From: Butyrivibrio fibrisolvens
GTDB taxonomy: Bacteria; Bacillota; Clostridia; Lachnospirales; Lachnospiraceae
Direction: 5' to 3'
Length of the DNA stretch: 64,000 nucleotides
Assembly: GCF_023206215.1 (NCBI RefSeq)
Contig: NZ_CP065800.1
Location: forward strand, 3,100,001-3,164,000
In this document: piece after piece, positions 1 through 64,000 of the stretch
Layout of the letters: every line of letters starts with the position of its first letter
How positions within the stretch are numbered: position 1 is the stretch's first letter
Position numbers and translations under genes: made by a program
Notes under the pieces: generated by a model
The model's database searches: none
What the model was told of the DNA's origin: nothing
The model's input: only the letters and a program-made list of their open reading frames with translations

Positions 1-661
1 CTCTTCTTTCGAATTCGCCGTTTAGATCGCTTGCTCTATATACGACCTGTGTTCTCATTCCGGCGCTCTTGGGCCAATGTATAAGGAAGATGTAATAATA
101 GCCGTCAATCTTATAGATATGAGAGCCTTCGTATCTAAGATATACATCATCTGTATCCTTTATTATGATCTTGGAAAGGCCTCCTTCTTTGATAGCAGAA
201 AGGTCAGGCTCAAGCTCTGTGATCCAGATATCTCCATTGCCATAAGTTACATATACCCTTCCGTCATCGTCAAAAAGAAGTGATAAGTCATGGAAGAAAC
301 CGTCCATATAGTGTTTCTCCCACTTGCCGTTCTCAATATCATCTGTGGTAAAAAAGTAAGTCTTTTTGATATCAACAGATGAAAAAGCTATATAGTATAT
401 TCCGTTATGGAATCTGAGGGTCGGAGCCCACATTCCATGTCCGTATATGCTTTCTTCTCTCTCGAGGTTCTCAGCAGAGCTATCCTCCAGTTTGTCAAAA
501 ACATAATTAACTATCTCCCAGTTAACAAGATCATAAGATCTTAAAATAGCGCATCCCGGGAAAAAATACATAGTTGTGCTCACCATATAATAAGCATTAC
601 CAACTCTTATAACATCCGGATCCGGATAATCAGTTTTCATAATAGGATTCAAACTCTGCAT
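1..661 (-). CDS. GH43 beta-xylosidase/arabinofuranosidase, 3' end missing
   Basis: The minus-strand reading frame starts at an ATG at 659-661 behind GAGGAAT and runs off the window edge, so about 220 N-terminal residues are present. It opens with the GH43 signature DYPDPDVIRVGNAYYMVSTT; the Asp of DPDV is the expected catalytic base. WAPTLRFHNGIYYIAF and HDLSLLFDDDGRVYVTYGNG follow, both typical blades of the five-bladed GH43 propeller. There is no signal peptide, so it is probably cytoplasmic and trims imported xylo-oligosaccharides. It is the last visible gene of the xylan locus, 35 bp after the GH10 gene. The subfamily cannot be decided because the C-terminus is outside the window. Confidence 0.9.
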   Translation of the reverse strand, partial: MQSLNPIMKTDYPDPDVIRVGNAYYMVSTTMYFFPGCAILRSYDLVNWEIVNYVFDKLEDSSAENLEREESIYGHGMWAPTLRFHNGIYYIAFSSVDIKKTYFFTTDDIENGKWEKHYMDGFFHDLSLLFDDDGRVYVTYGNGDIWITELEPDLSAIKEGGLSKIIIKDTDDVYLRYEGSHIYKIDGYYYIFLIHWPKSAGMRTQVVYRASDLNGEFERR

Positions 662-696
662 CGGTCTATTCCTCGTAATAATTTTCTATATTTTTC

Positions 697-3126
697 TCAA
701 GATTCGTAATCTTCTATTATTGCATAGTAAGCATCTTTTTTCTTAAGATCCTTATCAAAAAGGAGCGGATCTTCACCGCTTCTCCAGGTATGTGCATCGT
801 CGATGCCCCATACTGTGATGCTAGTTACGTTATAGCCTTGATTCTTAAGTTCAAGCATTCCTTCAAAATATGCCTTATACAAATCTGCCTGCTTCTGAAA
901 TTCAGCATTAGTACTTGACTTAACGCCTATATCAAGCTCTGTTCCCTGAACTTCATATCCAGCATCAAGAAAGGACTTGGCTGTTTCAAGGAACTTATCA
1001 ATATCATCACTGGTTGAAAGATGTGACTGCATTCCGATTCCGTCTATCCAGCCATTTTCTTTGACTTCAGAGAGGTTCTCAAGGATAAGATCACCCTTCC
1101 ACATACATGAATAGTCATTGTAGAAAAGAGAATAATCATCAGATGTATATTTACTTGCATATTCAAATGCTCTTACGTAATAGTCAGGCCCCACAACCTC
1201 ATACCAGAGATTGTTCTTCTGTCTGATTCCGTTCTCATCTCCGTCGCCTACGTCAAAGGCTTCGTTAACAACATCTACTGCATAGATAAGACCAGGATGC
1301 TCTTTGTCAAAATATGTAAGAACTGACTTTATATAGCTCTCCATTCGCCTTAGCATAGTCTCTCTGTCAACAAGATCGCCGTCATCTGTGTAATCTTCTG
1401 TAAAGAACCATCTTGGAGTCTGATTGTGCCATACAAGAGTATGAAGTCTCATCTGGATGCCGTTTTCTTCGCAGTAATTGATACTAGGCTGACAGTTATC
1501 AAAATGAACAGCCGGTTCATAATATGAATCCGGAAGACCACTTGCAGATGCTTCTTTGTCAAGAAGCGACTCAGGCTTCATCTCATTTTCACAAGTGATA
1601 CTGTTGAAGTTATCCTTAACTGCAGTATCAAAATCAGTCATACTATTAAATACATTATTAGGAAGAGCAACGCCTAGCTTAAATGAATCTTTGTACACAT
1701 CAAGCATTGTAGTTCCGGCAAGTTCAGAAGCAGCTGCCTTAGCACTTCTATCCTGAGTAAGGTTCATCTCTTCATCAGAATAAGCTATTGCAAGGATTGT
1801 GAACTTCTTGTCTTCACTTCCCTCTGCCATTTTGATCTCAAGCTTGTGAGAGGAAACTTTAGAATCATCAAATGCAATCTCTACATTATTATTGTTCCAG
1901 CCATCAGCTCTATTAGCATCGATAGTAAGCATCAGCTCGCCATCTACATATACTTCTGCTTCTCCATATTCTGAGTTATTAGCTGCTTTGTAGTCAAGAA
2001 GGATGTTCTTGCAATTGGCTTCCAAAACAAAAGGCTCGTTACCGCTGACGTCTCGTGACCAGTTATCAGGGAATGTTACTTCGTCGCTCCTGACACTCTG
2101 ATGAACCTCAGTATCCGTAAGAGTAAAGCTTCCGGTACTAACCTTGGCTCCATTTGAGTCCTTACTTGTAACCAGCTTCATGTTAAGGAAATCCGGTGAA
2201 TAATAGTAAGTCTCAGGAACAGGAGCAATCTTATCAGTTGCTGTTTTGGTCTTGATCTTAGAGTCTATCTCATTTATGAGATTCATCATTGTATCAGCCA
2301 TGATCTTGTGACCAAGAGCTGTTGGATGATACTCATCACTAAAGTAAAGGCTGTCTGAAAGATCTCCTGACTCAAATGCTGCAGCTGTACCGTCTTTTAC
2401 ACTTACCATTGGAAGTCCGTACAAATTACCTACAGGAATGTAAAGATCTTCAAGATTCCACTTGGACTTAAAGACTGCAAACATCAGCATTACTGCTGTC
2501 TCATCGTCTTCTTCCAGTATCTGCCTTACAAGACTTTCATAGGCTCTTCCTTCGGTAGGCTCTTCATAATCGTTAACTGCAAACTCTACAACTACAAGAT
2601 CAGGAGTTTCGCTGCAAAGCGATGTAACGTCTTTGTCATAGCGCATGATACCAAGCGCAGAAGGTGTACCGCCAACACCGGCGTTTACATATTCAATCTC
2701 TGCATCAGGATACTGCTCCCCTAGCATTGTAATGAACTGATCGCAATAAGACTTTGTAGTATCCTTAACTCCGCCGCCCTCTGTAATTGACCCGCCGATC
2801 ATAGCGATGGTGACTTTTTCACCATTTCGAAGCTTATTGACAAAATTCTCTAATCTTCCGTTTGTACCGGTTGAGAGAAGTCCGGACTTTATAGCTTCCT
2901 TGTACCACTCCTTTTCATATATTGAAGTGTTGTCAGCTGACTGTGTAGAAGCTGCAGCGCTTGAGTCTGATGCGTTTGCAGATGAATCCGCTGATGCTTC
3001 AAGCGCTGCCTGCTGCGTGCTTTCTCCCTGAGCTAAGGATCCTTGACCACCACTGTTTGCGGCGGTGCAGCCTGCCAAACATACCATATTTAAAGCAAGT
3101 AATAACCCAACTATTCTTCTTTTCAT
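697..3126 (-). CDS. Lipoprotein SGNH esterase fused to GH10 endo-xylanase
   Basis: About 809 residues. The start at 3126 (MKRR) is preferred because GAGG lies 8 nt upstream; an ATG two codons earlier is too close to it. The N-terminus is a lipoprotein signal ending in LAGC, followed by a Ser/Ala-rich linker to about residue 70. An SGNH hydrolase follows (IGGSITEG block I, GVGG, FAVND, DEYHPTALGH with catalytic Asp/His), then a beta-sandwich (about 310-460) and a GH10 barrel from about 480 to the end. VWHNQTPRWFF, VVNEAFD (acid/base Glu) and TELDIG (nucleophile Glu) are intact. This predicts a surface enzyme that deacylates and cuts xylan. Domain order is esterase first, xylanase last. Confidence 0.92.
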   Translation of the reverse strand: MKRRIVGLLLALNMVCLAGCTAANSGGQGSLAQGESTQQAALEASADSSANASDSSAAASTQSADNTSIYEKEWYKEAIKSGLLSTGTNGRLENFVNKLRNGEKVTIAMIGGSITEGGGVKDTTKSYCDQFITMLGEQYPDAEIEYVNAGVGGTPSALGIMRYDKDVTSLCSETPDLVVVEFAVNDYEEPTEGRAYESLVRQILEEDDETAVMLMFAVFKSKWNLEDLYIPVGNLYGLPMVSVKDGTAAAFESGDLSDSLYFSDEYHPTALGHKIMADTMMNLINEIDSKIKTKTATDKIAPVPETYYYSPDFLNMKLVTSKDSNGAKVSTGSFTLTDTEVHQSVRSDEVTFPDNWSRDVSGNEPFVLEANCKNILLDYKAANNSEYGEAEVYVDGELMLTIDANRADGWNNNNVEIAFDDSKVSSHKLEIKMAEGSEDKKFTILAIAYSDEEMNLTQDRSAKAAASELAGTTMLDVYKDSFKLGVALPNNVFNSMTDFDTAVKDNFNSITCENEMKPESLLDKEASASGLPDSYYEPAVHFDNCQPSINYCEENGIQMRLHTLVWHNQTPRWFFTEDYTDDGDLVDRETMLRRMESYIKSVLTYFDKEHPGLIYAVDVVNEAFDVGDGDENGIRQKNNLWYEVVGPDYYVRAFEYASKYTSDDYSLFYNDYSCMWKGDLILENLSEVKENGWIDGIGMQSHLSTSDDIDKFLETAKSFLDAGYEVQGTELDIGVKSSTNAEFQKQADLYKAYFEGMLELKNQGYNVTSITVWGIDDAHTWRSGEDPLLFDKDLKKKDAYYAIIEDYES

Positions 3127-3203
3127 TGTCATAACCTCTAGTCAATACTTTATAGTTTTATACCCGTTTTTATAAATAAATCAAAAGACCAATCGCAGAA
3201 GAC

Positions 3204-4910
3204 TTATCTTACAATTCCAAATCCAAGAATCGTAAAACTCTTTTCTTCGCTTCCCTTAGCCATCTTAACTTCTACTCTTCTCTTTTTGCACTCTCTATCA
3301 TTAAGGATTATCAGAGGATTGCAGTGTACCCAGCCGTTATCCAAAGGATTGATGCTTCTAACGTATTCCCCATCAACGTATACATCAGCTACTCCTTCAA
3401 GAGGGCTTCCTGAATCCTTGTTTATGATAACAAGGCGCTTTGCTTCAACTTCCATTGTGAATGGCTTTGAAAATGAACCGTGCTTTTTGGCATCAAATCT
3501 CCAGTTATTTGGAAACTGCTTAGTACCCTTAATATCCATGTTCATCTCAACAGCCTGAAGCTCTGTATCTGTGCTGTCAAAATCACCTTCGTCGATAAGA
3601 GCTTCTACAGGCTTATCTTTTTTGTCAAAAAGAACAACTGTTTCAAAGTCAGTACCGATAGGTGATACCACCTTGTCAAAATCTGTATCTACTTCGCTCT
3701 TATTATCGAGCATGTCTTTCATTACCTGCTCAAGGCACATAGCCATTACGCTGTGGCCTGTGTTAGTCGGATGAAATACATCGTAGAAATACTGTGCCTT
3801 AGTAATAAGTCTTCCTGTATCCTTGGTCTTATAGAACTGGTCTGTAACACAGGCTTTAAGACTTACCATCGGAAGATCGTAGGCTTTACCTACAGGGCTG
3901 AGTCTATCCTCAAGATTGTAATCGTTAGCAAAAACTGAGAAAAGGATTATAACTGCAGGCTGACTCTTGCCATTCCAGATCTTTCTGACAAGACTTTCAA
4001 AGCAGACACCCTTGGTCTCATCGCCTTCATCATTAACAGCGAATTCAACGATAACTACATCCGGTTCAACCTCGCCGTCTCTTCTTACATCTCTATCATA
4101 GCGGAGCATTCCAAGCTCTGAAGGAGTTCCGCCTACACCGGCCTTTACGTAATGGATGTTTTCATCCATTCCTGTGAGCTTTTTGAAAGCTTCGTATGTC
4201 TTATATGCATAACATTCTGTGTTGATCGGAACAGCACCGGCGCCCTGTGTTATGGAACCGCCGATAAATGCGATCGTTGTATCTTCTCCGCGTCTTGCCT
4301 TTTCTACAGCCTTGTTGAATCTGTAGGAGTTACCAACCTGAAGGACGCTGTCCCTTACATGTGCTGCAAATTCTGCGCTTTCAAGATCTACTGGTGCATC
4401 CTCTTCCTGAACAGGTGCATCAAATCCGTCATTAAGATAAAGCTTAACTGTCACATTGGCAGTAAAGTCATTAGCGCCATATTCAAAGCGGCACTGACCA
4501 ACTTCCTTATCTTCATCAGTAAGATCGATAGCAGAAAGATCAAGAAGGTGCTCTGCTCCGTTACAAGCTACAGGCATCTCAAGAAGTGTTCCGCCTCCAA
4601 GGAGGTCATTCTTGCCATAGAACTGGAATACGAACTTACACTCTGTATCCTTGTCACAGCCATCAACTATTACTCCGATACTATGAACGAGCTTTTTAAA
4701 GCCCTGCGCTGTTTTCAGCATATCTATAAGATTTTCATCAGAAAGATTACCAACGAACTTACTTGCTTCTATAAGTCTTCCGCCATCGAGATAGATGGGA
4801 GTGATTCCCTTTCCATCAGGTGTTGGAAAGGCAAATACATTCTTATCCTTCATCAGAAAGTAAAACTGTCTCTTTTTCTCCGGATCTCTTGGAGCAACCG
4901 GTCCACGCAT
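3204..4910 (-). CDS. SGNH-family carbohydrate esterase (probable acetyl-xylan esterase)
   Basis: About 568 residues. The start at 4910 (MRGPV) follows GAGGAATTTAAA; an upstream in-frame ATG has poorer spacing. A ~200-residue N-terminal region is followed by an SGNH core with IGGSITQGAG, AGVGGTPSELG, FAVND and FHPTNTGH. The C-terminal beta-sandwich contains ADVYVDGEY and ends KGSEEKSFTILGFG. The SGNH plus sandwich unit closely resembles the esterase half of the neighbouring GH10 protein (AEVYVDGEL, EGSEDKKFTILAIA), so the two share ancestry. No signal peptide is visible, so it probably deacylates imported oligosaccharides in the cytoplasm. The acetyl substrate is inferred from context. Confidence 0.85.
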   Translation of the reverse strand: MRGPVAPRDPEKKRQFYFLMKDKNVFAFPTPDGKGITPIYLDGGRLIEASKFVGNLSDENLIDMLKTAQGFKKLVHSIGVIVDGCDKDTECKFVFQFYGKNDLLGGGTLLEMPVACNGAEHLLDLSAIDLTDEDKEVGQCRFEYGANDFTANVTVKLYLNDGFDAPVQEEDAPVDLESAEFAAHVRDSVLQVGNSYRFNKAVEKARRGEDTTIAFIGGSITQGAGAVPINTECYAYKTYEAFKKLTGMDENIHYVKAGVGGTPSELGMLRYDRDVRRDGEVEPDVVIVEFAVNDEGDETKGVCFESLVRKIWNGKSQPAVIILFSVFANDYNLEDRLSPVGKAYDLPMVSLKACVTDQFYKTKDTGRLITKAQYFYDVFHPTNTGHSVMAMCLEQVMKDMLDNKSEVDTDFDKVVSPIGTDFETVVLFDKKDKPVEALIDEGDFDSTDTELQAVEMNMDIKGTKQFPNNWRFDAKKHGSFSKPFTMEVEAKRLVIINKDSGSPLEGVADVYVDGEYVRSINPLDNGWVHCNPLIILNDRECKKRRVEVKMAKGSEEKSFTILGFGIVR

Positions 4911-4931
4911 TTTAAATTCCTCTTTTCCAAA

Positions 4932-4958
4932 TGGCATATCGCAGGATACGATATGCCA
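4932..4958 (-). other. Intercistronic hairpin between GH3 and esterase genes
   Basis: A perfect 10-bp stem (TGGCATATCG / CGATATGCCA) with a 7-nt loop lies 22 bp before the esterase start and downstream of the GH3 stop. There is no U-run after it on the minus strand. An mRNA processing or stability element is more likely than a terminator; the role is inferred. Confidence 0.5.
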
Positions 4959-5040
4959 CTTTTGACTTTACTTTTTAAATATTTTTTTCTAACAAAATCC
5001 TGATATACGATTTTTATATCGAATTATTTAGTTAATCAGA

Positions 5041-7149
5041 TCAAAACTCAATGCTGACATGTGCAGCTGCTGTTCCTGTAAGCTCAGCACTTCTCTTGTC
5101 AGGTCCTGCAAATCCTACATATATATCAGCCTTGGAGCCTTCGAAGACTCTCTCGCCTTCTTCGTTTACAACCATAAGTGACTTCTTAGGTACTGTGAAT
5201 GCCACTGTCTTGGTCTCGCCTTTTTTAAGTTCAACTCTTTCGAAGTCTACAAGGTGAGCATTAGGAACTTCAAGTGCTGAGTCAGCAACCTTAAGATAGA
5301 GCTGAAGTACATCACTTACATCAGCATCGCCTGTATTAGATACAGTAACTTCTACCTGTGCATCTCCATCTGCGAAGTCCTTAACAACCTTAAGATCTTT
5401 AGCGCTAGTCTTGGAATAAGTAAGACCATATCCAAACGGGAAGAGAACCTTGTTGTAATCTTCGATGAATCTGTAGGTTCTGCCCTTCATGCTGTAATCT
5501 GTGAACTCAGGAAGATCCTCGAGGCTGTTATAGATAGTAATAGGGAGCTTACCTGAAGGTGATACCTTACCAAAGAGGATATCAGCGATGCTCTTACCAC
5601 CCTGTCCGCCCGGATACCATGTCTGAAGGACTGCAGCGCAGTGCTCGTTGGCAAATCTAAGATCCATAGCACTTCCTGTCATAACAAGAAGGATGATAGG
5701 CTTACCTGTCTTAACAAGTGCATCGAAGAGTACTTCCTGGCTTTCAGGGAACTCAAGAGTGTTCTTGTCTCCTGAAGCATAGGAGTTACCTGTATCTCCC
5801 TCTTCTCCTTCAAGTGTCTCATCAAGTCCAAGGCACAGAACTGTAAGATCTGTATTCTCAGCTGCGATAACAGCTTCTGTAACTCTGTCAAAAGGCTTGG
5901 CAAGGTTCTCTTCCTTGTCCATGAAGAGGTGAGCACCCTTAGCGTAATGTACGCTTATGTCATCTCCTGCTTCGTCCATGATTCCTTCAAGGACAGTCAC
6001 ATGTCTTCCCGGTGTTCCGTGATAGTTACCTATAAGAGCAGCTCTGGAATCAGCATTAGGTCCTATTACAGCGATGCTTCCGATCTTCTTTTTATCAAGA
6101 GGAAGGATGCCGTCATTCTTAAGAAGTACAACGCTTTCAAGAGCAGCCTTGTCAGCAAGCTGTCTGTGCTCCTTGGTATCGATATCCTTAAATCCAAGGC
6201 TATCCCATTCATTCTCTTCAAACATTCCAAGCATGAAACGTGTTGTGAAAAGTCTGATAGCAGACTCTCTTACAGTCTTCTCATCAATAAGTCCTTTTCT
6301 CTTAGCAGAGAGGATCTTCTGATATGTGCAGCCGCAGTTAACATCACATCCTGCTTCAAGAGCAAGCTTGACACTTCTTTCAGGAGTAGCTGTAACCTTG
6401 TGATTCTCATGGAAGTCTCTGATAGCCCAACAGTCAGATACGAAGTGGCCCTTGAATCCCCACTTGCCACGAAGGACTTCTTTCATAAGATAGTTGTGTC
6501 CGCAGCATGGCTCGCCGTTAGTTCTGTTGTAAGCGCCCATGACAGCTTCAACTTCGCCTTCTTTGACACAAGCTTCGAAAGCGGGAAGATATGTCTCATA
6601 CATCTCCTTAAGGCTTACTCTTGCATCAAATGAATGACGCAAAGCTTCAGGTCCTGAATGTACTGCAAAGTGCTTAGCACAGGCTGCAGCAAGCATAGTC
6701 TTCTTTTTGCCCTGAATACCCTTGATAAAAGGAATTGCCATCTTGGAGATGTGTACCGGATCTTCGCCGTATGTCTCCTGTCCTCTTCCCCAACGAGGAT
6801 CTCTGAAGAGGTTAACATTGGGTGACCAGATTGTAAGTCCCTTGTAGATATCTCTGTCGCCTCTCTTGGAAGATTCATTATATCTGGCTCTTGCTTCTGT
6901 ACCGATGCAGTTACCGATCTCTTCCATGAGCTCTTTATCGAATGTTGCTCCAAGTCCTATAGACTGAGGAAATACAGTCGCGGTTCCACTGCGGGCAAGT
7001 CCGTGAAGTCCTTCATTCCACCAGTTGTATTCCGGAACTCCGAGTCTTTCAATCGCCGGAGAATCGTAACGCAGCTGTGATGCCACTTCTTCAAAGGTCA
7101 TCTTTTTTACAAGCTCTTCGGCTTTTTTTCTTGCTTCTTCTCTGTTCAT
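5041..7149 (-). CDS. GH3 beta-xylosidase / beta-glucosidase
   Basis: A 702-residue GH3 enzyme with the N-terminal TIM barrel, alpha/beta sandwich and C-terminal fibronectin-like domain (DVLQLYLKVADSALEVPNAH). FRDPRWGRGQETYGEDP and AKHFAVHSGPE line the active site. The predicted nucleophile is Asp239 in FVSDCWAI; the Cys-Trp after it is more common in xylosidase-type GH3 than in cellobiases. There is no signal peptide, so it acts in the cytoplasm on short xylo-oligosaccharides. It is the first gene of the locus and its upstream region carries a large inverted repeat. Specificity for xylose is inferred from neighbours. Confidence 0.93.
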   Translation of the reverse strand: MNREEARKKAEELVKKMTFEEVASQLRYDSPAIERLGVPEYNWWNEGLHGLARSGTATVFPQSIGLGATFDKELMEEIGNCIGTEARARYNESSKRGDRDIYKGLTIWSPNVNLFRDPRWGRGQETYGEDPVHISKMAIPFIKGIQGKKKTMLAAACAKHFAVHSGPEALRHSFDARVSLKEMYETYLPAFEACVKEGEVEAVMGAYNRTNGEPCCGHNYLMKEVLRGKWGFKGHFVSDCWAIRDFHENHKVTATPERSVKLALEAGCDVNCGCTYQKILSAKRKGLIDEKTVRESAIRLFTTRFMLGMFEENEWDSLGFKDIDTKEHRQLADKAALESVVLLKNDGILPLDKKKIGSIAVIGPNADSRAALIGNYHGTPGRHVTVLEGIMDEAGDDISVHYAKGAHLFMDKEENLAKPFDRVTEAVIAAENTDLTVLCLGLDETLEGEEGDTGNSYASGDKNTLEFPESQEVLFDALVKTGKPIILLVMTGSAMDLRFANEHCAAVLQTWYPGGQGGKSIADILFGKVSPSGKLPITIYNSLEDLPEFTDYSMKGRTYRFIEDYNKVLFPFGYGLTYSKTSAKDLKVVKDFADGDAQVEVTVSNTGDADVSDVLQLYLKVADSALEVPNAHLVDFERVELKKGETKTVAFTVPKKSLMVVNEEGERVFEGSKADIYVGFAGPDKRSAELTGTAAAHVSIEF

Positions 7150-7177
7150 TGGTTAAAGTACCTCTCATCTTATTAAC

Positions 7178-7295
7178 AGCTATAAATAGCTTCTGAAAAT
7201 TCATGTATATAGGGTTGCCCTAGTCTTAGCCGATTCCTGGGAATCCCCAAAGTTTTAGCATTCCCTATATGTATGATTTTCAGTTTGTTATAGCT
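7178..7295 (-). promoter_or_regulatory. Inverted-repeat region upstream of the xylan locus
   Basis: Arms AGCTATAA + CTGAAAATtCATgtATATAGGG (7178-7214) and CCCTATATgtATGATTTTCAG + TTATAGCT (7263-7295) pair over roughly 30 bp. The interior holds two small hairpins, GGGttgCCC and GATTCCtgGGAATC. It ends 29 bp before the GH3 start, so it can act as operator DNA or as a folded mRNA leader. No riboswitch family is recognised. Confidence 0.5.
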
Positions 7296-7460
7296 TTATT
7301 CTTAAATTGCTTTTTATTGCACAGGTTACAACATCTACACCTGTAACATGATATTTAGAATTATATTTATTAATTGCAAAGTCTTCTATTCAGATATACA
7401 CAATTACTTCTCATATATTGCGATATAAAAGCGAAAATAAATTTCCGCGATAAATAACGC

Positions 7461-7508
7461 AAAAGCGAGCATCATCTATCGTAAAACGCCAGATGATGCT
7501 CGCTTTTT
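7461..7508. terminator. Bidirectional intrinsic terminator
   Basis: A 16-bp stem (AAGCGAGCATCATCT / AGATGATGCTCGCTT) with a 13-nt loop is followed by T5 on the plus strand and T4 on the minus strand. It separates the xylan locus from the decayed genes to its right. Confidence 0.8.
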
Positions 7509-7534
7509 AGTTATATACAATGATATATAGCTAT

Positions 7535-7681
7535 TCAATTGGTTTTGCAAATAGCAAAAGTCTGATCATTAATCTCCCGGCCAAAAGACACGAGTTCTGT
7601 AGACGCATTAAGACTATGAAGATATTCCTCCGCTACAGAAAGCATTCCTCCAGTACCACAAGCAGGATCATATTTTGGCCT
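7535..7681 (-). pseudogene. Fragment of a type I restriction-modification methyltransferase (hsdM)
   Basis: On the minus strand, 48 codons between stops encode KYDPACGTGGMLSVAEEYL and then FGREINDQTFAICKTN. DPACGTGGML is motif I (S-adenosylmethionine binding) of HsdM N6-adenine methyltransferases, and FGREIND.T.AICK is the segment that normally follows it. There is no start codon, and the frame is closed by TAG upstream and TGA just where the protein should continue. Nothing else of the gene, and no hsdS or hsdR, is nearby. It is a dead scrap, probably left by loss of a type I system. Confidence 0.75.
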
Positions 7682-7695
7682 CTACCACTAAATCC

Positions 7696-8690
7696 TCAAA
7701 AAAGTCTTGGTAAATAGTAAAACAAAAGAACGATCAGTACTCCTATAAGTAAATATTTTAGTCTTTCCCTATCCACCTTACTTGGATTATGTAGCTTTTC
7801 ATCACTTACAACATACCCAGGATAGTTATTGGGCTTTTCTTCAGGAATGAAGTCAGCTTCAACAGCTTTGCCATACCAGGTAGTTCCGGCATTTTCAGAT
7901 ATATACTTTTTGTATTTCTCAGCATTTTCAATATCACCAAGCTTTTTGGCTGTAAGATACAGATAGTACTGCCTTGCAACTTCATCCAAAGGTCTTTCCT
8001 GAGGAGTGCCAAGTACGGTATATATCTTTTCATAGTCATTATTTATGCAGCAATAAGCATAGTCTCTGTACAGCTGCAAGTCTTTGTATATCTTAAAATT
8101 CCATATAGAATGCCTAGCCTTAGGGTAAAGCTTGCATCCCTCGTCCGCACAGGATTTAACTGTATTATAGTCATTGTAGTAAAGCGCTATAAGCTGCTTT
8201 AAATGCAAAGCTATCAGCATATTGTCGGCTGTTGCGGATGCTTCCTGCATAAAGCCAAGACATTTAGACGCTTTATCTATTTTTCCAAGTCTATACAAAA
8301 TGTTTCCGAAATTATACTGAGTAACACTCCACAACATCTGCTTGTTCAGGGTTGTCGGAACAAAGGAAAGGTACCTTGAAAGGCCTTTATCCGGGCGGCA
8401 TTCTCTGAAGGCATATCTGTTAAGTTCGCGGTGAAGAACTCTTTTTGCTTAAGATATAATATTTCTGTAAGTAAAATAGCTACTACAATGAGCCTAAGCC
8501 AGGTACTATCATGCGGAATAAGCCTTCCACCTTGAAAGATATAAAAGGCACTTCCAAATACAACAATATAAAAAATAGTTCTTAAGAAATTGAACTTTCT
8601 TACACAATTGCCTTTAAATTCCTTATCTTCGTCGCATGCATCATCCCCGATTATCTGCAAAATTCTGTTCCACTCTTCTTTGTTACTCAT
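7696..8690 (-). pseudogene. TPR-like membrane protein split by a frameshift
   Basis: Two frames together make one ~330-residue protein. The first (from ATG 8690, behind GGGAGAA) encodes a soluble start and two membrane segments (IFYIVVFGSAFYIF, LRLIVVAILLTEILYL). Its frame ends soon after an A5 run near 8446. Inserting one A there opens a continuous frame, RELNRYAFRECRPDKGLSRY, into helical repeats (QYNFGNILYRLGKIDKASKC) and a C-terminal membrane anchor (LLIGVLIVLLFYYLPRLF). The second frame has no convincing start near 8337. A true frameshift and a sequencing error in the A-run are equally possible. The function is unknown. Confidence 0.55.
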
Positions 8691-8715
8691 GTTACTTATT
8701 CTCCCTCTAAAACTC

Positions 8716-9123
8716 TTACTCCACAGCCAGGTCGTTAAGTACCTTGTAAAGCTCAGGCTGTTCGTCTTTCATACGTATAGGCCTTCCTTCTCTGTCTAAA
8801 AATGCATGAGAAGATGTAGCTTTACATACAGTCTTACCCGCCTCGTTCTTCATCTCATATGCAAGATGGAGCTTAACGCCTTTGAACTCTTTGACCTTGA
8901 CACTTATCTGAACATGGTCCGAGAACGTAGTACTGATCTTATAGTCGCAGTTCACATTCAAAACCGGTGATATTATCCCCATTTCTTCAAGCTTTGCATA
9001 GTCCCATCCAATCTGAGACAGAAAATCTATCCTGGCTTCTTCCATCCACCTGATATAATTTGAATGATGCGTTATTCCCATCCTGTCGGTTTCGTAATAC
9101 TGAACGATGTGTGTGTATTCCAT
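8716..9123 (-). CDS. Acyl-CoA thioesterase, YbgC/4HBT hotdog family
   Basis: 135 residues when started at 9123 (MEYTH), where AGAGG sits 8 nt upstream; an in-frame ATG at 9144 lacks this. The hotdog signature is clear: QYYETDRMGITHHSNYIRW holds the catalytic Asp and the H-SNY substrate-loop residues, followed by FLSQIGWDY. Family members hydrolyse short acyl-CoA or 4-hydroxybenzoyl-CoA thioesters in the cytoplasm; the substrate here is unknown. It stands alone, 26 bp upstream of the broken TPR membrane gene. Confidence 0.88.
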   Translation of the reverse strand: MEYTHIVQYYETDRMGITHHSNYIRWMEEARIDFLSQIGWDYAKLEEMGIISPVLNVNCDYKISTTFSDHVQISVKVKEFKGVKLHLAYEMKNEAGKTVCKATSSHAFLDREGRPIRMKDEQPELYKVLNDLAVE

Positions 9124-9197
9124 GTTATAAACCTCTTTTATCAAAAAATCTTTAATCTCAAATTATTAAACTATGTACTACTATAACAAAAAATGAA

Positions 9198-9224
9198 CCG
9201 AATGACAGATTTTTTGTCATCCGG
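9198..9224 (-). terminator. Intrinsic terminator
   Basis: On the minus strand CCGgATGACA pairs with GTCATtCGG across an A-rich loop and is followed by TTCATTTTTTG. It closes the run of genes that starts upstream at about 12 kb, just after the broken lipoprotein gene. Confidence 0.6.
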
Positions 9225-9253
9225 CTTATTTCACTGCGTGTTATTCAACCAAT

Positions 9254-9538
9254 TTATTCATCTTTTTCATCTTTTCCATCTTCTTCATCTACCAAAGCTT
9301 CGCTTGTGTTCTTATCTTCTTTGGCGTCATTAAATGGGTGCAATTTCTTAAGGGGACTGTCTAAAACTGCGTCCGTTTTTTAGAATCTGCCGCATCTGCT
9401 TTTTCTTCAATCTCAGAATTGCCGGTATCTTCAATGGCACTTTTATTGTCTTTTTAAATTGTCATTGCCCTGATCTGTACAGGCAGTTACTAATCCTAGG
9501 CATATAATAGTTATCGTAAACAATTTATTTTTTCTCAT
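9254..9538 (-). pseudogene. Small lipoprotein gene with two frameshifts
   Basis: The start MRKNKLFTITIICLGLVTAC gives a lipoprotein signal with a lipobox ending in TAC. The frame stops after 31 codons. Removing one A from an A5 run near 9448 continues it as KDNKSAIEDTGNSEIEEK; adding one A to an A6 run near 9380 continues it as TDAVLDSPLKKLHPFNDAK, ending in an acidic tail at 9254. All three pieces are charged, low-complexity and collinear, which argues for one ~93-residue secreted lipoprotein. The start overlaps the stop of the gene before it by 14 bp. It is either decayed or carries homopolymer errors. The function is unknown. Confidence 0.5.
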
Positions 9539-9974
9539 TCTTTTTTCCAAACAACCTCTCAAAAAAGCCAGGCTTTCTTTCTTTTTGAGCTTTAACCCAA
9601 AGAGGTATACCATTTTCATCAAGCTCTTCCGGAGCCAGAAGGTTAACAGCATCCTTGGTATATAAGTCAAGATTTACAGGTGTAACTTTGGTCTTTACAG
9701 ACGGTTTCCTTGCAGTATCATCACTGTAAGGATAAGTGCTGCAGTACACCTCATAGTCAAAGGCATCTTTATGTTCATCCAGATATTTTTTCAGATAATG
9801 AGCTCTTAATGGACATAGCTCAGGATCCTCATTTTCAGGCGTATCCTCATAGCCAGTTGCAAGGAACAATTTGCCTTCTTTTATAATCATGGTACAAACA
9901 TTAATATCTTCGATTGTTATATCCAAGTCCTGCGATAGTGCACATATGTGATCATATAATTCTCTGACTTTCAT
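9525..9974 (-). CDS. Conserved hypothetical protein, 149 aa
   Basis: Not recognised. A soluble protein preceded by AAGGTTAAAA. It begins MKVRELYDHICALSQDLDIT, has an acidic middle (GYEDTPENEDPELCPLRAH) and ends in a basic tail (FFERLFGKKNEKK), which may bind nucleic acid or membrane. It starts 1 bp after the GNAT gene stop and overlaps the start of the broken lipoprotein gene, so the three were probably cotranscribed. Confidence 0.65.
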   Translation of the reverse strand: MKVRELYDHICALSQDLDITIEDINVCTMIIKEGKLFLATGYEDTPENEDPELCPLRAHYLKKYLDEHKDAFDYEVYCSTYPYSDDTARKPSVKTKVTPVNLDLYTKDAVNLLAPEELDENGIPLWVKAQKERKPGFFERLFGKKNEKK

Positions 9975-9975
9975 T

Positions 9976-10512
9976 TTAACCTTTCTCCTTCTGGATTGTT
10001 AGCAGGAATACATCTGATTCGAAAGTTGCACTTCCATCATTTTTGGTATATGACGAACTGTGGTCGTACACCATCCCAAGTTTCTCCATGACTCTTCTGC
10101 TTCCTATGTTCTCCTTTGCGCACTCACCCTCAAATGTGCGTGCCCCATAGACCTTTGCTGCATGCATCATTAGTGCATTCATTCCTTCTACGGTATAGCC
10201 TTTGCCCCAGTCATCGTATCTGTTGACATAAGATAAAGTCCACACATCTCTGTCCACATCATGGTTAAGAGCGTAGATTCCAACTGCATGTCCATCCTCT
10301 TTATCAGACACCAGCATGAGTATATTGATCTTGGAAGTGGGGTCTTTCTTAGGCAGCCATGCAAGTGGCTCTTCAGGAGACTTACATGCAGAGCCAAGCA
10401 AATACTTAAAAACTCTCTCATCCATATCCCAGGCAGTCATTACCTTATAGTCTTCAGGCATAAGGCGCCTCATTATTAGTCTTTTAGATTCTACAATTTC
10501 TTGATTGTTCAT
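9976..10512 (-). CDS. GNAT N-acetyltransferase, RimJ/RimL type
   Basis: 178 residues with the RimJ/RimL opening (ESKRLIMRRLMPEDYKVM), a central sheet ending in TLSYVNRYDDWGKGYTVEGM, and the acetyl-CoA region ENIGSRRVMEKLGMVYDHSS. The fold transfers acetyl from acetyl-CoA to an amine; the acceptor is unknown. RBS AGGAAAAATGAA. Its last ~80 residues are nearly duplicated in the truncated copy at 12277-12540, so a duplication occurred in this cluster. Confidence 0.87.
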   Translation of the reverse strand: MNNQEIVESKRLIMRRLMPEDYKVMTAWDMDERVFKYLLGSACKSPEEPLAWLPKKDPTSKINILMLVSDKEDGHAVGIYALNHDVDRDVWTLSYVNRYDDWGKGYTVEGMNALMMHAAKVYGARTFEGECAKENIGSRRVMEKLGMVYDHSSSYTKNDGSATFESDVFLLTIQKEKG

Positions 10513-10565
10513 TTCATTTTTCCTATACAGTAACTACAACCAGATTCTATTTAATCATAAACAGA

Positions 10566-11135
10566 TCAATCTTCTTCTGAACTGTTTTCTAATTCAAGGT
10601 ATTCCTCATATTCCCTTAAGTATGGACGCTTGTTTTTTAGTACAGACATATTTCTTTTTAATACATCAATACTATTGCTCGGATTCTGAATATAAAAACG
10701 ACATATTTCATGAAGCCTGTTTTTGCAGTCTTCTATTCTATAATCCGACTGAGAAATTAGAGCTATACAGTAATAATAGCCTATTATATCAAATCCAAAA
10801 TCAGCACTGGTATGTTGTTCAGAAGGATGATATGTTTCAAGTGTTTTTAATACAGTATCTACAATACATTCTTCCTGAGCAAATGAAGTCATTCGCACAT
10901 ATTCATTTAGCTTTATCGGGGCATGTGAGAACTGAGCGAATTTCTTACATAATTTCCATATTTTTTCAGGATCAGCATTAATTTGCTCACATGCTGACAT
11001 CAACGGTAATGTTAATTTGCGCTTCATTGCAATTTCTTCAATGCTAGAGCCTCTTATTACATGATTATCCCTACTAGCGTTCTCAAACGCTTCTAAGTAA
11101 TTCTTTATTTCTTCTACAGATGGTATTTTCCCCAT
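10566..11135 (-). CDS. Hypothetical alpha-helical protein, 189 aa
   Basis: Not recognised. A soluble protein with a good ribosome site (GAGGGGAGCGTT). It starts MGKIPSVEEIKNYLEAFENA, is predicted mostly helical, and ends with an acidic Glu-rich tail. It contains CEQINADPEKIWKLCKKFAQ and a Tyr-rich GYYYCIALISQ segment. It sits 15 bp downstream of the HD-domain gene on the same strand, so cotranscription is likely. No catalytic motif is visible. Confidence 0.6.
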   Translation of the reverse strand: MGKIPSVEEIKNYLEAFENASRDNHVIRGSSIEEIAMKRKLTLPLMSACEQINADPEKIWKLCKKFAQFSHAPIKLNEYVRMTSFAQEECIVDTVLKTLETYHPSEQHTSADFGFDIIGYYYCIALISQSDYRIEDCKNRLHEICRFYIQNPSNSIDVLKRNMSVLKNKRPYLREYEEYLELENSSEED

Positions 11136-11150
11136 AACGCTCCCCTCTGT

Positions 11151-11735
11151 TCAACACTCTTTTCTATATTCTTCAAGAAATACTTCCATGAACGCATGGC
11201 GCTCACTGGCTATATCAGCTGCTGCCTCAGTATTCATCAAATCTTTCAGAAGTAAAAGCTTATCATCAAAATGTTTTAATGAATCTTCCAAAGACCTGTC
11301 ATGCTTTCCGCCATACGCAAATGTTCTTGCTATTCCTATAGCTCCAATTGCATCGAGCCTGTCCGCATCCTGTACTATTTTCCCTTCCAGTGTCTCAGGC
11401 ACCTTGTCCTTATTATGACTAAAGGATACTCCATTTATAATATCCACTATCCATTCTATGGTTTCAACCTGAATATCCTGACCTTCCAAAAAAGTTCTCG
11501 CATTCTGATTGTTCTTGGTATTAAAAAGTTTGTGATCATCGACATCATGAAGAATAGCTGCCAAAGAGATCACAAACAAGTCCGCTTCCTGATACTTAGA
11601 ACTAATAGAAAGGGCATTGTGATAAACCCTTAGAGAATGGTCTGTATCATGTCCGTCCGAATTATTATCGAATACTTTCTGTATATATTTAATTGCATTG
11701 CTAATAATCGTTTTTTTAGCATCGTCACTCAACAT
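11151..11735 (-). CDS. HD-domain phosphohydrolase (YedJ-like)
   Basis: 194 residues. The metal-binding HD signature is complete: HDTDHSLRVYHNA (first His, about residue 29), LAAILHDVDDHK (His-Asp pair, about 64) and QDADRLDAIGAIGIARTF (last Asp, about 125). This pattern matches the YedJ/PF01966 group of metal-dependent phosphohydrolases; the substrate is unknown. The start overlaps the upstream GNAT stop by 11 bp, which suggests translational coupling. Confidence 0.85.
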   Translation of the reverse strand: MLSDDAKKTIISNAIKYIQKVFDNNSDGHDTDHSLRVYHNALSISSKYQEADLFVISLAAILHDVDDHKLFNTKNNQNARTFLEGQDIQVETIEWIVDIINGVSFSHNKDKVPETLEGKIVQDADRLDAIGAIGIARTFAYGGKHDRSLEDSLKHFDDKLLLLKDLMNTEAAADIASERHAFMEVFLEEYRKEC

Positions 11736-12255
11736 TTACTTCTCCACGAAAGATTACTGATACATGAGTAATCTTGTTGTCCGGATACGGATATTCTTTC
11801 TCAAAATGCATTCCAATAGATTCTGCAGTCTTATAAGAACCGATATTTGTATAATTGCAATATGAATAGATTGCAGGATAATCCGTGTTAGCAAAAGCCC
11901 AGTCTCGTACAGCAGCAGCTGCTTCCTTAGCATAACCTTTACGCTGATGATCTGCGCGAATGTGATAACCAATCTCAGGGAGCATCTCTCCCTCAATATT
12001 CTGAAGTGTCAATCCACAATCGCCAATCATCTCTCTAGTATCTTTCAAACACACAGCCCACAGTCCAAAACCGTTATCATGATATCGGTTCATATTTCTT
12101 TCAATCCAATCTCTGACTTTTTTCTCATCAAAAGTATATGGATAATGCTGCATGATGTCCCTATCAGCGAGGACTTTGTATAATGCATCAAAATCATCAA
12201 TATTCATTTCTCTAAGAAGCAATCTGTCTGTTTCCAATATAATTCTTTGTTCCAT
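11725..12255 (-). CDS. GNAT N-acetyltransferase
   Basis: 176 residues of RimJ/RimL type: ILETDRLLLREMNIDDFDAL at the N-terminus, LPEIGYHIRADHQRKGYAKE with the R-x-x-G-Y/K-G-like acetyl-CoA loop, and YCNYTNIGSYKTAESIGMHF near the end. Its stop overlaps the HD gene start, so the two are probably one unit. The acceptor is unknown. It is distinct in sequence from the neighbouring acetyltransferases, so it is not a simple tandem copy. Confidence 0.87.
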   Translation of the reverse strand: MEQRIILETDRLLLREMNIDDFDALYKVLADRDIMQHYPYTFDEKKVRDWIERNMNRYHDNGFGLWAVCLKDTREMIGDCGLTLQNIEGEMLPEIGYHIRADHQRKGYAKEAAAAVRDWAFANTDYPAIYSYCNYTNIGSYKTAESIGMHFEKEYPYPDNKITHVSVIFRGEVNVE

Positions 12256-12276
12256 TTTAGTCTCTTCTACATCATA

Positions 12277-12540
12277 TTATTTATCCAAACTGGAAATTGT
12301 TAGTGTATATATATCTGATTCAAAGGTAGCACTACCATCATTCTTGGTATATGAGGAACTGTGATCATACACCATACCCAGCTTCTCCATAACCTTTCTG
12401 CTGCCTATGTTTTCTTTTGCGCACTCACCTTCAAAGGTGTGTGCTCCATATACTTTTACAGCATGTTCCATTAGTGCGCTCATGCCTTCTACTGTATATC
12501 CTTTTCCCCAGCCAGCTCTGTTAAGTCTCTTATGCTTCAT
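12277..12540 (-). pseudogene. Truncated duplicate of the 9976-10512 acetyltransferase
   Basis: The 87-residue frame encodes WGKGYTVEGMSALMEHAVKV, TFEGECAKENIGSRKVMEKL and GMVYDHSSSYTKNDGSATFE, a close match to the C-terminal ~80 residues of the 9976-10512 protein. The first ~100 residues are gone; only MKHKRLNRAG precedes the shared part. It keeps a good ribosome site (AGGGAGAGAATA), so a peptide may be made, but it lacks the N-terminal half of the GNAT fold and is probably dead. Confidence 0.75.
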
Positions 12541-12567
12541 TATTCTCTCCCTAAAAATCCGTCTGAT

Positions 12568-13017
12568 TTATTTTACTAAAACCATACATTCATTAGAATA
12601 GATAAATCCACACTTAGCGTATAAAGCACGTCCATCTTCTGTAGCATCCAAACTTATTTCTGTTACGCCTTTATTCCAGGCTTCATCTATAAGCATGGAC
12701 ACCATCTTCATACCGATTCCCTGCCTGCGATAATCCTTTGCAGTATAAACATTCATCAAATGGGCACGTTTACCCGTTGCGTGTGAAAAGGTTGGCATGA
12801 GCGTGATATAACATATAGTTGCACAACCCGCAACCCTGTCTCCATCTAAAGCAAGGACTGTCGTCTGCTGTCCATCAAGAAAAAAGCTTCTACTGTTTTC
12901 AACAAAGCTTTGGGAGTACTGGTAGTCCGGATCAAGGGAGTTGACCTCCTTAAGCATCTCCAGCCTGCTACTCATCATGTATTCAATATCGTCATTAGTC
13001 GCTATTCTTATTTCCAT
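12568..13017 (-). CDS. GNAT N-acetyltransferase
   Basis: 149 residues: MEIRIATNDDIEYMMSSRLE, a core sheet (VAGCATICYITLMPTFSHAT), the acetyl-CoA loop AKDYRRQGIGMKMVSMLIDE (R-R-Q-G-I-G), and a C-terminal EISLDATEDGRALYAKCGF. The acceptor is unknown. The start overlaps the end of the 78-residue frame upstream by 23 bp. It resembles stand-alone GNATs often annotated as aminoglycoside-like, but resistance activity cannot be claimed. Confidence 0.88.
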   Translation of the reverse strand: MEIRIATNDDIEYMMSSRLEMLKEVNSLDPDYQYSQSFVENSRSFFLDGQQTTVLALDGDRVAGCATICYITLMPTFSHATGKRAHLMNVYTAKDYRRQGIGMKMVSMLIDEAWNKGVTEISLDATEDGRALYAKCGFIYSNECMVLVK

Positions 13018-13231
13018 GTTCCTCGCCTAACCACTTAGCAATTTCAGGATCCGCTGCGTTAGTTAATACAAAACTTATGACATCCTTTTTGCTAAGCATC
13101 TTTTTAAGTAATTCCTCGTCCAGCTTATCAAGTAGCTCCAAAAAGCTTATCTGTGAATCAGCCTTTTCATTAAAATAATCCTCTACAAAAAGTATATTTA
13201 GAAATAATGTTCCATCAAACGATCTACCCAT
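12995..13231 (-). CDS. Hypothetical small protein, 78 aa or less
   Basis: Not recognised. The frame overlaps the trmO end by 34 bp and the next GNAT by 23 bp. The only ATG near the left end (13231) lies inside trmO without a clear ribosome site, so the true start is uncertain. The residues SQISFLELLDKLDEELLKKM and VISFVLTNAADPEIAKWLGE look like a real helical protein. It may be the remnant of a larger gene. Confidence 0.4.
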   Translation of the reverse strand: MGRSFDGTLFLNILFVEDYFNEKADSQISFLELLDKLDEELLKKMLSKKDVISFVLTNAADPEIAKWLGEEHGNKNSD

Positions 13232-13650
13232 TCAGGGACAGCCGCATCTTTCTTATCATATACAGGGTAATACGGTTTTATATCCAAAACAGGAGTGCCA
13301 TCTATGGCATCAAGTCCCTTAACAACCAGTGTATCCTCAGAAACAGAAAACACTTTGACGGAAGTCATTCCGATGCGGTTAGGTCTATCTTTTCCTCTCT
13401 GGGAAAAAATACCGACAAGTGGCATATCTTCTCTGTTCTGCGGTCTTCTTTGCAGATGTTTATCTTTTTCATACTTTGCTTTATCAAGATGATAAAGAAT
13501 GATAACATGAGAAAAATCTTCGAGTCCCTTCAATCCTGAAATGTATTGGGAATCCAGAACTATAGAAGAAGTATCCTCACCCCAGGAAACATCTTTTCTG
13601 TCCTTAACTTCATTTCTAACATAGCCAATTGGTTCCATTTCAATCTTCAT
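13198..13650 (-). CDS. trmO: tRNA (N6-threonylcarbamoyladenosine37-N6)-methyltransferase TrmO/TsaA family
   Basis: 150 residues when started at 13650 (MKIEM), which has GAGGAGG 6-7 nt upstream; an earlier in-frame start lacks it. Family signatures are IEMEPIGYVRNEV, GLEDFSHVIILYHLDK, FSQRGKDRPNRIGMTSVKV and GLDAIDGTPVLDIKPYYPVY. The family methylates t6A37 of tRNA using S-adenosylmethionine; some members may act on other substrates. It is short because the C-terminal extension of the E. coli form is absent, as is common in Firmicutes. Confidence 0.85.
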   Translation of the reverse strand: MKIEMEPIGYVRNEVKDRKDVSWGEDTSSIVLDSQYISGLKGLEDFSHVIILYHLDKAKYEKDKHLQRRPQNREDMPLVGIFSQRGKDRPNRIGMTSVKVFSVSEDTLVVKGLDAIDGTPVLDIKPYYPVYDKKDAAVPEWVDRLMEHYF

Positions 13651-13763
13651 AGCTGTCCTCCTCAAGTAAAGCTCATGTTAATCCAAATCTTCTGTCTTTA
13701 AATCATCAACATCAAAAAACATTTTTTCATCCCTGCCCAAATTAGTAATAATTATGCCAAGTC

Positions 13764-14915
13764 TCACTCAACTACTGGATGGAAAACGTTAAAATTTGTA
13801 AAGCTATGATGGTATAGGTATAAGCACACTTCCCCATCCGAAGTTGCCAGGTGAAAGCCATTACTTTCAGCTAAAGAAATGATTTCGTCTAACATTTGCT
13901 GCTTTTCAGAATCTGTATAATTATCTGATGAATTTTCTTTTATTCGTATAGAATCCATATCCAATACTATCGCACCGTCTCCATACTTAAAATCCGCTTC
14001 AACTACGTCGTTGTAGCAAAAATAATACTGATCAAGAACAACCTTATCATTAGTATCATTATCAACATAAGACCCCCACCACGGAACATCATTATATCTA
14101 TAGGGTGGAACCGTGTCATATACTCGTCCTAAAGAGGTAGCCTCAAAATGGTCCCAGTCATGGGCAAACCACATTTGGGAATTCGAACCTGACAGGTTAA
14201 TGCCATTTTTTTCAGCTAAGATCATGATTTCGTCTAACATATACTGCTTTTGAGAATCTGAATAAAGATCTGATGAATTCTCTTTTATTCGTATAGAATC
14301 CATATCCAATATTATAGTTCTGCCTCTAACCTTAAAATCTGCTTCAACTACGTCGTTGTAACAAAAATAATGCTGATCAAGAACAACCCTATCATTACTA
14401 TATATACCAACATAAGTTGCCGACCACGAACCATCAAAATAATGCCAGTAGTTTTTTAGCAAAATGGAAATTGTGATGATCATAAAACAGGTCAGCAATA
14501 CCATTACAATACTTTTGCAACGAATGCCCAAGGTAACACTTAATTGTTTCCTTTTTAAACACCATCCTATTAGATAAAAAACAGGTACAGATAAAACTGC
14601 ATCCAGGAAAATAACTAACAAAACATAACTTAAGAACATTTCTTGTGAGTCGCCTCCAAGAAATCTAAAATCCAAAAATTTCACCCAAGCAAGCAATAAT
14701 AATATCCTGAATAAAGTGAAAGCCACTTTCTCTTTTCGCGATGGAGACTGAATGATCATATAAAACAAAATGCTGCACAAAAACGGAAGCAGGATAAGAA
14801 GTATATGGAAAATAGACATAAATCCGAATTCGGCCGATAAAATTGATATAAGGAAAATTAAATCTGTTATTATGGATACCATGATTATTTCTATGGTTCT
14901 AATATATTTATTCAC
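13764..14915 (-). CDS. Membrane protein with two tandem ~100-aa repeats
   Basis: 383 residues. The first ~160 form about five membrane segments (IIMVSIITDLIFLISIL, FMSIFHILLILLPFLCSILF and others). Two repeats follow, at about 165-265 and 275-375. Both contain VVLDQ.YFCYNDVVEADF.., LDMDSIRIKENSSD and LDEI..LAE.NG, and they are nearly identical in DNA as well, so the duplication is recent. The repeat is not recognised and is likely on one membrane face. After its TGA stop the same frame stays open for 28 more codons (LGIIITNLGRDEKMFFDVDD). Confidence 0.65.
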   Translation of the reverse strand: MNKYIRTIEIIMVSIITDLIFLISILSAEFGFMSIFHILLILLPFLCSILFYMIIQSPSRKEKVAFTLFRILLLLAWVKFLDFRFLGGDSQEMFLSYVLLVIFLDAVLSVPVFYLIGWCLKRKQLSVTLGIRCKSIVMVLLTCFMIITISILLKNYWHYFDGSWSATYVGIYSNDRVVLDQHYFCYNDVVEADFKVRGRTIILDMDSIRIKENSSDLYSDSQKQYMLDEIMILAEKNGINLSGSNSQMWFAHDWDHFEATSLGRVYDTVPPYRYNDVPWWGSYVDNDTNDKVVLDQYYFCYNDVVEADFKYGDGAIVLDMDSIRIKENSSDNYTDSEKQQMLDEIISLAESNGFHLATSDGEVCLYLYHHSFTNFNVFHPVVE

Positions 14916-15067
14916 TGTATTCCATACTCCCTTGCCTAGATGAATATCTTTAGTTGTTGTTTTACAACTCTCTATTCTCCAAACTTTCTATTTCTTACAT
15001 AAATACCAATGCTGTGATAGAAAATGTGCCAATCAGAATAGTATTCATAATAATCCACTCATTTTGC

Positions 15068-15535
15068 TTATTTAAGCAGTTTATCCAGCTCGCAAAGAAG
15101 CTTTGCTTTCATCTCCTCAAGTTCTTCGGTGCCGGGTCTATTACTATCAGCATACATTTCTTCCATAGGATACCACCAAACTGGTCCCTTTCCGTTGTTG
15201 CCATAGTTCTCTATATCTCCTGCTCTTCTAGGGAAAAGATGCCAGTGTATATGTGCACCACCTTCGCCGTTACCAAGGCATTCATAATTCATCTTTTCGG
15301 CTCCAAAAGCGTTTTTGACAGCTTCTGCAACAAGAGTCATCTCCTGCAAATGCTTAGCTCTTGTTTCCTTATCAAGATCAAACAGTTCCACAACATGATC
15401 CTTATAAAGAAAAAGAGTATATCCTTTAAAATGTTGAAAATCTCCAATAACCACAAATCCCGTTTCAAGTTCCTTAACAAGAAAGGGATTTTTTCCTTCT
15501 TTTGTCTCTTTTATTCTTTCGCATATTCCGCACAT
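15068..15535 (-). CDS. HIT-family hydrolase
   Basis: 155 residues. The start at 15535 (MCGICERI) has GGAGA about 8 nt upstream; an ATG two codons earlier is too close. The catalytic histidine triad is intact in GGAHIHWHLFPRR (H-x-H-x-H). An N-terminal Cys-x-x-Cys (MCGICERI) resembles the zinc site of Hint/Ap4A-hydrolase-like HIT proteins. YTLFLYKDHVVELFDLDKET is the usual family core. Such enzymes hydrolyse nucleoside phosphoramidates or dinucleoside polyphosphates; the substrate is not decidable. Confidence 0.9.
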   Translation of the reverse strand: MCGICERIKETKEGKNPFLVKELETGFVVIGDFQHFKGYTLFLYKDHVVELFDLDKETRAKHLQEMTLVAEAVKNAFGAEKMNYECLGNGEGGAHIHWHLFPRRAGDIENYGNNGKGPVWWYPMEEMYADSNRPGTEELEEMKAKLLCELDKLLK

Positions 15536-15575
15536 TTTCATTCTCCATAAACCGTAATATTAGCGCCACACATTA

Positions 15576-15698
15576 TTATACCTTCTCTATCTCGTGATCG
15601 ATCAGCTTGTAGATCCAGCTCTCTTCTAATTCAGAAATAACTGTCTGCACTGTTTCTTCTACAGATAATTCTTCCCTTGTAGCAAACTTATACTCCAT
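15576..15698 (-). CDS. Possible small protein, 40 aa
   Basis: A short frame MEYKFATREELSVEETVQTV ... ending KLIDHEIEKV, with AGGAG 9 nt before the ATG. Upstream on the same strand, a coding-like fragment without a start (VLVDEEAVKACIGICTGVDE) overlaps its start in another frame. This may instead be the end of a decayed gene. No family is recognised. Confidence 0.35.
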   Translation of the reverse strand: MEYKFATREELSVEETVQTVISELEESWIYKLIDHEIEKV

Positions 15699-15840
15699 TT
15701 TCGTCTACTCCTGTGCAAATCCCAATGCAAGCTTTTACAGCTTCTTCATCAACTAGTACGCATCCATATAAGTATAGCCTGCTGAACTTTCAAAAGGCTT
15801 TGCTTAAATTCATACCCTACAAAAAAGTCTGATTCAATAA

Positions 15841-16290
15841 TTATTTCTGAAGCTTCATTTTCAGGAGAGAAACATAATCATCTTCCAGCATTTTTTCTCC
15901 TGTAAAATCAAATCCGTTGCGTTTATAAAAAGCTATTCCTCTTTCGTTTTGCTCAAGAACCCAAAGCCAGTCCGCTTTCTTTTCTTTGGTAGCAAAGTTA
16001 AGGAGCTTTGCACCAATCTTCTGGCTCTGGAACTGCGGCTCTACAAACAATTTTATGATCTGCCTGTCATCAAGCCTTATCATGCCTTTTACTACACCAT
16101 CATCAAAAACATAGGTATTATTCAGAATATCCGGATTATCCAAATATTCTTTCGCTGTATCAAGAACATTTAACTCGCCAAAATAGAATGCATCGTACTT
16201 AAAGATCGGATAAAAATTAGTACGATAATTTGTAACTATCAGCTCTGCTATGCGAGATACATCTGAAATTGTTGCTTGTCTTATTGCCAT
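15841..16290 (-). CDS. GNAT N-acetyltransferase
   Basis: 149 residues: MAIRQATISDVSRIAELIVT, then VVKGMIRLDDRQIIKLFVEP, the acetyl-CoA loop QFQSQKIGAKLLNFATKEKK (Q-S-Q-K-I-G) and NERGIAFYKRNGFDFTGEK, a classic GNAT finish. RBS AAGGAAATGAT. The acceptor is unknown. It stands alone, with 130 bp or more free on each side. Confidence 0.88.
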   Translation of the reverse strand: MAIRQATISDVSRIAELIVTNYRTNFYPIFKYDAFYFGELNVLDTAKEYLDNPDILNNTYVFDDGVVKGMIRLDDRQIIKLFVEPQFQSQKIGAKLLNFATKEKKADWLWVLEQNERGIAFYKRNGFDFTGEKMLEDDYVSLLKMKLQK

Positions 16291-16423
16291 ATCATTTCCT
16301 TACATCATATAGATACTTATTATGCTATTTGTATACTTTTATTTTTTTGCATACAATCTTTTCTATCAGCTCATTCTGAAGAGTCATGCTCCTGGAAGTC
16401 GGTTTGAATCATCAAGAGCACTC

Positions 16424-16813
16424 TTATTTAAACCTATCTAATAGTTCACTTGGTATTTCTTCATTCGCTTCGATATCGGAACGATTATCCTCGACTATCT
16501 TCTTAAGGGAATCTAATTCTTCCTGATTATCTGTCCAATCCCTGTCATCAAGGCTAAGTAACGCCAGAAGAAGGTCTCCTTCAAAATGTGTCACGCACAC
16601 AAGCGGTTCATTCGCTAACATCTCTATCGCTATTGGAAGAAGGTATTTAAGTCCGATCTTTTGTCCGATCAAACATCTGATCTCTTCATCCGACAAGCTT
16701 TCAATGGGCTTTTGCCTGGCTTCATGACAAGTAACAATAATGTACGTATCATGTGTGGGCTCGCCCCAGTAATCATTTTCCAGTTCTTCAATTGATTTAC
16801 TTAAATCTACCAT
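16424..16813 (-). CDS. CdiI-like contact-dependent inhibition immunity protein, orphan
   Basis: 129 residues, all soluble, acidic, behind TAGGAGCAGTAA. The pattern IEELENDYWGEP, TCHEARQKPIESLSDEEIRC and LIGQKIGLKYLLPIAIEMLA matches the CdiI_2-type immunity family attached to CDI/polymorphic toxin systems. Members neutralise a cognate toxin domain by direct binding. No CdiA, CdiB, WXG/LXG toxin or toxin tail is near, so it is an orphan immunity gene in an accessory cluster. The family call rests on remembered motifs, not a search. Confidence 0.65.
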   Translation of the reverse strand: MVDLSKSIEELENDYWGEPTHDTYIIVTCHEARQKPIESLSDEEIRCLIGQKIGLKYLLPIAIEMLANEPLVCVTHFEGDLLLALLSLDDRDWTDNQEELDSLKKIVEDNRSDIEANEEIPSELLDRFK

Positions 16814-16884
16814 TTACTGCTCCTACTTGTTGTCTTTTTCTTCTATGAGTTCTGAGATTTTGGTATTGTCATAGTTCCTTAATA

Positions 16885-16984
16885 ATAGTAAATGGCTTAA
16901 GGAAATGCACTTTGCCAATCATCAAATGTCCTATATGACAGCATTAGATAACTGGCATAAGGCATTTCTAAAGTCGTTTACTAT
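16885..16984. repeat. 100-bp imperfect palindrome in a gene-free stretch
   Basis: Left blocks ATAGTAAA, GAAATGC and TGCCA pair in order with right blocks TGGCA, GCATTTC and TTTACTAT. The ~40-bp middle is unpaired. It lies in the 16814-17186 gap, about 70 bp upstream of the CdiI-like gene start. It shares neither tip nor centre with the 40-57 kb palindromes. The rest of the gap is AT-rich and shows no gene. Confidence 0.5.
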
Positions 16985-17141
16985 AGGCTACAATACGCAA
17001 TATATATCAAAATCATAGTTTCATTATTCTACCACATATCATGGTAATAATATATCAGAAATGCAGAATTAGTATGGATTTTTCATCTATATATTAGTTG
17101 TATAAATACTACCCTTGTAGTTATAGACAGTGCAACAAAAA

Positions 17142-17170
17142 TGCCCTGCGCACACTTTGTACGCAAGGCA
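17142..17170 (-). terminator. Intrinsic terminator, copy 1 of a shared hairpin
   Basis: On the minus strand TGCCTTGCGTAC / GTGCGCAGGGCA is followed by TTTTTG. The sequence is almost identical to the hairpin at 23034-23062. It follows the GNAT gene at 17329 and a 29-codon frame. Confidence 0.7.
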
Positions 17171-17186
17171 AATGTAAAAAATCAAA

Positions 17187-17276
17187 TCAAACAGTTCCTT
17201 CAAATAGAACTTTATCCCCTATCTGAACTCTTTCAACACCTTGTTTCTTCTTTTGATTGAAGTTGAAACTCAGCAT
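17187..17276 (-). CDS. Possible 29-aa peptide before a terminator
   Basis: A frame MLSFNFNQKKKQ ... VQIGDKVLFEGTV ends 17 bp before the hairpin at 17142-17170. The ribosome site is weak (CTGGATAT). It could be a small gene, a leader peptide or chance. Confidence 0.25.
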   Translation of the reverse strand: MLSFNFNQKKKQGVERVQIGDKVLFEGTV

Positions 17277-17328
17277 ATATCCAGTATTCAGATTCCAATA
17301 AGTTACTTATTCCGGGTTTTGTCATTTA

Positions 17329-17748
17329 TTACGTATATATTACTTTTCTAAGGGCAGGTCCACAGTTCTCGTGTGGAAGGATCTTGAATCCCTGTTTTAC
17401 ATAAAACTGCTCTTTGTCTTGCGCAGCTATGAGCTGAATGCTAAGCCTTGCGCCTTTGGGAGCTTCTGCCTGTATAATCTCTACAATCCTGTTCACGATA
17501 GTAGATCCGATCTTCTGTCCCTGATACTCAGGTCTTACTACTACATCAACTATGGTAAAATACATTCCGTCTCCAACAACTCTTCCCATGGCTACAGGAA
17601 GATCGCCATCTTTGGCTAATATAAAATAAACGCTGTTATTGATCGCTTTTTCTGACTGCTCGGGGCAGAAGTTGTTCCAATCTACCGACTTCCTTAAATC
17701 ATAATATGTCTGCAAGTCCGGGATCTGCTGTGAATAAGTAATTGCCAT
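17329..17748 (-). CDS. GNAT N-acetyltransferase
   Basis: 139 residues: YDLRKSVDWNNFCPEQSEKA, AKDGDLPVAMGRVVGDGMYF, IVDVVVRPEYQGQKIGSTIV (acetyl-CoA loop Q-G-Q-K-I-G) and QFYVKQGFKILPHENCGPAL. This pattern is the small YjcF/PA4794-like GNAT type found widely in Firmicutes. RBS GGAGACTTTAATGTT. The acceptor is unknown. Confidence 0.88.
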   Translation of the reverse strand: MAITYSQQIPDLQTYYDLRKSVDWNNFCPEQSEKAINNSVYFILAKDGDLPVAMGRVVGDGMYFTIVDVVVRPEYQGQKIGSTIVNRIVEIIQAEAPKGARLSIQLIAAQDKEQFYVKQGFKILPHENCGPALRKVIYT

Positions 17749-17867
17749 AACATTAAAGTCTCCTTCTACTTCTTTTGTTCAATGCATTCCAACTGTTCCG
17801 ATGACCATAGCACAAATCAGAAAAGATGCAATTATTCTTTTACTCTTCATCATTTATCGCCTTTGTC

Positions 17868-18332
17868 TTAAATATTCATCCAAATTCCCTGATCATGGAT
17901 AGCTGCATCTTCTACGGAATTATAGAATCTCTGTGTCTCGCCATTGCTAGCCATTAGAGCTATTAACTGCGATACATTTTTAGACTTCAGATCTTCGCGA
18001 AGAGTTTTCATAAGAGCCTGCGCAACCTTATTATGTCTTTCGTTCTTAAGAACACATATCCAGTCAAGATAAGCGCTGCAACATGCTCCATCATTCCTGC
18101 TGGCAATAAGAGTCGAATCAATTCTGCCAATTACCTTGTCTTTTCTTACAGCGATAAATGATATTGCTGTATTAAATCTAGGATCTGAAAAAGAGCTGAC
18201 TACGGCCTTTTTGTACTCTTCATCTGGTTCCCAGAAGTAGGTGTCCGGTTCCTGCTTGCGAAGCTCTTTTTCGAAATCTATTACCATATCTATATGTTTT
18301 TCTTCAAATGGTATTACCTTAAAATCTCCCAT
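17868..18332 (-). CDS. GNAT N-acetyltransferase
   Basis: 154 residues when started at 18332 (MGDFKV), which has AAGGAAAG upstream. Longer starts would begin inside the hairpin at 18412-18454 and add an unlikely N-terminus. Motifs: MGDFKVIPFEEKHIDMVIDF, VIGRIDSTLIASRNDGACCS, YLDWICVLKNERHNKVAQAL and a C-terminal MASNGETQRFYNSVEDA. The acetyl-CoA loop (N-E-R-H-N-K-V-A) is a looser match than in the neighbouring GNATs, so it may bind acetyl-CoA atypically. Confidence 0.8.
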   Translation of the reverse strand: MGDFKVIPFEEKHIDMVIDFEKELRKQEPDTYFWEPDEEYKKAVVSSFSDPRFNTAISFIAVRKDKVIGRIDSTLIASRNDGACCSAYLDWICVLKNERHNKVAQALMKTLREDLKSKNVSQLIALMASNGETQRFYNSVEDAAIHDQGIWMNI

Positions 18333-18411
18333 TTTATTATTCTTTCCTTCTGTCATTACTAATTCGATATTCAAACCATAGGTCATCTGCCCGTTTAGCA
18401 CTGTGTGCAGA

Positions 18412-18454
18412 AAGACTGTAACGCGTATTACCATTTTGTACGCATTACAGTCTT
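18412..18454 (-). terminator. Hairpin downstream of the HTH-TPR regulator
   Basis: AAGACTGTAATGCGTAC pairs with GCGTTACAGTCTT on the minus strand, followed by TCTG rather than a clean U-run. It begins 5 bp after the regulator stop. The stem nearly matches the one at 21077-21120. Confidence 0.55.
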
Positions 18455-18458
18455 AATG

Positions 18459-19490
18459 TCAATTACTCTTTTTTATTCCCTTTAACCTGGCAATTTCTCT
18501 GACATATCTGTCAACCTGCTCACCTTCGGTCACGTCATAATCTTCCTTGAGGTTTTCAATCAGTCTCTGATAATCCTTGATAGCCTTATCGTATTCCTTG
18601 TGTGATTCATGTAGCTGTGCCATTGAGCAAAGACCCTCTGCAATTCTGGGCTTTTCCTGCATATCAAAAGACTTTTCGTAAGCTTCCAAGGCCTTATCAT
18701 ACATTCCGAGTTTGGCGTATCCATCCCCTAAATCGCAAAATGCCTGCCACTCATTGGGAAACTCTTTAATCATTTTTTCCCAGATCTCTTTTGCCTCTTC
18801 CAAGCGGCCTTTACCAAATGCCACATCACCTGTATACAAAAGATATTGATGATTATTTCCGGCTTTCTTCATCTGTTCAATATACGGAATCGCATCATCA
18901 TACCTGCCATCTGCAATCATATTTTCCAAAAGAGCATATAGACAGCGGTAATTCCCCGGATATTTATCCAACAATTCTGTAAAGAAACGAATCACGTGAA
19001 AATGGTTATCATACCACTCATCGCCGCAGACGCCTCCATTAGCTTCGAGGAAGTCAGCCCATCCACCCTTGTCATCCGGATCCATCTCTAATACTTTCTG
19101 TGCATAGTCTGAAGCCAGTTCGTGATCACTATGTGCTCTGTGGTTGTATATACTTGCAAGGTTTCCAAGAGCACGTATATCCTTTGGATCCTGTTTAAGC
19201 CTATCTTCCAAAAAGCTGATTGCCTGTCTGAATGTATCAGGATGAATTCTTCTCTCGTTAAAGATCATGTTCTCGATGCGCTGCATCTGTTCCTCATAGG
19301 GAAGCTCAAAAAGCTCATCGATACTTACCCCAAAGAATATTGCAAGCCTTGGAAGAAGTGATATATCCGGGTCACTGGCGCCTGTCTCCCACTTGGAAAC
19401 CGCCTGATATGATACCCCCAGGTACTCAGCCAATTCTTCCTGCTTTGCCTGTTTCTGTAATCTAAAATACTTAATCTGTTTACCTATCAT
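18459..19490 (-). CDS. XRE-family HTH regulator with TPR repeats
   Basis: 343 residues. The N-terminal helix-turn-helix (about 5-60) is clear: IKYFRLQKQAKQEELAEYLG then VSYQAVSKWETGASDPDISL. Residues 100-340 are helical TPR units (ALGNLASIYNHRAHSDHELA, AFCDLGDGYAKLGMYDKALE, MAQLHESHKEYDKAIKDYQR). The arrangement resembles Rgg/PlcR-like peptide- or ligand-sensing regulators, but no cognate peptide gene is seen. Promoter at 19560-19588. The repeats TCAACtaaacGTTGA and AGAAATGGCCATcTCT between promoter and start suggest autoregulation. Confidence 0.88.
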   Translation of the reverse strand: MIGKQIKYFRLQKQAKQEELAEYLGVSYQAVSKWETGASDPDISLLPRLAIFFGVSIDELFELPYEEQMQRIENMIFNERRIHPDTFRQAISFLEDRLKQDPKDIRALGNLASIYNHRAHSDHELASDYAQKVLEMDPDDKGGWADFLEANGGVCGDEWYDNHFHVIRFFTELLDKYPGNYRCLYALLENMIADGRYDDAIPYIEQMKKAGNNHQYLLYTGDVAFGKGRLEEAKEIWEKMIKEFPNEWQAFCDLGDGYAKLGMYDKALEAYEKSFDMQEKPRIAEGLCSMAQLHESHKEYDKAIKDYQRLIENLKEDYDVTEGEQVDRYVREIARLKGIKKSN

Positions 19491-19559
19491 ATAAAGCCCT
19501 TTCTCAACTAAACGTTGATTTTTTCTATAAAGAAATGGCCATCTCTTTTCTATAATCAG

Positions 19560-19588
19560 ATTATAGGTACAGATTGTATACGAATCAA
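19560..19588 (-). promoter_or_regulatory. Sigma-A promoter of the HTH-TPR regulator
   Basis: On the minus strand TTGATT, exactly 17 nt, TATAAT, then about 60 bp to the start codon. The palindromes AGAAATGGCCATcTCT and TCAACtaaacGTTGA lie between the -10 box and the ATG, where an autoregulator could bind. A perfect TTGACGTCAA lies farther upstream at about 19634. Confidence 0.7.
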
Positions 19589-19674
19589 TCGAGAGTATTT
19601 TTAGTTGATTCTATCTTTGGTTGAGCCTGTATTTGACGTCAAGTTGGCACAACGTACATTTGTCTGGACAATTA

Positions 19675-19852
19675 TTATCTGTTCTTCATCATATGCTGTT
19701 CTATCCTGTCAGGTAATTCTTCAAGGATACTTCCTGCAATTTTATAGATTTCTTTATCCTTTGATTCAACTGTAAAACTCGACATTGTCTCTTTCTCCAT
19801 TCGTTTCTTAAGAGCTTTTTTTGTCTTTCAACGCCTTTACCGCTTTTCCCAT
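19675..19852 (-). pseudogene. Small basic protein interrupted at an A7 run
   Basis: MGKAVKALKD opens at 19852 and stops soon after a run of seven A. Removing one A joins it to KKALKKRMEKETMSSFTVES and EIYKIAGSILEELPDRIEQH, giving a ~57-residue protein. The second part also has its own possible start at 19785 (GGAGAAAGAGACA), so a 36-residue protein could be made as it stands. It lies 16 bp after the MFS gene stop. The function is unknown. Confidence 0.4.
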
Positions 19853-19867
19853 ACCTATACTCTTCAA

Positions 19868-21028
19868 TTATTGATCAATCTTTTTACTAAACATCACAAA
19901 TCCGGCTACGCCGATCACACCCATAGTACATCCTGTCAGAATGAAGCTAAGCGAAATCCCTGCTCTTGAAACATAAGCCGATGCGAAGAGAAATATGATC
20001 TCCACCAGGTTCACGCCCATGTTGTAGATAGACAGGACCTCGGCTCTGTAGTTCTCAAGGCCGTTTGCATCTATGACTTTATTCTCTATTTCATCAAAAA
20101 TGTATTCCGGCACTATCACAGCAAGTGGTAACAGCAACATGATAGGAATCACTATCAGCACATGATCTGACATGCCGAATACTATCATCATCATACCAAC
20201 TGTGAGGAAGCCAAGCATAAAGGTTAACAGATATTTCTTTTCACTGATCATCTTAAGAAGCTTTTCTGATATCATCTGAATGAGGGAATAGCCAAGGATT
20301 ATGGCACTCATCCACTCTTCTGATATTCCGAGATTTTCAAGCTTATCAACATAGAAGAAATTGATCAGAATAAAAGTAATGCTGACGCAGGCAAGGATCA
20401 CCACGATCATCGTGTTCTCCAGGTTGAATGCCAGCTTCTTTACCTTCTTTTCCGTAACTTCTTTTTCCTTAAGATGCTTTTCCTTCTCAATCCCAAAGCT
20501 TGCAACTAGTCCCAATGCACTGGAAATAACTGTTGCCACAAGCAAGCCTTCCAGTCCAAAAAAGTGATAGAGTCCGGCATAAATTATTGCACTTACGATA
20601 AATCCGGCCGTTCCACAGTTGCCAATCCTGGCATTCTTTACAACATACTCATCTGATTCATATTGCTGATAAAGATAGGCACTTAAAGTTCCTGAAGAAA
20701 AACTGATGGCAATACCTTCAACAACTGCCTCTATCATAAATACCGCAAAGTTTCCACTGAAAAATGAAAGCATCAAAAGAATCCTTGCCAGAAGCCACAT
20801 TCCCTGTGACAAAACCAGCGTTTTCTTATATCCTACTCTGTCTGTGATCTTACCGGTTGGAATCTCAAATACGAATATCATTATTGATAAAAAGGCCTGC
20901 AGGACAAAGAACTGTTCCAGCGATAGTCCTGCCTTTGTCCTTATAAGCAATGATACCGGTGAAAAGAAAACCAGGCCATCCATAAAGGCCATAATTTCGA
21001 GGTTGTCTATATGTAATTTGTTTTTCAT
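19868..21028 (-). CDS. MFS transporter (probable drug exporter)
   Basis: 386 residues, about 12 membrane segments. The MFS motif A is present as GKITDRVGYKKTLVLSQGMW in the first cytoplasmic loop, after EIPT. This arrangement (FVLQAFLSIMIFVFEIPTGK) is typical of the YoaB/TetA-like exporters that lack a known substrate. It pumps a small molecule out of the cytoplasm by proton antiport, by family analogy. The leader at 21077-21220 holds a terminator and a complementary upstream segment, so expression may be attenuated. RBS CGGAGAATAAAATC. Confidence 0.85.
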   Translation of the reverse strand: MKNKLHIDNLEIMAFMDGLVFFSPVSLLIRTKAGLSLEQFFVLQAFLSIMIFVFEIPTGKITDRVGYKKTLVLSQGMWLLARILLMLSFFSGNFAVFMIEAVVEGIAISFSSGTLSAYLYQQYESDEYVVKNARIGNCGTAGFIVSAIIYAGLYHFFGLEGLLVATVISSALGLVASFGIEKEKHLKEKEVTEKKVKKLAFNLENTMIVVILACVSITFILINFFYVDKLENLGISEEWMSAIILGYSLIQMISEKLLKMISEKKYLLTFMLGFLTVGMMMIVFGMSDHVLIVIPIMLLLPLAVIVPEYIFDEIENKVIDANGLENYRAEVLSIYNMGVNLVEIIFLFASAYVSRAGISLSFILTGCTMGVIGVAGFVMFSKKIDQ

Positions 21029-21076
21029 GATTTTATTCTCCGTTAATTATTTTTACTAAAAGTTTTTACGCGCAAA

Positions 21077-21220
21077 AAGACTGTAGTGCGCACATTTAAA
21101 ATGGTACGCATTACAGTCTTGATTCATCACAAATAACCCCTATTTAGATAAGGCACCTGTAAAATGTAATCATCTGACTTGAAGCGTACACAAACAAACC
21201 CGTAAAACAGGTTATCTCAT
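21077..21220 (-). promoter_or_regulatory. Attenuator-like leader of the MFS gene
   Basis: On the minus strand AAGACTGTAATGCGTAC pairs with GTGCGCACTACAGTCTT and is followed by TTTT, 49 bp before the MFS start. Upstream, at about 21184, TGTGTACGC can pair with GCGTAC in that stem as an antiterminator. Farther upstream AGGAGACAATGAGATAA would encode the minimal peptide Met-Arg (21212-21220). The layout resembles ribosome-mediated attenuation of resistance genes; function is inferred. Confidence 0.45.
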
Positions 21221-21406
21221 TGTCTCCTATACACTTTTAGTCAAATAATTAACGTCTCACGTTCTCAACCTCGCATATTTAAGCTATTTATTACACTATC
21301 ACATTGATAAAGCGGCGTCAATACTGCTCTACACCCGGATTAGCGCCTTCAGCTTATCAACTCTCGGCATACCTTCGATATGGAGGTCATTGATCTTCTG
21401 CTCCGC

Positions 21407-22657
21407 TCAAGACTCAGCTGTTTCCGATTCTTCGTCACTTTTATAGAGAAGCGGGAAGCTTTTCTTATCCAATACATTTAATACAACAAGTAATGTTATG
21501 GCAACAAATCCAACAGCCGCCACCAGGATCCATGCATGCTTGTAGCCGTATACATCTACCATTTTACCGATATAGATATTGCCAATAGATGTAACTGCGC
21601 TGCAGACGATGTTGATAGCGGAGTTAACCCTGCCCCAATGAGTTGACGGAACACGCCTAGTCATATATGGTGCGCTGGCTATGGTGCAGAATATCTCACC
21701 CAAGGTAAAAACAGTCATCAGCACAAAGTAAAGAGAAATTATCCTGCCCGAAAAGGTATAGCTCACAAGCCCTGTTACTATCAGCACTTCTCCTATAAGA
21801 AACTTTCTGACATCTATGATCTTACTAAGGAATGTAGTAATAAGCGGAGTTCCAACTACGACAACTATGGCATTGGTACTTGTCAGAAGTCCAAATATTG
21901 TCGCCCCCTTGGCTGCATACAGATTCTCTATATGAAGCGGCAGAAGATAATTGAACTCTGAATATACCAGAGCACAAAAGCCGGATACAGCCATGTACAG
22001 GATCAGTATTTTTCTCTCACGAAGGATCTCAAATATTCCCACGCCTTCTTTCTTTTCCTCATATTCGCTGACATGCTTTTTTTCAACACTGAGCTTTTTT
22101 ATGAAAATAAGGATCAGAAGGGTTGAAGAGAATGTTGCAACTGATGTTACTATAAACGCCAGCCACAGATAGTTTTCAAATAATAATCCGCCAAGTGTTG
22201 GTGCAAGTACAAGTCCAAGGTTCATGCCAAGATACTGAAGGCTATACGCCTGCTCTCTGTTATCTGAATCGCTAAGATCTGCTACAAGTGCATCGTAGGA
22301 CGGCCCTTCAATTGTCGCAAAGAGGCCTGCGATGTAGAATAGCGCAACGCTGATAAAAGACAGAGGAATAAGTCCGCTGATAAAATAGCAGATAACTGTA
22401 ACCATATCGCAGCAGACAATTATCTTCTTCCTGTTGACGCTGTCAGCAAGCTTTCCTCCAACCATGACGAGTGGAAGCTGGATTATCGCAAGGACCATAT
22501 CAATCGTTGCGATAGTCGTTGCGCTGTATCCGAGCTTGTTTTTCAGTATCAATGTCATGATAGGCCAGATAAGAGACCCCATACTTGTAACTATTCGCCC
22601 AAAGAACAGGACATATATTTCTTTACTTAGATTTTTGTATTGTTTTAAAAACTTCAT
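21407..22657 (-). CDS. MFS transporter
   Basis: 416 residues, 12 membrane segments, with motif A as GGKLADSVNRKKIIVCCDMV after LPLVMV. The N-half carries YAT...IATIDMVLAIIQLP and the C-half GEIFCTIASAPYMTRRVPST, typical of MdtH/YfiS-type multidrug exporters. It follows the 82-residue gene by 39 bp and shares its leader. The substrate is unknown. After its TGA stop the frame stays open for 25 codons (INDLHIEGMPRVDKLKALIR). Confidence 0.88.
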   Translation of the reverse strand: MKFLKQYKNLSKEIYVLFFGRIVTSMGSLIWPIMTLILKNKLGYSATTIATIDMVLAIIQLPLVMVGGKLADSVNRKKIIVCCDMVTVICYFISGLIPLSFISVALFYIAGLFATIEGPSYDALVADLSDSDNREQAYSLQYLGMNLGLVLAPTLGGLLFENYLWLAFIVTSVATFSSTLLILIFIKKLSVEKKHVSEYEEKKEGVGIFEILRERKILILYMAVSGFCALVYSEFNYLLPLHIENLYAAKGATIFGLLTSTNAIVVVVGTPLITTFLSKIIDVRKFLIGEVLIVTGLVSYTFSGRIISLYFVLMTVFTLGEIFCTIASAPYMTRRVPSTHWGRVNSAINIVCSAVTSIGNIYIGKMVDVYGYKHAWILVAAVGFVAITLLVVLNVLDKKSFPLLYKSDEESETAES

Positions 22658-22696
22658 GTCAATATTCCTTTAATTCTGATTTTATTTTAAGTCTTT

Positions 22697-22945
22697 TTAA
22701 TTTAAGTCTTCTTTGGAAATCTCAATTCCCGGATAATGTTCAAGTGTTGTCAGATCAGTATCCATGGGCACTTCGTAAGCCATATAGAAATTATCAGGAT
22801 GTGCCTTCTGAAGATCTCCCAGCTTACTGTCAATTTTTTCTTTATCATTAGAGACGTAGACAACCGAGACCACGCCTACGTTGTCGTGAGGCTCAGAAGT
22901 GCTTTCTTCAACGCTTCCACATAGTATCAAAAATAATGTATCCAT
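22697..22945 (-). CDS. Hypothetical protein upstream of an MFS gene, 82 aa
   Basis: Not recognised. Behind a strong GCAGGGGGAAAGAT. It begins MDTLFLILCGSVEESTSEPH and contains VGVVSVVYVSNDKEKIDSKL and MDTDLTTLEHYPGIEISKED, a small alternating alpha/beta protein without membrane anchor. It is the first gene of a two-gene unit with the MFS exporter, so it may sense or bind the exported compound; that is only inference. Confidence 0.65.
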   Translation of the reverse strand: MDTLFLILCGSVEESTSEPHDNVGVVSVVYVSNDKEKIDSKLGDLQKAHPDNFYMAYEVPMDTDLTTLEHYPGIEISKEDLN

Positions 22946-23033
22946 ATCTTTCCCCCTGCAAAACTATTTGGTTGATTCATCTAACGAAATGCAAATATTA
23001 CACTTGCTAATATTTAAGTCAGAGCAATAAAAA

Positions 23034-23212
23034 TGCCCTGCGCACAATTTGTACGCAAGGCAGAATAAACCATGATTAATAAACCTGTCTTAGAATGAAG
23101 GTTATAAGCATTTGGTTATCTATCTTGAGCGTACAAAAATAAAGCCTGGGTATCAGGCGATTCTTATATTTGTTTGCTTAGATTAGAAAACCTTTATACT
23201 CATAAAATTCAT
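23034..23212 (-). promoter_or_regulatory. Attenuator-like leader with a nine-residue peptide
   Basis: Read on the minus strand: GAGGTAA then ATG opens a frame MNFMSIKVF and a stop (23183-23212). TTTGTACGC follows near 23118, and then the hairpin TGCCTTGCGTACAAATTGTGCGCAGGGCA with TTTTT (23034-23062). TTTGTACGC is a perfect 9-nt complement of GCGTACAAA inside that terminator stem, so it can form an antiterminator. The 22945 gene starts 88 bp later. Short-peptide leaders of this kind often sense ribosome-targeting drugs. Confidence 0.5.
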
Positions 23213-23274
23213 TTACCTCTTTTTTCAAACTCAAAACGATAGTAGCATATCTGCATTTGTGATGCAAGATAAAA

Positions 23275-23318
23275 AAAAGACTAATGCATAAAGTATAGCT
23301 TACGCATCAGTCTTTTTT
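23275..23318 (-). terminator. Terminator of the beta-helix lipoprotein gene
   Basis: AAAAGACTGATGCGTAAG pairs with CTTTATGCATTAGTCTTTT on the minus strand and ends in T8, 13 bp after the stop. It is bidirectional in sequence, as T6 also follows on the plus strand. Confidence 0.85.
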
Positions 23319-23331
23319 ATTACAATTATTC

Positions 23332-24855
23332 TTAATTCATAGCTACGCCATCTACATAAAGTGTGTATCCATTAGTATTTACACTTGAAATATCTCCGTC
23401 AAAAGAGCTGATGTAGGTATCAGCTGTAAGTGTCCAGGTGCTGTCACTGTCTATAGATACAGATACTGTTCCGACTTCTGTAGAAACTGTCTCGCCGCTT
23501 GCATTGGATATCTCACCGCTGATAGTACCTGTGAAGCTTGATCCATTGGTAAGATTAAGTGTCAGCTCAGAATCATCTCCAACAAGGATTGTTCCTTCTA
23601 AGGTCTGGCTACTTGCATTAACTGTAGCTGTGTTGTTATCACCGGTCCAACCATCTGCGCATACAGAAAGAAGGATATTGTCTGAATCTTCGTTAACTAT
23701 CTCTACATCTTCAAGGTTGATCACAGCTGTTGTGTTAGTCACATGGAATACATGACCATTCTTACTTGTAAGTGATCCGCCGTTCATAGTGAATGTTGAT
23801 GTACCGCTGTCAGCGTCTCCTGACATTGACTGGTAGATCATTATAGAGTCATAGAATGTAGCATTGCCGTTAGTATCTGTGTTATTGGCTGTGAGATCGC
23901 AGTCATTTAATGTGATCGAATTGATGCCTTCGATGCAGACTCCTTCAGAGAGATTGGATACGAGAGTCGCATCTGAAACAGTGATATCAGCTGTCGAATA
24001 TATAGCAGGTGACCCAAGTCCATTAGTAGTATATGTTCCTCCATCTACTGTAACTGTTCCGCCGCCTCTGTCTGTTCTGATGGCAGCTGATGATCTTCCG
24101 CTTGTTTCTACAGTAAGGTTAGAGGCTTTTGTAATACCACCGCCTGTTGTCATGATACCGCCGGATCCGTCACCTGTGGTTGTGATAGTACTGTCTGAAA
24201 TAATAACTGTTGTTCCATCGCCTTCTGCTCCGTTCTGACCGCCATTGCCGCCATATGAGAATACGCCGTTAGCTCCGTCTGCATCAGATGTGATGGTCGC
24301 CCCTGTAATAGTGGTTGTTGATCCGTCTTTGACCAGAACTGCTGCATTAAGGCCGTAGAAATTGCAGTTGTCTCCGCCATCTGAATCACCTGTCTTGGTT
24401 ACTGTGCCATTAGAGATCGTCACGTCATCACTTGTTGTGATAAGAAGTGCGCTTTCATCAGCAGTATCACTTTCATATGTCTCTCCATCTTGAGAATCAG
24501 CGCTTATTATAGTTGTAGCTCCTGTGTAGTCTATGTCGGCGCTACTGTTTCCGCCGCCTCCAAAACCTCCGCCTTCACCATCGGGAGGGTTTCCGGGAGC
24601 TTCTCCATCAGGCATTTCTCCAGGTTGCCCATCAGGTGCTTCTCCTTCAGGCATCTCGCCATCAGCTACGTCCTTGGCTTCAGCCTCCTGATCCTGACCT
24701 GATGTTTCATTCTCCTGTGCCTCTACTTCCTGTGTGATTGATGTTTCTTCTGAACTTGAAGCCGAGCTTGTCTGACTGCTACATGCAGTAACAGCTGTAC
24801 ACATGATAGTTATCATTGCTATTGATAATATTCTTTTTAACTCTTTTAGTTTCAT
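23332..24855 (-). CDS. Secreted beta-helix lipoprotein (Cthe_2159-like carbohydrate-binding type)
   Basis: 507 residues. The N-terminus is a lipoprotein signal (MITIMCTAVTAC). A Glu/Asp-rich linker and a Pro/Gly-rich spacer (EMPDGEAPGNPPDGEGGGFG) lead to many short Thr/Asp/Gly-rich coils (ITSDADGANG, TVTVDGGTYTTNG, FTMNGGSLTSKNG), the signature of a right-handed parallel beta-helix. This matches Cthe_2159-type polysaccharide-binding proteins of Clostridia, which bind pectic or cellulosic polymers at the surface. No catalytic residues are apparent. RBS AAAGGAGCTAATC. Confidence 0.82.
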   Translation of the reverse strand: MKLKELKRILSIAMITIMCTAVTACSSQTSSASSSEETSITQEVEAQENETSGQDQEAEAKDVADGEMPEGEAPDGQPGEMPDGEAPGNPPDGEGGGFGGGGNSSADIDYTGATTIISADSQDGETYESDTADESALLITTSDDVTISNGTVTKTGDSDGGDNCNFYGLNAAVLVKDGSTTTITGATITSDADGANGVFSYGGNGGQNGAEGDGTTVIISDSTITTTGDGSGGIMTTGGGITKASNLTVETSGRSSAAIRTDRGGGTVTVDGGTYTTNGLGSPAIYSTADITVSDATLVSNLSEGVCIEGINSITLNDCDLTANNTDTNGNATFYDSIMIYQSMSGDADSGTSTFTMNGGSLTSKNGHVFHVTNTTAVINLEDVEIVNEDSDNILLSVCADGWTGDNNTATVNASSQTLEGTILVGDDSELTLNLTNGSSFTGTISGEISNASGETVSTEVGTVSVSIDSDSTWTLTADTYISSFDGDISSVNTNGYTLYVDGVAMN

Positions 24856-25009
24856 GATTAGCTCCTTTTTCTGATTCCGAGTGTGTTTCCTTTGTTCTTC
24901 TCGGAATTATTTGTTTGTTGTTAATATGGAGTATGAGACACAAAACTAAATTTAAGTTAAAAGAGTTTGGAATTAATGGAAGTTTATAAACAATTTAGAA
25001 ATAAACGGG

Positions 25010-25801
25010 CTACTGAGTAAGGCGCTCCGGCTGTCTTAATATTACAATAACAGACATTGCAAGTATTATGCCCATGACTACAAAGTATCCGTAATTGTCC
25101 AGTATTGTCATAAGATCACTCGGCGTCCACTCTTTAATAAGATTGGTAGAGTTTATGACTACATCTGTAAGGAAATGAAGGAGCATCGCTGCAAGAATGT
25201 TATGAGAATACAGGTAGACAGCAGCGAATGCAAATCCCCATACCGTCTCCATACAAAATCTTATAGCTGCGCTATTAAGCGTCGTAGCTGTAGCTGCATG
25301 TGCAAGGCCAAAGGTAACAGCTGACACTAATGCATACTCAATGCGCTTAACACTTGTTTTATCATCTTCAAGAAAATATCCTTCGCATACAAAAACTCTA
25401 AAGGAGAACTCTTCAAATATAGAAGCTGCTAACTGCTCAAGGACAAGATACGACAGTACAATTGGTATAGTCGTATTTGCAAAGGCCGGCTTACCAACTA
25501 CAAAATAAGTGACTATCACAAAAGGGATATACAAAAATATGGCAAATCCAGCTTTTATGCCTTTAAGAAAGTCTTTGGTATAGATAATCTCGCCGGCGGA
25601 TTCCTTGCCGTAGAATCTTAGATATACAAATAGTTCTACCACGAAGAAAAGGATCATCAGGGCGCTTTTTATGACATGGTAGATAACTCCGCCAAAATAA
25701 ATGCCCATGATAGAATCTGCAAGTATGAACATGATGGCAAATGCAATGCATATCACGATTCCCGAATACTTCCTACCACTTAAAGCTTTACTATCTCCCA
25801 T
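25010..25801 (-). CDS. CPBP-family intramembrane glutamic protease
   Basis: 263 residues with about eight membrane segments. The motifs are complete: EEFSFRVFVCEGYF (Glu-Glu-x3-Arg), FGLAHAA (second His) and LLHFLTDVVINS (third His with Asp). Members are Rce1-like proteases; bacterial ones are used in bacteriocin maturation and immunity, or in general protein processing. There is no bacteriocin gene beside it. RBS AAGGAGAAGCT. The substrate is unknown. Confidence 0.88.
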   Translation of the reverse strand: MGDSKALSGRKYSGIVICIAFAIMFILADSIMGIYFGGVIYHVIKSALMILFFVVELFVYLRFYGKESAGEIIYTKDFLKGIKAGFAIFLYIPFVIVTYFVVGKPAFANTTIPIVLSYLVLEQLAASIFEEFSFRVFVCEGYFLEDDKTSVKRIEYALVSAVTFGLAHAATATTLNSAAIRFCMETVWGFAFAAVYLYSHNILAAMLLHFLTDVVINSTNLIKEWTPSDLMTILDNYGYFVVMGIILAMSVIVILRQPERLTQ

Positions 25802-25880
25802 AGCTTCTCCTTAACCTTTTTATGTGCAGGCGTCCACTATAAAGGTACTTCGTTCGCAAAACCTTTGCAGATATATAATG

Positions 25881-25893
25881 CCGTCCAAGTGAG
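25881..25893. repeat. Solitary tip of the palindromic repeat family
   Basis: CCGTCCAAGTGAG lies directly against the stop codon of the EAL-HDOD gene. It matches the end of the 51846-52180 palindrome (CCGTCCAAGTGGGAAGT). No partner tip is nearby. Confidence 0.45.
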
Positions 25894-27120
25894 TTATTTA
25901 ATGTTAACTATCTTCTTGTACCAGTCGAGGGCCTCGAGATATGCATCATAGACTACATTCCTACCAATCTTGTTAAGAAGCATAAGTCTCAGCGTCTCGT
26001 TCCAGTCTGCATCCTCATAGGCAAGTATAAATTCCAGTACAGGGTATATACGTCCCTTATGATCCAGCAGTGCCTGTCTTATATCAGTTGAGATCTTGAC
26101 CATCTCAAGACACTCTTTCATAGGCTTTTCAAGGATCTGATCAAGTACTGAGAAAAGGCCCATAAGGAAAATCTCCGCGCTAAAAGGCTCCAGTTCAAAA
26201 TACTTGGACAGATTCTCTGCAAATCTTGCCCTTATCATGGACATTCTGGTGATCTCACTGGGTCTATCCGAACACAGTTCCTTGGTAACAGCGGTTGTGA
26301 TCCACTTCTTAAGCTCTTTTTGCCCAAGAAGAGCTGCTGCATGTCTTACAGAGGATACACCTCTATTGGATGTCATATGATTGACCATCTCAAGAAGTCT
26401 TACAACAAGTGCAGCATCCTGTCCTATAACATTGGCTGCATCTGTAAGTTCAAAGTCTGATTCGTTTACTACATTTAAGAGCTGAAGATAGGTAACCTTA
26501 AAAGGCGCAAGCTCTTTTTGCTGCTTGGTGATAGGTGTTCTGAAAAACTCACCTTCATAAAGGTCATAGCTTGCATTACCTGAGAGCTCATCGTACTCTT
26601 CTCTTGTATTAACATTGACTGCGCACAGCTTCATATCCTTGTACATATGCGAGAAATAGGTATGAGCCTTGTCTATATCGATATTCTTGTGATCAAGAAG
26701 TATATAACTGCACTTCTCCAAGACAGGGCGATAATTCTCAAAGTCAATGGGCTTAAGCTTCTTCATTGCAAACTTAAAGCCTTCCTTTGCAATCTCGTCC
26801 ATTCTGTTAATATAGTTTTCTTCCGGTTTAATAGAAGGATCTATAAGAAGCACGACCTTATCATGAGGAGCAAAGCACTGCCCTGCTATATCTGAAAAAA
26901 TAGCAATATTGTTTATCTCTATAAATACAACATGATCATCTGCTATCGTTTCTAGGCCTATTTTGTCTACTATCTCAAATCCTGCAATATTGCTGGCACC
27001 ATCGAAGACGCTTGTTGATAAGGCCAGCGGATTCATATATGTATCTGCTTTCTGGGCAAAAATAGAGTAGGCACGAACTTCCATATTGTCGCCAAATAGT
27101 GGCATCAAAGTAGCTAGCAT
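25894..27120 (-). CDS. Degenerate EAL domain fused to HDOD (YuxH-like)
   Basis: 408 residues, behind AAGGAGGCTCTTAT. The N-terminal ~190 residues follow the EAL fold (VRAYSIFAQKADTYMNPLAL, VVFIEINNIAIFSDIAGQCF) but have no Glu-Ala-Leu or metal-binding residues, so it cannot cleave c-di-GMP in the usual way. The C-half is an HDOD domain: LQLLNVVNESDFELTDAANV and VSSVRHAAALLGQKELKKWI. Such proteins act as signalling scaffolds, often for motility. The gene is divergent from flagellin (439 bp away), which supports that role. Confidence 0.82.
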   Translation of the reverse strand: MLATLMPLFGDNMEVRAYSIFAQKADTYMNPLALSTSVFDGASNIAGFEIVDKIGLETIADDHVVFIEINNIAIFSDIAGQCFAPHDKVVLLIDPSIKPEENYINRMDEIAKEGFKFAMKKLKPIDFENYRPVLEKCSYILLDHKNIDIDKAHTYFSHMYKDMKLCAVNVNTREEYDELSGNASYDLYEGEFFRTPITKQQKELAPFKVTYLQLLNVVNESDFELTDAANVIGQDAALVVRLLEMVNHMTSNRGVSSVRHAAALLGQKELKKWITTAVTKELCSDRPSEITRMSMIRARFAENLSKYFELEPFSAEIFLMGLFSVLDQILEKPMKECLEMVKISTDIRQALLDHKGRIYPVLEFILAYEDADWNETLRLMLLNKIGRNVVYDAYLEALDWYKKIVNIK

Positions 27121-27344
27121 ATAAGAGCCTCCTTTTAAGGGCTTTAGATCAGTATCAAAACTTACAAATCTCTTCCTGCTGCGCTTCTAAACATTCTAGA
27201 TATAAATATTGTAAAAGAAAATAAAAAAGAAATCTTCTCCGCAATTATATATCGGTCATTTTGGCCAAATCATAAGCAATATATTAACCAAAATTAGCTC
27301 CCAACTATTATTGTTATATGACAAAAAAGATAATGCTAAAAACA

Positions 27345-27372
27345 TAAGTAAATACTGCATCTGTACCGATAT
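27345..27372 (+). promoter_or_regulatory. Candidate sigma-28 (SigD) promoter for flagellin
   Basis: TAAG, 16 nt, ACCGATAT resembles the flagellar consensus TAAA-N15-GCCGATAA with one-base deviations at each end. It gives a leader of about 180 nt. Within the leader, GAATGTgtttctACATTC forms a hairpin and four GGA triplets (AGGAATA, AGGGATG, AAGGACG, AAGGAAT) occur before the ATG, the last being the ribosome site. Confidence 0.45.
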
Positions 27373-27559
27373 ATAAAATGAAAGTGAGGATACTTTCTAT
27401 GTAGTACGTTATATGTTGTAACAGTAAGATGCAAAAAACGCATGAATGTGTTTCTACATTCGTTGTTACAAGATGTAAATGCTGCATATCCAGGAATACA
27501 GGGATGTATTTCTGAAGGTGACAAGGACGTTTTATTTTTTATTTTACAAGGAATACACT

Positions 27560-29521
27560 ATGGGCGGCTTTGTCATACAACATAATTTCTCTGCAATGAA
27601 TGCACAAAGGCAGTACGGCCTGGTTGCAGAGCGCAATTCCAAATCAGCTGAAAAGCTCGCATCAGGATATAAAGTAAACCGGGCAGCAGATGATGCTGCA
27701 GGTCTTGCAATCTCTGAGAAAATGCGTCGTCAGATAAGGGGCCTTCGTCAGGCCGAGGACAATATACAGGACGGAATTAGTTTCGTTCAGGTAGCAGACG
27801 GCGCTCTTAATGAAACCCATGATCTTCTTCAAAGAATGAATGAACTGTGCGTAAAGGGTGCAAATGACACTCTTACTGATTCAGACCGTTCTTATATCAA
27901 CATGGAAGTCCAGGCAATCAAGGAGGAGTCTGACAGAATCTTTGCTACAACATCCTTTAACGATAGATATATATGGAATGTAGATATCCCTAATCCCGTA
28001 CTTATAGGATATGCTCCTACGCAAGCTCTTAATGTAAGTAATCAGAGATATGGAAACTATCCAATCACCGGTTCCAACAAGGATTATATGCCAATTCCAA
28101 GTACCTGCAAGGTTTCGGCAGATGATACTAACGGAATAAAAGTTAGCTGGACAGGTTTTGACGGAAACACTTATACGACTGACTATATAAGCTGGGATGA
28201 TCTTGAAGCTTCAAACTATGACTTTAGTATAGCTGATCATCTGCCAGCAAGTTATACCGATGCTGTCAGATCAGGAATACAAAGCTTTTTTAGTGGAACT
28301 ATTAATATGAACGTTATATCAGATCCTGCAACAATTGCAGATTATGTAACTGCGCTTAATAATGCGGGCATAAGCATTAATTATTCAGATAAAGCTTCTG
28401 GTAATTTTGATGTTCCTACCGATACGAACGGGATTACTGTTAGTGCCAATATTAATATATATGCAAAAGAAAAATCATCAACTGCCGGAACTGATGACGC
28501 ATATGATTTTGCCTCAAGCACAAATGATGATTTCATAGAACCTGCGCTGACAAGCAGTTCAAACCTGACACAAATATCAGGAAACAATACTTCTGATATA
28601 GATGTAGCTAAAACAAGCACCACCCCTTGGATATTTAAATTTAACATGTCCGGTGTTGGCGGTGTTACCGCAACTTCAGCCAGTGTTTCTTTTTATTCAT
28701 ATGATGAGCGTCCTGAAAAAGAAAATATCTGGTGGAGTTATAACTATCAGCATCAAAAAGTTCCCTTTTCTCATTCACAATCAGGAAATCTTGCCGGAGT
28801 AATGAAATCGCTAACGGGTTCTCTTGGTGTATTAACCGAGGAAAATCAAGGAGACACAAATACAAACGGAAACATTACTATTAACTTTGATCTGGTTAGT
28901 GATACACCTTTTAGCTATAACGGTGTAGATAGATCCAATATCGGAAATATGTATATTAATATTCCTGTAAGCACCACGGATACAGAATCTACCATTCTGG
29001 CAAAGGTCAATTCTGTGCTTAAATCAGATACTGTCCTTGACTTAAGCCAAAATAGTTCAGACTATATGTACTGGTATTCTCCTTCAGAAAAAACCAGTAC
29101 AGTTGATGTACCTATATATGGCGGACAAATCAGCATGATCATTCAAAGCGGCGCTGACCCAGACGACAATATACCGATCAGTTATGAAAAGCTCAATAAC
29201 GGCGTTATTGGAATAAGAGATCTGGAAATTACTACATCAGCTTCTGCACGTTTAGGAATTGATACTATCAAGAATGCGCTTAATATCATATCCGAGCAGC
29301 GTTCAAACTTTGGTGCCCAGCAGAACAAATTGGCACATGCATACTTAAACGATAATAATACTCGTATAAATACACAAGATGCAGAGTCCAAGATAAGAGA
29401 CACTAACATGGCTTCTGAAATGGTAAAGTACTCACTTACCAATATCTTAAAGCAGGCAGGTCAGTCCATGATGGCCCAGGCCAACCAGACCAATCAAGGC
29501 GTAATGTCACTACTGCAGTAA
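27560..29521 (+). CDS. Flagellin with a large variable domain
   Basis: 653 residues. The start at 27560 (MGGFVIQHNF) follows AAGGAATACACT; an in-frame extension upstream has no family match. The N-terminal D0/D1 is canonical (SAEKLASGYKVNRAADDAAG, LAISEKMRRQIRGLRQAEDN, IQDGISFVQVADGALNETHD), as is the C-terminus (SEQRSNFGAQQNKLAHAYLN and DTNMASEMVKYSLTNILKQA). The central ~430 residues are Ser/Thr/Asn-rich and unrelated to the core, the surface-exposed D2/D3 region, twice the usual length. It polymerises as the filament. Followed by a terminator. Confidence 0.95.
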   Translation: MGGFVIQHNFSAMNAQRQYGLVAERNSKSAEKLASGYKVNRAADDAAGLAISEKMRRQIRGLRQAEDNIQDGISFVQVADGALNETHDLLQRMNELCVKGANDTLTDSDRSYINMEVQAIKEESDRIFATTSFNDRYIWNVDIPNPVLIGYAPTQALNVSNQRYGNYPITGSNKDYMPIPSTCKVSADDTNGIKVSWTGFDGNTYTTDYISWDDLEASNYDFSIADHLPASYTDAVRSGIQSFFSGTINMNVISDPATIADYVTALNNAGISINYSDKASGNFDVPTDTNGITVSANINIYAKEKSSTAGTDDAYDFASSTNDDFIEPALTSSSNLTQISGNNTSDIDVAKTSTTPWIFKFNMSGVGGVTATSASVSFYSYDERPEKENIWWSYNYQHQKVPFSHSQSGNLAGVMKSLTGSLGVLTEENQGDTNTNGNITINFDLVSDTPFSYNGVDRSNIGNMYINIPVSTTDTESTILAKVNSVLKSDTVLDLSQNSSDYMYWYSPSEKTSTVDVPIYGGQISMIIQSGADPDDNIPISYEKLNNGVIGIRDLEITTSASARLGIDTIKNALNIISEQRSNFGAQQNKLAHAYLNDNNTRINTQDAESKIRDTNMASEMVKYSLTNILKQAGQSMMAQANQTNQGVMSLLQ

Positions 29522-29522
29522 A

Positions 29523-29560
29523 AAGTCTGCCGCATATACACGCGACAGACTTATATTTTT
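29523..29560 (+). terminator. Flagellin terminator
   Basis: AAGTCTGcCGC / GCGaCAGACTT with a short AT loop, followed by ATATTTTTT, begins 1 bp after the flagellin stop. Confidence 0.85.
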
Positions 29561-29575
29561 TACAAAAAAAACGTA

Positions 29576-30151
29576 TCAGCCTGAATACAGTATGTTGGAC
29601 TTGATATAAGAAGCTGCTCCGTCGCCAAGATAATACTTAACAATCGCAAGAGCAAACGGAATCGCAGTACCCATAGCACGGCTTGTGATGATATTGCCTG
29701 ATACTACAACCTGCTCCCTTGATACAACAGCGCCTTCTGATTCGATCTCAGCTTCCTTGGAAGGATTGCAGCAAGCCTTAACACCTATAAGGATACCAAG
29801 CTCTGCAAGAACAGAAGGAGCTGCGCATATAGCTGCTATACCCTTGCCAAAGCCTGCGAAGGTGATGATCTCCTTGCAAAGGATATCACAGGAGCGAAGG
29901 TTAGGTGTTCCGGGCATTCCTCCGGGAAGGATTATCATGTCATACTCTTCAAAGTTGACCTTATCAATTGTGGTATCACATTTAATAACAACTTCATGAG
30001 ATGACTTTACAAACTCATCAGCATTTATAGAAACCTTAGTGCAGGGAATACCTGCTCTGTACAGAATATCATAGGTTGTGAGAGCTTCTACTTCTTCACA
30101 TCCATCAGCAAAAATTAAAGCAGTTTTCTTGTCGGTCTTGGCATTGAACAT
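29576..30151 (-). CDS. DJ-1/PfpI-family protein
   Basis: 191 residues when started at 30151 (MFNAK), behind AAGGGAGACACTGTT; an earlier ATG overlaps that site. Family blocks: TALIFADGCEEVEALTTYDI (the Glu that pairs with the catalytic Cys), YDMIILPGGMPGTPNLRSCD and GKGIAAICAAPSVLAELGIL with the nucleophile Cys in AICAAP. NIITSRAMGTAIPFAL completes the DJ-1 pattern (YajL/ThiJ-like). Such proteins act as deglycases, chaperones or stress sensors; the activity is not decidable. Confidence 0.92.
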   Translation of the reverse strand: MFNAKTDKKTALIFADGCEEVEALTTYDILYRAGIPCTKVSINADEFVKSSHEVVIKCDTTIDKVNFEEYDMIILPGGMPGTPNLRSCDILCKEIITFAGFGKGIAAICAAPSVLAELGILIGVKACCNPSKEAEIESEGAVVSREQVVVSGNIITSRAMGTAIPFALAIVKYYLGDGAASYIKSNILYSG

Positions 30152-30427
30152 AACAGTGTCTCCCTTCACATTAGTAGTTCAGGACTAGCGGCTTTCTCAT
30201 TCATATTAGATTTTCATAAACAAGAAAACGCACCAGTACCCCATAATTTTTAAGATCTGATAAATAAGATAAATAGCGCTTCTCAAAACTAGGGAAGCCT
30301 TTATCACACTACTAATTCTAACACTTTGATAACTATAATAATACCCTTCTAATAAAAAAATGCTAATTTAGCAAGCTTTAGAAAAAAGTAGTTTATCTCT
30401 GACTTTAGATATATAGATATAATCGGC

Positions 30428-31225
30428 TCAGATTCTCTTCGGGATCACATACTCTGTCTTAGTGCCAAGGCCTTCCATCTCTCTGGCAAATTCCTGAGGA
30501 TCCGCCGTGTTACCTTTGACCATGTCAAAATGCATAGGATATACAAGTGATACCTTAAGTTCGTTTGCAAGAAGTGCAGCTTCTCTGGGTGAGAGATTCC
30601 CTATTATGCCGCGAGCTTCTCTTTCATCATCTCTTCCATTGATAGGTGCAAAGAGGGCATCTATATGTCCAAGTTTTTTTAGGCTCTTAACCAGTCTGTC
30701 TGTACGATAGGTATCGCCCAGATGCACATATCTGTGACCATTCCAAAGAATTGAATAAAGAAGATTGCGGTCAAGGCCGTCGCTGTCCAGATGATGATCG
30801 GGATGAGCTGTAGAATAGGCTGTTACTTCTATACTATTTTCATGAAGACTTTTAGATGTATCTTTGATAGCGAATACCTCGCCGCCTCTAGCTATAACCT
30901 TGCTCTCTCCATCATCAAATGTAATAATACGTGCATTATCTATGCCACGCTCTTTTAATATCTTCCTGCAACCTGAAGGTATCACGAAGATAGTCTTGTC
31001 ATTGGTCGTAGCAAGCCCGCAGACAGTATTTATATCAAGATGATCTATGTGATCATGCGTGCAGAAGCAAAAGTCAGGTGCTATGTCACCGGGCTTCATC
31101 ACCGGCGGATAGTTCATGATCGACTGACCGTTCTCATGAAGGTCAGAAAGAACCGGATCTATCACAATACTCAAATCCTCATCTTCTAAATAAAAACCGC
31201 ACTGCCCCAGAAATTTAATCTCCAT
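30428..31225 (-). CDS. Metallo-beta-lactamase-fold hydrolase, UlaG-like
   Basis: 265 residues, start 31225 (MEIKFLG) behind GGAGG with 8-nt spacing. The Zn/Mn site is complete: FCTHDHIDHLDINT (H-x-H-x-D-H), STAHPDHHLDSDG, YVHLGDTYRTDR and VYPMHFDMVKGNT. The order matches the UlaG (L-ascorbate-6-phosphate lactonase) group within the MBL superfamily. No ascorbate PTS genes are nearby, so the natural substrate is uncertain. It acts in the cytoplasm. Confidence 0.87.
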   Translation of the reverse strand: MEIKFLGQCGFYLEDEDLSIVIDPVLSDLHENGQSIMNYPPVMKPGDIAPDFCFCTHDHIDHLDINTVCGLATTNDKTIFVIPSGCRKILKERGIDNARIITFDDGESKVIARGGEVFAIKDTSKSLHENSIEVTAYSTAHPDHHLDSDGLDRNLLYSILWNGHRYVHLGDTYRTDRLVKSLKKLGHIDALFAPINGRDDEREARGIIGNLSPREAALLANELKVSLVYPMHFDMVKGNTADPQEFAREMEGLGTKTEYVIPKRI

Positions 31226-31291
31226 ATCTGCATCCTCCATGTTGCAATGATAATTTTAGATTACAGGACGTAACAGGGAATATTATTTTAT

Positions 31292-31750
31292 TTAATATAC
31301 ATATAGCTGCTTGTCTACAATATCATCGCCTTTATAAGATAGCTTAATTGAAAAGAGCTTATCGCTTGTCAGCATGATATCCAGAAAGATCCTGTCGCCG
31401 TCCCATAGATTTAAGTCCATGATCTTGTCCTTATCTATCCATGCAAGCTCGCCTTCATTGCATTCTGTGATATGTCCTGAAAATTTATCAGATGTATATA
31501 CGAATATATACTCATCTTCCCAGCCTTCAGATGCAAAAGTCATAACGCCTCTCATTTTAAGACTTTCAAGTTTTATTCCCGTCTCTTCAAAAGTCTCGCG
31601 GATCACGCACTCTTCAGGGCTTTCGCCCTTTTCACATTTACCGCCAACTCCTATCCATTTACCTTCATTAACGTCTTTCTCTTTTTTGTTACGAAGGAGC
31701 ATGAGATACTTATTGTCTTTTTCCAAATAACAAAGTGTTGAAACTACCAT
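31292..31750 (-). CDS. Nudix hydrolase, MutT/8-oxo-dGTPase-like
   Basis: 152 residues behind GGGGACAAT. The Nudix box is intact: GVGGKCEKGESPEECVIRET and FEETGI (G-x5-E-x7-R-E-x-x-E-E-x-G). The opening MVVSTLCYLEKDNKYLMLLR and the WIGVGGK segment are typical of Firmicutes YtkD/MutT proteins annotated as 8-oxo-dGTP diphosphatases. It hydrolyses nucleoside diphosphate derivatives using Mg; substrate inferred. Confidence 0.9.
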   Translation of the reverse strand: MVVSTLCYLEKDNKYLMLLRNKKEKDVNEGKWIGVGGKCEKGESPEECVIRETFEETGIKLESLKMRGVMTFASEGWEDEYIFVYTSDKFSGHITECNEGELAWIDKDKIMDLNLWDGDRIFLDIMLTSDKLFSIKLSYKGDDIVDKQLYVY

Positions 31751-31809
31751 ATTGTCCCCTTTTACTTGTATATTAACAGTATAATTCCTGCTTCAGAATA
31801 ATATGAGGT

Positions 31810-31836
31810 AGGTGTCAAAAGTTCCTTTTGACACCT
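31810..31836. terminator. Perfect hairpin upstream of the Nudix gene
   Basis: AGGTGTCAAAA / TTTTGACACCT is a perfect 11-bp stem with a 5-nt loop, 59 bp beyond the Nudix start. U-runs come from its own arms. It could end transcription coming from the right or be part of the 31810-31985 structured region. Confidence 0.45.
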
Positions 31837-31928
31837 TATGACTAACGGATTGTTCCGTTTCTACGAAACTCTCACAATCCTAAAACATTCGCAAATCCGC
31901 ACTACGTGCTACTTTGCTCATGTTTTGC

Positions 31929-31985
31929 GGGTCATAAATTCATATTCGATTTCGAGCAAGCTCGAATCGAAATGACTTTTGACCC
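31929..31985. repeat. Long hairpin element in the Nudix/DUF2339 gap
   Basis: GGGTCA, TCAT, TTCGATTtCGAGC pair in order with GCTCGaATCGAA, ATGA, TGACCC around a 2-nt loop, giving a near-continuous 57-nt hairpin. The gap 31751-32170 has no other recognisable gene. The hairpin could be an sRNA or a small mobile palindrome; nothing in it matches the 40-57 kb repeats. Confidence 0.45.
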
Positions 31986-32170
31986 TTACGTCATAATATT
32001 GGCAACTAACTATAATTGCACTTGTCTAAACATATGTAATTCGTCATATTTTTTTGTCATTCCATCCAAAACAAATGACAGTATACAACTCATGTTATAT
32101 ATTGAATCTGATAATCGTGTTACAGATTCATGATCCCTAATTCAAAATCATCCACAGTATGAGGTATATT

Positions 32171-34189
32171 ATGAACGAAAATAAAATCGCTATTCTCGAA
32201 GAACAAGTAAGAAATCTTACATCTGAAATCAATAATTTAAAAGATCAGATGCAATATGTCCAGAATAAGCTTAGCATTTCCAATAACAAAACAGTTAGTG
32301 ATAATGCAAATATCAATATGTTCACGACTCCTATCAGTTCTTATGCCAATACCTCTCCTAATACTACCACAAATGCACCTTATGAACATAGACAAACAGT
32401 GCCACAACATGTAATCAAAACAAGAACAACTGATTTTGAGAATATTCTTGGCAAAAGACTCATGGGTATATTCGCTTGTGTTCTTATATTCATAGCAGCG
32501 ATACTCCTTGCATCTCTTATACTTCCAAATCTTAATGATACTGCCAAGACCATTCTTATGTTCATTGCCAGCTTTTCTTTTCTTATACCGGGACTTTTAT
32601 TAATGAAAAAATCTCCTCAAAACAAGTTCTATATAGCACTGACCGGGTGTGGATATGGGCTTATATTCGTTTCATTATTTATCACCTATATAGTCTTTGG
32701 TTTTATAAATCCTTATATACTGTATGCACTGATATTCATCTGGGTAGGCAGTATATATCTTTCAAAGGTTAATAATACAATATTTAGGACTATAGCACAG
32801 ATAGGCATCTTCATGTCTGTTACATTGTCGATTTTTGATAGCAATGAGACCTTATCATTCCTTATTATCAGCTATATCATTACTACACAGATCCTTCTTT
32901 TAGCATATGAACAGATCTTTTACAAAAAGATATATGTTACAGAACTTATAGGCGGTATTGCTTGTCTACTGACATTCATTCCTATTTTTTATCAGATAGA
33001 TGAAGTCCTGGTTCTGGTAGCCATGTGCATCATTACGATATATTGCATCTATCATATATCCTGCACTCTGCAATGCGGAACACTTGGCAATATGCAAGCA
33101 GTTGCTGTTCAAGGCATATTGCCCATCATCCTATATGTATACCTGCTTCATATAAATATAGTGTCATCTATTATCAGATCTTCCTGGTATCTGGACGGAA
33201 TACTGGGAAATGAAGTATTCGTCAGGATCTTATTCCAGATCATAACCTATGTCGCTATCGGAGCATTCATGATAACAACTCTGATCGTAGAAGACAGAAG
33301 GAAGATCAATCTGTTCATCCCGCAGATCATCTCATATTTGATGTATCTGTATATTACTGCTACCACGAAAGACATAATGATATGGGAATACCTGTATATG
33401 GCTATTCCTCTTGCCCTATATTATGTATGTTACTATGTTCTAAATATAAAAAAGCTAAAAGCTGTCATTGGAAGCCATGTCGTACTTGTATATCTGGTTG
33501 GATCATTCCTGTTTAGAATGTGCTATATCTCGCCGGATTCAGCATATCATGATGCACTTGCATTGGAAGGATATGCATATCTTCTGATGATGCTCATATG
33601 CGGCGGAGTCAACTATTTATTCAAACTAAGGCATGAAAATATCAAAGAAGCCCGGATAACTTCCTACATCATCAATGTACTGATAATGCTCCACGCATAT
33701 TGGTACCTTACTACAGGTCAGATGGAAGATCTGTCTATCATAGGTCAAAATGAAGTAATGCTGACTATATTCAAAATAATATATGTCGTGCTGATCTCAG
33801 CTATCTTTACTATTAATTCCAAAGAGCTTCTGGATAGACACACGATCTGCTGGGATTTCTATATAGGGTTTAAATATCTGCTGCTTATTATTGCATGCCT
33901 GCACACATTCGATGCTGATGCTGTTATAGTATCCATCATCCTTCTTATCATGGCTATCATATGCATCATGACAGGCTTCATGAATGATTATAAAGGTCTT
34001 AGAATCTTCGGCCTGCTCCTAGCTATGATATGCGTTTTCAAGCTTATATTTGTAGATATATCTGCAAGCTCTACTGTAGGTAAAGTCATCAGCTTCTTTA
34101 TAAGCGGTATGTTGTGCTTTGTAATAAATATGATCTACAACGCTGTTGATAAAAAAATCCATTCGAACAATCCAGATCAAAAATCATAA
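32171..34189 (+). CDS. DUF2339 polytopic membrane protein
   Basis: 672 residues, start 32171 (MNENK) with GAGG 6 nt upstream. The N-terminus is a short coiled coil (IAILEEQVRNLTSEINNLKD). After a polar linker, FENILGKRLMGIFACVLIFI opens about 18-20 membrane segments to the end. KRLMGI...LL.P.L...AK is the DUF2339 hallmark (PF10101). The family is uncharacterised; large size and segment number suggest an envelope scaffold or transporter. It stands alone with its own terminator. Confidence 0.85.
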   Translation: MNENKIAILEEQVRNLTSEINNLKDQMQYVQNKLSISNNKTVSDNANINMFTTPISSYANTSPNTTTNAPYEHRQTVPQHVIKTRTTDFENILGKRLMGIFACVLIFIAAILLASLILPNLNDTAKTILMFIASFSFLIPGLLLMKKSPQNKFYIALTGCGYGLIFVSLFITYIVFGFINPYILYALIFIWVGSIYLSKVNNTIFRTIAQIGIFMSVTLSIFDSNETLSFLIISYIITTQILLLAYEQIFYKKIYVTELIGGIACLLTFIPIFYQIDEVLVLVAMCIITIYCIYHISCTLQCGTLGNMQAVAVQGILPIILYVYLLHINIVSSIIRSSWYLDGILGNEVFVRILFQIITYVAIGAFMITTLIVEDRRKINLFIPQIISYLMYLYITATTKDIMIWEYLYMAIPLALYYVCYYVLNIKKLKAVIGSHVVLVYLVGSFLFRMCYISPDSAYHDALALEGYAYLLMMLICGGVNYLFKLRHENIKEARITSYIINVLIMLHAYWYLTTGQMEDLSIIGQNEVMLTIFKIIYVVLISAIFTINSKELLDRHTICWDFYIGFKYLLLIIACLHTFDADAVIVSIILLIMAIICIMTGFMNDYKGLRIFGLLLAMICVFKLIFVDISASSTVGKVISFFISGMLCFVINMIYNAVDKKIHSNNPDQKS

Positions 34190-34207
34190 TTCATAAGATA
34201 GAAAAAC

Positions 34208-34244
34208 GGCAAAAAGCTCCCAAGAGGCCTTGGGGGCTTTTTGC
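34208..34244. terminator. Bidirectional terminator between DUF2339 and GH31 genes
   Basis: GCAAAAAGCTCCCAAG pairs with CTTGGGGGCTTTTTGC around AGGC, placed in a tail-to-tail gap. Each strand has its U-run inside the far arm. Confidence 0.9.
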
Positions 34245-34272
34245 GTTGGAGTTATTCTGCCCTGCGGTCTAT

Positions 34273-36717
34273 TTACTTGATGATCTCAACCTTAAATCTG
34301 CCTGAAAGTGCGCCATCAGCCAGTACTTTATTCTGAGAGTCTATGTACTCGATCTTTGTAATAGTATAGTCTCCTTTTTCGTAGCCGTAGCCATCACCTT
34401 CATCTTCGTACAAGGAAAAGAAGGCATCAGCTCCGCCGAATATATGAAGTGTTATATCTCCTGTCTGCTCCTGTGTTGATCTTTCAAAAGCTGTCACCGG
34501 GATAATAGTACCTTCTTTGACAAATACAGGAATTGTATCAAGTAAAGCTTCTACCTTAATGTACTGGCCTCCTTCGTATTTATCTCCTGTATTATAGTTA
34601 TACCAGTTACAACCTTCCGGAAGGTATACTCTTCGCATAAATGATCTGCTCGCATCTATATCATTTGTATTAATACTGATACAATTGCCATCCTCATCAT
34701 GATCAAAGTACATAGGCTTTGTAACGGGGCATACCATCATGTTCTTACCAAACATATACTGATCCATGATATCCCAGGTCTTCTTATCTTCAGTAAACTC
34801 GAATGACAGCGGCCTTATGATCACATCATCGTCATGCCATACAGCACCTGCAAGGCTGTAGATATATGGCATAAGTTCATAGCGCATATGATTTGCTCTT
34901 ACAAGAGCATCATAGAAGGATGCTGCTTTAAGTCCGTCTGCATCCTGTGACGGATCTTTATCAAGTATGAACTGCCAGAGTTCTCTTCTAAAGTCTGTTC
35001 CATGGCCTCTGAATATTGGAAGGAATGCTCCCCACTGATACCATCTAGTGAACAGTTCGCAGTAAGCAGGGTCTTTTGGCCCAAGATCATACTCTCCGTT
35101 CCAGAACCAGGACAATCCGTTCTTGACAAAAAAGGCTCCGATGTCGGTAGTCCAGTATGGAAGTCCGCTTACGCTAAAGTGAAGTCCTGCTGCTATCTGC
35201 CTTTTAAATGTATCCCAGCTTGCGGATATATCACCAGACCACAGGATAGTACCAAAGCGCTGCTGCCCGATATAACCGCTTCTTGTAAGATTAACAACAC
35301 GCTTTTCTTCTATATCCTGATCCTTCTTAGCATACTGCCCGCGCTGACCCTCATAGATTCCCATAGCATGATATAGTCCGAAGGAATTGGTCATCTCAGC
35401 AGGTATATGCATAGGAAGCTGATTGCAGTATTCATCATATATCTTGGAGCTTTCAGGCTTAACTGCATAGTTCCACTCAGGAGCTATCGGCTCAGAGTTA
35501 TCACACCACCATGCATCAATTCCATGGGAGAAAAGTCCCTCATAAGCCTGCTTCCAATAGATATCTCTTGCCTTCTTGCTAAGAGCATTATAAATATTGA
35601 TGCCCGGAAGAAGCTCGCCGGCATCCTTGAATTCATTATAGTTGTCTGTGCCTTCATTAACATTGGGCCAGATGGATATCATAAAATGAACATTGTCCTT
35701 ATGAAGTTCACTGGTCATGGCGTCAGGATCAGGGAATCTTTCAGGATCGAAGCTCTTCTGTCCCCACTGTCCATCCTTCCAGGAGCACCAATCGAGTACT
35801 ATGCAGTCAAGGCCTATATTACGGTCTCTGTATTCTTTTGATATACTAAGGATCTCATCGGAAGTTTCATATCTTTCCTGAGACTGGATATAGCCATATG
35901 CCCATTTGGGAAGCATTGCAGCCTTACCTGTGATCTTCCTGTACTGTCTTATGACACCGTCCATCTTCTCATCAGATCCATTCAGGAAAAAGAAATCCAT
36001 CTCACTGTCGGCTTCTGTATAAAAATATGTTCCGTCTTCTGCATCATTAAAGATAGAAGGACTGTAGGTATTAACAAGGATTCCGTAGCCCTTGGTTGAT
36101 ATGAACATAGGAATTGCGATCTTACGGTTGCCCTGATTTAAGAAGATTCTCTTTCCTCTAAGACTGTGATAACCCTCTTCGTGCTGACCAAGGCCGTAGA
36201 TAGCTTCATTATCATCGAATTCAAAAGAAAGACGTGTTCTATACGCATCCCTTATCTTGATCTTATCAGCTTTTCTTACAACTTCTTTACGACCATCAGC
36301 TGTATCTATATATTCTTTTTGAATATCTTTTTCACTTATAGCATATACAGGTACTGTATCAAGTTCCTTGCTTCTGGCTTTGCGCTCTTTAAGAAGGAGG
36401 TTGCCTTCTTCATCATAGTAGGTATAAGAAGCTCCATTTTTCTTAATGACTACCTTAAGTTTTGGCAGCTTTATGACAACTTCCTTGTCACTTTCTTCAA
36501 AGGTCCAGTCAGAATATGGCTCAAGATCTATGATACCGGGCTTATTATTGATATTTTCTTCATTAATACTGTCATCTTTGGTATAGATAACTCTTATGCT
36601 CCTGTCGCTGACAGGGATGATGCGCTGGATACCCTGCGCAAGCTTAAGTGTCAGAAAATCTTTTTCTCTTTTTACATCAGCTATTTTTAATATAGGATAT
36701 GTTTCGCAGTAAAGCAT
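34273..36717 (-). CDS. GH31 alpha-xylosidase / alpha-glucosidase
   Basis: 814 residues, start 36717 (MLYCE) behind AAGGAG with 9-nt spacing; upstream ATGs lack a site. An N-terminal beta-sandwich (to about 230) is followed by the barrel: YGLGQHEEGYHSLRG, DRNIGLDCIVLDWCSWKDGQ, and GIDAWWCDNSEP with nucleophile Asp (about residue 405). The acid/base Asp lies in TILWSGDISASWDTFKRQIA. WGAFLPIFRGHGTD is the usual next loop. DNSEP resembles alpha-xylosidases active on xyloglucan fragments. No signal peptide, so cytoplasmic. Specificity is inferred. Confidence 0.9.
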   Translation of the reverse strand: MLYCETYPILKIADVKREKDFLTLKLAQGIQRIIPVSDRSIRVIYTKDDSINEENINNKPGIIDLEPYSDWTFEESDKEVVIKLPKLKVVIKKNGASYTYYDEEGNLLLKERKARSKELDTVPVYAISEKDIQKEYIDTADGRKEVVRKADKIKIRDAYRTRLSFEFDDNEAIYGLGQHEEGYHSLRGKRIFLNQGNRKIAIPMFISTKGYGILVNTYSPSIFNDAEDGTYFYTEADSEMDFFFLNGSDEKMDGVIRQYRKITGKAAMLPKWAYGYIQSQERYETSDEILSISKEYRDRNIGLDCIVLDWCSWKDGQWGQKSFDPERFPDPDAMTSELHKDNVHFMISIWPNVNEGTDNYNEFKDAGELLPGINIYNALSKKARDIYWKQAYEGLFSHGIDAWWCDNSEPIAPEWNYAVKPESSKIYDEYCNQLPMHIPAEMTNSFGLYHAMGIYEGQRGQYAKKDQDIEEKRVVNLTRSGYIGQQRFGTILWSGDISASWDTFKRQIAAGLHFSVSGLPYWTTDIGAFFVKNGLSWFWNGEYDLGPKDPAYCELFTRWYQWGAFLPIFRGHGTDFRRELWQFILDKDPSQDADGLKAASFYDALVRANHMRYELMPYIYSLAGAVWHDDDVIIRPLSFEFTEDKKTWDIMDQYMFGKNMMVCPVTKPMYFDHDEDGNCISINTNDIDASRSFMRRVYLPEGCNWYNYNTGDKYEGGQYIKVEALLDTIPVFVKEGTIIPVTAFERSTQEQTGDITLHIFGGADAFFSLYEDEGDGYGYEKGDYTITKIEYIDSQNKVLADGALSGRFKVEIIK

Positions 36718-36884
36718 TGGTGTAGTCTCCTTATAGGTTTTTCTCATCATTTACTCGAACTTCACAGTCTAAGTTGGAAGCTTTGAGCTTATTACAAATG
36801 TAGTATTTCTATAAGTTGATATTACACTCCGGGATTTATAAATAATACTCATTCGTTGCGGTAAAAAGAACAATTATTATGATA

Positions 36885-37976
36885 TTATGCAGTCCGCACC
36901 GATGCAGCCTCACACTGTGACATAAGCTCCTGTATCAGGTCGTGCACAGGTACTATCTCTTTAACCCTGCCCACATTACTTCCGCAGAAGATAAGGCCTT
37001 CATCAAGGTTCCCTTTGACAGCATTTATTAGTGCCTTGGTGATGCAATAAGGCGCATCCTTGACATTGCAGGTCTTAATGCACTGATAACACTTGGTTAT
37101 AGAGAGTTTATGGTCTTCTTTACTTTTTATAAACTCGTTGCGGATGGCTCTTCCGGGCATACCGACAGGACTGTCTATTATCTGTATATCTTCTTCAGAT
37201 GCTTTAACATAAGCATTCTTAAATGCATCTGATGCATCGCATTCATCAGTTGCAACAAACCTTGTAGCCATCTGAACTCCGTCTGCGCCAAGTGATAAGA
37301 ACTTTTGTATATCTCTTCCGTCAAAAACTCCGCCTGCTGCGATTACCGGGATTTCTTTGCCGGTTTCTTTTTCCAGATCTCTGACAAAAGATACTATCTC
37401 TGACGTGATAGTCTCAAGCGAAGGCTTCTTATCATCCTGGGCAAAAAGTTCATCTCTCTTAAAGCCAAGGTGGCCGCCTGCCTTGGGTCCTTCTATCACA
37501 ATCATGTCAGGGACGTAGTTGTACTTCCTGCGCCAGGTCTTGACTATAAGCTGACAGCAGCGAAGCGAGGATACTATGGGTGCGATCTTGGTCTTACTGC
37601 CTTCTATGAACTCCGGCAGATTAAGGGGGAGTCCCGCGCCTGATATGATAAGGTCTATGCCTTGCTTTACAAATTCCTTAACAAGCCCTGCATAGTCTGT
37701 CATAGCGACCATGATGTTAGCTGCGATTATCTTATCAGGTCCTGCGATTTTCCTTGCCTTCTCTATCTCTGTCTTAATTGCGCGCATGTTAGCTTCTTTG
37801 GGATTTGTCTCAAAGTCAGGCTCAAGGTAGCCTATATCAGCTGCTGATAATACTCCGATTCCGCCTTCTCTACTAACTGTTCCTGCAAGTCTGTGAAGGG
37901 ATACGCCTACTCCCATGCCTCCCTGAATGATGGGATACTTGCTACTTTTATCTCCAATTTTAAGTCCTTTGATCAT
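36885..37976 (-). CDS. Nitronate monooxygenase (NPD/NMO family FMN enzyme)
   Basis: 363 residues, behind GGAGGTAGGAT. KYPIIQGGMGVGVSLHRLAG, IISGAGLPLNLPEFI, MIVIEGPKAGGHLGFKRDEL and PVIAAGGVFDGRDIQKFLSL with GADGVQMATRFVATDEC form the FMN barrel of the NMO/2-nitropropane dioxygenase family. The C-terminus adds a Cys-rich block (KCYQCIKTCNVKDAPYC) seen in the clostridial subfamily. The enzyme oxidises propionate-3-nitronate, a plant and microbial toxin relevant to rumen feed; activity is assigned by family. Confidence 0.9.
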   Translation of the reverse strand: MIKGLKIGDKSSKYPIIQGGMGVGVSLHRLAGTVSREGGIGVLSAADIGYLEPDFETNPKEANMRAIKTEIEKARKIAGPDKIIAANIMVAMTDYAGLVKEFVKQGIDLIISGAGLPLNLPEFIEGSKTKIAPIVSSLRCCQLIVKTWRRKYNYVPDMIVIEGPKAGGHLGFKRDELFAQDDKKPSLETITSEIVSFVRDLEKETGKEIPVIAAGGVFDGRDIQKFLSLGADGVQMATRFVATDECDASDAFKNAYVKASEEDIQIIDSPVGMPGRAIRNEFIKSKEDHKLSITKCYQCIKTCNVKDAPYCITKALINAVKGNLDEGLIFCGSNVGRVKEIVPVHDLIQELMSQCEAASVRTA

Positions 37977-38457
37977 ATCCTACCTCCATTGTATTTCGAA
38001 ACTATTTCATGTAGTTTTTATTACTACGTATAAAGGTATTATAAATCCGCGCAAAATATAATGCAATGTTTTTAATTAAATATTTTTATATATCACATCT
38101 GGCAAATTGAGTTTGTCTTTAGGAATAAAGAACTTCAGATATCATACCTTGACTCTATAATAATTTAAAGACATGACAATATTTAATAAACCATCCATGT
38201 TAGCGCAGCTCCAAGAGATGAAGTCTGTTTTGTAAGTGGGAATTTTGATTTAGAATTTATAAAAACAATTATTTACTATCGTTTTATCCCTTTATCTTAT
38301 TTTTGCTATCTGCTATATTAGATAAAGAAGTTCAAAAATGTTCTATTTTCAATTCCGAAAATGATATGCCCACATTTTATTTACGATACTCTTTTAAGCC
38401 TAAATATTATAGATTGAAACTATTCTTGTATATGAATACAAAATGGAGGTGACAAGA

Positions 38458-39387
38458 TTGAAAAAAATCATTTCTTCAACACTAATTATCATGATGTTAT
38501 GCATTGCATGTAGTTGTGCGCCTTTACATGTTTATGCCAAAAGCAAAAACACCTTTCAAGATACCGTTAATAACGCAGTTTTAGTTCCCAAAACCCTATC
38601 TCCTACTGCTGATAGTATTTTATACAGAGTGGATGGTTGTATACTTTGTGGCGACCTGATGACAACTATGTCTCAGAATGACTTGAATACAACTGTGCAA
38701 GCATATCTCGCAGGTATAGTCACTGCTGATATGACGAACTATCAGAAACTCCTGGCTGTCTACAATTGGATCATTACAAATTTTGAGTATGGAAATTATT
38801 CAGATGTATTTGGATATATGGATTGCTATGGATATACACGTGCATTTGTCTACCTTAGCAGAGGATTGGGTTTTCCGTCATACTTTGTCCACGGAGATGT
38901 CCGCACTACAAGCGGTGACTTCACAAATCACGCATGGGCAATTATTAAAGTAAGCGGAACTGAATATCTTTTTGATCCCAATATAGAGGATACAATTCAA
39001 CGAAGAAGTAGCTCTTCCACATTGCAACGTTTTGCTGTTACATATTCTTCTATGAATGGCAGATACGTGCCATGCCTATCTTCCTGTGAATCAGATCTGT
39101 GGTCAAGAGTGGATGCTACAGGTTTTATCACACATATCACTGCTGCTCAGGCAGCTGCAAGATTTGCATCATTTGTGCCATCTACAACAATTGAAAGCTT
39201 AGATTCTGCCTCTTCTAATGCAGATGTAAATTCACTTTTAACATCTCCTTTGAATAACAATGAGTTTAATGCATACATTTATTACACCAGATATCCAGAT
39301 CTTCAACAAGCTATCGGACCTAATGCTGAAATGCTCTATTATCACTATATCAATATAGGTAAAAACGAAGGAAGAACTGCAATATAA
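38458..39387 (+). CDS. Secreted transglutaminase-like protease/amidase
   Basis: 309 residues. The start is TTG at 38458, because the nearby ATG at 38443 is itself part of the Shine-Dalgarno GGAGGTGA that fits the TTG with 8-nt spacing. A signal peptide (KKIISSTLIIMMLCIACSC) leads to a transglutaminase core with DCYGYTRAF (Cys), FTNHAWAIIK (His) and EYLFDPNIED (Asp), the papain-like triad. The C-terminus carries YYTRYPDLQQAIGPNAEMLY and HYINIGKNEGRTA, a short repeat found on clostridial secreted enzymes. The 37977-38457 gap upstream is AT-rich with no gene or structure recognised. Confidence 0.85.
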   Translation: MKKIISSTLIIMMLCIACSCAPLHVYAKSKNTFQDTVNNAVLVPKTLSPTADSILYRVDGCILCGDLMTTMSQNDLNTTVQAYLAGIVTADMTNYQKLLAVYNWIITNFEYGNYSDVFGYMDCYGYTRAFVYLSRGLGFPSYFVHGDVRTTSGDFTNHAWAIIKVSGTEYLFDPNIEDTIQRRSSSSTLQRFAVTYSSMNGRYVPCLSSCESDLWSRVDATGFITHITAAQAAARFASFVPSTTIESLDSASSNADVNSLLTSPLNNNEFNAYIYYTRYPDLQQAIGPNAEMLYYHYINIGKNEGRTAI

Positions 39388-39452
39388 TTCCCGATCTGTT
39401 TTATACTTTGTATAAAAGTAAAGGTCATTCTCTCGCGATCGACCTAATGCAA

Positions 39453-39508
39453 TAATCCCGCCTGCAATACATGCATCATCTTTTGTATGTACTGCAGGCG
39501 GGATTTTT
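39453..39508. terminator. Bidirectional terminator
   Basis: AATCCCGCCTGCAATACAT pairs with ATGTACTGCAGGCGGGATT with one mismatch around a ~17-nt loop; T5 follows on the plus strand. It lies between tail-to-tail genes. Confidence 0.88.
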
Positions 39509-39528
39509 AACTATGTGTTTTAATGATT

Positions 39529-39540
39529 GAAACTTCGCAC
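39529..39540. repeat. Solitary repeat tip at the aldo-keto reductase stop
   Basis: GAAACTTCGCAC touches the TAA of the aldo-keto reductase gene, and the same sequence in inverse form ends the palindrome at 40493-40554 beyond its start. The gene is thus bracketed by inverted tips. Confidence 0.4.
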
Positions 39541-40464
39541 TTAGACTTGTTTCAGTGCCCTTATCATCGCATCAACATTTTGTTTCATGCGTTCTACGCT
39601 CCTTGTGCTGACAACAGCATACACATTCATATCCTGCCCATATATCCAGGAAAAGGCAACTTGTGATACAGACAGACCGGTTTCTTTGGCAATATCTTCA
39701 CAGACTTTAAGACAAGCCATGTTCTCTTCGCTTACATAGGTCTTGTAATTGTCAGATGACATGACTTTTTTGGCCCCTTTATAATCTTCACTTTTAAATC
39801 TGCCGCTAAAAAAGCCTGCTGCCATGGCGGAATATGCTATGACAGGCATCTGATTGTCTATATACCACTTCCTTGCATCTTCATTGTCATCACCTGCAAT
39901 AGTGATGCATCCCGGCCAAGGCTCTCTTGTTGGAACAGCCATACTAAAGCATGGGCTTGATACAGCAAAAGGTATAAGGCCGTGGTCACTTGCATACCTG
40001 TTGGCTTCTTCTATTCTCTCATGAGTCCAGTTGGATCCGCCAAAACTTTTTATCTTGCCTTCATTATAAAGATCATTTAGAAGTTCAACGATTTCGCCTA
40101 CAGGAACTTCCGGATCGTCTCTATGTAATAAGTATATATCAACATAATCTGTACATAGCTTATCAAGGGATGTTTTCAGATCTTTCCTAATCTCCTTCTC
40201 CCTAAGGCGGCTCCTCCAGAGCATGTCAGGATGTCCACCTTTGGTCAAAAGAGTAACACGCTCTCTGTTATTACCAATCCTTATCCATCTGCCTACAGAT
40301 TCCTCAGCGCCGCCATATACTCTGGCTGTATCTATAGCATTAACACCAATATTCACCATCTGCTCGATAAGGTCTGTCCCATCGCCACCTGACTGAAAAG
40401 GTTCAGCGGCTGTTCCGTAGAAAATTCTTGATACTTCTGTATCCTTACCTGCGATTTTGATCAT
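39541..40464 (-). CDS. Aldo-keto reductase
   Basis: 307 residues behind TAGGAGGCCCAT. The tetrad is complete: VNAIDTARVYGGAEESVGRW (Asp, Tyr), TLLTKGGHPD (Lys), DYVDIYLLHRDDPEVPVGEI (His). SFGGSNWTHERIEEA and the C-terminal AFSWIYGQDMNVYAVVSTRS form the NADPH pocket. It reduces aldehydes or sugar ketones in the cytoplasm; the substrate is unknown. It is bracketed by inverted repeat tips at 39529 and 40493-40554. Confidence 0.92.
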   Translation of the reverse strand: MIKIAGKDTEVSRIFYGTAAEPFQSGGDGTDLIEQMVNIGVNAIDTARVYGGAEESVGRWIRIGNNRERVTLLTKGGHPDMLWRSRLREKEIRKDLKTSLDKLCTDYVDIYLLHRDDPEVPVGEIVELLNDLYNEGKIKSFGGSNWTHERIEEANRYASDHGLIPFAVSSPCFSMAVPTREPWPGCITIAGDDNEDARKWYIDNQMPVIAYSAMAAGFFSGRFKSEDYKGAKKVMSSDNYKTYVSEENMACLKVCEDIAKETGLSVSQVAFSWIYGQDMNVYAVVSTRSVERMKQNVDAMIRALKQV

Positions 40465-40492
40465 ATGGGCCTCCTACTCTTTTTTCTATCAT

Positions 40493-40554
40493 GAAACTTC
40501 GCATTTTCCAAACATATATCACTCCTTGTAAATGTTTGACAAATGCGAAGTTTC
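40493..40554. repeat. Palindrome P4, 62 bp
   Basis: GAAACTTCGCATTTtcCAAACATaTA pairs with TaAATGTTTGacAAATGCGAAGTTTC. The ends (GAAACTTCGCA) match the solitary tips at 39529 and 44026-44046. It lies between the AlkD gene stop and the aldo-keto reductase start. It has no U-run, so it is not a good terminator. Confidence 0.7.
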
Positions 40555-40622
40555 TATTTTTAATATTCAAAAAACACTTTTGGTAACACCTGGAAGATTT
40601 GACTTGGCCAGGCTTTATATGT

Positions 40623-41294
40623 TTATCTGTATTTTTTTAGATGCTCTTTATGCTCATCTGTCACGCGGAAGCTTTCCACGGCTTTCTGGATAGCTTTCTT
40701 GTGAATCCAGTCATCTAGCTTCCTGCCTTCAATGTATTTAACGCTCTCATCATATTTTTTGGCAAGAGCTGTGGCAAAATACCAGGCAACCATCATCTTA
40801 AGGTAGTAGTCATCACCTTTCTTGGATGCAACAAGTTCAAGATACTCGTCCTTAAAATCATCATCAAGGAATTCATTCATGAGCATGCGTATTCCAAAAC
40901 GCGCAGTATAGACATGGTCTGACGCTATCCAGTTCTTTATATATGGAAGAAGCTTTGCATGATTTTTCTTAAAAGTTTTGGGAGTTGCCTGATCGGACAC
41001 AGGCCAGCAGTCAACGTATGGAAGGAACTCCTCAACCTTTTCAATACACTCGTCAAAGTCCTTGATCATAGCTATTATGAAAAAATGTACGAGATTTTCT
41101 TCATAATACTTATGAGGAAGCTCTTTTAAAAACTCATCCTTTTCAGGACTGTTAAAAACTTCCTTGGCAATCTTCCTCATATCAGGAGTCCTAACGCCTA
41201 TGATGGTATCAGGCGATACATTTGGAACAAGCTTTACTTGAAAATCTCTGTACTTATCGTCTTTTGCTTCTAATAGCATTTCGTATACGCTCAT
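40623..41294 (-). CDS. DNA alkylation repair enzyme, AlkD-like
   Basis: 223 residues, start 41294 (MSVYEML) with AAGGGGG upstream. The HEAT-like helices and the family blocks IIGVRTPDMRKIAKEV, FLPYVDCWPVSDQATPKTFK (with the Trp and Asp that line the lesion pocket in AlkD), TARFGIRMLMNEFLDDDF and YLKMMVAWYFATALAKKYDE place it in the AlkD/AlkC superfamily, glycosylases that excise N3/N7-alkyl purines. It leads no obvious operon; the GNAT gene lies 55 bp upstream. Confidence 0.9.
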   Translation of the reverse strand: MSVYEMLLEAKDDKYRDFQVKLVPNVSPDTIIGVRTPDMRKIAKEVFNSPEKDEFLKELPHKYYEENLVHFFIIAMIKDFDECIEKVEEFLPYVDCWPVSDQATPKTFKKNHAKLLPYIKNWIASDHVYTARFGIRMLMNEFLDDDFKDEYLELVASKKGDDYYLKMMVAWYFATALAKKYDESVKYIEGRKLDDWIHKKAIQKAVESFRVTDEHKEHLKKYR

Positions 41295-41349
41295 CTGGTC
41301 CCCCTTCTGATCATTAAGCTCCGTCAATTTGGTCCATTAGCCATTCGCT

Positions 41350-41916
41350 TTATTTTAAAATCCTATAAACGTTCCCTATAAACTTATCTTCAGGAAGAAA
41401 ACTCCTATAAAATGCCTCATATAGCTCCCAAGTCTTATCTACGCTTTCTATAGAGTTTGCGCCCATTTCAAGGATTATGAACTTGGCTCCGAAGCAGGAA
41501 ACTCGTAGTCCTGTGTCGCGGCATCCATTCCTTTTATAAAATCCTATCCTCCTTGTCTGGAGATCTGCCAAAGCGCCATCATCAGTATACTTAGGATCTT
41601 CTACTTCTACTATGATACTATCTGCATCATCAAGGTGCTCTGCAAGAAGCGATAAAAGATTAGATCCCTTACCATCATTACGATACTCTGGAAAAATAGC
41701 TATATAGTCAACCAGATAACTATTATCTATCCTGACTATAAAAACATATCCTGTTAACAGATCACCATCGTACAGCCCCATTGCCTCGTATCTGTTTTCT
41801 TCAATAAGCTTCAGGATCATATCAAGTGGCTTTAACTCTTCCTTTGGAAAGTCTATAACCATATGCTCTTTATATATTTTTGTAACTAATACTATATCAA
41901 GCTGCTTTAACTTCAT
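41350..41916 (-). CDS. GNAT-like N-acetyltransferase
   Basis: About 188 residues from 41916 (MKLKQL); other starts up to 41976 are possible. It has MGLYDGDLLTGYVFIVRIDN, YLVDYIAIFPEYRNDGKGSN (acetyl-CoA loop R-N-D-G-K-G-S) and TRRIGFYKRNGCRDTGLRVS, the GNAT order. The acceptor is unknown. It is 77 bp downstream of the ArsC-like gene on the same strand. Confidence 0.8.
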   Translation of the reverse strand: MKLKQLDIVLVTKIYKEHMVIDFPKEELKPLDMILKLIEENRYEAMGLYDGDLLTGYVFIVRIDNSYLVDYIAIFPEYRNDGKGSNLLSLLAEHLDDADSIIVEVEDPKYTDDGALADLQTRRIGFYKRNGCRDTGLRVSCFGAKFIILEMGANSIESVDKTWELYEAFYRSFLPEDKFIGNVYRILK

Positions 41917-41993
41917 TTTAAAACTTAACCTCATATCACTAGAATTCACTTGGAACTTGGCCGTACCCAGCATCAAATACGTACTTGGTCAGA

Positions 41994-42335
41994 TTACTCC
42001 CACTTCTTCCATACATCAGGCTGATAGCCTATTGTAGAAAGCTTACCGTTTCTAACGATTGGAGTTTTGATTATATGCTGATTTTCAAGAAGCTTCTCAA
42101 GCTTGTCTTCATCAGCTATATATTTAAAAAGGTTAACGGCGTCCTGATCTTTGGCATTTGGATTGACCATCTCTGATAAGCCTCCGTTAACAGCTGCTAC
42201 AGATGACAGCTCGCCCTTACTCATACCCTTCTCATTCATATCAACAAACTGAAACTTAATGCCACGCTCTTTGAAAAAACGCTGCGCTTTCTTGGTATCA
42301 TTACATTTCTTGGTTCCAAATATCTGTATATTCAC
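41994..42335 (-). CDS. ArsC/Spx-family thioredoxin-fold protein
   Basis: 113 residues. The start codon is GTG at 42335, with AAGGAG 7 nt upstream. The fold is clear: IQIFGTKKCNDTKKAQRFFK with a single active-site Cys, then FVDMNEKGMSKGELSSVAAV and IIKTPIVRNGKLSTIGYQPD (cis-Pro). A lone Cys and lack of the arsenate-binding Arg pattern fit YffB/Spx-like proteins rather than true arsenate reductase. It may be a redox sensor. It is 29 bp downstream of the HAD gene. Confidence 0.82.
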   Translation of the reverse strand: MNIQIFGTKKCNDTKKAQRFFKERGIKFQFVDMNEKGMSKGELSSVAAVNGGLSEMVNPNAKDQDAVNLFKYIADEDKLEKLLENQHIIKTPIVRNGKLSTIGYQPDVWKKWE

Positions 42336-42364
42336 GTTCTGCTCCTTTTTCTATAATAAATATA

Positions 42365-43171
42365 TCAATCGATAATCCCCAGTTTTTTTAGTGCATTATA
42401 TATGGATGGTTCGTCGTTACTTCCTATCACGCATTCAAACTCTTTTTGCATATCTTTAGGTGCATTGCCCATTAGAAAGGGCATCCCAACGGCTCTTAGC
42501 ATCTGCGCATCATTATAATGATCCCCAAAAGCTGCCGCGCTTTCAAGAGGGATACTAAGATCTGTGCACACACGCTCTATACCGCTTGCCTTAGTGATCC
42601 CTCTTCCCATAACTTCGAGAAGTATATCCGAAGACTTAACTATAGACAGCTTGGGGAACCTTTTTTTAAGCTCCTCCTCGATATGGCATATAGCTTCCGG
42701 TTCGCACATACATAAGAGTTTTCCGACTATAGCGCCTTCCGGAAGTAGATCTATACTTCCCTCCTGTGCATCCACCTCTACTATCTCCTCTTCTATGCGG
42801 ATGCGCTTATCGCTTCTGTCGTTAACAATCCACAGCTCTTCCGAATAGATGTTCCAAGTACAGTCAAAACCGCTCTCTTCAATATATGAGATTATACTCC
42901 TTGCATCTTCTGCGTCAAAGCCTTCAGAATGCACAATCCTGTCATTCTCATCAATAATAAGCGCACCACTATAACATATCATAGGGCAGACGAAACCGTA
43001 TCTTTTGAAGATAGGCCTAACGCCTGAAGGGCCTCTTGCTGTTACTATTACAAAAGGTATACCGGCCTTTTGCAGATCCATTATAGCCTTATGCGTACTA
43101 TCAAGCATCCTGTGCCTGCTGTTTAAAAGAGTTCCGTCTATATCTGAAAAGACAATCTTTACATCCCTCAC
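42365..43171 (-). CDS. HAD-IIB phosphatase, Cof family
   Basis: 268 residues. The start codon is GTG at 43171 (GGAGATATAG upstream). DVKIVFSDIDGTLLNSRHRM (Asp nucleophile and acid), IPFVIVTARGPSGVRP (Thr), LLEVMGRGITKASGIERVCT (Lys) and AAAFGDHYNDAQMLRAVGMP (Asp) form motifs I-IV. The C2B cap marks the Cof/YbiV type, which dephosphorylates sugar phosphates or pyridoxal phosphate. Substrate unknown. First gene of a possible unit with the ArsC-like and GNAT genes. Confidence 0.92.
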   Translation of the reverse strand: MRDVKIVFSDIDGTLLNSRHRMLDSTHKAIMDLQKAGIPFVIVTARGPSGVRPIFKRYGFVCPMICYSGALIIDENDRIVHSEGFDAEDARSIISYIEESGFDCTWNIYSEELWIVNDRSDKRIRIEEEIVEVDAQEGSIDLLPEGAIVGKLLCMCEPEAICHIEEELKKRFPKLSIVKSSDILLEVMGRGITKASGIERVCTDLSIPLESAAAFGDHYNDAQMLRAVGMPFLMGNAPKDMQKEFECVIGSNDEPSIYNALKKLGIID

Positions 43172-43216
43172 TTCAATCTATATCTCCGATCTTTTCTAAA
43201 AATACTATCTATAACT

Positions 43217-43230
43217 ACTCACTTGGACAG
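43217..43230. repeat. Repeat tip, left of the 43410-43961 gene
   Basis: ACTCACTTGGACAG is inverted relative to GGTCCGTCCAAGTGCGAAGTC at 44026-44046. The two lie ~830 bp apart and enclose one gene, like terminal inverted repeats. Confidence 0.4.
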
Positions 43231-43409
43231 TCACCATTATAATATATCTTAGTCTGTTATTCTATGTTATTCCAACTCAACCTCCATCTTAATCGGGCCA
43301 GATAAGAGTTCTAAGTAAAAAGGCAAGCATCCACTATATATTTTTAGTTCAAAACAAATTACAATAGATTGTAGCTGTCCACCACTATTTACAAGGAGAG
43401 ATTTGATTC

Positions 43410-43961
43410 ATGGAAGTTGATTTTGAGTATTATTTGGTGATGATAATTTTTGGAGGCGTTGGAATTTTATTTTTCGTATATCCCTTTTCAGAATATATAA
43501 AACCCTTCAAGATCAATGGCACTACCCTCTTATACTGGGGCGTAGGAGCTTTTTTTACCGGCTTAGCATTAGCAATGTTATTCCAAAACGGAGTATTGGT
43601 AGAGATCATGATAGCCTTACTCCTTGGAACTATGCTGGTATGGATGGGATTGTCAGAGGTCATAGGCGTCATCACCCACAATATCCCCACGGACGCAGTT
43701 CTAACTGACATAGAAAAGCACCGTTCAAGACGCGGATACCACTATGAACTTACCTTCAGGATCCCCGGCAAAAAAGATTTATATGAAATTGATTATGTAT
43801 CATCTGCCAAAAAATTCAAAGTTGGAGAAAGCTATACAATCCACATCGCCAAAAAAGGCAATAAAGCATTTATCCATAGACCTTTTTGGTTTATATTCGG
43901 CATATTTGTTACCTTGTTCGGTCTTTTGGTCTACTCACTGATCTTTTCATTATTGCCATGA
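43410..43961 (+). CDS. Membrane protein, DUF3592-like
   Basis: 183 residues behind AAGGAGAGATTTGATTC. Three N-terminal membrane segments (YYLVMIIFGGVGILFFVYPF, LLYWGVGAFFTGLALAMLF, EIMIALLLGTMLVWMGLSE) lead to a small soluble domain (YHYELTFRIPGKKDLYEIDY) and a last segment (FIFGIFVTLFGLLVYSLIF). The soluble part resembles DUF3592, of unknown role. It lies between inverted repeat tips at 43217 and 44046. Confidence 0.65.
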   Translation: MEVDFEYYLVMIIFGGVGILFFVYPFSEYIKPFKINGTTLLYWGVGAFFTGLALAMLFQNGVLVEIMIALLLGTMLVWMGLSEVIGVITHNIPTDAVLTDIEKHRSRRGYHYELTFRIPGKKDLYEIDYVSSAKKFKVGESYTIHIAKKGNKAFIHRPFWFIFGIFVTLFGLLVYSLIFSLLP

Positions 43962-44025
43962 TATAATTCTGCACCTTTTCGAATACTTAGAGGATGCTCA
44001 TCCCAAAAGTTTTCGTGGGTACGCC

Positions 44026-44046
44026 GGTCCGTCCAAGTGCGAAGTC
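44026..44046. repeat. Repeat tip, right of the 43410-43961 gene
   Basis: GGTCCGTCCAAGTGCGAAGTC, close to the P2 palindrome tip and complementary to the tip at 43217. It lies about 90 bp upstream of the diguanylate cyclase start. Confidence 0.45.
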
Positions 44047-44136
44047 AGTTATTAATCTTTTTTGACTTCTTGGATTATTCACAAAAACGAACTAAAATAG
44101 ATATTGTGATGTATTTCACCAAGAGGGAGATTCAGA

Positions 44137-45990
44137 ATGATTAACGGCAAAAAGATCATTGCTTTATGTACATACAGAATATACGAGCCTCAGGAATTTG
44201 CTTTTCTTTCTGAACTTAACAAAAAGCTAAAAAGTGCTAACTGTCAGCTTTTCATCTATGCTATGAATTCAGAGATCGGTATTACCAACCGTACTTCTCC
44301 TGAAACAGAAGTCTTTGGTCTTATTCCATATGATAAGATTGATGCCGTCATAATCATGAACGAGAAGATCAAAGTTCGTGAATTAGCCCAAAGTATCATC
44401 GACAAAGCTTCTTCCTATAATGTACCTGTGATCGTAGCTGACGGTCAGTACGACAATGTCAGTATGGTCAACTATGATTATGTCAAGGGCTTTGAAAAAG
44501 TCGTAAGGCACATCATCGAAGATCACAAAGTAAAAAGGCCTCATTTTATGGCCGGTCATGTCAATAATCCATTCTCAGAAGACAGGCTTAATGTTTTTAA
44601 GAAAGTGATCAGTGAAAATGGAATTTCTTTTGACGAAAGTATGGTCAGCTATGGTGAGTTCTGGGCCATGCCCTGCAGAGAAGAGACTTATAAGCTACTG
44701 CAAAGAGATACTCTCCCTGATGCTATAATCTGTGCCAATGATATTATGGCTATAAATGTATGCGATGTTTTAAATGAAAATGGTATACGTGTTCCGGAGG
44801 ATGTCCTTGTATCCGGATTTGACGGGATTGATGAAGCCTTTCTTTCTACTCCGGGTATTACTACTGCTGTATGTGATAATAATAAACTCGCTCACAGTGT
44901 ATATGACGCTGTTGTAGATATTCTCTCAGGCAAGCCCCTTTCTACCAGATTGGTTGTACCTGAATTTGTAGCAAGTGAATCCTGCGGATGTCCACGGACA
45001 GATCTTCATATCAAGACAACTGTCAGCGAGCTCAACAACCTTTTTTACCATCATGAGGACGAGATACATGTCTACCAGAATATTATCTCCCAGATAATGA
45101 TGGACAAGGATGTACTTGGTAATATTAAATTCCTTAAGGGCAAATATGCTGAGCATGCTATTGTTATTATAGAAAAATCCTGTTTCGATCTTGAGAAAAA
45201 CTTCTTCTATGACGATGTCTCAAAAGGTTCTCAGGTAGTAGTCTTCGATCCTTATAACGACGATTATGCTCCGTATCCTTATGAACCAGGCGAAGTAGTA
45301 CCTCATCTTGATAAGATAATGGAACCGGGGGAGCCTATTATATTCAACAGCCTTGTATATATGGATAAATGCTGCGGATTTATATGCTTTTCCTATCCAA
45401 GAACTATGCTGATAGATTATAGTCAGACTCCTAACCTTACCAACTGTTTCGAAATGAGTATAGGCGGATATGTCCTTACCAAGCACCAGAATTATCTTAG
45501 AGATAGGCTAAGGCAGATGTATCAAAAAGATGCCCTGACAGGCCTTTATAACAGGCTGGCATTTCTGTCAAAGTTAAACGAACGTTTCACTGAAGTCAAT
45601 ATAGCAGGTAAAACCGTCAATGTCCTGATGCTGGATCTTAACGACCTCAAAAAGATAAATGATAATCTGGGACATATGGCAGGGGATAAGGCAATAAAAG
45701 CTGTTGCAACTTCGCTTAAGGAAGCTGTTCCTGAAGGTTCTGTGTGTACCAGAGCCGGCGGCGATGAGATGATCGCCATTATCATAGGCGAATACAATTT
45801 GGATAAGATTGTATCAGATATAGAAAGAAAACTCGTAGAGTTCAGCAATAAGCTTGATTTTAAAGTATCTGCAAGTATAGGTACATCAACAGTTAAGTAT
45901 GAAGGCGGCAAGGATATAATCAGTAAAGCAATAGGCCTTGCCGATGAGCGTATGTATGCTAAAAAAAGAAGCATGAAAACAGCTCAGTAA
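44137..45990 (+). CDS. LacI-type sensor fused to GGDEF (diguanylate cyclase)
   Basis: 617 residues. The first ~290 are a type 1 periplasmic-binding-like sensor as in LacI regulators but without the helix-turn-helix: PDAIICANDIMAINVCDVLN and VLVSGFDGIDEAFLSTPGIT. There is no signal peptide, so the sensor is cytoplasmic. A linker of ~160 residues leads to GGDEF: QKDALTGLYNRLAFLSKLNE, NVLMLDLNDLKKINDNLGHM and CTRAGGDEMIAIIIGEYNLD. The signature reads GGDEM, a conservative change that should keep activity. It probably makes c-di-GMP in response to a sugar. Confidence 0.88.
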   Translation: MINGKKIIALCTYRIYEPQEFAFLSELNKKLKSANCQLFIYAMNSEIGITNRTSPETEVFGLIPYDKIDAVIIMNEKIKVRELAQSIIDKASSYNVPVIVADGQYDNVSMVNYDYVKGFEKVVRHIIEDHKVKRPHFMAGHVNNPFSEDRLNVFKKVISENGISFDESMVSYGEFWAMPCREETYKLLQRDTLPDAIICANDIMAINVCDVLNENGIRVPEDVLVSGFDGIDEAFLSTPGITTAVCDNNKLAHSVYDAVVDILSGKPLSTRLVVPEFVASESCGCPRTDLHIKTTVSELNNLFYHHEDEIHVYQNIISQIMMDKDVLGNIKFLKGKYAEHAIVIIEKSCFDLEKNFFYDDVSKGSQVVVFDPYNDDYAPYPYEPGEVVPHLDKIMEPGEPIIFNSLVYMDKCCGFICFSYPRTMLIDYSQTPNLTNCFEMSIGGYVLTKHQNYLRDRLRQMYQKDALTGLYNRLAFLSKLNERFTEVNIAGKTVNVLMLDLNDLKKINDNLGHMAGDKAIKAVATSLKEAVPEGSVCTRAGGDEMIAIIIGEYNLDKIVSDIERKLVEFSNKLDFKVSASIGTSTVKYEGGKDIISKAIGLADERMYAKKRSMKTAQ

Positions 45991-45992
45991 CT

Positions 45993-46038
45993 AAAGCGTC
46001 CCAAATCCTCAAGGATACTGCAAGGATTTGGGACGTTT
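45993..46038. terminator. Bidirectional terminator
   Basis: AGCGTCCCAAATCCT pairs with AGGATTTGGGACGTT (one G-T) around a 12-nt loop in a tail-to-tail gap between the diguanylate cyclase and rhamnosidase genes. Confidence 0.9.
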
Positions 46039-46060
46039 GTGTTACATGTAGGTCATCAGA

Positions 46061-48856
46061 TTACCAGCGCTTTAATGCAAAGATTTTATCGTTAACTTTA
46101 TTTACAACTTCAGGTTTAAAGCCCATGTAGAAAAGTGTGGGAAGGGTTCCCAGAGTAAGATTACCCATTTCCTTGTCTTTCTTTTCAATAGCTTCATATG
46201 CCTGCGGAAGGTCTTTTTTCAAAAGATCCAGTACTTCCTTATCTCCTGCAAGTTCTGATAATCTGGTATTTTCTGAATATATGCATCTATAGTCATGACA
46301 AGGCATATATGAAATCTCATAGGTGCCTGCATCAAGTGTTACCTTTCCATCATCATTTATGATAGAAGCATCAAATCCTGATACTGACAGCTTTTCTTTA
46401 GAGAATCTTGGAAGTGTTACATTGGCTTTGGCATTGAATGGAACTTCTATGTTAAGAGTAAGTGTTCCATCTTCTGCTATCTTCCAGTTTGATACATATC
46501 TGCCTGATGCGGTGGTCATACATGTATTAAAATGCCTGAATCTCATTGATGGCTGAGGGCATATGTCAGCTACCCTGAATCCGGCTTCATGTGGTGTGAT
46601 GCCGCCTATATATTCATACATAAACTGTACGATGGTTCCGTATGAATAGTGGTTTAGTGAGTTCATGCCAGTACCTGAGATAGAGCCGTCCTCAAGGAGC
46701 GAATTCCATCTCTCCCAGATGGTTGTAGCGCCAAGGTTGACGCAGTAGAGCCAGCTTGGGAAGTTCTCGCTAAGAAGGAAGTGATATGCAAGATCAATGC
46801 GTCCGCACTTAGCAAGTGTAGTACACAAAAGAGGTGCTCCTACAAAGCCGCATTTGATCTGATAGCAGTCCTTGCTAAGTCTTGCTATGAACTGATCTAT
46901 GAGCTTATCTCTGTCTACATAGATATCAAAGGCAAGAGCAACTATATATGCTGCCTGAGTATCACAGGCAAGTCTTCCTGTCTGTGAGAAATATTCATTT
47001 AGTATAGCACTCCTTATCTTGTCAGCAAGATCATCGTATTCCTTCATGTCAGTTTCAAAGCCAAGGCGCTCTGCCATCCTTGCTGTGATCACTGTAGATC
47101 TGTAATAATATACAGATCCAAGATAGCCATCATCAGTTCCCCCCTTGACGCTCTGCTCTGTAATACCATCAAGTCCAAGCCAGTCTCCAAACTGGAATGG
47201 AAGTATGAAAAGGCCCTTATCGCCATGCTCCTTATCATAGCGGTGCATGTACTCAACCCAGCCCTTCATAAGGTCATAATGCTCTCTCACATCATCAAGG
47301 CTTCCAAATGTATTGTAGAGAACGTTTGGAACAAATGTTCCTACATCGCCCCATACGCTGGAAATTGCCGCATGACTAAGACCTGCATTAGAAGGAAGGA
47401 AGCTTGCTACAGCCCCGTCGTGACGCTTTGCATCATAATAAAGGTCCTTCAGGTATTTATTATAGAAAGCTCTTGTATCCATGTTGTAGCTTGCTGTCTG
47501 AGAGAATACCTGGGCATCACCTGTCCAGCCAAGACGCTCATTGCGCTGAGGGCAGTCTGTAGGCATGTCAAGGAAATTGGACTTCTGCCCCCAGATGCAG
47601 TTCTCATAGAGTCTGTTAATCTTGGGATTGCTGGTCTCAATATAGCCTGTTCGCTCCATATCTGAGTACAGGACATTGGAGCGGACCTTATCTAACGTAA
47701 GTTCATTATCTTCAGGCCATCCCTGGATCCTTATATATCTGTATCCAAAGAAAGTGAATCTTGGATGAACAGTCTCTTTTCTTCCATCTGAGGTATATAC
47801 AAATCTTGATCTTGCGCTTCGATAGTTATCTCTGTAGAAATTGCCCTTCTGAAGGACTTCACCACAGTCGATAGTGATAACTGTCCCTTTAGGGAAGTCT
47901 GCATCAAACTCCATAACACCAGCGTGGTTCTGACCAAAGTCAATAACTGTCTCACCTGCGGGAGTATGGATGATCTCTTTGGCAGGCAGAACTTCCTTGA
48001 CGATAACAGGGATACTGTACCTGTCAAGAAGCTTCCTTGTTGCAGGAACTTCTATAGCCTTACCCTTTTCTACGATACCTGCAGATCTGTCGAGGTCTTC
48101 GCCGTAGTAGATTCCTGACTCTTTGACATCAGACTCTGCAACGTCCCAGCTTGCATCTGTGCCGATAACTTCGCTCGTTCCATCTTCATATGTCACATGA
48201 AGCTCTGCTATAGCTTCCATCCTGTCGCCAAAGTTGACTCCATTATCAAGACCGAAGTTTGACATATACCATCCCTTGGCAACCTGTATGCTAAGTGTGC
48301 AGCCGCTCCTTAGATCATCTGTCACATCAAAGGTGATGATCTGCATGCCTGTCTCATAATCATTGATGTATGGAGTCAGTATCTCATTTCCTATCTTCTT
48401 ATCATCAATATAGGCTTCAAATACGCCAAGGCAGCTGACATACAGTCTTGCAGCCGTAACCTTCTTTTCAAGATCTATCTTTTTAGAAAAAATAGGATGA
48501 TAGTCGCCGTCAGCCGCAATCCACTTACCACTCCAGTCTTCGTCCATCTTACCTGTTTCAAAATACTGAATGTCTGATACAGCGCTGTCGCCCTTATCAC
48601 CAGTCACAGTAACTCTCCAGTAATAACGGGTTCTTGGACTTAGGGTTATATCAATCTTCTCTCCTGTCTGATCTAGGTATTCTGATTCTTTATTAAATAT
48701 GATATCGGTAAATGCCTTATCTTTTGCAACTTCAAGCTTGCCGGCTTTAAGGATCTTACTATCCGTATCTTCTACGTTCCAGGATGCGATAAGCTTATTA
48801 AATTCATAGCCGATGGGATTAACTATTCCATTTAGTTTAGTTCTTGTAATCTTCAT
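46061..48856 (-). CDS. GH78 alpha-L-rhamnosidase
   Basis: 931 residues, start 48856 (MKITRT) behind GAGGACATACAT. Domains: N-terminal Fn3-like segment (YYWRVTVTGDKGDSAVSDIQ), carbohydrate-binding sandwich (DWSGKWIAADG, AKGWYMSNFGLDNG), then the (alpha/alpha)6 barrel. The catalytic region is clear: DMPTDCPQRNERLGWTGDAQ and VFSQTASYNMDTRAFYNKYL. GTGMNSLNHYSYGTIVQFMY near the end completes it. No signal peptide, so it removes rhamnose from imported pectic or glycoside fragments in the cytoplasm. Confidence 0.95.
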   Translation of the reverse strand: MKITRTKLNGIVNPIGYEFNKLIASWNVEDTDSKILKAGKLEVAKDKAFTDIIFNKESEYLDQTGEKIDITLSPRTRYYWRVTVTGDKGDSAVSDIQYFETGKMDEDWSGKWIAADGDYHPIFSKKIDLEKKVTAARLYVSCLGVFEAYIDDKKIGNEILTPYINDYETGMQIITFDVTDDLRSGCTLSIQVAKGWYMSNFGLDNGVNFGDRMEAIAELHVTYEDGTSEVIGTDASWDVAESDVKESGIYYGEDLDRSAGIVEKGKAIEVPATRKLLDRYSIPVIVKEVLPAKEIIHTPAGETVIDFGQNHAGVMEFDADFPKGTVITIDCGEVLQKGNFYRDNYRSARSRFVYTSDGRKETVHPRFTFFGYRYIRIQGWPEDNELTLDKVRSNVLYSDMERTGYIETSNPKINRLYENCIWGQKSNFLDMPTDCPQRNERLGWTGDAQVFSQTASYNMDTRAFYNKYLKDLYYDAKRHDGAVASFLPSNAGLSHAAISSVWGDVGTFVPNVLYNTFGSLDDVREHYDLMKGWVEYMHRYDKEHGDKGLFILPFQFGDWLGLDGITEQSVKGGTDDGYLGSVYYYRSTVITARMAERLGFETDMKEYDDLADKIRSAILNEYFSQTGRLACDTQAAYIVALAFDIYVDRDKLIDQFIARLSKDCYQIKCGFVGAPLLCTTLAKCGRIDLAYHFLLSENFPSWLYCVNLGATTIWERWNSLLEDGSISGTGMNSLNHYSYGTIVQFMYEYIGGITPHEAGFRVADICPQPSMRFRHFNTCMTTASGRYVSNWKIAEDGTLTLNIEVPFNAKANVTLPRFSKEKLSVSGFDASIINDDGKVTLDAGTYEISYMPCHDYRCIYSENTRLSELAGDKEVLDLLKKDLPQAYEAIEKKDKEMGNLTLGTLPTLFYMGFKPEVVNKVNDKIFALKRW

Positions 48857-49155
48857 ATGTATGTCCTCGCAATACTTTATGTTTTGCACCTGACTTATAA
48901 TCATGAATATCCAGCATAATTATCTAGAATGATTATCCAACGTAATATCTATCGTGATTACAAGTCTGACTGCATATTACTGCTTTTTTTACTCTTGCCA
49001 GTAGTACTCCGTAGCCGTAGTATTAAAAGCTTATGTTGCCAATATACCACGTATATACAAAATAATCACGTACCTGTATGCGACTTTATTTATGGCATAA
49101 TACGACATATTTTAAGATGTGCCCCCGTCACTGCAAATCCCTTGATGATACTGCA

Positions 49156-49180
49156 CCGTCCAAGCGAGAAGTTTGAATTA
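49156..49180. repeat. Solitary repeat tip beyond the MATE gene
   Basis: CCGTCCAAGCGAGAAGTTTG then AATTA, 21 bp past the MATE stop (minus strand). The 48857-49201 gap otherwise shows only AT-rich sequence and no gene. Confidence 0.45.
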
Positions 49181-49201
49181 ATTAACTATATAAAGGCTTA
49201 C

Positions 49202-50560
49202 TCAAGCCTCTCTGAACATAGCTCTTACTGTGAAGCACATGGTGATAAAGCAAGCAAGTCCTCCCACCACATTGCTGATAGGCTCTGCTGCAAAAACTCC
49301 GTTTGTTCCCATTTTAAACAGATAAGGAAGCATGTAGGTAAGTGGCACTACTATGACAACTTTTCTAAAAAGTGAGAAGAATATAGCCTTGCCTTTAAGT
49401 CCCAGTGACTTAAAGGTTACCTGACCTGTATGCTGGAATGTCATAAAAATAAATGTCGAGAAATACAGATTAAAGGCAGGGATTGCATCAGAAAGGATAG
49501 TCTTATCATCACTGAATATACCGATTATATAGGCCGGGAAGAATCTGATGATCAGCCATATGGATACAGAATAGATCATATCAAGGATGAACATTATCAC
49601 GATCGCATGCTTTATCCTGCCTGGCCTTTTGGCACCGTAGTTATAACTTATGATAGGTGATGCACCTTCTGTAATAGCAAGGATAGGTGTCTCCATCATC
49701 TGCCTTGCACTATTGACTATTGTCATAATAGATACGTAGATGTCTCCGCCTACAGCTGACAGCACGTTGTTACAGGATATCTGGACTACAGCGTTGGTAA
49801 ACTGCATTATAAAAGCTGCTGTACCAAGTCCTATGATGTTTCTGGCTCTTTTGCCGCACTTTTTGATCTCATCTATGGTCAGGAAGTGAAGTCTGTACTT
49901 ACTGTCTTTTCTTAACAGGAACTTCATAACATAAGCTGCGGACAATGCCTGTGAGATGATAGTCGCAAGCGCAGCGCCTCTTATTCCCATGCCCAAAAAG
50001 AATATGAACACCGGATCAAGGATGATATTGGTAACAGCTCCGACAACGACTGTCGTCATGCCTATCACAGAGAAGCCCTGGGCTGTGATGAAGGGGTTCA
50101 TCCCTGTTGCCACCATTGAGAAGATGGTTCCAAGAAGATATATACGAAGGTATGGAAGTGCATATGCCATGTTCGACTCTGACGTTCCGAAGACGCTTAA
50201 TATCGGCTGCCCGAACAGCTCTCCGACTGCGATAAGCACAGCTCCTGTCACCACCAAAAGAAAGAATGACGTATTCTGAAGAGCAGCTGCTTCCTTATCA
50301 TCTTTTTTGCCCCTTGCTATAGAAAAAAGTGGTGCGCCGCCGCTTCCATACATGTTGGTAAAACCGGTGATCAGGATGACTATAGGAAAACAAAGTCCTA
50401 CTGCTCCAAGAGCTTTCGTTCCTATAATCGGTATTCTTGCAATATATATCCTGTCTACTATGTTGTAGAGCAGGTTCAAGATCTGCGCAACCATCATAGG
50501 CAGCGCTGTCGCAAGTATGTTATTTAAAGTTCTTCCTTTTTCAAAATCAATCTGTTTCAT
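49202..50560 (-). CDS. MATE-family efflux protein
   Basis: 452 residues, 12 membrane segments in two six-helix halves. It starts LNNILATALPMMVAQILNLL and has ILITGFTNMYGSGGAPLFSI, NPFITAQGFSVIGMTTVVVG and EGASPIISYNYGAKRPGRIK, standard MATE landmarks. It exports cations or drugs against Na+ or H+. Palindrome P3 lies just upstream and a solitary tip just downstream. The substrate is unknown. Confidence 0.93.
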   Translation of the reverse strand: MKQIDFEKGRTLNNILATALPMMVAQILNLLYNIVDRIYIARIPIIGTKALGAVGLCFPIVILITGFTNMYGSGGAPLFSIARGKKDDKEAAALQNTSFFLLVVTGAVLIAVGELFGQPILSVFGTSESNMAYALPYLRIYLLGTIFSMVATGMNPFITAQGFSVIGMTTVVVGAVTNIILDPVFIFFLGMGIRGAALATIISQALSAAYVMKFLLRKDSKYRLHFLTIDEIKKCGKRARNIIGLGTAAFIMQFTNAVVQISCNNVLSAVGGDIYVSIMTIVNSARQMMETPILAITEGASPIISYNYGAKRPGRIKHAIVIMFILDMIYSVSIWLIIRFFPAYIIGIFSDDKTILSDAIPAFNLYFSTFIFMTFQHTGQVTFKSLGLKGKAIFFSLFRKVVIVVPLTYMLPYLFKMGTNGVFAAEPISNVVGGLACFITMCFTVRAMFREA

Positions 50561-50586
50561 AACTACTTCCTGTTAAAGAATTTTTT

Positions 50587-50703
50587 CAAATTTCTCACTT
50601 GCTAAACATACGCTACCCTCTGAGACAGAGCCGATACGACCCGTTTATAATACATTTTCGTATCAGCTCTGCCGTAGCGCGTGTTTGGCAAGTACAAAGT
50701 TTG
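50587..50703. repeat. Palindrome P3, 117 bp
   Basis: CAAATTTCTCACTTGCTAAA, CGCTAC and CAGAGCCGATACGA pair with TCGTATCAGCTCTG, GTAGCG and TTTGGCAAGTACAAAGTTTG; the outer 30-bp arms match at ~23 positions. Its ends share the ACTTG core of the P1 and P2 tips. It fills the gap between the esterase stop and the MATE start. Confidence 0.7.
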
Positions 50704-50709
50704 AGTATG

Positions 50710-51375
50710 TTATTCAGTAATGTACTCTTTCATATTCTCAAATACTACTTCATATGCATCTGACCACATATGGATTCCGTCTATAGAATATTCTTCTTTG
50801 GTCTGACCATCATCTCCTGTAAGACCCTTATTAACATCTATATAGCTGTATCCAAATTCCTGTGCAAGCTCACTTACTGCTTTGTTACTCTCATCAAGTC
50901 TTTCAAGTCGCAGCTTTGCAGCCTTGTCAGCATCAGGCCAGGGCTGCCTTGCAGCGACCTGTACATTTACAGGATAGTAGGCCATCATATAGACCTTAGC
51001 TTGGGGCAGTCTGTCTTTTATCTGAGTCAGCACCTTGCGATAATCTGATATAAGCTGCTCTTTAGTCTCTTCTGGCCTGCTGATATCATTGGTCCCTATG
51101 TTGATGAAGATCTTGGATGGTTCTAATTCAAATATCTGCTCTTCCATAGATTCTAGCATCTCAGGAATTGTATATCCGCCTATTCCGCGGTTATAGATAA
51201 CTGTGTTCATGCCATGATTTTGCAGGATCTCATTTATAGGAAACTGCTCCATAAGAGATGATCCTGTAAACAGGATCTGCCCCTTCTTAACGAACCTGTT
51301 AAGATGCCGATACCTAACAACCTTATTCCTCTTCTCATTTTGAAAAAAATCACTTATAACTTCTTCTGCTTTCAT
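50710..51375 (-). CDS. SGNH/GDSL-family lipase-esterase
   Basis: 221 residues, start 51375 (MKAEEV) behind GGGAGGGTGTACA; an earlier in-frame start would lie in palindrome P1. The SGNH blocks are QILFTGSSLMEQFPI (Ser), NRGIGGYTIPEM (Gly), FINIGTNDISRPEE (Asn) and YSIDGIHMWSDAY (Asp/His). Such small enzymes deacylate lipids or sugars in the cytoplasm. It is divergent from the LysR regulator, with palindromes P1 and P2 in between, so it is a likely target of that regulator. Confidence 0.9.
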   Translation of the reverse strand: MKAEEVISDFFQNEKRNKVVRYRHLNRFVKKGQILFTGSSLMEQFPINEILQNHGMNTVIYNRGIGGYTIPEMLESMEEQIFELEPSKIFINIGTNDISRPEETKEQLISDYRKVLTQIKDRLPQAKVYMMAYYPVNVQVAARQPWPDADKAAKLRLERLDESNKAVSELAQEFGYSYIDVNKGLTGDDGQTKEEYSIDGIHMWSDAYEVVFENMKEYITE

Positions 51376-51396
51376 TGTACACCCTCCCGGTTTTCC

Positions 51397-51684
51397 AAAC
51401 TTTCCACTTGTTAAGCTGACGCCCCGCCGGATTTGATGGCACTGGCAGTTTATAAGTGTTATTCGCATCTTGATAGTTTTAGTAATTCAAGGCATGATAT
51501 CTGAATCTTTATATTCCAGGGTCCAAACTCGCTTCGCTCAGACAGGTGGACCCTATGCGGAATATAAAGATTCATCTATCAAGCTCTTGAATTAACTAAA
51601 ACTCTCAAAGCTGCTAATAACACTTGTAAACTGCCAGTGCCATCAAATCCGGCTGAGTGAAAGATATAGAAAAGTGGAAAGTTT
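51397..51684. repeat. Palindrome P1, 288 bp, with conserved centre
   Basis: Tips AAACTTTCCACTT / AAGTGGAAAGTTT. Arms include a perfect 26-bp pair (CCGGATTTGATGGCACTGGC + AGTTTA at 51427-51452; inverse at 51627-51652). The centre is GGGTCCA - 21 nt - TGGACCC (51519-51553); the loop AACTCGCTTcGCTCAGACAgG is the reverse complement of the P2 loop at 19 of 21 positions. It lies 21 bp before the esterase ATG. No protein or known element is apparent. Confidence 0.9.
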
Positions 51685-51772
51685 ATATATGATATGTATT
51701 CTAGCATTCAGCTCTGCTTCAAAGCGCATACAAACCGTCTGCATATAATCTATTTTACATACCGTTGCCTTA

Positions 51773-51815
51773 TTAGTGAAATTACTTATAATTATAAATA
51801 TATAAGTTACACTAA
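51773..51815. promoter_or_regulatory. Candidate LysR-type operator between P1 and P2
   Basis: TTAGTG and TACTTATA pair with TATAAGTTA and CACTAA around an AT-rich centre that contains TATAAT-like boxes for both directions. It sits midway between the divergent esterase and LysR genes, as LysR operators usually do. The assignment is inferred from position. Confidence 0.4.
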
Positions 51816-51845
51816 TATAGTCAATACCAACCATACAATAACTCA

Positions 51846-52180
51846 GACTTCCCACTTGGACGGCGGCGTATCAGCCGAAGGCATTTTTAGATGCAGAGAT
51901 ACGTGGAGCTCAGACGGGCAGTATATAATTCATTGCCACGCTTTTTAATCGTTTTATAAAATTCATGAGCGTGATAGATGGAGTATTTTATTCTGCCCGG
52001 GGTCCACATGTCTGAGCTAAGCGAGTTTGGACCCCAGAATAAAATGCTACAGATATCATGCCATGAATTTATAAAACGATTAACAGCGCGGCAATGAATT
52101 ATATACTGCCCGTCTGAGCTCCACGTACCTCTGCATCAAAAAATGTCTTCGCTGATACGCCGCCGTCCAAGTGGGAAGTC
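51846..52180. repeat. Palindrome P2, 335 bp, with conserved centre
   Basis: The terminal 30 bp (GACTTCCCACTTGGACGGCG + GCGTATCAGC, 51846-51875) are perfectly inverted at 52151-52180. A perfect 38-bp inner pair starts at TACGTGGAGCTCAGACGGGC. Arms of ~150 bp are ~90% complementary. The centre is GGGGTCCA - 21 nt - TGGACCCC (51999-52035). The right end lies 31 bp before the LysR start. No protein is encoded and no known repeat family is recognised. Confidence 0.92.
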
Positions 52181-52211
52181 GCCCAACACTACACCCTATG
52201 AGGAGTGGACT

Positions 52212-53117
52212 ATGATTTCAAACTTGGATTATTATAAGGCGTTTTTTTATGTTGCGACTTATTCGTCTTTTTCTGATGCGGCGAAGGCTTTGTATATATC
52301 ACAATCTGCAGTTAGTCAGACTATCAAGAAGCTGGAAGAAGAGCTTGGCACTACTTTGTTTGTAAGAAGCGGGTCACGGATTGTTCTAACGCCTTCAGGC
52401 GAGCTTCTTTTTGCCAGGGTCAAGACTGCTTTTAACGAATTTCAAAAAGCCGAGATTGAGATCCAAAACTTTGAATCTATAGTGCAAAATAATATCTCCG
52501 TAGGCATTACAGAGACAAGCCTTCGCTACGGCTTTTTTGACTGCCTTGAGAAGTTCAAGAACCGCCATCCTGACGTACATCTGTCCATATCAGGTAACAC
52601 AACTCCTGAAATGGTCTCATTTTTAAGAGATGGCAAGATCGACTTTGCACTTATGATAATCTCTGATTCTCTGGCAGCTAGATTTCAGGATCTCAAGATG
52701 CGACGATGCTTCCGGATACAGGATATATTTATAGCTTCCAGTAAGATGGATATTGATTTTGATAGAGAATATGACCTCAAAGATCTGCTAAGCTACCCGA
52801 CAATATCTGTATCACAGATCAGTAATTTCAGGGAAAACATTGATACTTTTTTCCAAGAGAACGGGCTACTGTTTCAGCCAACTTATATCCTTGAAAATAT
52901 GACTCAGGTTCTTAATTTCACCAAAAGAAAATTTGGCATAGGTGTTTTGCCTTACGCCTATGCCAAAGATGATATCAAAAAAGGAACTATTAGAATCGTA
53001 AATACAAAGCCTATTCCCAAAAGGACGGTCTATCTGGTAAGTCTTAAGGATAAGGCCTTATCCGGATTGGGTCTTGAGCTGTACAATGATTTCAAGGATC
53101 TGCCTCGAATGGTATAA
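52212..53117 (+). CDS. LysR-family transcriptional regulator
   Basis: 301 residues. The start is 52212 (MISNLDYYK), with AGGAG 6 nt upstream; a longer frame runs into palindrome P2 and is unlikely. The N-terminal HTH is clear (ATYSSFSDAAKALYISQSAV, SQTIKKLEEELGTTLFVRSG), followed by the periplasmic-binding-like effector domain (VGITETSLRYGFFDCLEKFK to about 295). It probably regulates the divergent esterase and itself. The effector is unknown. Confidence 0.93.
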   Translation: MISNLDYYKAFFYVATYSSFSDAAKALYISQSAVSQTIKKLEEELGTTLFVRSGSRIVLTPSGELLFARVKTAFNEFQKAEIEIQNFESIVQNNISVGITETSLRYGFFDCLEKFKNRHPDVHLSISGNTTPEMVSFLRDGKIDFALMIISDSLAARFQDLKMRRCFRIQDIFIASSKMDIDFDREYDLKDLLSYPTISVSQISNFRENIDTFFQENGLLFQPTYILENMTQVLNFTKRKFGIGVLPYAYAKDDIKKGTIRIVNTKPIPKRTVYLVSLKDKALSGLGLELYNDFKDLPRMV

Positions 53118-53142
53118 ATATTAGATATATCCGATCTTTAAA

Positions 53143-54120
53143 CTATAGCCCCACATAACCGCATGCTTCTATCATTGTCTGACCCTCATCAGAGAGCAGC
53201 CAGTTTACTAGCTTTATGACATTTTCATTGGTATTATCTTTTCTATATATCACATAGAAATTTGCAGATATAGGGTAAGATCCATTTCTGATGCTCTCAG
53301 CACTTGGATATATACCATTTATAGACAGCATCTTAACGTTATCATTGGCTACCATGCCTGACAGATAATACCTGAATGAATAGCCGATTGCCCCTCCAAA
53401 TATCGAAAGAGGATCTCGGCTATGTATCATGTCACCTTCCATGAATGACTCCATCATGGTCTGGCTTCCTGATCCTTCGATCCTAAGAAGCGGATTGATA
53501 AGGCGGTCAGGTCCGCCGACTTCATCCCAGTTCCTAATGGTGCCTCTGTATATTTCTCTTATCTGGTCTATTGTAAGATTCTCAGTTGGGTTATCTTTAC
53601 TTACAAAAAACACAAATGCTTCAAGACCTATTGGCACTATCTCAAGCTCTGCGCCCATATCACTGGCATTCTCAAGCTGCTCTCTTGATGGATAAGCTGT
53701 AAAGAAGAGATCAACAGAGCCTTCTAACATGGCATTATATCCCCTGATAGTGTTCTGGAACTGCATAGCACTGCCACTTGCGAAGTTCTCTCCATACTTG
53801 TTGTCATCAGAAAACTCGCCGCCTTCATAAGTCACGCATCCCTCAGGATAGATATTATCAATAACTGAAGCATATACAGGAACAAGCGCTGCTGCCCCGT
53901 CCAGAACGGGAAGATCATCATCTTCTTTTAAATAAAATGAAGATCCTGTTCTTGCAAGGTTCGACTCCTCTTCAAAGGGAAGAAAACTGCCCACATCTAC
54001 CATTTTGTTCTTGGTAGCATCACTATAGTTATTACCAAGTCGCCTTGTGATCGTCATATACATAAACAGATTGATCAGAAGGAAAAACATGGCTGTGAGT
54101 ATAATGATAACCTTCTTCAA
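53143..54120 (-). CDS. PstS-like substrate-binding protein with N-terminal membrane anchor
   Basis: 325 residues. The start is TTG at 54120: AAGGAGAT lies 8 nt upstream of it but only 2 nt before the ATG at 54126. A single membrane anchor (KKVIIILTAMFFLLINLFMY) leads to the fold: GSAMQFQNTIRGYNAMLEGS, VDLFFTAYPSREQL, LRIEGSGSQTMMESFMEGDM (the S-G-S-x phosphate-type loop) and LVNWLLSDEGQTMIEACGYV. It resembles PstS/PBP-like phosphate-binding proteins, but no pst permease or ATPase is near. It ends tail to tail with the LysR gene. Confidence 0.85.
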   Translation of the reverse strand: MKKVIIILTAMFFLLINLFMYMTITRRLGNNYSDATKNKMVDVGSFLPFEEESNLARTGSSFYLKEDDDLPVLDGAAALVPVYASVIDNIYPEGCVTYEGGEFSDDNKYGENFASGSAMQFQNTIRGYNAMLEGSVDLFFTAYPSREQLENASDMGAELEIVPIGLEAFVFFVSKDNPTENLTIDQIREIYRGTIRNWDEVGGPDRLINPLLRIEGSGSQTMMESFMEGDMIHSRDPLSIFGGAIGYSFRYYLSGMVANDNVKMLSINGIYPSAESIRNGSYPISANFYVIYRKDNTNENVIKLVNWLLSDEGQTMIEACGYVGL

Positions 54121-54260
54121 AACCATATCTCCTTTGATATAAAATAAATGATCGATGAATTAGTATATGCATAATAGATATACACAGCGTGAGCTATCGT
54201 AAGAAGAAGTCCTGCTACAGATATTAATAACAAGATCTTTATAAATGTCTTATTACTCAT
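54117..54260 (-). CDS. Small membrane protein, 47 aa
   Basis: One membrane segment: MSNKTFIKILLLISVAGLLL then TIAHAVYIYYAYTNSS. The ATG follows GAGGAACATGTGAT and lies 1 bp after the previous stop; the end overlaps the PstS-like start (ATGGTTTTGA). Translational coupling is likely. Not recognised. Confidence 0.6.
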   Translation of the reverse strand: MSNKTFIKILLLISVAGLLLTIAHAVYIYYAYTNSSIIYFISKEIWF

Positions 54261-54261
54261 A

Positions 54262-54480
54262 TCACATGTTCCTCATTATAGCTATGGTAAGAAGCATAAG
54301 TAAGACGACCATCGATATCGCTGTAAGAAGTAAAGTGCTGCTAATAATAAGCCAGATCAAAAACCTTGCTTTTCTATCTCTTTTTTCTTCTTTGGCACTT
54401 CGCTCTTCTCTTATAAAACACAATAGTGATACTACAAAATTAACGATTATAGCAAATCCTATTAATTCAATTGCAAACAT
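54262..54480 (-). CDS. Small two-segment membrane protein, 72 aa
   Basis: Start 54480 (MFAIEL) behind GGGGGAAACT. Two membrane segments (FAIELIGFAIIVNFVVSLLC, LIWLIISSTLLLTAISMVV) flank a charged cytoplasmic loop (EERSAKEEKRDRKARF). It is the first gene of a tight three-gene unit with the 47-residue protein and the PstS-like protein. Not recognised. Confidence 0.65.
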   Translation of the reverse strand: MFAIELIGFAIIVNFVVSLLCFIREERSAKEEKRDRKARFLIWLIISSTLLLTAISMVVLLMLLTIAIMRNM

Positions 54481-54638
54481 AGTTTCCCCCAATCTTTAAA
54501 GACAGTCTATAACAACCTTTTCTCCCATAATAAAATTCCTTTGTTATATATGTTCTGTCTATTTGCTTTCTTCTTATTAAAAAGTCTATTCTCTTTTAAC
54601 TTTTTCGCTTCTCCCTGATCATATTATGGAAATGTTCG

Positions 54639-55049
54639 TCAGATAAGATTTCCGCTAAAGTGCTGGATCTCGTGCTGAATGATCTGCGCTGTGAAGTCCT
54701 TGTATACGCCGTGCTGCGGCTTAAAATCCTGATCCAGATAATCAACTTCGATTTCCTTATATCTAACACAGGGACGAACTCCATCCAAAGACAGGCAACT
54801 TTCAGATGTCTCATATTTGCCACTTCTTGACGTGATCACAGGATTGATCATCGGAAAGATAAAAGGGCCTGCAGCTACTACGATGATCTGTTTCTTTACA
54901 CCTATCATGTTAGCAGCCATGCCAACGCATCTATCCATATTAGCTTTTAATGTATCTATAAGATCCGTAACAACCTGAGCATCTGCCTTAGTTGCAGGCT
55001 CAGATTTTTGTTGTAGAAATAATGGATCTTTTACTACTTGTTTAACCAT
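54639..55049 (-). CDS. Peptide deformylase-like protein with altered motif I
   Basis: 136 residues behind GAGGTGAGAA. Motif II is ESCLSLDG (metal Cys) and motif III is QHEIQHFSG (two metal His and catalytic Glu), both sound. Motif I reads GMAANMIG where the consensus is GxAAxQxG, so the catalytic Gln is Met. The length is below typical deformylase (~150-180). Either a divergent deformylase or a related hydrolase; a housekeeping def probably exists elsewhere. Confidence 0.78.
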   Translation of the reverse strand: MVKQVVKDPLFLQQKSEPATKADAQVVTDLIDTLKANMDRCVGMAANMIGVKKQIIVVAAGPFIFPMINPVITSRSGKYETSESCLSLDGVRPCVRYKEIEVDYLDQDFKPQHGVYKDFTAQIIQHEIQHFSGNLI

Positions 55050-55145
55050 TTCTCACCTCACGTGACGAATATCTTATATTTACATTGGCAGAGCTAGCGT
55101 ACTGACTCGTTCATATTAAATCAAATTACTTGGCTATGAATTTAT

Positions 55146-56801
55146 CTACATCGTCATAAAATCATATGCCTTGTACGCTTCTCGTACCTTATCAGCCAGT
55201 TCGAACCTGGCATCACCTGCATACATTGCAGCTCCTTCAAAACACTTTCTTGCCTCGTCTTCTTTACCAAGGCCTTTTTTGGCTAAGCCCAGATCATAGT
55301 ATAGGCTCATCTTAGAGATTCTGTCTTTGCGACCTATAAGCCTTTGACTAAAAAGTGCTTCGGCCTTTTCATAATCTTCTTCTTTTAATGCAATAAGACC
55401 GGTAAGCCCTATAACTATATCACGTGAATTCTTATTTCCTTTGCCCTTATTTATATCTTTAACCAGATCATTTATCTTCTCAAGACACTTCTTTGCCTTG
55501 TCTATATCATTTTCGCCAATTGCTATCGCGCCTTCATAATACTCAAATGCTGCTAACCTGATTTTTTTTCTCTTATTCTTATCTCGCAATACTTCAAGCT
55601 TATCAAGTGCTTTGCTATACTCTGTAATATATATGCAGGAAGCTACATAATAATTTGACAGAAAGAAATGCTTTCCGGTCTTTCCTCGAAGGAATCTTCG
55701 ATTATCTTCCAGCTGTTCATACATTTCGCAATATCTGTAAGGATCACAATCTTCTGAGAGAACCCTTGATATATTCAGAAAGAACTTTGTTGCCCTGTAA
55801 ATATATAAAACCACAGCTTGAAAAATAATATAATAAACGCATATAAGCATAAAGTGAAAATTCTGATCATTTCCAAGTAGTATGATTCCCGGAATATAAA
55901 GAAACAATCCTACAAAACTAAGTAGTATCAGCACTATAAATTCAATTATAGCAAAAGCTAATGTAAGAAAATACTTTATCTTTAACCTGTTCCAATATTT
56001 TATAAAAAAGTTCGCTGTTTCATTTGCATTAAATTTCTTGGTATCAACCTTAAAATCAGATTCTGTAATGATCACACAGGCAAGAATGATACAATACATG
56101 CTGCTTAGAATACTACAGATAGGCAGAACATAAGGCGACATCTGTGCTCCGGTATTAATAAGAGCATGAGTCATCACGCATAGCCACAGGCTGCCGGACT
56201 TTATATATATAACTGATAATATAAAACAGTTAGTAAGAAGCCCTATCAGGAAAAATACTATATCTGAAGCAGAATAAAAATATATGCTTCCATCAATGCA
56301 AAAATATAAGATATGCCATAGGCTCCAGGCAATAAAGGTTATGATGGTAGAAGCTACATATGGAAACCTTTTTTCCATCTCAGGCTGGAAAGTATATCTC
56401 CATCCGATTTCTTCTATCCCGCCAAAAAGTATTGCCTTAAGGAATATAAGTAAAGGCATGGCAGGACTTTCGATCACAAAGCCCTCTCCTGTTATCACTG
56501 CGGCAAAATCAATTATAAGAAATAATACTATAAGTATATAAAACTTTACCGGCTGTTTGATTTTAAAAAAATCCGTTACTATATCTTTAATAGTTTTATT
56601 ATTGTATTTGTATTGGAATCGGGCGCCAAAAAAGGCTGTTGAAATGCCTCCTACTGCTATGAGAAGTAGTCCTATTGGAGATGTATAGCCGATCAAAACG
56701 TCAACAGCATTAAGAATTACAGCAATGATCGCAACTATCAGAGCCTGTACAAGTGACGGTATCAGGAATGCTGTATATATTTTTTTATTATCATAGTTCA
56801 T
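55146..56801 (-). CDS. CPBP intramembrane protease fused to a TPR domain
   Basis: 551 residues behind AAGGACAATGTAATA. Eight N-terminal membrane segments carry the CPBP motifs: GGIEEIGWRYTFQPEMEKRF (Glu-Glu-x3-Arg), AWSLWHILYF (His) and LCVMTHALINTGAQM (His-Asn). Two more segments follow near residues 285-345. The last ~200 residues are cytoplasmic helical repeats (EYYEGAIAIGENDIDKAKKC, MSLYYDLGLAKKGLGKEDEA), i.e. TPR. The combination suggests a regulated protease that recruits partners by its TPR tail. Substrate unknown. Confidence 0.85.
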   Translation of the reverse strand: MNYDNKKIYTAFLIPSLVQALIVAIIAVILNAVDVLIGYTSPIGLLLIAVGGISTAFFGARFQYKYNNKTIKDIVTDFFKIKQPVKFYILIVLFLIIDFAAVITGEGFVIESPAMPLLIFLKAILFGGIEEIGWRYTFQPEMEKRFPYVASTIITFIAWSLWHILYFCIDGSIYFYSASDIVFFLIGLLTNCFILSVIYIKSGSLWLCVMTHALINTGAQMSPYVLPICSILSSMYCIILACVIITESDFKVDTKKFNANETANFFIKYWNRLKIKYFLTLAFAIIEFIVLILLSFVGLFLYIPGIILLGNDQNFHFMLICVYYIIFQAVVLYIYRATKFFLNISRVLSEDCDPYRYCEMYEQLEDNRRFLRGKTGKHFFLSNYYVASCIYITEYSKALDKLEVLRDKNKRKKIRLAAFEYYEGAIAIGENDIDKAKKCLEKINDLVKDINKGKGNKNSRDIVIGLTGLIALKEEDYEKAEALFSQRLIGRKDRISKMSLYYDLGLAKKGLGKEDEARKCFEGAAMYAGDARFELADKVREAYKAYDFMTM

Positions 56802-56829
56802 TATTACATTGTCCTTTTTATTGATTCAG

Positions 56830-56845
56830 CCGTCCAAGTGGGAAG
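56830..56845. repeat. Solitary repeat tip beyond the VOC gene
   Basis: CCGTCCAAGTGGGAAG, identical to the P2 tip core, 6 bp past the stop of the VOC gene and upstream of the CPBP-TPR start. No partner tip is seen nearby. Confidence 0.55.
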
Positions 56846-56851
56846 GTTGAA

Positions 56852-57235
56852 TTATTCAGTAATCTCAATCTGATTGCCTTCGATTATGGCAATGCAGCTT
56901 TCATAATAGCCATCACCTGTTGTCCTTGGGCCACTTACCACTTCAAAGCCGTCCTCTTTTAATCTATCAGTAAGAGTATCAACAGCCTCTTTACTTCCAA
57001 CAGAAAAAGCTATATGGATATAACCCGTACGATTTAGCGGCTTCTCCAAGTCCGCCAATTCCGGCCTGGTCATAAGTTCAAGTCTTGCTCCATCATCAAA
57101 GCTTATAAAATACGATTGAAAATCAGTAGTATTATTATGATATCCATCATTAGACGTACCGCCAAGATATTTTACAAAGAACTCTTTGGCAGCCTCTATA
57201 TCTTTTACATACATTGCAATGTGCTCTATCTTCAT
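56852..57235 (-). CDS. VOC/glyoxalase-fold protein
   Basis: 127 residues behind TATAGGAGAGAAT. It begins [20 protein letters not shown] and has [32 protein letters not shown] and [20 protein letters not shown], the two beta-alpha-beta-beta-beta units of the vicinal-oxygen-chelate fold. Metal ligands His5, Glu (LEL), His (IHIA) and Glu (IEIT) fit a lactoylglutathione-lyase or fosfomycin-resistance-like enzyme. Substrate unknown. Confidence 0.9.
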
Positions 57236-57273
57236 ATTCTCTCCTATTCACTATTCTATAAACTTGAAGTTGT

Positions 57274-57780
57274 TTATCTCAAATCCAAACTCATAACATC
57301 AAAATCGACATACTCGCTATCAATTTTAAAGAACGCTGGTATCGTACCAGTCTTATTGAATCCATATTTCTCATATAAATGAATAGCAGCTGCATTATCA
57401 CTACGAACTTCCAAATTGATAATCTCTATTCCATTATCATTCGCATATTCAACAAGGTGGCTCATTAACATTGCGCCTACTCCATTATTCCATTCATCCT
57501 TAAGAACAGAAATTCCCATCTCTGCTCTATGTGACATTCTTCTAGGCAGCCCACTTAAATTAGCAGTTCCAACTAACTCAGTATCTTTCCATGCACAGTA
57601 AAAAACACTGTGTGGATCATTTGCTACTATCCCAAGAAATTCAGCCTCTTTCTCAATCGGAATACTTACTCCTTCAGCGCCATATGTCAAATTATCAGTC
57701 TCCCCACCAATTCTTTTCATATAATTCAAAATCTTCTCCGCATCTCCTGGCTGTGCTTCTTTAATAATTATGTCACCCAT
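57274..57780 (-). CDS. GNAT N-acetyltransferase
   Basis: 168 residues behind AAGGGAGAAG. IIIKEAQPGDAEKILNYMKR, VGTANLSGLPRRMSHRAEMG, ISVLKDEWNNGVGAMLMSHL (loop W-N-N-G-V-G) and LEVRSDNAAAIHLYEKYGF are a clear GNAT series, close to the YhhY/PA2271-like group. Acceptor unknown. It lies 38 bp upstream of the VOC gene. Confidence 0.9.
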   Translation of the reverse strand: MGDIIIKEAQPGDAEKILNYMKRIGGETDNLTYGAEGVSIPIEKEAEFLGIVANDPHSVFYCAWKDTELVGTANLSGLPRRMSHRAEMGISVLKDEWNNGVGAMLMSHLVEYANDNGIEIINLEVRSDNAAAIHLYEKYGFNKTGTIPAFFKIDSEYVDFDVMSLDLR

Positions 57781-57812
57781 CTTGGCTTCTCCCTTACAAA
57801 CTGCGAATTTGC

Positions 57813-58787
57813 CTACATCTTCAATAAATTCATGACCAATGTTGTCATGATATCTTTTTCTTCTGGATTTGATTCTGCAATCATAAGTGTAATAGCAACG
57901 AGAGCTCCATCGCTAATGACTTTTTGCCCATCCCGAATTAATGCATCGTTTTTGTCTAAAAACTCTAGAAAAAGAGATGCAGCTATTCTTTTACAACCAT
58001 CAGCAAATGGATGATCCTTTATCATAAAGTACAAAAGATTTGCAGCCTTTTCTTCTAATGATGGATATACCTCACCGCCAAATACATCTTGATATACTGC
58101 TGCAAGAATTCCCTCTACTTTTCCAGTTTCTTTTTCAACACCAAATACATCTGAGCTAAAACTGTCCTCCATATGATTAATCATATTTCTACAATCTTCA
58201 TATGTGATTCGATAAACAGGCTTATTGCCTTCTGGTTTACTCAGTGACTGATGATCATACTGATCCAAGAGAACCAGCGCGTCTGTATAAAGTTTTACCG
58301 CTCGAAGAACCTCTGCTTCTTCAATCTCTAGCGTATTCGCAATAATCTTTGATTGAATCTCAACCGTCTTATTCAAGGCTGCAAGTCTCTTTTCATTGAT
58401 TGCATAGCCTTTCATGATATATTGCTTAAGAACATTATTTGCCCAACGCCTAAATGCAATACCTCTCTTTGAATTAACTCTGTATCCAACAGATAGAATC
58501 ATGTCCAAATTATAAATCTTCGGTTTTCTACCTCCAGAACTTTTGTCGGAAAAACCGACAGAAGTCTCATCAAGCTCTCCAGAAGAAAGAATATTGTTAA
58601 TATGTTCACTTATTGTTGCATGCTTTACATCAAACAATTCTTCCATTTGCTTCTGTGTAAGCCACACTGTTTCCTTATCTGGACTTACTTGAACTTCAAT
58701 ATTCTTTTCACCATCTGTAAATAATACTATTTCATTTTTCAAATCTTCACCTCTATAAATTCTTGAATTTATCTTTTTATCTTGCAT
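57813..58787 (-). CDS. RhuM-like protein with Fic/Doc domain
   Basis: 324 residues. The N-half matches RhuM/KilA-N-like virulence proteins: VWLTQKQMEELFDVKHATIS, KIYNLDMILSVGYRVNSKRG and IAFRRWANNVLKQYIMKGYA. The C-half carries a Fic/Doc core, DHPFADGCKRIAASLFLEFL. The canonical motif HPFxxGNxR has Asn changed to Cys here. Fic proteins transfer AMP or phosphate to targets; Doc forms are toxins. No antitoxin-like partner lies next to it. The RBS is weak (AGAGACA). Confidence 0.88.
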   Translation of the reverse strand: MQDKKINSRIYRGEDLKNEIVLFTDGEKNIEVQVSPDKETVWLTQKQMEELFDVKHATISEHINNILSSGELDETSVGFSDKSSGGRKPKIYNLDMILSVGYRVNSKRGIAFRRWANNVLKQYIMKGYAINEKRLAALNKTVEIQSKIIANTLEIEEAEVLRAVKLYTDALVLLDQYDHQSLSKPEGNKPVYRITYEDCRNMINHMEDSFSSDVFGVEKETGKVEGILAAVYQDVFGGEVYPSLEEKAANLLYFMIKDHPFADGCKRIAASLFLEFLDKNDALIRDGQKVISDGALVAITLMIAESNPEEKDIMTTLVMNLLKM

Positions 58788-58891
58788 TTGTCTCTATGAA
58801 ACCTTCTAATTGCAACTATAGGTTCAATCATAAATACTATCAATAAAACAATAAATACAAGCCAAATAATAATAAGATTAAAAGCCTTATT

Positions 58892-59251
58892 TCACAATCC
58901 TCTAACGTCTTTCAAAATCTTTACGACTTCGTGTTTCTTAAGTACTTTACCATAAGATACAACCTTACCATCTACAACCAATGCAGGTGTTGTCATAACT
59001 CCATAGGCGGCTATTTTTTCATACTCTTTTACATGTTCGATGATCGTATCCATACCAAGTTCCGTTAGTGCCTCAATAACTGCTGCTTCTAGCTCATTAC
59101 ACTTTGCACAGCCTCCGCCAAGGATCTTTACTCCTTTTAGACTTTTTTCTTCTTCCGCAGCCTGCATGTTTTCCGTAGTACAATTGCATGCGCAGCAACA
59201 TGAAGTCTTTTTCTCCTCTTCTTTTTTCTTACCAAAACTAAATAAAACCAT
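58892..59251 (-). CDS. Thioredoxin-fold redox protein (small-Trx, redox-active disulfide type)
   Basis: 119 residues behind GTAGGAGG. A Cys-rich start (CCCACNC, about 19-25) precedes the small thioredoxin fold: VKILGGGCAKCNELEAAVIE (active C-x-x-C) and GVMTTPALVVDGKVVSYGKV (cis-Pro). This is the redox-active disulfide protein 2 family, often coupled to DUF318 permeases. It follows the permease by 12 bp. After its TGA the frame continues for 37 codons with a membrane segment (LIIIWLVFIVLLIVFMIEPI). Confidence 0.9.
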   Translation of the reverse strand: MVLFSFGKKKEEEKKTSCCCACNCTTENMQAAEEEKSLKGVKILGGGCAKCNELEAAVIEALTELGMDTIIEHVKEYEKIAAYGVMTTPALVVDGKVVSYGKVLKKHEVVKILKDVRGL

Positions 59252-59263
59252 TTTCTTTTCCTC

Positions 59264-60271
59264 CTACAAAATCATTCCTTGCATTAGATTAAACAGATAT
59301 CCTACTATTACAATTCCAACTACACATATGGTAATGAAAACAACCAGAAGCTTTGTTTTGATCGCTTTCTTTAGCATGATTAGTGACGGAAGAGAAAGCG
59401 TAGTCACACCTAACATAAATGCAAGCACAGTTCCAAGCTGAGCCCCCTTATATAGTAATGCCTCAGCAATAGATATAGTTCCGAAAGTATCAGCATACAG
59501 CGGAATACCAACTATGGTAGCCAGCATCACACCAAATGAATTCTTTCTTCCAAGTATTCCTTCGACAAAGCTTTGTGGTATCCAGTTATGTATTACAGCT
59601 CCAATTCCTACACCTATGACAATATATGGAAAAACTTTTTTTAAAGTCTCAAGCACCTGATCCTTTGCATAGATAAGGCGTTCCTTCTGTGTAAGGGATG
59701 GTGAATCAATGTCTACAGCAGATGCCTTTCGAATAAACTCTTCTACCTGATCTTCCATGTGAAGCTTCTCTATTAAAGTCCCTCCAATTACTGCGACCAC
59801 AAGTCCCAGCATAACATAGATAATCGCCACCTTTGTACCAAAGATGCTCATAAGAAGAATCAGACTTCCAACATCTACCATAGGCGAAGATATCAGAAAC
59901 GAAAAAGTCACACCAAGAGGGAGTCCAGCACTGGTAAATCCAATGAACAGCGGAATTGAGGAGCACGAGCAAAAAGGTGTCACGGTTCCCAAAAGTGCTG
60001 CAATACAGTTTGCCCAAATACCATGAAAATGCCCTAAGATCTTCTTACTTCTTTCCGGTGGGAAATAGCTTTGAATATAAGAAATCAAGTAGATAAGAAC
60101 ACACAAGAGAATTGTTATCTTTATTACATCATATAAAAAGAACTGTATTCCGCCTCCCAGTCTTGATTCTAAATCAGCTCCTATTAACGAAAGGAAATCA
60201 CCTATCAGTTCATTTAGCCACTTCATTCCAAGTATCTGTTTCATGAAAAAATCGCCTATCACTTTCAACAC
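59264..60271 (-). CDS. DUF318/YraQ-family permease (ArsP-like)
   Basis: 335 residues. The GTG at 60271 and the ATG at 60244 are both possible starts. About eight membrane segments carry LLGTVTPFCSCSSIPLFIGF with a Cys-x-Cys-Ser that probably binds a thiophilic ion, then TSAGLPLGVTFSFLISSPMV and GRKNSFGVMLATIVGIPLYA. The family includes ArsP, which exports methylated or aromatic arsenicals. Its operon partners here are a MarR regulator, an ArsN1-like acetyltransferase and a thioredoxin. Substrate inferred from context. Confidence 0.88.
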   Translation of the reverse strand: MLKVIGDFFMKQILGMKWLNELIGDFLSLIGADLESRLGGGIQFFLYDVIKITILLCVLIYLISYIQSYFPPERSKKILGHFHGIWANCIAALLGTVTPFCSCSSIPLFIGFTSAGLPLGVTFSFLISSPMVDVGSLILLMSIFGTKVAIIYVMLGLVVAVIGGTLIEKLHMEDQVEEFIRKASAVDIDSPSLTQKERLIYAKDQVLETLKKVFPYIVIGVGIGAVIHNWIPQSFVEGILGRKNSFGVMLATIVGIPLYADTFGTISIAEALLYKGAQLGTVLAFMLGVTTLSLPSLIMLKKAIKTKLLVVFITICVVGIVIVGYLFNLMQGMIL

Positions 60272-60288
60272 CTACCACTTTCTTCACC

Positions 60289-60765
60289 TTATGAAGCTCT
60301 ATACTCCATCAAGGTTGTATTCTGCCATTCTCCAAATCTGTCCTTCGCAATTCTTTCTCTATATCCGATTTCTCTAAAACCACACTTCTTATGTAATGCG
60401 ATACTTGCCTTGTTAATAGAGATTATTGCTGAATATATACTCCAAAATCCTGCCTTTTCTGACCTTTTAATTAACTCATTTACAAGTGCAGTTCCAACGC
60501 CATGTCCTCGGTATTCTTGATCAACGTAGATGCTCATTTCAACGCAGCCCTTATAAACGCATCTGCTTGATGTGGGACTGATTGCAACCCAGCCGATTAC
60601 CTTACCATCTTCTTCATATACAAATCTGCAATCCTTAATATGTCCCTTATCCCATTCCTCGAAACTAGGACACTCTGTATTAAAAGTTGCTGTACCGCCT
60701 TCCATCCCCTGCTTGTAAATCTCTGATACTCTTTCCCAGTCATTATCAATCATTGGTCTAATCAC
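60289..60765 (-). CDS. Phosphinothricin/arsinothricin-type N-acetyltransferase (ArsN1-like)
   Basis: 158 residues, GTG start with GGAGG 9 nt upstream. The PAT signature is strong: GMEGGTATFNTECPSFEEWD, VIGWVAISPTSSRCVYKGCV, EMSIYVDQEYRGHGVGTALV (acetyl-CoA loop R-G-H-G-V-G) and ALHKKCGFREIGYRERIAKD. The family N-acetylates phosphinothricin, or the arsenic antibiotic arsinothricin in the ArsN1 branch. Location next to an ArsP-like permease favours the arsenic role, but this is inferred. It overlaps the MarR gene by 8 bp. Confidence 0.88.
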   Translation of the reverse strand: MIRPMIDNDWERVSEIYKQGMEGGTATFNTECPSFEEWDKGHIKDCRFVYEEDGKVIGWVAISPTSSRCVYKGCVEMSIYVDQEYRGHGVGTALVNELIKRSEKAGFWSIYSAIISINKASIALHKKCGFREIGYRERIAKDRFGEWQNTTLMEYRAS

Positions 60766-61201
60766 AACATTTGTCCTCCACTTTATCGCATGCTTCGTTA
60801 TATATTCTTAATGCTTCAAGAACCTGGTCTTGCTTATCTTTTGGAATTCTTGAGAACACTTCTTTAAACTTATCATACATATCATTCTCAATCTTATTGA
60901 AACGAGCTTCTCCCTCTTTGGTCAGAGTAAGAACAACACATCTACGATCTGTTTTAGAAGGTTCTCTAGTGACAAAACCTTTTTGCACAAGTTCTTCTAC
61001 AGATCTACTTACTGCACTTTTATCAAGTTTAAGTACTTTTGCCAATTCTTTTACACAGATGCCGGGACTACGTCCAATCTCAACTACAAGAAAGCACTGA
61101 GAAGTGGTAACAAGGCACTTACAACAATCCGTAGTATTCATATTATCAAGATTACGCTCCAGTTCTCTGGTATATTCTCGAAACACTTTTACTTTATCCA
61201 T
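60758..61201 (-). CDS. MarR-family regulator of the permease operon
   Basis: 147 residues, start 61201 (MDKVKV) behind AAAGGAGG. The winged helix is typical: SPGICVKELAKVLKLDKSAV, SRSVEELVQKGFVTREPSKT and DRRCVVLTLTKEGEARF. Several Cys residues (NTTDCCKCLVTTSQCF near 25-40, KCCD at the end) could sense metalloids or oxidants. Promoter with ACAATagcaacaATTGT at 61226-61254. It is the first gene of a four-gene unit with the acetyltransferase, permease and thioredoxin. Confidence 0.92.
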   Translation of the reverse strand: MDKVKVFREYTRELERNLDNMNTTDCCKCLVTTSQCFLVVEIGRSPGICVKELAKVLKLDKSAVSRSVEELVQKGFVTREPSKTDRRCVVLTLTKEGEARFNKIENDMYDKFKEVFSRIPKDKQDQVLEALRIYNEACDKVEDKCCD

Positions 61202-61225
61202 AGTCAAACCTCCTTTTGATTATAA

Positions 61226-61254
61226 ATGATAATTACAATTGTTGCTATTGTCAA
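61226..61254 (-). promoter_or_regulatory. Sigma-A promoter of the MarR operon
   Basis: On the minus strand TTGACA, exactly 17 nt, TATCAT. The spacer contains ACAAT agcaaca ATTGT, a likely MarR operator overlapping the -35 side. Confidence 0.8.
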
Positions 61255-61270
61255 CTATTATATTTAAAAA

Positions 61271-61310
61271 TAGACCAGTACAATCTGGGTGACCCCAGTG
61301 TACTGGCCTA
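61271..61310. terminator. Terminator of the DUF4256 gene
   Basis: TAGaCCAGTACAatctGGG pairs with CCCagTGTACTGGcCTA; TTTTTAAA follows on the minus strand. It begins 8 bp past the DUF4256 stop, ahead of the MarR promoter. Confidence 0.88.
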
Positions 61311-61317
61311 TGTCTAA

Positions 61318-61839
61318 TTATATAAGCGTATAACCTCTGAACCCGCGCACGGAATAGTACGAATCCGCCCCGTTATGGAATGTGAAAACCCTTCCGTAAC
61401 GTCGTTCGCAGAACAATGCACCGCCCTTGTCGCGAATATCATCCGGCGTAGTGATCCAACTTGACGTTTTCAAATCAAATTCCCCGAGACTTTGCAGTCG
61501 GCGATAGAGTTCCTCCGTCATGATCAAAACGCCGATTTCTTTTGCTTTCCATTCGGCGCTGCCTGACGGCGGGTTTTTAGTACGCCCCTGTAATGCCTTT
61601 TCGTCATAGCACAGGCTTCTGCGCCCAGAAGGAGACTCCTTTGCGCAGTCGCAGAAAATTAGCTTTCCCGTCTTTTCGTCATAGCCGATGGTATCCGGTT
61701 CTCCGCCGCTCTCCTCCATCCTTCTCAAAACGTCCATGGAGCCCGGATGCTCAAGCAAACGTTTCTCCACGTCAAGCCAACTCAGTCCCATATGAAGATT
61801 CTTATTATCCTGAAACCTCGCTTTTAATATTTCTAACAT
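61318..61839 (-). CDS. DUF4256 protein, foreign base composition
   Basis: 173 residues, start 61839 (MLEILKARF) behind GGAGGGG. Contains MGLSWLDVEKRLLEHPGSMD, GYDEKTGKLIFCDCAKESPS, AEWKAKEIGVLIMTEELYRR and SSWITTPDDIRDKGGALFCE, matching DUF4256 (uncharacterised, common in gut Clostridia and Bacteroidetes). The gene is visibly richer in GC (CGCGCACGG, CCGCCGCTC) than its neighbours, which suggests recent transfer. It has its own terminator and lies between a helicase remnant and the MarR operon. Confidence 0.82.
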   Translation of the reverse strand: MLEILKARFQDNKNLHMGLSWLDVEKRLLEHPGSMDVLRRMEESGGEPDTIGYDEKTGKLIFCDCAKESPSGRRSLCYDEKALQGRTKNPPSGSAEWKAKEIGVLIMTEELYRRLQSLGEFDLKTSSWITTPDDIRDKGGALFCERRYGRVFTFHNGADSYYSVRGFRGYTLI

Positions 61840-61936
61840 GTTTTCCCCTCCAATCCCTCGATTTAACATGCTTCAAGCAAGCGACAATTCAATTCATACA
61901 ATGCTGTTTTGTGAGGTTCCTATAGCTCCTGTTAGA

Positions 61937-62602
61937 CTACTGCGCGATCCCAAAATCATACCTCAAATAATCCGGCAGCTCAGTCTTCATCGGTATATCA
62001 TACAGATACGTCACATTATTTTTCCCGGTCTTAGAGTCAAGCTTCTCCTGCTTCCTCTCATTGGAGAACTGACCCTCACCAGCGTATATAAAGGGCTGCG
62101 TAATCCCATGCTCATCCTTGGTCTTACGTATAAACAGGTGCACATACTTACATAGCCTAAGTGCCTGCAGATCCCTACTAGATATGTTGTTCTCGCATTC
62201 CCATTGAAACATATCCGGTGCCAGGAACTTATCCTTGTATGCAAGTCGCTCTTCTATTGAAGCTTCTTTCTTAAGAGAAGCAAACACAATAGCCTCATCT
62301 CCGTAGAAATATGTACCCTTCTGATTGTGGTCAGGATCCTTGAGCATCTTGAGCTGAACCTGATCCATACGATAGCTATGCCATAGCAAGAACTTCTCCG
62401 AATTCTTATAAGTGATCTCATATTGCGTTAGTCCATAGGATACCAGATCGCTTATATATTCACGGAGCTGATCATCCATGCTTGCATTCAATGAGTATAC
62501 GTCATCCTTTAATGCAAGACCTCCCTTTTTAAGCATAAAGCGAAGGGTATGAGCTATCTGATCCTCCGTGCATCCGGGCACTGCTAGCACTATAGTTAAC
62601 AA
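61937..62602 (-). pseudogene. C-terminal remnant (DUF3427) of a DEAD/SNF2-type helicase
   Basis: About 221 codons. FLLWHSYRMDQVQLKMLKDP, KGTYFYGDEAIVFASLKKEA, APDMFQWECENNISSRDLQA and VHLFIRKTKDEHGITQPFIY match DUF3427, the C-terminal part of large superfamily II helicases found in phage-defence and restriction islands. The helicase motor is absent. The left end begins at a TTG just after an in-frame TAA, with no ribosome site, so it is 5'-truncated and probably dead. Confidence 0.7.
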
Positions 62603-62633
62603 TTCGTAGTATTATTCTCACCACGCCAAAAGC

Positions 62634-62667
62634 GCCACATTCCAGTTGCTATCACCTGAAATGTGGC
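62634..62667 (-). terminator. Hairpin downstream of the Nudix gene
   Basis: GCCACATTtCAG / CTGgAATGTGGC with a 10-nt loop on the minus strand, 19 bp past the Nudix stop. It is followed by GCTTTTGG, so it is a weak or Rho-assisted terminator. Confidence 0.5.
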
Positions 62668-62685
62668 AACATTTCAAACTGTAGT

Positions 62686-63258
62686 CTACATTTCTCTTTC
62701 ATCTGCTTTAACGTATTTACAAACTATCTCCAGTCCGCCCATAGGAACACAGAACTTCTCATCCCTTGGTGGCTGGCATGCCTGATATACTTCCTCTAGG
62801 TCGAACCACTCTACACTGTCCAGCTCTTCCTTTTGGATGGTAAGGTTATCAATTCCTACCTCCTCGTCATAGACATAGACGAATGCGATTTCATTATCCT
62901 TAAAAGGCTTGCCATGGAATTCCTTTTCATACTGAATTGGAAATGTTCCTGCGAAATGCAAATCATCTGGACTTGCCTGAATACCAAGCTCCTCCGACAA
63001 TTCTCTAATAGCAGATTCTAATGGTTCATCACCAGCCTGAATATGCCCAGCTGATGAAGTATCATATCTGCCTGGAAAAGAATCCTTATTCATAGCTCGC
63101 TTCTGTAAAAGAACCTCTGTCTTATCACCATTTTTACGAACCACCCATATGTGAGCTGTTCTATGCCTGATGCCTTCAGCGTGCGCCTTTGATCTGGTCA
63201 CTGTCTCGCCCGTAGGCTGCCCATTTTCATCTACGATGTCAAAAATCTCTTCTGCCAT
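62686..63258 (-). CDS. Nudix hydrolase (YfcD/isopentenyl-isomerase-like group)
   Basis: 190 residues, start 63258 (MAEEIF) behind AAGGGAGCAAC. MAEEIFDIVDENGQPTGETV and RSKAHAEGIRHRTAHIWVVR are the YfcD/Idi-like opening, and the Nudix box reads GHIQAGDEPLESAIRELSEE then LGI. NEIAFVYVYDEEVGIDNL follows. Substrates of this group are unknown; it lacks the Cys of Idi. Downstream of the SMR gene by 17 bp, so probably cotranscribed. Confidence 0.9.
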   Translation of the reverse strand: MAEEIFDIVDENGQPTGETVTRSKAHAEGIRHRTAHIWVVRKNGDKTEVLLQKRAMNKDSFPGRYDTSSAGHIQAGDEPLESAIRELSEELGIQASPDDLHFAGTFPIQYEKEFHGKPFKDNEIAFVYVYDEEVGIDNLTIQKEELDSVEWFDLEEVYQACQPPRDEKFCVPMGGLEIVCKYVKADEREM

Positions 63259-63275
63259 GTTGCTCCCTTTTATCC

Positions 63276-63596
63276 TCATTCTTTTGCAAGAATCTTAAGT
63301 CCTGCAATTCCAACTACAATAAGAATAACACATATTACCTGTGGAACCGATAGCTTTTCATGAAAAAGAAATACACCAAGCAGCGTCGTTCCAAGTATTC
63401 CCATTCCAGTCCACATAGCATAGGCAGTACCTAAAGGCAACTGTCTAAGTGCAATTGCTAAAAACACTGCACTTGCTATGTAGCCCACTCCGGTAACAAT
63501 CGATGGAACTAGTACCGTAAATCCGTTAGACATTTTCATTGCCACAGCCCATGTGATTTCCAACGCTCCGGCAATCAATAGATAAATCCACTTCAT
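63276..63596 (-). CDS. SMR-family exporter (Gdx/SugE or QacE type)
   Basis: 106 residues, start 63596 (MKWIYL) behind GGAGG with 8-nt spacing. Four membrane segments: IYLLIAGALEITWAVAMKMS (with the essential Glu14-like residue), VPSIVTGVGYIASAVFLAIA, PLGTAYAMWTGMGILGTTLL and SVPQVICVILIVVGIAGLKI. The LEITWA...KMSNGF and TAYAMWTGMG pattern suits the guanidinium exporter (Gdx) branch, consistent with the structured leader at 63622-63697. A quaternary-ammonium role is the alternative. Confidence 0.9.
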   Translation of the reverse strand: MKWIYLLIAGALEITWAVAMKMSNGFTVLVPSIVTGVGYIASAVFLAIALRQLPLGTAYAMWTGMGILGTTLLGVFLFHEKLSVPQVICVILIVVGIAGLKILAKE

Positions 63597-63621
63597 ATAA
63601 AGAACCTCCAAATATTAAAAT

Positions 63622-63697
63622 ACGCCATTCCTCTACCTGCTAAGACCTAACGATAAAGGAATGACGTGAATCCCACTACTCGGTAGCAATGGGCGTC
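63622..63697 (-). promoter_or_regulatory. Two-hairpin mRNA leader, candidate guanidine riboswitch (class IV-like)
   Basis: Minus strand, 26 bp before the SMR start. Hairpin 1 is CCCATTG-CTACC-GAGTAGTGGG, enclosed by GACG/CGTC. Hairpin 2 is ACGtCATTCCT / AGGAATGgCGT followed by ATTTT, terminator-like. The CTACC of hairpin 1 (63682-63686) is exactly complementary to GGTAG in the loop of hairpin 2 (63633-63637), so a kissing-loop can form. Class-IV guanidine riboswitches of Clostridia are described as two hairpins with a loop-loop contact upstream of such exporters. Not verified against the consensus. Confidence 0.45.
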
Positions 63698-63763
63698 TGT
63701 TTGTTTTATTGTCTTTTGGTGCGAAAACATAGAAGTCACCACTAACTCTCTCAACTAATACAA

Positions 63764-63787
63764 TAGGGAGCCCTTTCGGGCTCCCTA
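63764..63787 (-). terminator. Terminator downstream of ppdK
   Basis: AGGGAGCCC / GGGCTCCCT with GAAA loop, 52 bp past the ppdK stop on the minus strand, followed by ATTG rather than a clear U-run. A second hairpin (GTTTTATCT / AGATAAAAC) lies between at about 63795-63824. Confidence 0.7.
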
Positions 63788-63838
63788 CCAACTGTTTTAT
63801 CTCCACCATAAGCGCAGATAAAACAACAACTTTTTAGA

Positions 63839-64000
63839 TTAGTTCTGCTCAGCGATAGCTGCCTGTGCTGCTGCAAGTCTTGCGATCGGCACACGGAAAG
63901 GTGAGCAAGATACATAGTTAAGACCGATCTTGTGGCAGAACTCAACTGATGAAGGATCTCCACCGTGCTCACCACAGATACCAACGTGAAGGTTAGGATT
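63839..64000 (-). CDS. ppdK: Pyruvate phosphate dikinase, C-terminal end
   Basis: Only the last 53 residues are inside the window; the gene continues off the right edge. [20 protein letters not shown] contains the catalytic Cys in the PEP/pyruvate barrel, and [20 protein letters not shown] is the canonical finish. The enzyme interconverts pyruvate, ATP and phosphate with PEP, AMP and PPi, and is a standard glycolytic enzyme of Clostridia. A terminator follows at 63764-63787. Confidence 0.95.

Follow-up and report, generated by a model that had tools for sequence, protein, structure and literature searches.

A transposed family of long palindromes with a recurrent hairpin tip in Butyrivibrio fibrisolvens

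The intergenic hairpin repeats NEMIS, ERIC, YPAL and EFAR may act in RNA; we know of no loop that they have in common with the family considered here, and they can be likened to it by description only. For QMITE2 of Coxiella, the available part of the published description reports direct repeats of 7–9 bp, a predicted stable folded transcript and shortened derivatives (PMC10969869). REP elements, as presented in the accessible part of their description, are dispersed palindromes, GTAG- or CGTC-tagged, which occur in many phyla (PMC3733652). At the level of the single loop, DNA mini-hairpins in which a GNA or GNNA loop is combined with at least two G-C pairs are extraordinarily stable, according to the available text of the source (PMC4686876).

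Here, we describe two long palindromes, P1 and P2, which lie back to back in a window of 64,000 nt (the whole stretch of DNA that was analysed; positions 3,100,001 to 3,164,000 of contig NZ_CP065800.1, assembly GCF_023206215.1) of Butyrivibrio fibrisolvens, together with the family to which they belong. The reading that we prefer, and hold to be rather probable, is that each of them is one copy of a foldback transposable element, non-autonomous and arranged around a modular hairpin core, whose tip would be its essential part and whose function we infer.

P1, P2 and their family in the genome

P1 (288 bp, 51397..51684) and P2 (335 bp as extended, 51846..52180) are full-length foldback elements, found where the original prediction had placed them and with the tips that it had described. 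The loop strand of P1 is the minus strand and runs towards a gene for an SGNH-type esterase (50710..51376, minus strand), while that of P2 is the plus strand and runs towards a gene for a LysR-type regulator (52212..53117, plus strand); the names of both genes come from the earlier description and their start codons were set by eye. In P1, the 13-nt tips adjoining the SGNH gene (51397..51409) and on the side of P2 (51672..51684), both taken on the minus strand, are 100% paired, and a 46-nt arm is 93% paired. In P2, the left outer tip (51846..51875, GACTTCCCACTTGG..., of the terminal-inverted-repeat type) and the right one (52151..52180), both taken on the plus strand, close outer arms that are complementary at 30 of 30 positions and then at 93% over 70 nt. 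The predicted RNA folds reach –159.4 kcal/mol for P1 (z –20 against shuffles) and –248.6 kcal/mol for P2 (z –31 against shuffles). The apical 35-mer lies at 51519..51553 on the minus strand in P1 (GGGTCC-loop-GGACCC, apex GCGAAGC) and at 52000..52034 on the plus strand in P2 (apex GCTAAGC), and the two loops, CCTGTCTGAGCGAAGCGAGTT and CATGTCTGAGCTAAGCGAGTT, match at 19 of 21 positions, as had been stated. The 194-bp core of P2 (51917..52110, plus strand) is matched by many other copies, mostly with 84–93% identity. The claim that the arms of P1 and P2 are unrelated stands for the outer arms, which differ, and fails for the inner 140 nt, which are 79% alike in inverted orientation.

With the starts set by eye at 51376 (SGNH) and 52212 (LysR), the distances of 20 and 31 nt from the palindromes to the start codons hold, and we expect transcripts of the two genes to carry P1 and P2 as hairpins in their leaders. 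The LysR protein had no match at E<=1e-60 among 60 other genomes of the genus. Furthermore, family members lie on both sides of the SGNH gene, because opposite to P1 a 119-bp, internally shortened relative with like ends (50586..50704) lies between the ORF 49202–50560 and the 3′ end of this gene; another shortened relative with like ends, 64 bp long, is found at 40492..40555. Solitary terminal repeats at 39528, 44034 and 56835 of the window, the last of them (56835..56850, minus strand) immediately upstream of the ORF 55146–56801, are probably left over from deleted elements. Rfam gave no family at E<=1 in 50700–53200.

When the 784-bp region was used as a query, it produced 97 matches in its own genome. 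A pattern for the centre matched 52 places on the forward strand, against one for the reversed pattern, and further centre patterns, counted on the two strands, matched 56+77 places against 1+3 for the reversed control and 21+20 against 0. The loci fetched from this genome hold 101 near-perfect palindromes, of which 95 measure 250–350 bp; this number is a lower bound because the detection of copies was led by motifs, and one more full-length copy, outside the count, lies at genome position 3223465. Centre and tips are thus found well beyond P1 and P2, and their absence elsewhere, which the original prediction had named as the outcome that would speak against it, did not occur. In the common type, ends like AAACTTC[C/G]CACTTG are followed by the arms and then by GGGTCCA-loop-TGGACCC, and the paired variants GGGTCTG/CAGACCC and GGGGCTG/CAGCCCC of the centre are also found. 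One of the 101 copies was flagged inside an ORF of more than 150 aa, at the edge of a fetched stretch. At 3368454, a palindrome of 419 bp appears by eye to be an element nested in older arms. The elements at 7515 and 4112328 of the same contig (L094 and L112) are identical, including 60 nt of flank on each side, and lie near opposite contig ends, which suggests a repeated or overlapping contig end. A pattern search of genome_contigs gave five stretches that were judged to be chance.

The position in a 5′ leader, correct for P1 and P2, is not a general rule. With gene edges taken from a simple ORF caller, the gene that follows the loop strand in the 3′ direction presents its start in 47 copies and its end in 53, and none was found for one copy (n = 101). 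Of the two ends of the loop strand, the right (3′) one is closer to a gene edge (median 44 vs 192.5 bp; closer in 68 of 100 copies, the distance counts omitting the copy at 2217534, which is without a right neighbour). Neighbouring copies less than 1 kb apart are ordered (–,+) in 11 cases out of 11, with their left ends face to face, like P1 and P2. Orientation showed no bias between replication halves (p 0.97 over all half-splits of 98 chromosomal copies, the position of the origin not being fixed).

Ends, paired arms and tips

The family carries terminal inverted repeats of the type TCAAACTTC[G/C]CACTTG, and the end pattern, with at most three mismatches, occurs at 125+145 places, against 19+7 for the reversed control. 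Of 32 intact-ended copies, 14 carry exact direct repeats no shorter than 7 bp and 13 carry repeats no shorter than 8 bp, compared with 5.4% and 2.5% of shuffled flank pairs; with the duplicated locus removed, that is, with 7515 and 4112328 treated as one copy, these numbers become 13 and 12 among 31, compared with 5.2% and 2.5% for the 930 mismatched pairs. Repeats of this kind include TTTTATAA, TTATACTAA and TGTTATCTGA. These counts need an offset of the ends to be allowed for, since ends set too far in gave 0 of 32. Ends with exact direct repeats in 12 of 31 copies, against 2.5%, indicate a transposed, MITE-like foldback element; the transposition of the family is therefore demonstrated by target-site duplications, and the suggestion of a mobile palindrome is borne out by these repeats together with the 101 copies. 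In 18 of the 31 intact-ended copies, no direct repeat reaches 7 bp, and none are present at P1 or P2, which may be older insertions.

Shortened forms with ends of the same type measure 48, 49, 55, 64, 72, 75, 79, 119 and 181 bp. No transposase or autonomous partner bounded by such ends was noticed, among the matches listed, in 20 regions around extra ends. A comparison of the fetched loci with those of G339, apparently Butyrivibrio fibrisolvens D1, revealed shared sites, and one site that is filled in G339 and apparently holds only a right-end remnant in the genome of P1 and P2; in the search for empty sites, the best candidate has an apparent decayed remnant, and the other site aligned poorly. 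The palindromy of the flanks beyond the ends is marginal (0.430 vs 0.395 when shuffled, with 11 of 300 shuffles as high).

The outer arms are 88% paired within a copy and 49% alike across copies. Over 108 pairs in 100 distinct aligned rows, standard pairs fill 96.4% of the cells, vs 77.3% after shuffling, and both sides have changed in 92 of the 108 pairs, vs a maximum of 70 in 100 shuffles, the consensus structure for these counts having been taken from the very alignment that was scored. The maintenance of the paired hairpin by selection is well supported. Furthermore, bulge bases are both unpaired and conserved; for instance, columns 100 and 187 of the alignment hold an A in every one of the 100 rows. 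Such conserved bulges disfavour a simple homogenisation of the arms, which would erase these bases.

Because arm-to-arm conversion of DNA could also keep the pairing but should not favour wobble pairs, G-U was counted against A-C. On the loop strand, the mispairs of the outer arms comprise 92 G-U and 53 A-C (92:52 in distinct contexts, p 0.001; the two short copies 376458 and 2919136 are omitted), and all pairs of the alignment give 378:113, many of them shared by descent. Families elsewhere with unrelated arms, taken with one representative each, give 35:13 (p 0.002), and the ratio is likewise 35:13 in the clusters above the control threshold. According to gene setting, the ratio is 28:14 for sense, 27:15 for convergent, 17:7 for divergent and 20:17 for antisense copies, and the excess is thus weakest where transcription of the neighbouring gene does not include the loop strand (20:17 vs 72:36 for the others, Fisher p 0.17). 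The G-U excess on the loop strand suggests selection at the RNA level, although strand-biased loss of cytosine could be its source instead; from these counts, RNA would be the likely, not proven, acting molecule.

The apex of the hairpin reads GC-GNA-GC or GC-GNNA-GC in 97 of the 101 copies, and all 63 copies from three further genomes of the genus (G339, G357 and G331) also follow this rule. The conservation is partly built in on the 3′ side, as for most copies the 3′ AGC was already set by the motifs used in the search, which left only the 5′ GCG and the N free. The apex of P2 is one of the four departures from this rule in its genome. With DNA folding parameters the GNA apex gains no stability; its stability rests on the available part of PMC4686876, because the folding program does not reproduce it.

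The clearest indication of how tips behave comes from an orthologous site at 3275780 in the genome of P1 and P2 and at 3405690 in G339 (L108 and L218). Here, the two genomes agree at 247 of 250 positions of the left flank, at 95 (left arm) and 93 (right arm) consecutive positions of the arms, and over 22 nt of the right flank before they diverge. The centres, of 66 and 65 nt, show many differences and are palindromic in both, and they resemble their closest counterparts among the other centres at 97% and 92%. The same arms with different centres of about 65 nt at an orthologous site therefore indicate that tips have been swapped as modules. At a second site (559898 and 209273), the centre is more divergent than the outer arms and, genome-wide, centre and outer arms single out the same closest copy in no more than 14 of 98 cases. 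Judged from these comparisons, tip exchange is clear at one site and is suggested for the whole genome, and the anticipated modular element has been borne out by centres swapped independently of arms.

Occurrence in other genomes

The core was matched in five of 61 genomes of the genus: clearly in its own genome, in G339 and in G357, a MAG that also carries the family, and more weakly in G331 (by the 25-bp centre only) and G306 (by a 27-bp piece). The genus genomes are mostly drafts, which may lose long palindromes, and the 56 genomes without a match are not a firm absence. The palindromes in G331, of 214 and 198 bp, share the loop but not the arms, look G+C-rich by eye and possibly lie on contaminant contigs. 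In the family scan beyond the genome of P1 and P2, single matches in G022 and G073 were judged to be chance, without folding.

Beyond the genome of P1 and P2, 12 of 397 genomes of the phylum contain the exact 19-mer of the tip, TGTYTGAGCGAAGCGAGTT (13 of 398 with that genome included), compared with none for the reversed control and an estimated chance expectation of about 0.02 genomes. The 19-mer is also found in Fusobacteriota, Bacteroidota and Gammaproteobacteria, on plasmids of Parabacteroides, Aureibacter, Ilyobacter and Marinobacter, and in 60 stretches of viral contigs. In an arm test on 95 loci with the 19-mer, which fall into 28 clusters and from which loci with fewer than 40 nt on either side were dropped, 19 clusters exceed the 99th percentile of the control (31.2, cross-cluster pairs), and 17 of these also exceed that of shuffled arms (37.8); the other nine are below the hairpin threshold. 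Hairpin arms beyond the control are present in Ilyobacter, Aureibacter and Marinobacter, and Parabacteroides is below the threshold (19.8–23.4) although its RNA fold is strong. Several other genomes each hold a few copies whose arms are shared and whose flanks differ. A bulge of the form GCGTTAAGAAA / TTTTAGC, as judged by eye, is seen again in several of these hairpins.

A cluster of 39 loci (L234 and 38 similar viral-contig loci) has the 19-mer in a sequence that looks coding by eye, and has no hairpin arms; this may be coincidence or capture. L242 and seven similar viral-contig loci are, by eye, conserved up to the 19-mer and varied beyond it, and resemble the edge of an integrated element. 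No viral contig carries a tip of the Butyrivibrio type, phages gave weak partial matches in three records, and in E. coli eight inexact matches were found in 8 of 5426 genomes. Twenty places on the Ilyobacter plasmid were considered as copies and left uncounted, because the one extra match in the 35 kb inspected spans the right-hand flank of the query and nothing else; a loop probe found three places.

In Bacteroidota-type loci (L225, L226, L229 and L238) the hairpin is near an HU gene, and Parabacteroides loci have a second hairpin, GGTTACTTTT..TCAAG..AAAAGTAAC or similar, after the first one. Across families, the neighbouring genes gave the HU/DUF4248 setting in Bacteroidota, and otherwise one weak pair and one self-match of a hairpin. 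The Bacteroidota-type hairpin L245 had no match among plasmids. With six relatives, Rfam returned four matches at E<=5, of which the only one that spans the loop is mir-3747, below threshold, on the Marinobacter hairpin; beside this hairpin, on the other strand, TwoAYGGAY scores just over its gathering score (L228, 2227–2351). An association with RAYT/IS200 was considered and rejected: Y1_Tnp is present in 9 of 10 genomes, both with and without the repeats, and the loop motif is present in 1 of 20 fetched Y1 loci. Literature searches with the literal loop and its reverse complement returned nothing relevant by title, a search for MSERSEF had no match, and in the literature searched no published description of these hairpins was found.

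Proposed mechanism and known systems

If P1 and P2 are foldback transposable elements, as we prefer to read them, their TCAAACTTC[G/C]CACTTG ends would be moved by a putative enzyme that leaves duplications of about 8 bp, a movement that is itself demonstrated. The element, almost entirely self-paired, would fold into a single long hairpin whose internal bulges are fixed and whose tip is TGTYTGAGCGNAGCGAGTT. Its arms would drift yet stay paired, with the loop-strand hairpin, transcribed into leaders and intergenic RNA, being retained, as the G-U excess suggests. Tips are replaced between copies together with the symmetrical centre around them, as the orthologous site demonstrates; the route would probably be gene conversion, acting where a hairpin is extruded or nascent. 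A widely conserved factor would probably use the tip as a binding or structural site, and the recurrence of this tip in other phyla, on arms that are unrelated, argues that it is the essential part.

This shared tip on unrelated arms in distant bacteria would point to an unrecognised class of mobile hairpins. We therefore put forward, tentatively and with less confidence than the transposable nature of P1 and P2, a bacterial superfamily of mobile hairpins that would span no fewer than four phyla and be defined by one universal tip and a bulge pattern, not by ends or arms. Its ends would be host-specific, its arms rewritten yet paired and its tips traded as the unit of inheritance, and it would act as RNA (or single-stranded DNA) through a widely conserved partner. 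If true, this would be a widespread bacterial class of gene-free mobile hairpin that repeat catalogues based on sequence have overlooked, because arms and ends vary between lineages. It would also offer a natural example of long palindromes persisting at about 100 copies, an example of hairpin tips swapped as modules, and a direct test of whether RNA function or DNA repair maintains the pairing; TCAAACTTCGCACTTG is the family end sequence to search for.

Long palindromes may undergo arm-to-arm conversion, and this counts in favour of an ordinary, selfish MITE, in which the palindrome would be no more than long DNA inverted repeats, the pairing would be due to template switching or conversion between arms, and the tip would be functionless. 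Inverted ends, direct repeats and shortened derivatives, standard for MITEs in the available part of PMC10969869, agree with this explanation as well, but the mismatched bulges left uncorrected, the G-U pairs in excess of A-C and the identical tip on unrelated arms across several phyla make it unlikely. Another alternative is a single-stranded DNA hairpin element, whose tip would be a d(GNA) mini-hairpin read as DNA in replication or transfer, as HUH-type enzymes do; strand-biased loss of cytosine on exposed DNA would likewise yield G-T pairs. The apex fits the ultra-stable mini-hairpin rule in 97 of 101 and 63 of 63 copies, with the 3′ AGC mostly fixed by the motif (available part of PMC4686876), yet the orientation bias between replication halves that would be expected is absent (p 0.97) and Y1 transposases are found with and without the repeats. 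Direct repeats, moreover, are atypical of IS200/IS605 movement, and we regard such an element as improbable, more so than an ordinary MITE.

The setting of P1 and P2, 20 and 31 nt ahead of start codons, would also suit a domesticated cis-regulatory leader hairpin or an insulator for the adjacent genes, as would the proximity of the loop-strand 3′ end to gene edges (44 vs 192.5 bp) and the (–,+) order of the close pairs (11 of 11). However, gene ends (53) outnumber gene starts (47) as neighbours, and the 60 genus genomes searched with the LysR protein gave nothing at E<=1e-60, so that domestication is, of all these explanations, the one to which we give very little credence.

Returning to the foldback transposable element, the family is best filed as a kind of MITE with a universal tip, fixed bulges and tip exchange added. 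It is short, gene-free and multicopy (101 copies) and has terminal inverted repeats and target-site duplications; the MITE tests that could be run thus mostly agree, which is the reason for this filing, and the universal tip, the bulges and the tip exchange lie outside the definition. Like REPs, its members are dispersed palindromes; REPs, however, measure 20–40 bp in the accessible part of PMC3733652, with a tagged end and short loops, whereas the present elements are about 290 bp long (95 of 101 copies falling in the 250–350 bp range), their 19-nt loop is fixed and their ends have direct repeats. The apex has the same sequence and the same allowed variation as the d(GCGNAGC) DNA mini-hairpins, which in the available text of PMC4686876 are a chemical motif, while the present family is a mobile element. 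With QMITE2 of Coxiella, as far as the available part of PMC10969869 describes it, the family has in common that it is short, gene-free and multicopy, with inverted ends, direct repeats and shortened derivatives. Unlike in that description, almost the whole element is arm here, the arms vary widely between copies and yet pair, and the tip is common to hairpins with unrelated arms in other phyla.
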